This document shows positions 1 through 33,064 of a stretch of DNA of 33,064 nt, piece after piece. A program made the translations under genes and the position numbers. The stretch lies in NCBI GenBank assembly GCA_947461425.1, contig CANHKZ010000011.1, forward strand, positions 1-33,064, given 5' to 3'. The notes beneath the pieces are model-generated. The model saw only the letters and a program-made list of their open reading frames with translations, ran no database searches and was not told the DNA's origin. Each line of letters opens with the position of its first letter. Position 1 is the first letter of the stretch. This DNA comes from Flavobacteriaceae bacterium. Lineage in GTDB: Bacteria > Bacteroidota > Bacteroidia > Flavobacteriales > Flavobacteriaceae.

Positions 1-249
1 ATAGTCAACGATTTTTTCTTTGTATTGTTCACTTAAATCGACCGTTTGAAATGGAATTCCTAATTTTTCAGCTACCAATAACGCATCATTACTGTCCTCT
101 AACCAAGGACAATCATTAGAAATTGTTACAGAATCATCATGCCAGTTTTTCATGAAGAGACCTATCACTTCATAGCCTTGCTGCTTCAATAAATAAGCTG
201 CAACACTCGAATCAACACCTCCCGAAAGACCAACAACTACTCGTTTCAT
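1..249 (-). CDS. mnmA: tRNA-specific 2-thiouridylase MnmA, N-terminal part (gene runs off the left edge)
   Basis: Reverse-strand frame from ATG at 249 reads [39 protein letters not shown]..., with the PP-loop SGGVDS motif and MnmA-like continuation. Confidence 0.9.
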
Positions 250-308
250 TTCCAATTTATTAGGATGTAATGGGTTGCAAAGTTACAAAACATTTGCTTG
301 AATTGATT

Positions 309-1010
309 TTATTTCTGTTGTGGGCTTTTGCTTTTTTGCGACAAATCAGAACTAGATTTTTTAATTAACATTCCGTTTTCTAAAACTTCCCAAATACCTG
401 ATTTTTTTCCTTGTACAAAAATGCCTTTTGAAACCAAATTCCCATTTATATCTCTATAAATAGCCAATCCATCATATTCACCATTTTTAAAAATAGCTTC
501 TTCCAAAACGATACCATTTTCACTAAATTTTTTATAGACACCTTGCTTTAGATTGTTAACATAATTAATTTGTTCTGCTATCTTTCCATTTGGGAAATAG
601 ACAGTTCTAACTCCTTCTAATTTGCCATTTTTATACGTCTCTTCAGTCATTATAGAAGAGGAAGCATAATGATAGTATTTCCAATTTCCTTCAAATAGTT
701 TATTAACAACTTTTCCTTCGCTTACTTTATTTTTGTTTTGGTCATAAAATATCGTGTAAGCTGAATTATCTTTTGTATTAAATTCCCGTGAAGCAATTAA
801 ATCACCTTTTTGAGTATCGTCAAAAAATTGGAATAGACCTACTTCTTTACCATGTTCAAAAGTCCCCTGGTAACGGGGTCTTTTTGACTCTTCATAAATT
901 CCTTTCCAAAGACCATGTTTAAGGCCTTTAGCGTCTAGTTTATTGGTTTCCGTTTGTGCGTGCAGAACACTAAACAACATGCTAACCAAAAACAATATTA
1001 CATTTCTCAT
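309..1010 (-). CDS. Secreted YwqK/MORN-like repeat protein
   Basis: 233 aa with N-terminal signal peptide and repeated G.W..Y...G...G.....NG motifs (YFPNGKIAEQINYVNNLKQGVYKKFSENG). Confidence 0.7.
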   Translation of the reverse strand: MRNVILFLVSMLFSVLHAQTETNKLDAKGLKHGLWKGIYEESKRPRYQGTFEHGKEVGLFQFFDDTQKGDLIASREFNTKDNSAYTIFYDQNKNKVSEGKVVNKLFEGNWKYYHYASSSIMTEETYKNGKLEGVRTVYFPNGKIAEQINYVNNLKQGVYKKFSENGIVLEEAIFKNGEYDGLAIYRDINGNLVSKGIFVQGKKSGIWEVLENGMLIKKSSSDLSQKSKSPQQK

Positions 1011-1057
1011 ATTTGGTATTTATATAGTAACGAATTGTTTTACAAAAAATTATTGCT

Positions 1058-1094
1058 GAAAAAAAATCCCGAAATGTATCGAGATTTTTTTTAA
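1058..1094 (-). terminator. Rho-independent-like terminator downstream of yidC
   Basis: AAAAAAAATCCCGAAATGTATCGAGATTTTTTTT: stem AAATC(C)CGA / TCG(A)GATTT flanked by A and T runs, directly after the yidC stop. Confidence 0.6.
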
Positions 1095-1096
1095 AC

Positions 1097-3001
1097 TTAT
1101 TTTTTATTTTGTTTGGCTTTTTGAGCCTCGGCTTGTTGCATAGCCTCTTGTAATTTTTGTTGGAACTTACCTGGTTTTTTTGGCTCTTTCAATTTATTTT
1201 CTTGTATTTGAGCATGAATTTTATCACTATCAATAAAATACTTTTTAATTACAATCATAATTCCAATTGTAATTAAATTCGAAATAAAGTTATATAAACT
1301 CAAGCCAGCACCATAACTATTGAAGAAAAATAACATCATCAATGGTGAAACGTAGATCATAATTTTCATCATTTGAGCCATATCTGGCATTCCTTCTTGT
1401 TGAGGCGCTGCCATTTGTTGGTCTCCCGATGTCATTTTCATGTAAAAGAAAATAGCAATGGCTGCCAATACAGGGAACAAACTAATATGATCTCCATACA
1501 ACGGAATATGAAAAGGTAATTTAACCACCTCATCAAACGAAGATAAATCGTCAGCCCAAAGGAAACTTTTTTGTCTTAATTCAAATGCTGATGGGAAAAA
1601 CTGGAATGAAGCATACATAAATGGCAACTGAATTAAAGCTGGAATACAACCCGCCATTGGGTTTACACCCGCTTTGTTGTATAACTTCATCGTTTCTTGC
1701 TGCTTTTTCATCGGGTCTTTTTTAAATTTTTCACCCAACTCAGCAATTTCTGGACGCAATACCTTCATCTTAGCTTGAGATAAAAAGGATTTAAAAGTTA
1801 TTGGCGACATGGCTATTTTAATCAAAATAGTGAAAATAATAATCGCAATACCATACGCAATATAAGAACTCAAGAATCCAAACAACGGAATAAAAATAAA
1901 CTTGTTTATCCAACCAAAAACACCCCAACCTAACGAAATAATTTTTTCTAAATTCTTGTCGTAATTGTATAATGTTTTGTAATCTGTTGGTCCTAAATAC
2001 CAATTCATCTTGTAATCAATCTCTCCGTTTGAAAAAGCCAAAGGAATATCCGCTGTAAATTGTTTCGTGAATACGGTATCAACAGCTTCATCATTAACTA
2101 AATCATTGGATACTAATTTTGAAGTAGCAAAAGGTTTGTCGGTCAATAAAATTGTAGAGAAGAAATGTTGTTTAAATGCAACGAAAGTAGCATTTTCTGC
2201 ATTCTCTTCGGAGTTTTCACCTTGGCTAACATAGTCAATTTTACCATCTTTGTGTTCGAAATACACTTCAGTATACCTATTTTCATAAGAAATACTTTTC
2301 TCATTTCTATACGTTTTCATATTCCATTGTAAATCCAATGGTTTCGAAGTATTAAGAACTTTATTTAATCCTTGGGAACGAACATCAAAACCAATCATAT
2401 AATCGTTTGGTTTCAAAATGTACTTGTATTCCAAATACTCATTAGCACCTGCTTTCAATTTCATGGAAATAATTTGATCCGATCCTACTTTTGATACAGT
2501 AGGTTCAAAATACAAGTCTTTTGTTTGTAGGGTTCTATTATCAGAAGTTTGAAGAACAATATTTAAATTCGTGTTATTGTCTTTAATCAACTCAACTAAC
2601 TGACCTGAGCCTTTTTTGAATTTTTCATGTTGCTTTAAAACTGCTTCTACAATAAAACCTCCTTTGTTGGCGATTTTTAATTTTAAAACATTATTTTCTA
2701 TTGTGGTAAAATCCGCTTTGGAAGTAGACAAAGTGGCTGAATAAGCAAAGTTACCTAATGATTTTTGTAATTGAACTAATTGGGTAGAATCACCTGAAGT
2801 TATAATAGCAACGGAAGCTTTTTCAATTGATTTTTGTTCCAATTCTTTTGCTTTAGTAGCTTTGGCTACCAATTCTTTTTTTGCTTTTTCTGCAGCGACT
2901 ACTTTAGGATCCGGTTGATTTTGATACATTATCCAAATCAAGATTCCAAAAATTAATACAAAACCAATAATTGAATTCAGGTCTAATTTACTTTTTTCCA
3001 T
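1097..3001 (-). CDS. yidC: Membrane protein insertase YidC
   Basis: 634 aa; N-terminal TM, periplasmic domain, and C-terminal core with KIAMSPITFKSFLSQAKMKVLRPEI and NPMAGCIPALIQLPFMYASFQFFPSAFELRQKSFLWADDLSSFD. Confidence 0.96.
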   Translation of the reverse strand: MEKSKLDLNSIIGFVLIFGILIWIMYQNQPDPKVVAAEKAKKELVAKATKAKELEQKSIEKASVAIITSGDSTQLVQLQKSLGNFAYSATLSTSKADFTTIENNVLKLKIANKGGFIVEAVLKQHEKFKKGSGQLVELIKDNNTNLNIVLQTSDNRTLQTKDLYFEPTVSKVGSDQIISMKLKAGANEYLEYKYILKPNDYMIGFDVRSQGLNKVLNTSKPLDLQWNMKTYRNEKSISYENRYTEVYFEHKDGKIDYVSQGENSEENAENATFVAFKQHFFSTILLTDKPFATSKLVSNDLVNDEAVDTVFTKQFTADIPLAFSNGEIDYKMNWYLGPTDYKTLYNYDKNLEKIISLGWGVFGWINKFIFIPLFGFLSSYIAYGIAIIIFTILIKIAMSPITFKSFLSQAKMKVLRPEIAELGEKFKKDPMKKQQETMKLYNKAGVNPMAGCIPALIQLPFMYASFQFFPSAFELRQKSFLWADDLSSFDEVVKLPFHIPLYGDHISLFPVLAAIAIFFYMKMTSGDQQMAAPQQEGMPDMAQMMKIMIYVSPLMMLFFFNSYGAGLSLYNFISNLITIGIMIVIKKYFIDSDKIHAQIQENKLKEPKKPGKFQQKLQEAMQQAEAQKAKQNKK

Positions 3002-3046
3002 TATATTTTTAAAATAGTTAATGTTTTAAGAAACGGGGTTCTTGTA

Positions 3047-4666
<1,620 letters not shown>

Positions 4667-4699
4667 TCAGTTTGTATTGTAATTGTGTAAAAAACGGAG

Positions 4700-4707
4700 C
4701 AAAAATA
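4700..4707 (-). promoter_or_regulatory. Putative Bacteroidota -7 element for pyrG (TATTTTTG)
   Basis: Plus-strand CAAAAATA is the reverse complement of TAnnTTTG, 40 bp upstream of the pyrG start; no clear -33 element. Confidence 0.35.
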
Positions 4708-4773
4708 CAATTATAAATTGAGAAAATACCGTTTTGAGATTTTGAAAATTTATGTTCTATGAGAAATATATAG

Positions 4774-5007
4774 TTAAGTCGTTTTAGGGTATTGCTTTTT
4801 AATATTTCGAATTAAGTCTTCCAATCCGTTTAATTTTAGTTCATAAACCAATTGCAATTGTTGCCCTAATTCGCCTTTTGGAAACCCTTTATTATTGTAC
4901 CAAACTATATAATACTCAGGTAAATCAATCAAATACCAACCTTCGTATTTTCCAAAAGGCATTTTGGTATGCGCTAGTTTGATGAGTTGTTTTTGGTCGC
5001 TTTCCAT
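4774..5007 (-). CDS. DUF3820 family protein
   Basis: 77 aa with MPFGKYEGWYLIDLPEYYIVWYNNKGFPKGELGQQL, typical of DUF3820. Confidence 0.8.
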   Translation of the reverse strand: MESDQKQLIKLAHTKMPFGKYEGWYLIDLPEYYIVWYNNKGFPKGELGQQLQLVYELKLNGLEDLIRNIKKQYPKTT

Positions 5008-5014
5008 ATGGATT

Positions 5015-6196
5015 TTACTTTGCTTCTTTGACAGTCAAATCGGCATCGTAATACAAAATATACAATCCTTTATTAGCAAAACCGCCCGTTTCATTTTTAA
5101 AATAATCAAACTTACTTTCGACTTGTTCGGTTACTTGATTAGTACTTTCAAAAAATCCAATCGGTTGTGACAAACGCATTAATGCATCAAAAGTCACATC
5201 AAAACCACGTATAGCAAACGCATTGGGAGTTACTTTATTTATTAATTTGAAATTCTTTTCGAAAAGTATTGCTTGTGGATTTGTATTCTCACGAGTCATA
5301 GAAGGATACATCAATTTCAATTTCACTAAATCCGCAAATTCTATCTCATCGGTATTTAAAGTTTCATTGGGTTCCAAAATTACCAGTTGCACATTGAACC
5401 ATTGTTGAACACTTAACAAAGCGGTCATGGTAGCCTTAATCATGCTGGTATTGGTGGTTTCCATTACCACATAATTGATTTTATTTTTTACCAACAAGCC
5501 TTTTAAACTAAGTACATTTAAAGCTCCTGATGCATCTAATGCGGCAAACCGAACGTCTTTTTGATTGTCTTGAATGTATTTTTTAATTGATACTTTTTTC
5601 TTGTCAACTACAGCAATGATATTCCCGTTTTTAGAACGCATAAAATCAAAAATAGCGGAACGAAGTAGGGCTGATGAAGTAATCGTTTGAAACAAATTAG
5701 GATATGATTTTCCGATTTCTTTTGATAAAGGCGAAATTACTGCGACTTGATTAGCTGCAAGTAATTCAGCTGTTTTCTCCACATTGGTTTGATAAAAAGG
5801 CCCAATCACCGCCGAAAAAGCATCTAAATTATTCCATTTAATCAGGCTTTCAATATTGGAATTACTCTTGGTTTCCTCTGAATCAAATACACTAACATCT
5901 ATTGAAATTCCTAATTGTTTGGCCGAGTCAATAGCCATTAATGCACCAGAATAAAAATCCAAAGTCATGTTTAAAAACTTGTCTTTATTTAAACGATCTA
6001 CTATAGAATTAACCGTATCGTTTTGCACTTTTGCTAAATTAAATGGTAGTAGTAAAGCTAATTTTTTAGTTTGATTAACCGGAGGTTTTGCTATCTGCAA
6101 TCCGTTAGTTGGGGCCTGATTAGAAGTGCTTTCTTGCGCGCCAATTACATTGGCAAACAAAAGACTAACTAGCAGTATTTTGAAAAAATAGTTCAT
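5015..6196 (-). CDS. Secreted periplasmic-binding-protein (type 1) fold protein, related to the LysM/PBP1 family but with no visible LysM repeat
   Basis: The ORF is called to 6244, but the signal peptide starts at MNYFFKILLVSLLFANVIGAQ (6196). Body: KLALLLPFNLAK...FYSGALMAIDSAKQLGISIDVSVFDSEE...AVIGPFY...VISPLSKE. Confidence 0.7.
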   Translation of the reverse strand: MNYFFKILLVSLLFANVIGAQESTSNQAPTNGLQIAKPPVNQTKKLALLLPFNLAKVQNDTVNSIVDRLNKDKFLNMTLDFYSGALMAIDSAKQLGISIDVSVFDSEETKSNSNIESLIKWNNLDAFSAVIGPFYQTNVEKTAELLAANQVAVISPLSKEIGKSYPNLFQTITSSALLRSAIFDFMRSKNGNIIAVVDKKKVSIKKYIQDNQKDVRFAALDASGALNVLSLKGLLVKNKINYVVMETTNTSMIKATMTALLSVQQWFNVQLVILEPNETLNTDEIEFADLVKLKLMYPSMTRENTNPQAILFEKNFKLINKVTPNAFAIRGFDVTFDALMRLSQPIGFFESTNQVTEQVESKFDYFKNETGGFANKGLYILYYDADLTVKEAK

Positions 6197-6230
6197 TTTA
6201 TTTTGTATTAAAACAATTCCTTTATAACAA

Positions 6231-6273
6231 TTGAACGGTATCAAATTTATGACAAAATCTGATACCGTTTCAA
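6231..6273 (-). terminator. Intercistronic hairpin between guaA and the downstream PBP-like gene
   Basis: TTGAACGGTATCA / TGATACCGTTTCAA: 13-bp stem with one bulged A and a 16-nt loop, just after the guaA stop; no strong T tract. Confidence 0.5.
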
Positions 6274-6299
6274 TTAAAAACTTTCAATTTAAGTAGTGA

Positions 6300-7829
6300 C
6301 TATTCCCACTCAATCGTAGCAGGTGGCTTTGAACTAATATCATACACCACACGATTTACACCTTTTACTTTATTAATAATTTCGTTTGAAATTTTCATTA
6401 AGAAATCATACGGCAAATGTACCCAATCCGCTGTCATTCCATCAGTAGATTCTACTGCACGAAGTGCCACTACTTTTTCGTAAGTACGCTCGTCTCCCAT
6501 TACGCCAACACTATTTATTGGCAACAAAATAGCTCCTGCTTGCCATACTTTATCGTACAATCCCCAAGATTTCAATCCTTCGATAAAAACCGAATCTACA
6601 TCTTGTAAAATTTGTACTTTTTCTGGAGTAATATCTCCTAAAATTCGAATGGATAATCCTGGCCCCGGAAAAGGATGTCTTCCTAATAACTCTGGATCAA
6701 TTCCTAAAGTAGCTCCCACTCTTCGCACCTCATCTTTGAAAAGCATGCGCAATGGTTCTACAATTTTTAATTTCATATAATCAGGTAAACCTCCTACATT
6801 GTGGTGGGACTTAATTGTAGCTGATGGTCCTTTAACAGAAACAGATTCAATTACATCAGGATATATAGTTCCTTGCGCCAACCATTTTACATCTTCTATC
6901 AAATGCGATTCATCATCAAAAACCTCTATAAATACTCGTCCGATGATTTTACGTTTGGTTTCTGGATCACTCACTCCTGCCAATTCTGACAAGAAACGAT
7001 CTCCCGCATCTACTCCTTTTACGTTCAAACCCATTCCTTTGTATTGATCTAAAACACTTTGGAATTCATTTTTTCGAAGCAAACCATTATTTACAAAAAT
7101 ACAATATAAGTTTTTACCAATTGCTTGGTGCAATAAAACCGCCGCTACTGTCGAATCTACTCCACCAGAAAGACCTAAAACTACTTTGTCGTCTTGTAAT
7201 TTTTCTTTTAGCTCTGCTACCATATCCGTAACAAACGCATTGGGAGTAAAGTTTTGAGGAACCTCAGCAATCGTAACCAAAAAATTTTCTAACATTTTAG
7301 TCCCTTCTGAGGAATGGAACACTTCTGGATGGTATTGAATTGCATAGGTGGTTTCTCCTTCTATTCGATAGGCAGCAAATTCCACATCGTTTGTACTAGC
7401 TAATTTAACTCCACCAGTTGGCAAGGATTTAATACTATCACTGTGACTCATCCATACTTGGCTATTAGGAGAAATTCCTTTAAAGAAAACTTCCTCTTCT
7501 TTGATATAAGATAAATTAGCTCTTCCATATTCTCTTGTATTAGAAGAGGCTACCTCTCCACCACTAAAGTGGGCTAAATATTGTGCTCCGTAACAAACAG
7601 CCAATAAAGGTAATTTGCCTCTGATTTGAGATAAATCAGGATGTGGCGCATCTTCTGAACGAACAGAAAATGGACTTCCACCTAAAATTACGGCTTTGTA
7701 TGGTGATAAATCAGTTGGAAAATTGTTATAAGGAAAAATTTCGCAGAATATATTTAATTCGCGAACTCTGCGCGCAATAAGCTGTGTGTATTGCGAACCG
7801 AAATCTAAAATAAGTACGTTGTGTTGCAT
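6300..7829 (-). CDS. guaA: GMP synthase (glutamine-hydrolyzing)
   Basis: ORF called to 7835; the conserved start is [41 protein letters not shown]-loop, [16 protein letters not shown], and C-terminal KPPATIEWE. Confidence 0.97.
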
Positions 7830-7832
7830 GCG

Positions 7833-7840
7833 CAAAAATA
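7833..7840 (-). promoter_or_regulatory. Putative -7 element (TATTTTTG) abutting the guaA start codon
   Basis: CAAAAATA on the plus strand, ending 3 nt upstream of the guaA ATG (7827-7829). Confidence 0.35.
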
Positions 7841-7887
7841 CTTTTAAAATTCGGAATTGAAAAATGGATTTTAAAAAAAAAAGTTAT

Positions 7888-8610
7888 TTACTCTTTGACT
7901 AATAAAATTGTTGCTTTGAAGCCTGTACCAAGGTTCCATTGACTTGCCGAAATCAAACTTCCTTTGTCATCAAAAACTTTAAACTCAGCGGTATTAGGAC
8001 CTGAAGTTCCTTGATTTAATGCTTCAAAATCTATTTTATTAAATCCTTTTTCCAATATAATTTCAAAACCTTTAAAAAATCCATCAAGTGTAACTTGATT
8101 TTCAATGATTTTATCATTTAAATACACTCTAATAATATCTCCGTCTACAAAAGCCGCATCACGATACATTATGCGAGCTTTACCTGACTTAGTTTTAAAA
8201 TCTCCCAAATTTTGATTTCTGCGGTACACAATTGCCTCAGGATCTTTGTCTTTTTTATTTAATCGTGCTTCGACTTCACCACCTGGTTTAACAAATTCAT
8301 TTTTTTGAACCATAGAAATTCCCTCAGATTGTCCTAATTGGAACGATTTTGAAGGAGGAGGTTTGGTGAATATGGCATCCGGACTGTTGAAAACATTAGG
8401 CGCTTTTATAGATGGAATATCCGAATTAGGAGGTGTGACTTTTTTTGTTTCTGCGACTTTTTTTGGAGCAATCGGAAACTTTCCTGCAGGAATTGCTTTG
8501 AACTTGGAACTAAACTCGCTCTGAGCGTGTCCTTTCCATGCCAATACAATAATCGCAAAAAATAGCAGTATTTGTTTCATTACAACCTTAACAGATAAAC
8601 TTGTGTCCAC
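7888..8610 (-). CDS. Secreted hypothetical protein (conserved flavobacterial type)
   Basis: 240 aa with signal peptide (ILLFFAIIVLAWKGHAQ), Pro/Lys-rich linker, and C-terminal beta-rich domain GFNKIDFEALNQGTSGPNTAEFKVFDDKG. Confidence 0.65.
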   Translation of the reverse strand: MDTSLSVKVVMKQILLFFAIIVLAWKGHAQSEFSSKFKAIPAGKFPIAPKKVAETKKVTPPNSDIPSIKAPNVFNSPDAIFTKPPPSKSFQLGQSEGISMVQKNEFVKPGGEVEARLNKKDKDPEAIVYRRNQNLGDFKTKSGKARIMYRDAAFVDGDIIRVYLNDKIIENQVTLDGFFKGFEIILEKGFNKIDFEALNQGTSGPNTAEFKVFDDKGSLISASQWNLGTGFKATILLVKE

Positions 8611-8828
8611 AAAAATAGCATAAATACTTTTTGTCTATACCGTATTAGATATTTCTTAACAAAATTCAATCTACTTTAGTAAATGAATAGCTATTGCCAT
8701 ACCGTATTTCTAAAAATAAAAAAATTAAAACATTATAACATAAATTGATTGCAGTATTTTTAAAAAGCAATACTAATTGATCCCCTATTTTAAACTATTT
8801 TTGAAGTACTATTAAAACCAATTTAAAA

Positions 8829-10076
8829 ATGAACCAACTAAAAACACTTCGCCTTTCACTACAATGGTTGGTCATTTGTGCTTTGATAGGACTTTTTTCT
8901 GGTTCGGCATCCGCTTTCTTTTTAGTCACTTTAAAATGGGTTACCCAAATTAGAGAGCATAACAGCTGGATCATTTGGTTATTGCCGGTTGGAGGTTTAC
9001 TCATTGGTTTATTATATCATTATTATGGCGCTTCAGTAATCAAAGGCAATAATTTACTTCTAGAAGAATACGAAAATCCGCAGCAACCCATTCCGTTCAA
9101 AATGGCGCCCTTAGTTCTTATTGGCACCTTAATTACACATTTGATTGGTGGTTCAGCGGGTCGCGAAGGAACAGCAGTTCAAATGGGTGGCGCTATTGCC
9201 GACCAATTTTCAAAGCTATTTCAATTGGACAAAAAAGACCGAAAAACCATAATTATCATAGGAATTAGTGCCGGATTTGCTTCCATTTTCGGGACACCAT
9301 TAGCGGGTGCTTTGTTTGCTTTAGAGATAGTTTATTTCAGTAAAATCAATCTTAAAAGTGTTGTTTTATCTTTTATTGTGGCTTATGCGGCCTATTATAC
9401 AGTTGCGTTTTGGCAAGTCCAACACACTCATTATAGTATTCCAAGTATTCCTGAAATGAATTGGAACAACTTGCTTTGGACTATTGGAACTGGAATTATT
9501 TTTGGATTGGCAGCGCTTTTATTTTCTAGAACAACCCATTGTTGGAATGATTTATTTTCGAAATACATTAGTTATGGTCCACTTCGTCCTGTAATTGGAG
9601 GAACTGTTTTAGCAGTGATTATTTTTTTTATCGGCACAACCAAATACATTGGATTAGGTATACCTGAAATCGAAAAAGCCTTTTCAACCCCTAACGAATC
9701 CTATGACTTTCTATTGAAAATTCTCTTTACAGGTTTTACATTAGGCGCTGGTTTTAAGGGAGGAGAAGTGACACCGCTTTTCTTTGTGGGTGCTACTTTG
9801 GGAAGTGCTTTGTCTATTGTAGTTCCATTACCAATAGCACTGTTAGCGGGCATGGGATTTGTGGCCGTTTTTTCGGGAGCTACTCATACTCCTATAGCAT
9901 GCACCGTTATGGGATTGGAATTGTTCGGAATTGAAGGAGGTGTTTTTATTGGTTTAGCTTGTTTGGTATCCTATTTTGCTTCAGGTTCTATTGGGATTTA
10001 CCGTTCACAAATTGTAAAAGGACCTAAGTACTTTTTGTACCAAAAAATAAATCCATACAAACAGGATTTTTTATAA
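8829..10076 (+). CDS. CLC-family anion (chloride or fluoride) transporter
   Basis: 415 aa polytopic protein with GGSAGREGTAVQMGGAIADQF and GAGFKGGEVTPLFFVGATLGSAL, which are CLC signature motifs. Confidence 0.92.
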   Translation: MNQLKTLRLSLQWLVICALIGLFSGSASAFFLVTLKWVTQIREHNSWIIWLLPVGGLLIGLLYHYYGASVIKGNNLLLEEYENPQQPIPFKMAPLVLIGTLITHLIGGSAGREGTAVQMGGAIADQFSKLFQLDKKDRKTIIIIGISAGFASIFGTPLAGALFALEIVYFSKINLKSVVLSFIVAYAAYYTVAFWQVQHTHYSIPSIPEMNWNNLLWTIGTGIIFGLAALLFSRTTHCWNDLFSKYISYGPLRPVIGGTVLAVIIFFIGTTKYIGLGIPEIEKAFSTPNESYDFLLKILFTGFTLGAGFKGGEVTPLFFVGATLGSALSIVVPLPIALLAGMGFVAVFSGATHTPIACTVMGLELFGIEGGVFIGLACLVSYFASGSIGIYRSQIVKGPKYFLYQKINPYKQDFL

Positions 10077-10146
10077 ACATGTAAAAATTAGGTTAATTTT
10101 TTAATTGATTTTTCGTTTAAATTAAAAAAATGTAATTTCGCAATCT

Positions 10147-11151
10147 ATGAAAACACAAGAAATTCAAGCGATTCAGGAGCTATTATCTACTCCTAAAAAG
10201 ATTGCAATAATTCCTCACCGTGGACCTGATGGAGATGCCATGGGTTCTACGCTAGCTATGTATCATTTTTTACTTAAAAATCACCATCAACCTACAGTTA
10301 TTTCTCCAAACGAAATGCCTCATTTTTTAGAATGGCTTCCAGGAGCAAATACAGTAAAAACTTACGAAAAAGAAAAAGCCGCTTGTACTAAAATATTGGA
10401 AGAAGCGGAAGTAATCTTCACCTTAGATTTTAATGCTTTGCACCGTACCGGAGAAATGGAAACTGTTTTAAGTACACTCAAAGTTCCTTTGATCATGATT
10501 GATCATCATCAATTCCCGGATAATTATGCTACCTTTACCTACTCTGATACGAATTTTGGTTCTACCTGCGAAATGGTTTATAACTTCATTTCTTTTTTAG
10601 GTAAAAAAGCCGACATAGATGAGAAAATTGGAACTTGCCTTTATACCGGAATTTTAACCGACTCCGGATCGTTTCGCTTCCCAAAAACCACTGGAACTAC
10701 ACACCGCATCATTGCCGAACTAATTGATTTAGGAGTTCAAAACACTGTTATCCCAACTTTACTTTTTGACAACAGTTCGTTTGGCCGTTTGCAAATTTTG
10801 GGTCGTGCTTTGCAAAACATGAAGATTGTAACCGAACATAAAACGGCTTATACCTATTTGACACAAGACGAACTAGATTCTTTTGATCACGTTAAAGGTG
10901 ATACCGAAGGAATCGTCAACTATGGATTGAGTATAAAAGGAATTATCTTTACCGCAATTTTTATCGAAAATAAAGACGAAAAAATCATTAAAATTTCGTT
11001 CCGTTCACAAGGTGATTTTGATGTCAATCAATTTGCTAGAGATCATTTTAATGGTGGAGGACACATTAATGCTGCAGGAGGAAAATCAGAAAATTCAATG
11101 GGAGATACCATTCGGAAATTTGAAGATTTAGTTAACAAATTACCCATCTAA
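10147..11151 (+). CDS. DHH/DHHA1 family phosphoesterase (NrnA-like oligoribonuclease / pAp phosphatase)
   Basis: 334 aa; IIPHRGPDGDAMGSTLAM, MIDHHQFPDNY, and C-terminal FNGGGHINAAGG (DHHA1). Confidence 0.93.
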   Translation: MKTQEIQAIQELLSTPKKIAIIPHRGPDGDAMGSTLAMYHFLLKNHHQPTVISPNEMPHFLEWLPGANTVKTYEKEKAACTKILEEAEVIFTLDFNALHRTGEMETVLSTLKVPLIMIDHHQFPDNYATFTYSDTNFGSTCEMVYNFISFLGKKADIDEKIGTCLYTGILTDSGSFRFPKTTGTTHRIIAELIDLGVQNTVIPTLLFDNSSFGRLQILGRALQNMKIVTEHKTAYTYLTQDELDSFDHVKGDTEGIVNYGLSIKGIIFTAIFIENKDEKIIKISFRSQGDFDVNQFARDHFNGGGHINAAGGKSENSMGDTIRKFEDLVNKLPI

Positions 11152-11154
11152 ATC

Positions 11155-11775
11155 ATGAAACAATTAAAAAATACAATTATTGCGGTTATTCTATTACTAA
11201 CTGTTTTTAGTAATTGCCAAAGTAACCAGGAAACCCGAAAACCAATTTCGCATGCTTCTGGAACGTTCATGAGGCAATCTGTTGATCGTAATAAAAAATT
11301 GATTGCAGGAGAAGAAGCTGAAATTGCTCGTGTGATTAGACAAAACAAAAAAAATAAATTTATTGCTTCTTCAAAAGGATTTTGGTATTCGTATGCAACT
11401 GTTAACTTAAAAGATACTGTAACCCCTAAAAAAGGAGATGTCGCTTTATTTGATTACGAAGTAAAAGACTTAAAAGGACGCGTAATTTATTCTAAAAGTC
11501 AATTGGGTCCACAAACCTATTTTGTTGACAAGCAAAATATAATGACCGGTTTGCGCGAAGGAATTAAAATAATGCATCGTAAAGAAAAAGTCAACTTCCT
11601 TTTCACCTCCCACACAGGTTACGGCTACCATGGCGACAATAATAAAATTGGCACCAACAAACCACTATTATGTGTTGTTACACTTCGTGACTTTATGTCG
11701 GAAGCGAATTACGATCAAAAAATGAAAGCAGAAGCTAATCCTGTTACTAAAACTGATAATGATTCTCTAAACTAA
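11155..11775 (+). CDS. gldI: Gliding motility-associated FKBP-type peptidyl-prolyl isomerase lipoprotein GldI
   Basis: 206 aa lipoprotein (LLLTVFSNCQSN) with a degenerate FKBP domain (GLREGIKIMHRKEKVNFLFTSHTGYGYHG), directly after the DHH gene and before PPIase genes. Confidence 0.88.
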   Translation: MKQLKNTIIAVILLLTVFSNCQSNQETRKPISHASGTFMRQSVDRNKKLIAGEEAEIARVIRQNKKNKFIASSKGFWYSYATVNLKDTVTPKKGDVALFDYEVKDLKGRVIYSKSQLGPQTYFVDKQNIMTGLREGIKIMHRKEKVNFLFTSHTGYGYHGDNNKIGTNKPLLCVVTLRDFMSEANYDQKMKAEANPVTKTDNDSLN

Positions 11776-11787
11776 ATACTTTTTAAA

Positions 11788-12906
11788 ATGAAAAAAACCT
11801 TTCTATTAGCCATAGTCATTATTGCTACTTTTTACTCGTGTAAAGAAGAAAACAACAATTTACCTGATGGTTTATATGCCAAAATTGAAACTAACAAAGG
11901 TGAAATTATCGTTCAATTAGATTATGATAAAGCCCCACTCACAGTGGCTAACTTTATTACTCTAGCTGAAGGTACAAATGAATTTGTAACCAATGAAAAA
12001 ATCAAAAACAGACCTTTTTACGACGGATTGAAATTTCACAGAGTCATAGAAAATTTTATGATTCAAGGAGGAGATCCCCTTGGAACTGGATCAGGAGATG
12101 CAGGTTATAAATTCAAAGATGAAATTACCGATGCCCATTTTGACAAAGGCGGTGTTTTGGCTATGGCCAATGGTGGTCCTGCAACTAATAGTAGCCAATT
12201 TTTTATTACCCATCTTGAAACTCCCTGGTTGGATGGAAAACACACTATTTTTGGTCATGTTGTAGGGAAGGGAATGGAAGCTGTTAACAAAATTTTGCAA
12301 GACGATTATATGAGTAAAGTCACTATTATCAGAAATGGAGATGCTGCTAAAAAATTTGATGCGGTTAAGGTTTTTCATGACTATTTCATTTCCGAAGCTG
12401 AAAACCAAAAGAAACAAGCCGCAATTGATGCAAACAATAAACGTATTTTTAATGAAAAATATAAAGCTGTAATTGAGGCTAAACTAAAATATTTTGCAGT
12501 ATTAAAAACTAAAGCTACAACAACTAAATCAGGATTACAATTTGTAATTACTAAAAAAAGTGGCGGAAAAAAACCTAAGAATGGAACTGGAGTCTTTATT
12601 CATTATGCTGGCTTTTTAGAAAACGGAACTTTGTTTGATAGTAGTGTAGAAAGTGCATGCAAAATGTTTGGAACGTTTGATCCCAATAGAGCAGCACAAA
12701 ATGGCTACCAACCCATTCCTTTTCAAGCGGGTAAAAAAGACGGACTGATTCCCGGATTTATAGAAGGAATTGAACAATTATCTTTTGGTGATAAAGCCGT
12801 TTTATTTATCCCATCTAGAATAGGATTTGCTGAAGCCGGCGCTGGAGATGTAATCCCACCCAATGCGAATCTAATTTTTGAAATTGAATTACTAAAAGCA
12901 CAATAA
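11788..12906 (+). CDS. Cyclophilin-FKBP fusion peptidyl-prolyl isomerase (lipoprotein)
   Basis: 372 aa; lipobox-like TFYSCKEE, cyclophilin FHRVIENFMIQGGDPLGTGSGDAGYKFKDE...NSSQFFITH, then FKBP GTGVFIHYAGFLENGTLFDSS...VLFIPSRIGFAEAG. Confidence 0.94.
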   Translation: MKKTFLLAIVIIATFYSCKEENNNLPDGLYAKIETNKGEIIVQLDYDKAPLTVANFITLAEGTNEFVTNEKIKNRPFYDGLKFHRVIENFMIQGGDPLGTGSGDAGYKFKDEITDAHFDKGGVLAMANGGPATNSSQFFITHLETPWLDGKHTIFGHVVGKGMEAVNKILQDDYMSKVTIIRNGDAAKKFDAVKVFHDYFISEAENQKKQAAIDANNKRIFNEKYKAVIEAKLKYFAVLKTKATTTKSGLQFVITKKSGGKKPKNGTGVFIHYAGFLENGTLFDSSVESACKMFGTFDPNRAAQNGYQPIPFQAGKKDGLIPGFIEGIEQLSFGDKAVLFIPSRIGFAEAGAGDVIPPNANLIFEIELLKAQ

Positions 12907-12932
12907 ATAGAAAATTATTAAAAATTGAACTT

Positions 12933-14138
12933 ATGAAATTAAAATTGCTAGCATTCTTATTATTAGGAATCCTAAGTGCACAAGCACAAAAATTAAAAAA
13001 AGGGCTTCCTTCAAAAAAACCTGCTATTTCTCAAGTAGCCAACTTAAAAATTACAGACGGAATTTTTGCCAATATTGAAACCAACAAAGGAACTATTGTC
13101 GTTCAATTGGAATACCAAAAAACACCAGTAACAGTTGCTAACTATATCAGTTTAGCAGAAGGTACAAATACTTTTGTGACCGATGAAAAATTAAAAGGAA
13201 AACCGTTTTACAATGGTTTGAAATTTCATCGAGTTATTAAAGATTTCATGATACAAGGTGGCGATCCTATAGGTAACGGATCAGGTGGCCCAGGATATTC
13301 ATTTAAAGATGAATTTACCGATTTAAAACATAGCAAAGGAGGAATTCTCTCTATGGCAAATTCAGGTCCTGCCTCTAACGGAAGTCAATTTTTTATCACA
13401 CACAAAGACACCCCTTGGTTAGACGGAAAACATACTGTTTTTGGTCAGGTCACACAAGGAATGGATGTGGTGAATAAAATAGAGCAAAATGATGTAATTC
13501 TTAAAATAACTATTAGTCGAAAAGGTGCTTTAGCATCTAAATTTAATGCTGTTAAAGTTTTTTCTGATTACTACGCTAACAAAGCAGAAGAAGCTAAAAA
13601 ACAAGCCACAATTGATGCAGAAAATAAAGCTAAACAAGCCGCAATACAAGCTGAAAACAAACGTATTTATCTTGAAAAATATGGAGATTTCATTAAAGAA
13701 AAAGCGCTATACTTAGCCGCTACTAAAGCAACCACAACAACCACTGCTTCTGGATTACAATATGTTCTTTTACAAAAAGGAACCGATGTTAAACCTGTTA
13801 ACGGAAGTACTATTTATTTTAAATATGCTGGTTATTTTGAAGATGGAAATGTATTTGATAGCAACTACGAAGAAGTAGCCAAAGCTTGTGGTCAATTCAA
13901 TCAAACTCGTGCGGATCAAAATGGTTACCAAGCTTTTCCTTTTGAAGCAGGAAAAAAAACAGGAATGATTCAGGGAATTATTGAAGGAATGAGTTTAATG
14001 AATTTAGGAGATAAATTTCTTTTATACATACCATCTAAATTGGGATATGGCGAAAGAGGTAATGGCCCAATACAACCCAATACCAATTTAATTTTTGAAT
14101 TGGAAATTACTGATAAAGCTCCCACTCCAAAACAATAA
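12933..14138 (+). CDS. Cyclophilin-FKBP fusion peptidyl-prolyl isomerase (secreted paralog)
   Basis: 401 aa; signal peptide ending AQAQ, cyclophilin FHRVIKDFMIQGGDPIGNGSGGPGYSFKDEF, FKBP STIYFKYAGYFEDGNVFDSN; close tandem paralog of 11788..12906. Confidence 0.94.
   Translation: MKLKLLAFLLLGILSAQAQKLKKGLPSKKPAISQVANLKITDGIFANIETNKGTIVVQLEYQKTPVTVANYISLAEGTNTFVTDEKLKGKPFYNGLKFHRVIKDFMIQGGDPIGNGSGGPGYSFKDEFTDLKHSKGGILSMANSGPASNGSQFFITHKDTPWLDGKHTVFGQVTQGMDVVNKIEQNDVILKITISRKGALASKFNAVKVFSDYYANKAEEAKKQATIDAENKAKQAAIQAENKRIYLEKYGDFIKEKALYLAATKATTTTTASGLQYVLLQKGTDVKPVNGSTIYFKYAGYFEDGNVFDSNYEEVAKACGQFNQTRADQNGYQAFPFEAGKKTGMIQGIIEGMSLMNLGDKFLLYIPSKLGYGERGNGPIQPNTNLIFELEITDKAPTPKQ
13599..13664 (+). 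repeat. Intragenic 33-bp tandem duplication in the interdomain linker
   Basis: KQATIDAENKA / KQAAIQAENKR are two adjacent 33-bp units with 25 of 33 identical bases; the upstream paralog has one unit. Confidence 0.7.
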
Positions 14139-14177
14139 AAAAAAAATCCTCAACTATAACTGTTGAGGATTTTTTTA
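14139..14177. terminator. Bidirectional Rho-independent terminator
   Basis: AATCCTCAAC-tataact-GTTGAGGATT flanked by A and T runs, between convergent genes. Confidence 0.88.
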
Positions 14178-14193
14178 TATGTTGGCTAATAAT

Positions 14194-14631
14194 TTATTTT
14201 CCAAATTTCCAATCAAATTCATCTTTAGAATTGATGATGGCTCCAATTTCGAACTTGACAACTTCTTCAAATTCGGTTTGAAAAATGATCCAATGCTCTT
14301 CGTTAAAATAGTTTTCAAACGTATCAAATTCTTCTTGAGTGAATTTCGTAATGGTTTTGGTTTCCAAATCTTTTTTGACTTCACTTATCTTTTTACCGAT
14401 AATCGTGTTTCCAAATAATTCCAATGCTGCACTAGACGCTACAATATAGCCCAATTTAAATTCTTCTTCTTGGTAGAATGTTAAACGCGCTTTTAGTTTG
14501 TTGTACACTAAAATTTGGTTGTCGTCTTCGTCTTTGTAATTACGGTCTGGTTTGCCGTAAATTGCCTCTACATCTTTTTGCTTCATGCCAAAAAGTAGTT
14601 TGTCGATTCCGTTTTTTAGATTGATTTTCAT
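14194..14631 (-). CDS. Hypothetical cytosolic protein
   Basis: 145 aa ORF, MKINLKNGIDKLLFGMKQKDVEAIYGKPDRNYKDEDDNQILVYNKL...; co-directional with the next ORF and purM. Confidence 0.7.
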   Translation of the reverse strand: MKINLKNGIDKLLFGMKQKDVEAIYGKPDRNYKDEDDNQILVYNKLKARLTFYQEEEFKLGYIVASSAALELFGNTIIGKKISEVKKDLETKTITKFTQEEFDTFENYFNEEHWIIFQTEFEEVVKFEIGAIINSKDEFDWKFGK

Positions 14632-14646
14632 TTGGACTTTTATTTT

Positions 14647-15006
14647 TTAGTATTCATTCATTTCATCAAAGCGAACCGGCACTTGAGGATCATAACACGA
14701 ACATTTGAATTCTTCCAAAGTAGCAGCTAACAATTCCATTGTTTTTCCATCAGTTCCATAGCAGTCAATCTGAATACTTTGGGGAGTTGTTTTAACTTGA
14801 AAAGCGCCTTTTCCATTCGGATTTTTCCAGCTGTTTTCGTCTACTTTTTCCCAAGTTGAAAAAACACTGCCAATACGATTTAAAATTAGAACTACAGGCA
14901 ATTCTTCCAAACCTTCGACCATTTCTTGATCTACTAATGATTCGTAAACCAATTGATGATTCAAGTAAATCCCTTCCTGATACTGCCAAAAAACTAATTC
15001 GTACAT
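14647..15006 (-). CDS. Hypothetical protein
   Basis: 119 aa ORF, MYELVFWQYQEGIYLNHQLVYESLVDQEMVEGLEELPVVLILNRIGSVFSTWEK...; compact, no signal peptide. Confidence 0.7.
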   Translation of the reverse strand: MYELVFWQYQEGIYLNHQLVYESLVDQEMVEGLEELPVVLILNRIGSVFSTWEKVDENSWKNPNGKGAFQVKTTPQSIQIDCYGTDGKTMELLAATLEEFKCSCYDPQVPVRFDEMNEY

Positions 15007-15039
15007 TTTAAAAGATTGAAAGATTAAAAAACTAATTAA

Positions 15040-16218
15040 CTAGTACTTAAAAGTACCGTATTCACTTGAAATCGTTAATTTTTTTGCTTCAGCTGCTTCC
15101 ACTCTACCTACAATTTGGGCATCAACGTTGAATGATTTTGAAATGGCAATGATATCTTGTGCTACCGCCTCAGGAACATACAATTCCATTCGGTGACCGC
15201 AGTTGAACACTTGGTACATTTCTTTCCAGTCGGTTTTGGATTGCTCTTGAATCAATTGAAACAAAGGCGGAATTGGAAACAAATTGTCTTTTATAATATG
15301 AAGATTATTTATAAAATGTAAAATTTTAGTTTGCGCTCCTCCACTGCAATGGACCATTCCGTGAATTTCTTTTGAAGAATAGGCATCTAAAATTTTCTTG
15401 ATAATTGGAGCATAGGTTCTGGTTGGCGAAAGCACTAATTGTCCGGCATCGATTGGCGAATTTTCAACAGCATCAGTCAATTTAACCTGACCAGAATAAA
15501 TCAATTCATCAGGAACGGCAGCATCAAAACTCTCAGGGTATTTTTCTGCCAAATACTTGCCAAACACATCATGACGCGCCGAAGTTAAACCATTACTTCC
15601 AATACCACCGTTGTAACTTTTCTCGTAAGTAGCTTGACCAAAAGATGCCAAACCTACAATTACGTCACCCGCTTGTATATTGGCATTGTCAATTACTTTA
15701 GCACGTGGCATTCTTGCTGTAACAGTTGAATCTACAATTATAGTTCGAACTAAATCACCTACATCAGCGGTTTCACCACCCGTAGAATGAATGGTTACCC
15801 CATAAGAGCCAAGTTCTTTAATTAATTCCTCAGTTCCGTTGATAATCGCTGAAATTACATCTGCAGTTATTAGATTTTTGTTTCTTCCAATAGTAGAAGA
15901 AAGCAAAATATTATCCGTAGCGCCTACACACAATAAATCGTCAATATTCATAATCAACGCATCTTGTGCAATCCCTTTCCAAACCGAAATATCGCCTGTT
16001 TCTTTCCAATACATATAGGCCAAAGAGGATTTAGTACCTGCACCATCAGCATGCATGATCAAACAGTAATCGTCGTCTTGGGTCAAGTAATCGGGTACGA
16101 TTTTACAAAAAGCTTGCGGAAACAAACCTTTGTCAATATTTTTTATGGCGTTATGCACATCTTCTTTGGATGCCGAAACACCGCGTTGTGCGTATCTTTT
16201 TGAAGTATCTGAACTCAT
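15040..16218 (-). CDS. purM: AIR synthase-related protein / phosphoribosylformylglycinamidine cyclo-ligase (Bacteroidota type)
   Basis: 392 aa; RYAQRGVSASKEDVHNAIKNIDKGLFPQAFCKIVPDY, MHADGAGTKSSLAYMYW, STGGETADVGDLVRTIIVDSTVTARMPR. Confidence 0.85.
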   Translation of the reverse strand: MSSDTSKRYAQRGVSASKEDVHNAIKNIDKGLFPQAFCKIVPDYLTQDDDYCLIMHADGAGTKSSLAYMYWKETGDISVWKGIAQDALIMNIDDLLCVGATDNILLSSTIGRNKNLITADVISAIINGTEELIKELGSYGVTIHSTGGETADVGDLVRTIIVDSTVTARMPRAKVIDNANIQAGDVIVGLASFGQATYEKSYNGGIGSNGLTSARHDVFGKYLAEKYPESFDAAVPDELIYSGQVKLTDAVENSPIDAGQLVLSPTRTYAPIIKKILDAYSSKEIHGMVHCSGGAQTKILHFINNLHIIKDNLFPIPPLFQLIQEQSKTDWKEMYQVFNCGHRMELYVPEAVAQDIIAISKSFNVDAQIVGRVEAAEAKKLTISSEYGTFKY

Positions 16219-16335
16219 GAAGTTTGAAGTGTAGTCGACCTTTCGGCTAATTGTGTTTTGTGCAAAGATAATTATTTTTTTGGCTTTTGCCTAAGCAGCA
16301 TTAGCAACAAATTGTATCTCTTTAAACCAAATCAA

Positions 16336-16366
16336 AAAAGCCTCTCTAAATTTAGAAAGGCTTTTA
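16336..16366 (-). terminator. Terminator downstream of the GSIII gene
   Basis: AAAAGCCTCTCTAAATTTAGAAAGGCTTTT hairpin 3' of the glnN stop, with A/T runs on both sides. Confidence 0.75.
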
Positions 16367-16382
16367 AAAATATATTGATCCA

Positions 16383-18572
16383 TTATTTGGTAAACAATAA
16401 CTCTCTGTATTTAGTTAAGGTCCAAAGTTCGTTATCTACTAACAATTCTAGTTTATCACAATGGTTTCTAATGATATCAAAATACGGTTTTACCTTATTG
16501 CAATAGGCTTCAGCCATCACTTGCGCATCGTTTAAACTATTGGCTTTTTTTCTTTCTTGAGTCATTTCCTCCACCTTGGTATTAATGCCTTCAATATGAC
16601 CCGAAATTTGTTTGATTATTGCAATTTGTTCTTTCGAAACACTTTCAAAATCTTTTCCGAAAATTTCTTTCAATCCACGAACGTTTTCAATCAAGGTATT
16701 TTGGTAACGAATCGCAGTAGGAATGACATGATTACGTGCAATATCTCCTAAAACACGTCCTTCTATTTGGATTTTTTTAGTATATTCTTCTAACTCAATT
16801 TCGTATCGCGCTTCTACCTCAATATGATTCATAATTCCTAATTCAGAAAACAAATCCAAGGCTTGTTTAGATGCTCTTGCTTTTAAGGCTTCTGGAGTAG
16901 TTTTGTAATTACTTAAACCTCTTTTAGCCGCTTCTTTTTCCCAAGCATCGCTGTATCCGTCCCCTTCAAACAAGATTTTTTTTGATTGCTTGATGTATTC
17001 TCTTAAAACATTAAATATGGCATCGTCTTTTTTCATGCCTTTTTCATCAATCAAAGTATCTACTTCAATTTTAAATTGGCGTAATTGCTTGGCTACAATT
17101 GCATTTAAAGTAGTCATAGCATTCGAACAATTGGCAGAAGAACCAACGGCTCTAAACTCAAATTTATTTCCAGTAAAGGCAAATGGCGATGTTCTATTTC
17201 TATCGGTATTATCCAACATTAAATCTGGAATTTTACCTACCACATTCAATTTTAAGTCGGTTTTCTCTTCAGGAGATAATTTTCCTGTAGTAACTCCTTC
17301 TAATTCCGCTAAAACTTTAGTCAATGAATCACCAATAAATACTGAAATAATTGCGGGTGGCGCTTCATTAGCTCCTAATCGATGATCGTTACTAGCGGTT
17401 GCAATGGAGGCTCTTAATAGCGATTCGCTATCATTAACCGCCTTGATGGTATTGATGAAGAAAGTCAAAAACTGTAAATTACTCATTGGAGTTTTACTTG
17501 GACTCAATAAGTTGACTCCTGTATCTGTAGCCAATGACCAGTTATTGTGTTTTCCAGAACCGTTTACCCCTTTGAATGGTTTTTCGTGGAATAATACTTT
17601 AAAATCATGACGCTCGGCTACTTTTTCCATCACATCCATTAACAAACAGTTGTGATCAACTGCTAAGTTGGTTTCTTCGAAAATAGGTGCCAACTCAAAT
17701 TGATTTGGTGCTACTTCGTTATGACGTGTTTTAACAGGAATTCCTAAAAGCATACATTCATGTTCCAATTCCCGCATATAAGTTAATGCGCGAGTAGGTA
17801 TTGAACCAAAATAGTGATCATCAAGTTGTTGGCCTTTAGCCGATGTATGACCTAATAATGTTCTACCAGTCATCATCAAATCAGGACGAGATTTGGCTAA
17901 CGAACGATCAATTAAAAAATATTCTTGCTCCCATCCTAGAGTTGCCGTTACTTTCTTTACGTTTTTATCAAAATACTTACATACTTCTGTTGCCGCATCA
18001 TCCATAACTGTCAAAGCACGCAACAATGGTGTTTTATAATCTAAAGCTTCTCCAGTATAAGAAATAAAAACAGTTGGAATACATAAAGTAGTTCCAAAAA
18101 TAAAAGCAGGTGATGTTGGGTCCCAAGCAGTATATCCCCTAGCCTCAAAGGTGTTTCTAATTCCACCATTTGGAAAACTAGATGCGTCTGGCTCTTGTTG
18201 TACCAACTGCGAACCTCCAAATTTTTCTACAGGATCACTTCCATCATAGGAAGTTTCAAAAAAAGCATCGTGTTTTTCTGCAGTGGTTCCGGTTAAAGGT
18301 TGAAACCAGTGAGTATAATGGGTGACTCCTTTAGAAAGCGCCCATTCTTTCATACCCATTGCTACATAATCAGCTATCTTTCTGTCGATTTTAGTTCCGT
18401 GTTGAATTGCTCCTTGAACCGCTTTATATGCTTCAGAAGTCAAATAATGCTTCATGGTTTTACCATTGAATACATTAGCGCCAAAAATGACTGATTTTTT
18501 TTCGGTTTCTTCAAATTGAATTGGCTTTCTTGTTGAAGCTTCTATCAAAGCTTGAAAACGTAGTGTTGACAT
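16383..18572 (-). CDS. glnN: Glutamine synthetase type III
   Basis: 729 aa; LGWEQEYFLIDRSLAKSRPDLMMTGRTLLG, NGSGKHNNWSLATDTGVNLL, NDHRLGANEAPPAIISVFIG. Confidence 0.96.
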   Translation of the reverse strand: MSTLRFQALIEASTRKPIQFEETEKKSVIFGANVFNGKTMKHYLTSEAYKAVQGAIQHGTKIDRKIADYVAMGMKEWALSKGVTHYTHWFQPLTGTTAEKHDAFFETSYDGSDPVEKFGGSQLVQQEPDASSFPNGGIRNTFEARGYTAWDPTSPAFIFGTTLCIPTVFISYTGEALDYKTPLLRALTVMDDAATEVCKYFDKNVKKVTATLGWEQEYFLIDRSLAKSRPDLMMTGRTLLGHTSAKGQQLDDHYFGSIPTRALTYMRELEHECMLLGIPVKTRHNEVAPNQFELAPIFEETNLAVDHNCLLMDVMEKVAERHDFKVLFHEKPFKGVNGSGKHNNWSLATDTGVNLLSPSKTPMSNLQFLTFFINTIKAVNDSESLLRASIATASNDHRLGANEAPPAIISVFIGDSLTKVLAELEGVTTGKLSPEEKTDLKLNVVGKIPDLMLDNTDRNRTSPFAFTGNKFEFRAVGSSANCSNAMTTLNAIVAKQLRQFKIEVDTLIDEKGMKKDDAIFNVLREYIKQSKKILFEGDGYSDAWEKEAAKRGLSNYKTTPEALKARASKQALDLFSELGIMNHIEVEARYEIELEEYTKKIQIEGRVLGDIARNHVIPTAIRYQNTLIENVRGLKEIFGKDFESVSKEQIAIIKQISGHIEGINTKVEEMTQERKKANSLNDAQVMAEAYCNKVKPYFDIIRNHCDKLELLVDNELWTLTKYRELLFTK

Positions 18573-18616
18573 TATGATAATTTTAGATTATTAAAGATTC
18601 ATTCTCACTTACTAAG

Positions 18617-18648
18617 CAAATATAAGAATATAAAATCATGTGGTACAA
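18617..18648 (-). promoter_or_regulatory. Putative Bacteroidota promoter for the GSIII gene
   Basis: Plus-strand CAAATATA (18617-18624; reverse complement TATATTTG, -7) with CAA at 18646-18648 (reverse complement TTG, -33) 21 bp away. Confidence 0.45.
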
Positions 18649-18694
18649 TTGCGGAATTATTTTTTATTGCTGTTAAAAATTGTATTTTTTTAAT

Positions 18695-18757
18695 AATACC
18701 CCCTCTAAAATGAGGTTCTGGTAAAAGTAATTAATAATTATATAAAAAATACCCCCT
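18695..18757. repeat. Two direct repeats AATACCCCCT in the GSIII/GSII divergent promoter region
   Basis: AATACCCCCT at 18695-18704 and 18748-18757, 53 bp apart; C-runs stand out in this AT-rich intergenic DNA. Confidence 0.65.
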
Positions 18758-18784
18758 ATTTTTTTCCGACCCAAAAAAAATAAT

Positions 18785-18792
18785 TAAATTTG
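18785..18792 (+). promoter_or_regulatory. Putative -7 element (TAAATTTG) for the GSII gene
   Basis: TAAATTTG matches TAnnTTTG, 38 bp upstream of the ATG; no recognisable -33. Confidence 0.45.
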
Positions 18793-18830
18793 CATCAATA
18801 ATTAAATCAAACTGCTTAAATCATACTATC

Positions 18831-19847
18831 ATGGCTAAAATTAAATTAGAATACCTTTGGTTAGACGGATACGAACCAACACAAAACATTAGAAGTAAAA
18901 CTAAAGTTGAAGAGCATGAAAATTTTCAAGGAACACTTGCTGAACTTGGGAATTGGTCTTTTGACGGATCGTCGACTAAACAAGCTGAAGGGGGATCTTC
19001 AGATTGTCTTTTAGTTCCAGTAGCTATTTATCCAGATCCAACTAGAGCAAACGGTTATATAGTTATGTCTGAAGTTATGTATGCTGACGGAACACCACAT
19101 CCTTCAAATGGCAGAGCAACAATTGATGATGAAGATGAGGATTTCTGGTTTGGTTTTGAGCAAGAATATTTTATCATGGATACTAAAACTTTATTGCCTT
19201 TAGGATTTCCTGTTGGAGGTTACCCTGCGCCACAAGGTATGTACTACTGTTCAGTAGGTGGAAAAAATACTCATGGAAGAAAATTAGTTGAGGAGCACGC
19301 TGATTTATGTATTGCTGCCGGAATTAACTTTGAAGGAATTAATCAAGAGGTTGCATGTGGACAATGGGAGTTCCAATTGTTTGCTAAAGGAGCTAAAAAA
19401 GCGGGCGATGAAATCTGGGTTGCTAGATATTTACTAGACCGTTTGACTGAGAAATATGGTTATTATATTGAATACCACCCAAAACCATTGGGCGATACTG
19501 ACTGGAATGGTTCAGGTATGCATGCTAACTTCTCTAATGAAGTTTTAAGAACTTGTGGAGATCAGGCTACTTATGAAAAAATTTGTGAGGCATTCCGTCC
19601 AGTAACTAAGGAACATATTGCTGTATACGGAGCATACAATGACTTACGTTTAACAGGTAAACACGAAACTGCTTCAATAGATGATTTTTCATATGGAATT
19701 TCTGATAGAGGTGCGTCAATCCGTATTCCATTAATCACTGTTCAAAAAGGTTGGAAAGGATGGTTAGAAGATAGAAGACCAGCTTCAAACGGCGATCCTT
19801 ATAAAATTGCGGCCAGAATTATCAAAACTGTTAAATCAGCTTTGTAA
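18831..19847 (+). CDS. Glutamine synthetase, type II (eukaryote-like, beta-grasp)
   Basis: 338 aa; LGNWSFDGSSTKQAEGGSSDCLLVPV, WFGFEQEYFIMD, DWNGSGMHANFSNE, KHETASIDDFSYGISDRGASIRIP. Confidence 0.95.
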   Translation: MAKIKLEYLWLDGYEPTQNIRSKTKVEEHENFQGTLAELGNWSFDGSSTKQAEGGSSDCLLVPVAIYPDPTRANGYIVMSEVMYADGTPHPSNGRATIDDEDEDFWFGFEQEYFIMDTKTLLPLGFPVGGYPAPQGMYYCSVGGKNTHGRKLVEEHADLCIAAGINFEGINQEVACGQWEFQLFAKGAKKAGDEIWVARYLLDRLTEKYGYYIEYHPKPLGDTDWNGSGMHANFSNEVLRTCGDQATYEKICEAFRPVTKEHIAVYGAYNDLRLTGKHETASIDDFSYGISDRGASIRIPLITVQKGWKGWLEDRRPASNGDPYKIAARIIKTVKSAL

Positions 19848-19868
19848 TTTACTTTCAATTATATTATA

Positions 19869-19899
19869 AAAGTGCCTTTCAAAAGAAGGCACTTTTTTT
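19869..19899. terminator. Rho-independent terminator after the GSII gene
   Basis: AAAGTGCCTT-tcaaaag-AAGGCACTTTTTTT. Confidence 0.88.
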
Positions 19900-19946
19900 G
19901 AATCTTATTGGAATTCAAACCGTATAAAAAACTTATTTTTGTTTTT

Positions 19947-20510
19947 ATGATAACTACACAAAAATTATATATGGTTCTAATTGGGTGTACCCCAAAAGGA
20001 AGATTAACAGAACAGCACGATATTTTTTTTGGAATTGGAAGTTCTTTAAAAGAATTAATCCCAGAAATGAAAGCCTTTTGGCCGGAAGCCAAAGGAAAAA
20101 TTCATATTGATGCTTGGCGAGAAGTAACCGTTGTTAGCAATTTTCAGATTAGTATAGAACCAAAAAATGAAAACACCACAAACGAAAAACTATTCTTTAT
20201 TAATTTAGGTGGCTATAAAGAAAATGAATTTGAAGAATACCACTATAAAACATTAGCAGTAGCTAAAACTATGGGTTTAGCAGTCAAAAAAGCAAAAACA
20301 ACTATTTTTTACAAGCACTTTAGTTTTGATGGAGCCACCTCACATATCGATGATAAATACGGTATTGATGTGGACGATATTCATAATATAGCGGATATTT
20401 TATCTCCTGTTTTTAAAGACCATTATTCTTTAAAAATAACTAAATCAGAAGTTCCTTTAACAGAAGATTTACAACATATTGGCTACTTAAAAATAGACAA
20501 GATTGTATAA
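19947..20510 (+). CDS. DUF1543 domain-containing protein
   Basis: ORF called from 19908; likely start MITTQKLYMVLIGCTPKGRLTEQHDIFFGIGSSLKELIPEMKAFWPEAKGKIHIDAWREV (DUF1543). Confidence 0.82.
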   Translation: MITTQKLYMVLIGCTPKGRLTEQHDIFFGIGSSLKELIPEMKAFWPEAKGKIHIDAWREVTVVSNFQISIEPKNENTTNEKLFFINLGGYKENEFEEYHYKTLAVAKTMGLAVKKAKTTIFYKHFSFDGATSHIDDKYGIDVDDIHNIADILSPVFKDHYSLKITKSEVPLTEDLQHIGYLKIDKIV

Positions 20511-20514
20511 AATC

Positions 20515-20547
20515 AAAAAGACCTTCCACTGAAAGGTCTTTTTTTTA
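20515..20547. terminator. Bidirectional terminator between convergent genes
   Basis: AAAGACCTT-ccactga-AAGGTCTTT with flanking A and T runs. Confidence 0.85.
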
Positions 20548-21408
20548 TTTTACAATAGATTGTTGATTGCCTTTAAGAATTTTATCAAAAAACAAAACAT
20601 GATAGGGTAACGCATTTTCCCAATAATCCCATGTATGTGCCCCTGGGCGTTCCGTATAATCGTGAGGTACTCTTTGATACACTAATCGGCGATGTAATTC
20701 ACGGTTGGTTTCAATTAAAAAATCATCCACACCACAATCTAAAATTAAAGGGAGTTGGTTGTTTTTAATTTTATCTACCATTCCTAAGACAGCGTTGGAA
20801 CTAAATAGATCAGGAGAAGGATTGATTCCAAAAACAGGTTCAATCAATTTTAAAATACCGTCTTTAGGCTCTCTATTTAACATCGTACTCATATCGGCAA
20901 CTCCACTCATACTTCCTGCGGCACAAAATAAATCAGGATGTTTCGTCGCAAGGGATAAAGCACCGTGTCCTCCCATAGAAAGCCCAGTAATTACACGCCC
21001 TTTTTTGTCTTTAATGGTCTTGTAGGTTGCATCAATTTTTTGAATTACCTCTTGAGTGATATAGGTTTCAAACTGACTCCCTTTATTGATTGGACTATCC
21101 AAATAAAAACTAAAGGTTTCACCTTCGGGCATTACTATAATAATATTGTATTGATCTGATAAATTTTGAATCAGCGACTTATTTGGGGTTTTAGACAACC
21201 AATCAGAAAAATGCCCATACGCTCCATGCAATAAATAGAGAACTGGAAAATTGGTTTTAGATTTAGCATACAAATTAGGTAAAACTACTGCTGCTTTATA
21301 GGTTTTATTCATTGCTAAACTTGGTACTTGAAGCGTATCGACCACAGCGGCATGGGATACAATCACATTAAGTAAACAGAATAAAAGGAATAAATAGATT
21401 TTTTTCAT
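20545..21408 (-). CDS. Secreted alpha/beta hydrolase, putative esterase (esterase D/feruloyl-esterase-like)
   Basis: 287 aa with signal peptide; VLYLLHGAYGHFSDW, GLSMGGHGALSLATKHPD nucleophile elbow, C-terminal GAHTWDYWENALP. Confidence 0.88.
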   Translation of the reverse strand: MKKIYLFLLFCLLNVIVSHAAVVDTLQVPSLAMNKTYKAAVVLPNLYAKSKTNFPVLYLLHGAYGHFSDWLSKTPNKSLIQNLSDQYNIIIVMPEGETFSFYLDSPINKGSQFETYITQEVIQKIDATYKTIKDKKGRVITGLSMGGHGALSLATKHPDLFCAAGSMSGVADMSTMLNREPKDGILKLIEPVFGINPSPDLFSSNAVLGMVDKIKNNQLPLILDCGVDDFLIETNRELHRRLVYQRVPHDYTERPGAHTWDYWENALPYHVLFFDKILKGNQQSIVK

Positions 21409-21647
21409 CTTATTTAATTAAGGTTTTAGATTAGGCCTTTCCAAAAAATCCAAAAAGCAATATAGCAATATGAAAATTTTGAACTGCAATTTACACTATT
21501 TTTAAAATAGAAAGTACCATTGATTACTAATTCTAAATAAGAAAGTGACATCCGATTAAGAAATTAAAAAACTTAACGAAACACCAACAAATAAATAACA
21601 AAACCTTAACTATATTAGACGATGTTACGCCTAATTTTGTATTGGTA

Positions 21648-21752
21648 ATGAGCTGGTTACTTATTACTATTTGGTTTTGGTTAGTAAATGGAATGTCGAT
21701 AGCTTTATTGCCCTCGGCATTTTTTTTATTTTATTATTTTGATAAAGGATAG
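21648..21752 (+). CDS. Possible 34-aa hydrophobic small ORF
   Basis: ATG at 21648 gives MSWLLITIWFWLVNGMSIALLPSAFFLFYYFDKG*; TAATTTTG -7-like motif at 21632-21639. It overlaps the 3' end of the antisense hydrolase gene. Confidence 0.2.
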   Translation: MSWLLITIWFWLVNGMSIALLPSAFFLFYYFDKG

Positions 21753-22511
21753 CACCTCGGTATTAAAAATTATAGGTTGCTCCAAATTAACAACATGTCC
21801 CGAATTTTGAATAACACACAACGACGAACTTCTATAATGGCTTTCAACCACCTTACGAACTGAAGGTAAAAACATATAATCTTCCTCTCCCATTACATAT
21901 AAAGTAGGAATACTCAATTCAACCTGACGAAACCATCGTAATACAGGATTGATTTCAGCTGTTAATTTAAACCATTTAATAAATTCTTTTTGGTATAATT
22001 TTTTAGCCTCGTTGATAAATAAAATACGAGATTGCTTGTGATTTTTATTAGGCATAATGACAAAGGCAAAAAAACGATACAACACCAAATAAGGCAATAT
22101 ATATTTGAAAATATTACCAACAAACATTAAAATCTGAGAGCGAAAGTTCATTTTTAAAATAGCACCTCCCATAATCATACTTTGCACGCGTTCTGGGTAC
22201 ATTTCAGCCAACTGGCGAATCAAAATTGTACCTAAAGAAATTCCAACAAAATGTGATTTTTTAATTTTTAAGTGATTCAATACTTCTAAAATATCATTGG
22301 CTAAAGCCGAAAAAGTATATTTTTGTTTGAATGCTTTTTTTAAGTTGGTTTTGGATTCACCATGCCCTCGTAAATCCAACAACAATACGTTATATTCTTT
22401 TTGAAAATCACGAATTTGTTTGAACCAAATAGAAGAACTACCTCCGGCCCCATGGACAAAAGTCACCCATTGGTTGCTGTCTTTGTTTTCGTATATGGTA
22501 TAATTAATCAA
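21726..22511 (-). CDS. Alpha/beta hydrolase
   Basis: 261 aa; VTFVHGAGGSSSIWFKQ, LDLRGHGES, SHFVGISLGTILIRQLAEMYPERVQS. Confidence 0.9.
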   Translation of the reverse strand: MINYTIYENKDSNQWVTFVHGAGGSSSIWFKQIRDFQKEYNVLLLDLRGHGESKTNLKKAFKQKYTFSALANDILEVLNHLKIKKSHFVGISLGTILIRQLAEMYPERVQSMIMGGAILKMNFRSQILMFVGNIFKYILPYLVLYRFFAFVIMPNKNHKQSRILFINEAKKLYQKEFIKWFKLTAEINPVLRWFRQVELSIPTLYVMGEEDYMFLPSVRKVVESHYRSSSLCVIQNSGHVVNLEQPIIFNTEVLSFIKIIK

Positions 22512-22549
22512 GTTGTTCTTTTTTAGTAAATATAGAAAATAAAAATACG

Positions 22550-23362
22550 TTATACCAAAATAGCTTGCATTTCTTGTTGTATTTGTAAAGCTTCAGCCCT
22601 AGCTTTTTCAGCAAAATCAATTCCGTTTGAAGCGTAAATAATCGCTCTTGAAGAGTTGACTAGTAAACCAACATTAGCATTCATACCGTATTTACAAACT
22701 TCCGACAAACTTCCTCCCTGTGCACCTACTCCAGGGACTAACAAAAAACTATCCGGTACTATTTTCCGAATTTCTGTAAAATATTCTGCTTTAGTTGCGC
22801 CCACAACATACATTAAGTTCTGACTATTTTTCCAAGTTTTAGATATTTCCAAAACTTGCTTGTACAATTCTGTTCCATTCACGTTCAACGTTTGAAAATC
22901 AAAGGCTCCTTCATTAGAGGTCAAAGCCAGCATAATGGTATATTTGTCTTCAAAAGCCAAAAACGGTTCTACCGAATCTTTACCCATATACGGCGCCACA
23001 GTTACCGAATCAAAATTCAAATCCTCAAAGAAAGCTTTCGCATACATAGAAGATGTATTGCCAATATCGCCTCTTTTGGCATCCGCAATAGTAAAAATAT
23101 TAGGATAATTTTCGTTGATGTACTGAATTGTTTTTTCTAATGACAACCAACCTTTAATTCCGTATGCTTCATAAAAAGCGGTATTGGGTTTGTAAGCAAC
23201 CGCCAAGTCGTGTGTTGCATCAATGATTGCTTTATTAAACTCAAAAATGGGATCTTCCATTTCCAAAAGATGTTTCGGAATCTTATTCAAGTCCACATCC
23301 AAACCTACACATAGGAATGATTTCTTACTTTGGATTTGATCAATTAATTGTTGTGTTGTCAT
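22550..23362 (-). CDS. pyrF: Orotidine 5'-phosphate decarboxylase
   Basis: ORF called to 23395; likely start [54 protein letters not shown] and [12 protein letters not shown]. Confidence 0.95.
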
Positions 23363-23378
23363 CGTTGTTGTTTGTTTC

Positions 23379-23417
23379 AAAAAAAAATGCCACACGCTAT
23401 AATTTTAGGAGGGCATT
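23379..23417 (-). terminator. Terminator-like hairpin downstream of prfA
   Basis: On the minus strand, AATGCC ... GGCATT is followed by a run of T (plus-strand CAAAAAAAAATGCC...GGCATT); short stem, long loop. Confidence 0.45.
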
Positions 23418-23446
23418 GTATTTGTATACTTTCATTAACTATTGAA

Positions 23447-24523
23447 TTAAAAAACTTCGCTAGCTTCTTTTAATTTTTCCATATTATTAACCAATTGAAG
23501 CTCATCAATCAATTTTTGAATTTTACCATTCATAACGCCATCCATGTCAAAAACATCCATACCAACTCGATGATCAGTAACTCGACCCTGTGCATAATTG
23601 TAGGTTCGGATTTTTGCTGAACGGTCACCAGAACTTACTTGGGAGGTACGTTTTGTAGCATCCTCTGCTTGCTTTTTGGCCAATTCTTGTTCGTACAAAC
23701 GAGAACGCAATACGCCAAAAGCTTTGTCTTTATTTTTATGCTGCGACTTTTGATCTTGACACTGCGCCACCAAACCTGTTGGAATGTGTGTTAAACGAAC
23801 TGCTGATTTAGTTGTGTTTACAGATTGTCCTCCAGGTCCTGACGAACAGAAGAAATCCACACGAACGTCATTCATATCAATTTGCACATCAAATTCTTCT
23901 GCTTCTGGCAGCACCATAACAGTCGCTGCTGACGTATGAACACGTCCTTGAGTTTCTGTTTGTGGCACACGTTGTACACGGTGTACTCCAGCTTCAAACT
24001 TCAAAGTACCATAAACATCTTCGCCAGTTACTTCAAAAATTACTTCTTTAAATCCTCCCGAAGATCCTTCGTTCATATCCACAACCGATGTTCTCCAACC
24101 TCTACCCTCGCAATACTTGGTGTACATTCGGAACAAATCGCCAGCAAAAATACTCGCTTCATCTCCACCAGTTCCCGCACGAACTTCCACCATCACATTT
24201 TTAGCATCTTCTGGGTCTTTGGGAATCAACATGAATTTGATTTCTTCCTCTAATTCTGGTAAACGCTCTTTTGCTTCATCTTGTTGCATTTTAGCCATTT
24301 CCACCATTTCGGCATCTGATCCATCTGCAATAATTTCGTTGGCCTCATCAATATTAGCCATCAACAAAACATACTCATCGCGTTTTTCAGCCAAAGCTTT
24401 CAAGCTTTTATATTCTTGATTCAATTGCACATAACGCTTTTGATCTGAAATTACATCGGGTTGAATAATCAAATCCGAAATCTCATCAAAACGTTGTTTT
24501 ACTATTTGAAGTCTATCTAACAT
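23447..24523 (-). CDS. prfA: Peptide chain release factor 1
   Basis: The track ORF extends to 24667, but the real start is [19 protein letters not shown] at 24523. [18 protein letters not shown] and [24 protein letters not shown] (GGQ motif). Confidence 0.96.
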
Positions 24524-24548
24524 CTTATTAATTCCTTTATTTGGAAGG

Positions 24549-24556
24549 CAAAAATA
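24549..24556 (-). promoter_or_regulatory. Putative -7 element (TATTTTTG) for prfA
   Basis: Plus-strand CAAAAATA 26 bp upstream of the prfA start. Confidence 0.35.
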
Positions 24557-24596
24557 CAAAAAAGATTGCAGATTTAATTTCCGAAGTTCAGATTTT

Positions 24597-24676
24597 TTAG
24601 GAGCTCGTTCCAGCTGTCCGCTATATCTGTATCGGCAAACCCCGCCGCTACAGGATGCTGCTACCATCTGGGCTAA
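24597..24676 (-). repeat. Dispersed intergenic repeat, copy 1
   Basis: Minus strand TTAGCCCAGATGGTAGCAGCATCCTGTAGCGGCGGGGTTTGCCGATACAGATATAGCGGACAGCTGGAACGAGCTCCTAA. It aligns end to end with 29433-29515 and contains hairpin ATC[C]TGTA-g-CGGC-GGGGTTT-GCCG-a-TACAGAT. Confidence 0.85.
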
Positions 24677-24733
24677 TTCAATTCTTTTTCATAATATTGT
24701 ATTCGTTTCAACAACACTTTTAAATTCAACAAA

Positions 24734-25207
24734 ATGCGTCAATTCTTTCTCTTTACATCAATAAGTTTGTTACTGTTTTCATGTACTACTACTTCTAAAA
24801 ACGAAAAAATAAAAGCTTCCGAATGGTTGATTGGAGAATGGAAAAACGAATCTGAAGAAGGAATAATTATTGAAACTTGGTCTAAACCAAACGACAGTAC
24901 TTTAGTTGCTGGATCTTTTTTTGTTAAAGAAAAAGACACTCTGCATATTGAAACTATTCGCTTATTTGAAAAAGACGGGGAGCTAGTTTATGAAACTACG
25001 ATTAAAGGACAAAATAACGACAAACCCATTTCTTTTCCATTAATTTCGGAAACAGAAAATGAGTTGGTTTTTGAAAATCTGAACAACGATTACCCTCAAA
25101 AAGTCAAATACTTACGTAATTCTAATTCAACCCTAACGATATTTATTACTGGCAAACAAGCAAAAAAGAATGTTTCAGAACAATTTAAAATGATTAAGCT
25201 GAAATAA
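24734..25207 (+). CDS. Lipoprotein, probable DUF6265 family
   Basis: 157 aa; lipobox LLLFSCTTT, then ASEWLIGEWKNESEEGIIIETWSKPNDSTLVAGSFFV. Confidence 0.72.
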   Translation: MRQFFLFTSISLLLFSCTTTSKNEKIKASEWLIGEWKNESEEGIIIETWSKPNDSTLVAGSFFVKEKDTLHIETIRLFEKDGELVYETTIKGQNNDKPISFPLISETENELVFENLNNDYPQKVKYLRNSNSTLTIFITGKQAKKNVSEQFKMIKLK

Positions 25208-25368
25208 AATTAGTTTTCATAGTCATTGTTGTTTTTAGTAGAATATTCAACAGAAAACATAAAATAAAAGTTAAGCACGATCTTTCTATTATTTTAGTTA
25301 ATACAATCAAATGAAACAATGAAGGTTTTTTTTTAAATAAACAATCTTTAATTTAATTTTATATCGTA

Positions 25369-25380
25369 ATATTGCAATAT
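25369..25380. promoter_or_regulatory. Candidate ArsR operator
   Basis: Perfect 12-bp palindrome ATATTGCAATAT 14 bp upstream of the arsR start codon. Confidence 0.5.
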
Positions 25381-25393
25381 ATAAATATTCATC

Positions 25394-25720
25394 ATGGGAA
25401 TAACTAAAACAGAGGAATTTACAGTAAAGCAAAATGAATTAGCAATTCTTGCTAAAGCCATAGGACATCCTGCTCGAATAGCAATAATCGAATATTTATT
25501 AAAAACGGATTCCTGCATTTGTGGAGATATAGTAAACGAATTACCATTAGCACAACCTACCGTTTCACAACACCTAAAAGAATTAAAAAATGCGGGTTTA
25601 ATTATAGGAAATATAGAAGGAACTTCCATATGTTATTGTCTCAACATAGATGGTTTTAAAAAACTAAAAGACTTTTTTGAGCATATTAATTCGTACCTTA
25701 CTAGTAAAGAATGTTGTTAA
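25394..25720 (+). CDS. arsR: ArsR/SmtB-family transcriptional regulator
   Basis: 108 aa winged helix; AIGHPARIAIIEYLLKTDSCICGDIVNELPLAQPTVSQHLKELKNAGLI; Cys at CIC, ICYC and the C-terminal CC. Confidence 0.93.
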   Translation: MGITKTEEFTVKQNELAILAKAIGHPARIAIIEYLLKTDSCICGDIVNELPLAQPTVSQHLKELKNAGLIIGNIEGTSICYCLNIDGFKKLKDFFEHINSYLTSKECC

Positions 25721-25735
25721 TTAAAAATAAAAATT

Positions 25736-26209
25736 ATGACACTATCAGCAATTAAATCTGAGTTGAAAAAAGCTACTAACATCGCCTTTCAACTACCGAA
25801 TGGCGAACTTGTGGCCCCTCATTTTCATGTGACCGAAGTAGGCATAATAACCAAGCGTTTTATCGACTGTGGCGGTACATCAAGAAATGAAGAAGTAGTT
25901 AATTTTCAATTGTGGGAGGCGCAAGATTACGACCATCGTTTGCACCCAGAAAAACTATTGAATATTATCGAATTGTCAGAACAAAAATTAGGTATCACTG
26001 ATTTAGAAATTGAAGTGGAATACCAAATGAAAGACAGCATTGGAAAGTTTGGTTTGGAATTTGACGGTACTAATTTTCAATTGACTTCCAAAATAACCAA
26101 CTGTTTAGCACCTGATCATTGTAGCATTCCAGAAAATAAAATGCCAAGTGTTGGACAATGGAAAGCAAAAGCCACCTCTTGTTGCGCACCAGATTCTAAT
26201 TGTTGTTAA
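25736..26209 (+). CDS. DUF6428 family protein with Cys-rich C-terminus
   Basis: 157 aa; PHFHVTEVGIITKRFIDCGG...WEAQDYDHRLHPEKLLNII, C-terminal tail TSCCAPDSNCC; between arsR and the phosphatase gene. Confidence 0.82.
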   Translation: MTLSAIKSELKKATNIAFQLPNGELVAPHFHVTEVGIITKRFIDCGGTSRNEEVVNFQLWEAQDYDHRLHPEKLLNIIELSEQKLGITDLEIEVEYQMKDSIGKFGLEFDGTNFQLTSKITNCLAPDHCSIPENKMPSVGQWKAKATSCCAPDSNCC

Positions 26210-26226
26210 ATTACATTATAGAGAAA

Positions 26227-26841
26227 ATGTTTCAAAACTTAACTACTACTATCAAAAATATTTCGAAGACTTCAGTTTCCAAGGAACGTAAAGACGTTTT
26301 ACAACCTTTAATTGCATACATCCAAACTAAAATTGCCAGCCATCAACCGATTCGTTTGAACTTCATTTGTACACACAATTCGCGACGCAGTCATTTGTCT
26401 CAAATTTGGGCGCAAACCATGGCATTTCATTTTGGAATTAAAAATGTATTTTGCTATTCGGGCGGAACAGAGGCTACTGCTATGTTTCCAAAAGTAGGCG
26501 AAATTTTAACCAAACAAGGATTTCAAATTCAGCAATTAAGTAATAATACTAACCCGGTTTATGCTGTAAAATACGACGAAAATGAAGCGGCTATTATTTG
26601 TTTCTCCAAAACATTTGATGACGCTTTCAATCCCAATAGTGAATTTGCAGCCATCATGACCTGCTCTTCTGCCGATGAAGCTTGTCCCTTCATTTCGGGA
26701 GCTGAAAAACGATTCCCTATTCGCTACGACGATCCAAAAGCATTTGATGGAACGAATGTCATGGATGCCAAATATACAGAGCGAAGTTTGGAAATTGCTT
26801 CAGAAATGAGTTATGTTTTTTCAAATATTAAAATCAAATAA
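26227..26841 (+). CDS. Arsenate reductase-like low-molecular-weight protein-tyrosine phosphatase
   Basis: ORF called from 26200; likely start MFQNLTTTIKN. P-loop FICTHNSRRSHLSQIWAQ (CxxNxxRS), AIMTCSSADEACPFISGAEKRFPIRYDDPK. Confidence 0.9.
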   Translation: MFQNLTTTIKNISKTSVSKERKDVLQPLIAYIQTKIASHQPIRLNFICTHNSRRSHLSQIWAQTMAFHFGIKNVFCYSGGTEATAMFPKVGEILTKQGFQIQQLSNNTNPVYAVKYDENEAAIICFSKTFDDAFNPNSEFAAIMTCSSADEACPFISGAEKRFPIRYDDPKAFDGTNVMDAKYTERSLEIASEMSYVFSNIKIK

Positions 26842-26898
26842 TTATTGGAAATAGAAATTTCAAAACCTAATGCAACTTAATTCCTTAATGATTCAACA

Positions 26899-27930
26899 AT
26901 GAAAAAAAGACTAGGATTTTTAGACCGATTTTTAACCCTTTGGATTTTTATTGCTATGTTAGTTGGTGTTTCTATTGGGTATTTTATTCCCAATACATCT
27001 GATTTTATCAATTCCTTTACCTCTGGAACAACTAATATTCCGTTAGCCATTGGCTTGATATTAATGATGTATCCCCCATTAACTAAAATTGATTTTTCAA
27101 AAATGCCTCAAATGTTTGAAAAGCCGAAGTTGCTTACCGCTTCTTTTTTTATCACTTGGATTGTTGGACCCTTTTTAATGTTTTCTCTAGCAGTTTTATT
27201 TTTACGGGACTTTCCAGAATACATGACGGGTTTAATCATTATTGGTATTGCACCATGCATTGCAATGGTTATTGTTTGGAATGAACTCGCTGAAGGCAAC
27301 CGGGTACTCACCGCTGGATTAATAGGCATAAACAGTTTGATACAGGTTTTCTTTTTTAGTTTGTATGCTTATTTTTATCTTGAAGTGATGTTACCATTGT
27401 TTGGCATCAAAGGCTTAGCATTGAATATTACCATTTCTGAAATTGCTCAAACGGTTGGCATCTATTTGGGTATTCCTTTTGCCTTAGCTGTGGTGAGCCG
27501 TTATACTATTAAAAAAATCCTTGGAGATAAATGGTTTAATCAAAAATTTATTCCTTTTGTTTCGCCAATAACTTTAATAGCTTTATTATTTACCATTGTA
27601 GTCATGTTCAGTTTGAAAGGTGAAATGATTGTCGATTTACCCTTAGATGTACTTCGTATTGCTTTACCCTTGGTTATTTTCTTTGCTATTATGTTTACTT
27701 TGATGTTTATTGTGAGTAAAAAAATTGGCGCTAATTACAAAGATGCGGTAGCCCTTTCATTTACCGCTTCCGGAAATAATTTTGAACTAGCCATTGCGGT
27801 TTCTATAGGTGTTTTTGGAATCAATAGCGGGCAAGCCTTTGCAGCTGTGATTGGACCTTTGGTAGAGGTTCCTGCTTTGATAGCGTTAGTAAATGTGGCG
27901 TTTTGGTGGAAGAGGAAGTATTTTAGGTAA
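26899..27930 (+). CDS. acr3: ACR3-family arsenite efflux transporter
   Basis: 343 aa with about 10 TM; PLAIGLILMMYPPLTKIDF, IIGIAPCIAMVIVWNELAEGN, FTASGNNFELAIAVSIGVFG. Confidence 0.95.
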   Translation: MKKRLGFLDRFLTLWIFIAMLVGVSIGYFIPNTSDFINSFTSGTTNIPLAIGLILMMYPPLTKIDFSKMPQMFEKPKLLTASFFITWIVGPFLMFSLAVLFLRDFPEYMTGLIIIGIAPCIAMVIVWNELAEGNRVLTAGLIGINSLIQVFFFSLYAYFYLEVMLPLFGIKGLALNITISEIAQTVGIYLGIPFALAVVSRYTIKKILGDKWFNQKFIPFVSPITLIALLFTIVVMFSLKGEMIVDLPLDVLRIALPLVIFFAIMFTLMFIVSKKIGANYKDAVALSFTASGNNFELAIAVSIGVFGINSGQAFAAVIGPLVEVPALIALVNVAFWWKRKYFR

Positions 27931-27987
27931 TCAATTATTTAAACAAACATTAACTTTATTTTTTAAAATCAATATTGAAATTTTTTT

Positions 27988-27995
27988 TATATTTG
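27988..27995 (+). promoter_or_regulatory. Putative -7 element (TATATTTG) for the Cys-rich secreted peptide
   Basis: TATATTTG 46 bp upstream of the ATG at 28042; palindrome TCAATATTGA (27969-27978) lies just upstream. Confidence 0.45.
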
Positions 27996-28041
27996 TATGA
28001 AATTGAAAACAATAAAAATCAAATAGTTAAAAAATAAGATT

Positions 28042-28251
28042 ATGAAAAAAGTAGTTGTCATTTTAGCCCTGGCTTTGTTTACTGCAAGTATGTCTGCTCA
28101 AGAAACTAAGCAACCGAAAAAAGAAATGTCTTGTTGTTCAAAACATGCAAAAATGTCTGCTGACGAAGTGGCGAAATGCAAAGCAAAATGCAAGGCAGAA
28201 GGAAAAAAATGTGATGCTAAAATGGAAAAAGCGTCAGGAAAAAAATGCTAA
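28042..28251 (+). CDS. Small Cys/Lys-rich exported protein, possible metal(loid)-binding peptide
   Basis: 69 aa: signal peptide MKKVVVILALALFTASMSAQ, then EMSCCSKHAKMSADEVAKCKAKCKAEGKKCDAKMEKASGKKC with 6 Cys. Confidence 0.75.
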   Translation: MKKVVVILALALFTASMSAQETKQPKKEMSCCSKHAKMSADEVAKCKAKCKAEGKKCDAKMEKASGKKC

Positions 28252-28282
28252 GCTTAGGTTTACATTTTTTTATTTAATTTAG

Positions 28283-28307
28283 AAAGCCTCTTTGAAGAGG
28301 CTTTTTT
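28283..28307. terminator. Bidirectional terminator
   Basis: AAAGCCTCTTTGAAGAGGCTTTTTT, between convergent genes. Confidence 0.85.
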
Positions 28308-28758
28308 ATTTAACACGTACACTCCATTCAAAATCCATTTCTGATACTTGAACGCCTTGTTCATTCATTCCAATAGATTTCATCCAAAAAGTTTGGCCCT
28401 CGCCAGTAGCTATTGTTTTTTGAATTGCTTCTTCAATTAAATATCCGTCCAAACAACTAAACGTAATACGCCCAGTTGCCTTTTTGGTAAAATTACCTTT
28501 ATTATTAGCCACCAGCATCGATATTTTTCGGCCACTTTTTTGAATATGAAACATTACTAATGCCCCAGTACTCAGCTCAGCTCCCATAGCTTGAACAGCA
28601 AAATACATGGACTGAAATGGATTTTGATTGATCCAACGGTGTTTTACCGAAACAACACATTCAGTAGCATTGATAGTTTGAACACGTACACCACAAATAA
28701 ACGCAGAGGGTAATTTAAATAGTAAAAATTGATTCAGTTTTGAAGCTGTGATATTCAT
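28306..28758 (-). CDS. DUF4442 (hotdog-fold thioesterase-like) protein
   Basis: 150 aa; KHRWINQNPFQSMYFAVQAMGAELSTGALVMFHIQKSGRKISMLV. Confidence 0.75.
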   Translation of the reverse strand: MNITASKLNQFLLFKLPSAFICGVRVQTINATECVVSVKHRWINQNPFQSMYFAVQAMGAELSTGALVMFHIQKSGRKISMLVANNKGNFTKKATGRITFSCLDGYLIEEAIQKTIATGEGQTFWMKSIGMNEQGVQVSEMDFEWSVRVK

Positions 28759-28929
28759 GGATAGTAAATTTTTAGTAAAAATAACAAATTGAATTTAAAA
28801 AAAACGATACTTAATAAAATATACTATTTGACTGATTTTTAATTATTTACCATACATTCAGCAATTTTAATATGTTAATATTGTGTTAATATTTACTACT
28901 ATGTAAAACAAGATACCTTCTTTTAGATA

Positions 28930-28937
28930 TATATTTG
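28930..28937 (+). promoter_or_regulatory. Putative -7 element (TATATTTG) for the DUF4870 gene
   Basis: TATATTTG 29 bp upstream of the ATG at 28967. Confidence 0.4.
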
Positions 28938-28966
28938 CATAAGAAATTACTATATACAAATTTACT

Positions 28967-29422
28967 ATGATAACAAATACAGAAAAAAACTGGGCGGCAT
29001 TAACACACGTAAGTGCTTTTGGCCAATATCTTTTCCCGTTAGGAAATTTTGTAATTCCTATAATCATATGGAGTTCCAAAAAAAATGAATCGGAGTTTAT
29101 TGACACCAACGGCAAGCAATGCATTAATTTTCAATTGAGTGTTTTTTTATATTCTTTAATTTTGGGTGCTGTTTTTATACCAACCTTTATTATTACTTTT
29201 TTGAGCCATGTCACCTTTGATGAGTTGATTCACGATAGAAATTTTATTATACGGAATTTTAATTTTGATGATAATATTGGTCTAATTACAACTGGAGCAA
29301 TTGCCATTTTCATTTTGGCAAGTTTAAAAATAGCTGAATTTTTCTTAATTATTCAAGCAGCAGTTAAAACTGCAAATGGAGAAAATTATAGTTATCCTTT
29401 CACCATAAAATTCATGAAATAA
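28967..29422 (+). CDS. DUF4870 domain-containing membrane protein
   Basis: 151 aa; EKNWAALTHVSAFGQYLFPLGNFVIPIIIW...DTNGKQCINFQLSVFLY. Confidence 0.88.
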   Translation: MITNTEKNWAALTHVSAFGQYLFPLGNFVIPIIIWSSKKNESEFIDTNGKQCINFQLSVFLYSLILGAVFIPTFIITFLSHVTFDELIHDRNFIIRNFNFDDNIGLITTGAIAIFILASLKIAEFFLIIQAAVKTANGENYSYPFTIKFMK

Positions 29423-29432
29423 CGGACTCCCC

Positions 29433-29515
29433 TAGCCCCGATTGCAATAAAAATCCTTTTTATGTAGCGTAGCGCAATAAAAAGATTGTAATGGAAAGCG
29501 GGAAATAGCTCTTAA
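29433..29515 (+). repeat. Dispersed intergenic repeat, copy 2
   Basis: TAGCCCCGATTGCAATAAAAATCCTTTTTATGTAGCGTAGCGCAATAAAAAGATTGTAATGGAAAGCGGGAAATAGCTCTTAA; hairpin AATC[C]TTTTTAT (29452-29463) / ATAAAAAGATT (29477-29487). Same termini and bulge as 24597-24676. Confidence 0.85.
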
Positions 29516-29530
29516 CAAAAAATAAAAAAA

Positions 29531-29863
29531 ATGAATATAGAAAACACAAAAGCCCAAATGCGAAAAGGCGTACTCGAGTTTTGCATACTCTCGGTTTTAA
29601 AAGAGAAGTATGCGTATACATCCGAGATACTAGATACCCTAAAAAACGCAAAATTATTGGTAGTAGAGGGAACGATTTATCCGTTATTAACTCGTTTGAA
29701 AAACGATGGTTTGTTAGACTATCGATGGGAAGAATCGACTTCTGGACCGCCAAGAAAATATTATGGTTTGACCGAGGGCGGACAAACATTTTTAAATGAA
29801 TTGAATGGCACCTGGATGGAATTATCGAATGCCGTAAACTTAATCACCAATCAAAACAAATAG
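29531..29863 (+). CDS. PadR-family transcriptional regulator
   Basis: 110 aa; MRKGVLEFCILSVLKEKYAYTSEILDTLKNAKLLVVEGTIYPLLTRLKNDGLLDYRWEESTSGPPRKYYGLTEGG. Confidence 0.95.
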   Translation: MNIENTKAQMRKGVLEFCILSVLKEKYAYTSEILDTLKNAKLLVVEGTIYPLLTRLKNDGLLDYRWEESTSGPPRKYYGLTEGGQTFLNELNGTWMELSNAVNLITNQNK

Positions 29864-29865
29864 TC

Positions 29866-31593
29866 ATGAATAAAACTATAACCATAAATTTAGGCGGAAT
29901 TGTATTCCATATAGACGAAGATGCGTACCAAAAATTATCGCGCTATTTTGACGCCATCAAACGCTCTTTGAATAATTCATCTGGTCAAGACGAAATTATT
30001 AAAGACATTGAAATGCGCATTTCAGAACTACTTAGCGAAAAATTAGGTTCAGACAAGCATGTGATTGGTTTGAGAGAAATCGACGAAGTCATTGCCGTTA
30101 TGGGACAACCTGAAGACTACATCATTGAAGACGAAAATAAAAATGAAGCGGGTTATCATGCATACAAAAAGTCCAAAAAATTATACCGCGATAAAGACAA
30201 AGGAATGATAGGTGGCGTTGCCGCTGGATTAAGTCATTATCTAGGCATTGATGTGGTTTGGATTCGGGTACTTTTACTGTTGTTTTTTGCTGGTTTTGGA
30301 ACAGGAATTTTAGCTTACATCATTTTGTGGATTGCTACCCCTGAAGCGGTAACTACTTCTGAAAAACTAGAAATGACTGGCGAACCAGTAACTATTTCAA
30401 ATATTGAAAAGAAAGTTCGTGAAGAATTTGATTCGGTTTCAGAAAAAATAAAAAATGTAGATTACGATAAATATGGGAACCAAATTAAGTCGGGTGCAGA
30501 AAAATTGGGCAATTCGTTAGGAGACATTATCATGAATATTTTTAAAGTATTTGCTAAATTCTTAGGGGTCATTCTCATTATTTCAGGATTTACTGTTTTG
30601 TTCTTTTTGTTTGTTGGAATTTTTACTTTAGGTACCGGTTATTTTATTGAATTCCCTTGGCAAGAATTTGTCAACGCAGGTAATTTTACAGAATATCCTA
30701 TTTGGGCGTTTGGATTATTAATGTTTTTTGCAGTAGGAATTCCATTCTTTTTCTTGACATTATTAGGATTTAGATTGTTGTCTCCAAACATGAAATCGAT
30801 TGGAAGTATTGCTAAATATACGCTGCTAGCATTATGGATTATTGCCATTGCTATTCTGATTTCGATAGGAATTCAACAAGCCTCTGAAGTAGCTTACGAA
30901 GGTAAGACGGTTCAAAAAGAAACATTGAACATTCTTCCTACTGACACCTTGCAAATCAAGTTCCGATACAATGAAAATTTCACTAACGATATTGATGACA
31001 ATAATAATTTCCGATTTGTTCAAGACAATTCAAAAAATGACTTACTATATTCCAACAATATCCATTTAGAAATTGTTAAAACAGAGGAAAAAGTTCCTTA
31101 CATTCAAATAGAAAGAGAAGCAAGAGGAAGGTCGTTTCAAGAGGCTAAAAAACGAGCTGAAAAAATTCAATTTGGATACAAATTAGAAGGAAACCAATTG
31201 ATTTTAGACAATTATTTATTGACTAACTTAGCGGATAAATTCCGTGATCAAGAAGTGGCTATTTATTTGTATTTGCCTGAAGGAACTCTATTTAAAATGG
31301 ATGAATCAACGCAGCATTATGACGAATCCGACAATGATTTTTTTGATATGCATTTCAGTTCTGATGATTACATTTATAAAGTAAAAAGTACACAAGTTAA
31401 ATGCTTGAATTGTCCAGATAATGAAAACGAAGATGGTATTACAACTGTTACAACAGGATCTATAGAAGAAATTGAGGGAAACGATACAATTGTAACCACA
31501 ACTGTTAAGGTAAATGGTGAAGTAGTAACCATAAATCAATCGGCAAAAAAAGGATTGACCATAAATAAAGAAGGTGTAATTGTAAAAAAATAA
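29866..31593 (+). CDS. PspC domain-containing membrane protein
   Basis: 575 aa; N-terminal domain, then KLYRDKDKGMIGGVAAGLSHYLGIDVVWIRVLLLLFFAGFGTGILAYIILWIATPE (PspC), several TM, DUF2807-like C-terminal region. Confidence 0.9.
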   Translation: MNKTITINLGGIVFHIDEDAYQKLSRYFDAIKRSLNNSSGQDEIIKDIEMRISELLSEKLGSDKHVIGLREIDEVIAVMGQPEDYIIEDENKNEAGYHAYKKSKKLYRDKDKGMIGGVAAGLSHYLGIDVVWIRVLLLLFFAGFGTGILAYIILWIATPEAVTTSEKLEMTGEPVTISNIEKKVREEFDSVSEKIKNVDYDKYGNQIKSGAEKLGNSLGDIIMNIFKVFAKFLGVILIISGFTVLFFLFVGIFTLGTGYFIEFPWQEFVNAGNFTEYPIWAFGLLMFFAVGIPFFFLTLLGFRLLSPNMKSIGSIAKYTLLALWIIAIAILISIGIQQASEVAYEGKTVQKETLNILPTDTLQIKFRYNENFTNDIDDNNNFRFVQDNSKNDLLYSNNIHLEIVKTEEKVPYIQIEREARGRSFQEAKKRAEKIQFGYKLEGNQLILDNYLLTNLADKFRDQEVAIYLYLPEGTLFKMDESTQHYDESDNDFFDMHFSSDDYIYKVKSTQVKCLNCPDNENEDGITTVTTGSIEEIEGNDTIVTTTVKVNGEVVTINQSAKKGLTINKEGVIVKK

Positions 31594-31597
31594 AGTT

Positions 31598-32335
31598 ATG
31601 ATAAAAATTATTACTTGGATTACCAAAATCATCATTGTTGTAATCACTGCATTATTATTTAGTTCGTGTCATTTTGATTACAATTCCTTGAAAGGAAGTG
31701 GAACAATAACGACTGAAAAAAGAAGTATTTCAGAAAAATTTACGGGTATAGATGCAAGCAGTGCTATAGAAGTAACAATTGAGCAAGCAGACAAATTCGA
31801 AGTGATTGTGGAAGCAGATGATAATTTGCAAAATACCATTAAAACAGAAGTCCAAAACGGAAAGTTAGTCATTTCAAATGAGTCCTATATCAACATTCGA
31901 AACGGGACTCGCAAAGTGATTGTAACAATGCCTCTTATCGAAAACTTAGAGGCATCAAGTGCCGCAAGAATTACAAATAAAAATACCTTAAAGGGGAATC
32001 AAGTGTATATCAAATCTTCGAGTGCAGCAACAATTAATTTAGACGGCATAGAGATGGATGCAATTAATTCCAATTCGAGTAGTGGAAGTACTATCAAATT
32101 AAAAGGATTATCCATGAAATTTGAGGCAACGGCATCCAGTGGAAGTTCAATTAATTGTTTCCGATTGTTAGCTAATGCTGTAATTGCAGATGCTTCAAGC
32201 GGATCCAACATACAAGTCCACCCCATAGTTAGTTTGAGAGCTGAAGCTTCAAGCGGTTCGTCTATCAATTATGATATTGTTCCGAAAACTATTGATCAAA
32301 AATCAAGTTCGGGAGGAAGTATAAATCAAGAGTAA
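31598..32335 (+). CDS. Head GIN domain-containing (DUF2807) lipoprotein
   Basis: 245 aa; lipobox LLFSSCHFD, FTGIDASSAIEVTIEQADKFEVIVEADDNLQNTIKTEV, then repeated SSGS.I rungs. Confidence 0.88.
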   Translation: MIKIITWITKIIIVVITALLFSSCHFDYNSLKGSGTITTEKRSISEKFTGIDASSAIEVTIEQADKFEVIVEADDNLQNTIKTEVQNGKLVISNESYINIRNGTRKVIVTMPLIENLEASSAARITNKNTLKGNQVYIKSSSAATINLDGIEMDAINSNSSSGSTIKLKGLSMKFEATASSGSSINCFRLLANAVIADASSGSNIQVHPIVSLRAEASSGSSINYDIVPKTIDQKSSSGGSINQE

Positions 32336-32355
32336 TTATTTATGGATATAACAAG

Positions 32356-32388
32356 AAAAATCATTCAATTATCATGAATGATTTTTTT
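32356..32388. terminator. Terminator after the DUF2807 gene
   Basis: AAAAATCATTCA-attatca-TGAATGATTTTTTT. Confidence 0.82.
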
Positions 32389-32395
32389 ATATTTG
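32388..32395 (+). promoter_or_regulatory. Putative -7 element (TATATTTG) for the last gene
   Basis: TATATTTG begins in the T-run of the terminator, 16 bp upstream of the ATG at 32412. Confidence 0.4.
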
Positions 32396-32411
32396 TAAAA
32401 AATGGTTTGCT

Positions 32412-33064
32412 ATGAAACTAAAAATTTTTCTTTCTGTAATTGCCTTAATTTTTTCATCTTCTATACTAATTGCTCAAAAAGCTGAGAAAATAAAAGGATC
32501 TAAAATAGTAACCTCATCTATAAAAGAGGTCAAGCCATTTAATACTATTGAAGTAGAAGACAATATCGAAATCTATTTAGAAAAAGGAGAAAAAAGCGAA
32601 ATCAAAATTGAAGCAGACGACAATTTGCACGATGTTATCAATTTAGAAGTTCAAGACCAAATACTAATTGTTTCTACTAAAAAAGAAGTACAAAGTTTCA
32701 AAAAATTTTCGATAAAAGTAACTTACACTGATGATTTAAATTTGGTTATTACCAAAGATGAAAGTATTGTTAATGCAATTCAACAAGTTGTTTTGGAAAA
32801 TATCACTTTTAAAGCGTTACACAAATCAAAACTGTTTTTGAATATTAATGCCAATAACTTTAGTCTTCTAGCAGACGATAAATCTAAAGTTGAACTCAAT
32901 CTAAAAGGAGAAAACTGCTTTGTTGAACTAAGTAAAAACACATCACTGAAAGCCTTAGTGAATAGTGTAGATTTTAAATGTGATTTGTACCAAAAAGCTG
33001 CTGCCATTATTGAAGGAGATGCAGATAAAAGTATTTTACGAATTGATAATTCTGCTGAATTGAA
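32412..33064 (+). CDS. Second DUF2807-type secreted protein (truncated by the window edge)
   Basis: Open frame MKLKIFLSVIALIFSSSILIAQKAEKIKGSKIVTSSIKEVKPFNTIEVEDNIEIYLEKGEKSEIKIEADDNLHDVINLEV...; same VEADDNL motif as the upstream gene; no stop before 33064. Confidence 0.8.
   Translation, partial: MKLKIFLSVIALIFSSSILIAQKAEKIKGSKIVTSSIKEVKPFNTIEVEDNIEIYLEKGEKSEIKIEADDNLHDVINLEVQDQILIVSTKKEVQSFKKFSIKVTYTDDLNLVITKDESIVNAIQQVVLENITFKALHKSKLFLNINANNFSLLADDKSKVELNLKGENCFVELSKNTSLKALVNSVDFKCDLYQKAAAIIEGDADKSILRIDNSAEL

Follow-up and report, generated by a model that had tools for sequence, protein, structure and literature searches.

Flavo-1 of Flavobacterium is probably an old interspersed intergenic repeat, and some copies carry nested hairpin modules

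The window, a stretch of 33,064 nucleotides from a Flavobacteriaceae genome, holds two copies of a structured sequence, one of them upstream of the release factor gene prfA. The locus raises the question of whether such an element is a small RNA gene, a leader of the gene that follows, a hairpin at the ends of mRNAs or a repeat of the DNA itself. The approach taken here combines the Rfam model, comparison of copies within and between genomes, and the position of the copies relative to genes and predicted promoters.

Flavo-1 copies in the window

Both window copies are members of the known family Flavo-1, which is catalogued in Rfam as RF01705 with no function assigned to it there. They match the RF01705 model over its full length, above the Rfam gathering cut-off of 42 bits, and share the fold and consensus of the family (Weinberg et al. 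2010, PMC2864571). A preliminary description of the window had recognized a dispersed intergenic repeat in two copies, which agrees with these matches (Table 1). It had not recognized that the family already has a name. Aligned copies begin with TAGCCC and end with AGCTCC, and with both ends included copy 1 extends over 24597-24684 and copy 2 over 29424-29515 (71.9 and 80.8 bits with our own covariance model, R1).

Table 1. Flavo-1 copies in the window and the genes around them
Feature	Position	Strand	Remarks
Flavo-1 copy 1	24603..24678	-	Rfam RF01705, full length 1-76, sense to prfA; cmscan 56.4 bits, E 7.1e-10
Imperfect hairpin of copy 1	24610..24671	-	basal helix, GNA/GNA internal loops, bulged C, apical stem; loop 24638-24642
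3' tail of copy 1	24597..24609	-	conserved AGCTCCTAA; tail (A)GCTYC(TAA) in most copies
Flavo-1 copy 2	29430..29509	+	between two co-directional genes; cmscan 67.6 bits, E 5.9e-13
prfA, peptide chain release factor 1	23447..24523	-	PCRF 1.9e-73, RF-1 3.4e-41; start by orthologues aligned from residue 1
Predicted prfA promoter -7 box TATTTTTGC	24548..24556	-	between Flavo-1 and prfA; pattern match
DUF6265 protein, divergent neighbour of prfA	24734..25207	+	Pfam PF19780 1.4e-18
DUF4870 protein upstream of copy 2	28967..29422	+	PF09685 1.2e-31
PadR-family regulator downstream of copy 2	29531..29863	+	PF03551 4.1e-18

No stop codon closes the prfA reading frame within copy 1 (window 24523-24667), and the frame continues to an ATG at 24667; automatic gene calling might therefore begin prfA inside Flavo-1. 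The claim that this block encodes no sensible protein needs qualifying to that extent, but homology and a conserved -7 box place the prfA start at 24523.

Fold and covariation

In the family fold, GNA/GNA internal loops interrupt the outer helix, the 5' arm has a single bulged C, and the apical stem is TGTAgCGGC/GCCGaTACA. The hairpin of copy 1 matches this covarying consensus, which bears out the core fold with its bulged C as drawn in the preliminary description. Taken alone, copy 1 is no more stable than its dinucleotide shuffles (z 0.16), and the evidence for structure is therefore comparative. Among 40 aligned copies, standard pairs fill 99.2% of the paired cells, against 41-54% in slid-register controls. 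Double-sided changes occur at 15 of the 19 pairs, a number reached by none of 500 shuffles, so that the check on covariation proposed in the preliminary description comes out strongly positive.

At the core pairs, read on the Rfam strand, G-U is commoner than A-C (about 34 vs 14), as would be expected if only one strand folded, in the manner of an RNA. The excess is only a hint, since some of the copies are orthologues of each other, G-U is favoured by the model, and in DNA too G-T is a milder mismatch than A-C.

The site upstream of prfA

Flavo-1 lies upstream of prfA in 30 of the 44 Flavobacterium species whose loci have enough upstream sequence, always in the sense orientation (30/30), at a distance of 71-175 nt and often of 71-76 nt. 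The Bacteroidetes-type promoter has a -7 box with the consensus TAnnTTTG. This motif stands at -30 to -33 from the prfA ATG, between the element and the gene, in 25/26 species; the pattern alone occurs at chance level in the window, and the evidence lies in its fixed position before prfA. By this prediction copy 1 precedes the prfA promoter and is not part of the prfA mRNA. Judged by the predicted box, it does not fall between the transcription start and the start codon, as an element of a 5' UTR would.

A prfA leader RNA was an attractive candidate, as all 30 copies are sense, and was dropped in view of the conserved predicted promoter between element and gene. The cis-regulatory RNA listed among the candidates of the preliminary description is likewise unsupported for copy 1, because the predicted promoter is downstream of the element. 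The broader proposal, that Flavo-1 is a cis-regulatory 5' UTR element of prfA and of other downstream genes, could draw on the constant orientation and frequent spacing at prfA and on copy 2, which ends 22 nt before the PadR start. It is scarcely probable given the promoter position, the many copies that are antisense or between convergent genes, and the DUF4870-PadR gap that holds copy 2. This gap carries Flavo-1, always sense, in about 10 of 30 relatives, and lacks it in about 20.

The gene upstream of prfA is divergent in nearly all species, and its size varies between species. Two readings fit the persistence of Flavo-1 beside prfA despite a changing neighbour: a role on the promoter side, or rearrangements that break at the repeat.

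In some prfA upstream regions (L180, L183, L184, L190), palindromes of other sequence (CCCGAGGCTTCGGGA, TCCCGATAGCTATCGGGA) stand in place of parts of Flavo-1 or have inserted into them. Other dispersed repeats (GATTGCTTCGTTCCTCGCAATGAC; CCCGAGCCAGAAAGGCGAACTGGC) occupy the DUF4870-PadR gap at L096, L098, L102, L105, L111 and L112, where other species carry Flavo-1.

Abundance and distribution

The source genome (1.9 Mb in 123 contigs, 90% complete) has not two but at least 16 Flavo-1 matches above the cut-off, with more below it. The recurrence of similar elements in flavobacterial intergenic regions, stated in the preliminary description, is confirmed by their presence in 56 of 61 Flavobacterium genomes. 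Copy number in the genomes counted ranges from 0 to at least 132, the latter in a genome of 3.4 Mb, and another of 3.7 Mb has at least 85. Across the order the family is patchy (57/198 genomes). A search of plasmid and phage collections with one consensus-like copy gave no match.

Two subtypes, read directly, coexist in the source genome: TAGCCC(N)GAT...AGC(N')GGA and GCGTKAGGGAT...AGCCCGACC. In the second, found on contigs C20, C51, C22, C60, C54 and C24 (L014, L016-L020), the basal CCC/GGG pairs are swapped to GGG/CCC. The ends of contigs C6 and C44 (L009, L013) of this genome have near-identical flanks around slightly different copies, and are probably strain variants or an unresolved assembly overlap.

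Recent transposition was considered for four near-identical copies in genome G042 and rejected: their flanks are shared too, so these are larger repeats.

Stability in place and exchange of arms

Two species (genomes G179 and G243) were compared over 800 kb each, at a mean identity of 89.5% in aligned DNA. They have 30 and 34 matches, of which 26 each way have orthologous flanks, and Flavo-1 is at the same site in 25 of 26 in both directions. Flavo-1 is therefore not jumping now, since nearly all scoreable copies are common to species at about 90% DNA identity. The empty-site polymorphism that had been proposed as a check does appear as presence or absence between species, but at close distance the element is nearly always shared. 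Clean empty sites for whole Flavo-1 were not obtained between diverged named species, where intergenic sequence is too diverged; at the close distance compared they were obtained for nested modules only (see below).

At some orthologous sites (738554/736801, 610358/643282, 424612/464174 in G179/G243) the apical hairpin is wholly different and still self-complementary. The new hairpin at 738554/736801 resembles that of further copies within these genomes, a sign that copies may exchange their hairpins. At alignable positions, identity between the two species is 91.4% for Flavo-1, 91.5% for other intergenic sequence and 71.6% for four-fold degenerate sites. This comparison is suggestive of a constraint on Flavo-1 above that on silent sites, in which case the copies would not be plain junk.

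Genomic context and orientation

Nearly all Flavo-1 copies are intergenic; they are found in all orientations, some of them between convergent genes. Some are in operon-like gaps and must be transcribed. In gaps between tandem genes the ratio of antisense to sense copies is 19:4 in G179, 13:5 in the genus sample and 3:5 in the source genome. Flavo-1 usually falls outside the leader of the gene that follows, and about half of the spacers that face a gene have a -7 box directed toward it (14/28 and 18/33 cases, with 4 and 7 on the wrong strand).

Many copies are found 0-40 nt from a stop codon, in G179 usually antisense (19 vs 4). This placement, together with the strictly kept fold and the constraint above silent sites, would suit an inter-operon RNA hairpin, where the quasi-palindrome, on read-through, would form a hairpin from either strand and serve to mark or protect mRNA 3' ends, like the REPs of enterobacteria. 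Such a role as the whole explanation is unlikely: the antisense preference is not general, copy 1 stands between divergent genes and is the 3' UTR of neither, and there is no U-tract. For the last reason Flavo-1 does not qualify as an intrinsic terminator. At copy 1 no terminator-like site with a U-tract was found, and one weak terminator-like site overlaps the foot of copy 2 on the minus strand.

Flavo-1 was listed by Weinberg et al. (2010) as a probable, non-cis-regulatory RNA (PMC2864571), its Rfam type is that of an sRNA gene, and one review counts it among the abundant sRNA families (PMC9029176). A family of small RNA genes would also agree with the strong covariation and the G-U excess. 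It appears improbable, however, as one genome has more than 100 divergent copies, a -7 box is present inside the element in just 1 of 64 copies, and apical stems are replaced wholesale between orthologues. In the transcriptome of F. psychrophilum, moreover, Flavo-1 matches are indistinctly sense or antisense of transcribed regions, and many are outside them (PMC9723704), which makes these data equivocal on its expression as a non-coding RNA.

The preliminary description had named a REP- or MITE-like element as a candidate and proposed a search for a linked RAYT/Y1 transposase. The candidate fits in form, distribution and genome behaviour, but the RAYT/Y1 link that it predicts is absent. A REP/REPIN mobilized by a RAYT (Y1) transposase would be of similar size, hairpin shape, copy number and intergenic location. 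No Y1_Tnp match was found in the Flavo-1-rich genomes G000 (the source genome, incomplete), G004, G029, G030 and G053, and a copy lies within about 3 kb of only 2 of 30 Y1 loci, which is about the background expected from copy density. The ends of Flavo-1 have no GTAG/CGTC tag, and the copies are sedentary. A preference for the lagging strand, suggested by contigs of G179 and G243, disappeared in three complete genomes (dnaA at position 415; 150 copies, Fisher p 0.62). Mobilization by a RAYT is thus highly improbable.

A nested module of about 47 bp

In related genomes a hairpin module of about 47 bp, ACTTCAC(N)GTTCAGTGAACTTCGTTT, is found within Flavo-1, between the GATT and the G of the 5' arm, the 3' arm or both (L336-L395; G179 C1:40630, 402861, 689244 and 780438). 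It is absent from the window copies and from the source genome. The motif GATTGnA is present in both arms of Flavo-1; a single target, or recombination from one arm to the other, can account for modules on either side.

The module appears to be confined to Flavo-1. A pattern containing GATT gave 30 loci from different genomes, all in Flavo-1-like sequence as judged by eye. A pattern without GATT gave 35 copies in six genomes, of which 30 were read; again all were in Flavo-1-like sequence by eye, 29 follow GATT, and the covariance model itself finds Flavo-1 in most of these loci. Both patterns together give 60/60 module loci in Flavo-1-like sequence. A stricter pattern is present in 56/121 genomes, and its reversed control in none among those listed.

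Occupied and empty sites can be compared directly in G179 and G243. G179 has GATT[47 bp]GAAGTGG at 40657, where the orthologous site of G243 (45169) reads GATTGAAGTGG, and 689187/721184 has the same clean pattern. At 535648/567717 the module is in both arms in G243 and in neither in G179. No target duplication was found at the occupied as compared with the empty module sites of this pair. A second insert, CACGAGCGnAGCGAACTGACGAAGTAA, splits the tail of Flavo-1 at GGA^A(A)TAGCTCC in G179 (C1:689187; also L143, L340) and is lacking in the G243 orthologue.

A tentative reading, to which we give a little under an even chance, is that Flavo-1 hosts a mobile hairpin of second order: a gene-free module that enters without target duplication at GATT^G, a motif present in both arms of Flavo-1, and that resides in no other sequence than Flavo-1. 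Together with the tail modules it would form a hierarchy of nested miniature palindromes, moved by a trans-acting enzyme or by template switching. A literature search, which was not exhaustive, found no paper describing the module, and it is apparently new.

Discussion

The best explanation, with a probability of roughly 0.6, is that Flavo-1 is an old, sedentary interspersed DNA repeat of the ERIC/REP kind, intergenic and quasi-palindromic, and not an sRNA gene or a leader. The copies would have arisen by an old amplification, driven by an enzyme acting on them. Recombination between copies, or template switching from one to another, may since have turned over both arms and modules, with site-specific insertion as an alternative for the modules. 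The hairpin may be kept for a mild role between transcription units, for example in protecting mRNA 3' ends or as a DNA structure near promoters. Against a DNA repeat stand the failure to find a mobilizing enzyme or a target-site duplication, the G-U excess, the constraint, the transcribed copies in operon gaps and the uneven orientation to genes.

ERICs of enterobacteria are imperfect palindromes of about 80-130 bp, intergenic, multicopy and without coding capacity, and their copies can carry internal insertions at set points. Flavo-1 resembles them in being a multicopy intergenic imperfect palindrome that does not code, a likeness of form in another phylum. It differs in that the ends of its insert are defined, the target is a single motif, and empty sites can be compared at orthologous positions. 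With REP/REPIN elements and their RAYTs it shares dispersed hairpins between genes, but it has a larger core, a stable position, and neither the linked transposase nor the terminal tag. Like MITEs, it is small, intergenic and non-autonomous in appearance; unlike them, it lacks terminal inverted repeats other than the basal helix. No duplication of a target site was seen for whole copies, in a comparison with Flavo-1-free relatives whose intergenic sequence is too diverged to align occupied with empty sites. Rfam RF01705 catalogues an sRNA gene, whereas the present results are in keeping with an interspersed DNA repeat; the nested modules are outside the family model.

Since 2010 Flavo-1 has figured in lists of probable RNAs with no function attached. 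Should it instead be a DNA repeat kept between transcription units, many of the sRNAs annotated in Flavobacteriales would be mislabelled. Most worth following is the nested module: with its defined ends, target and empty sites, it offers a testable case for the spread and exchange of gene-free hairpins in bacterial genomes.
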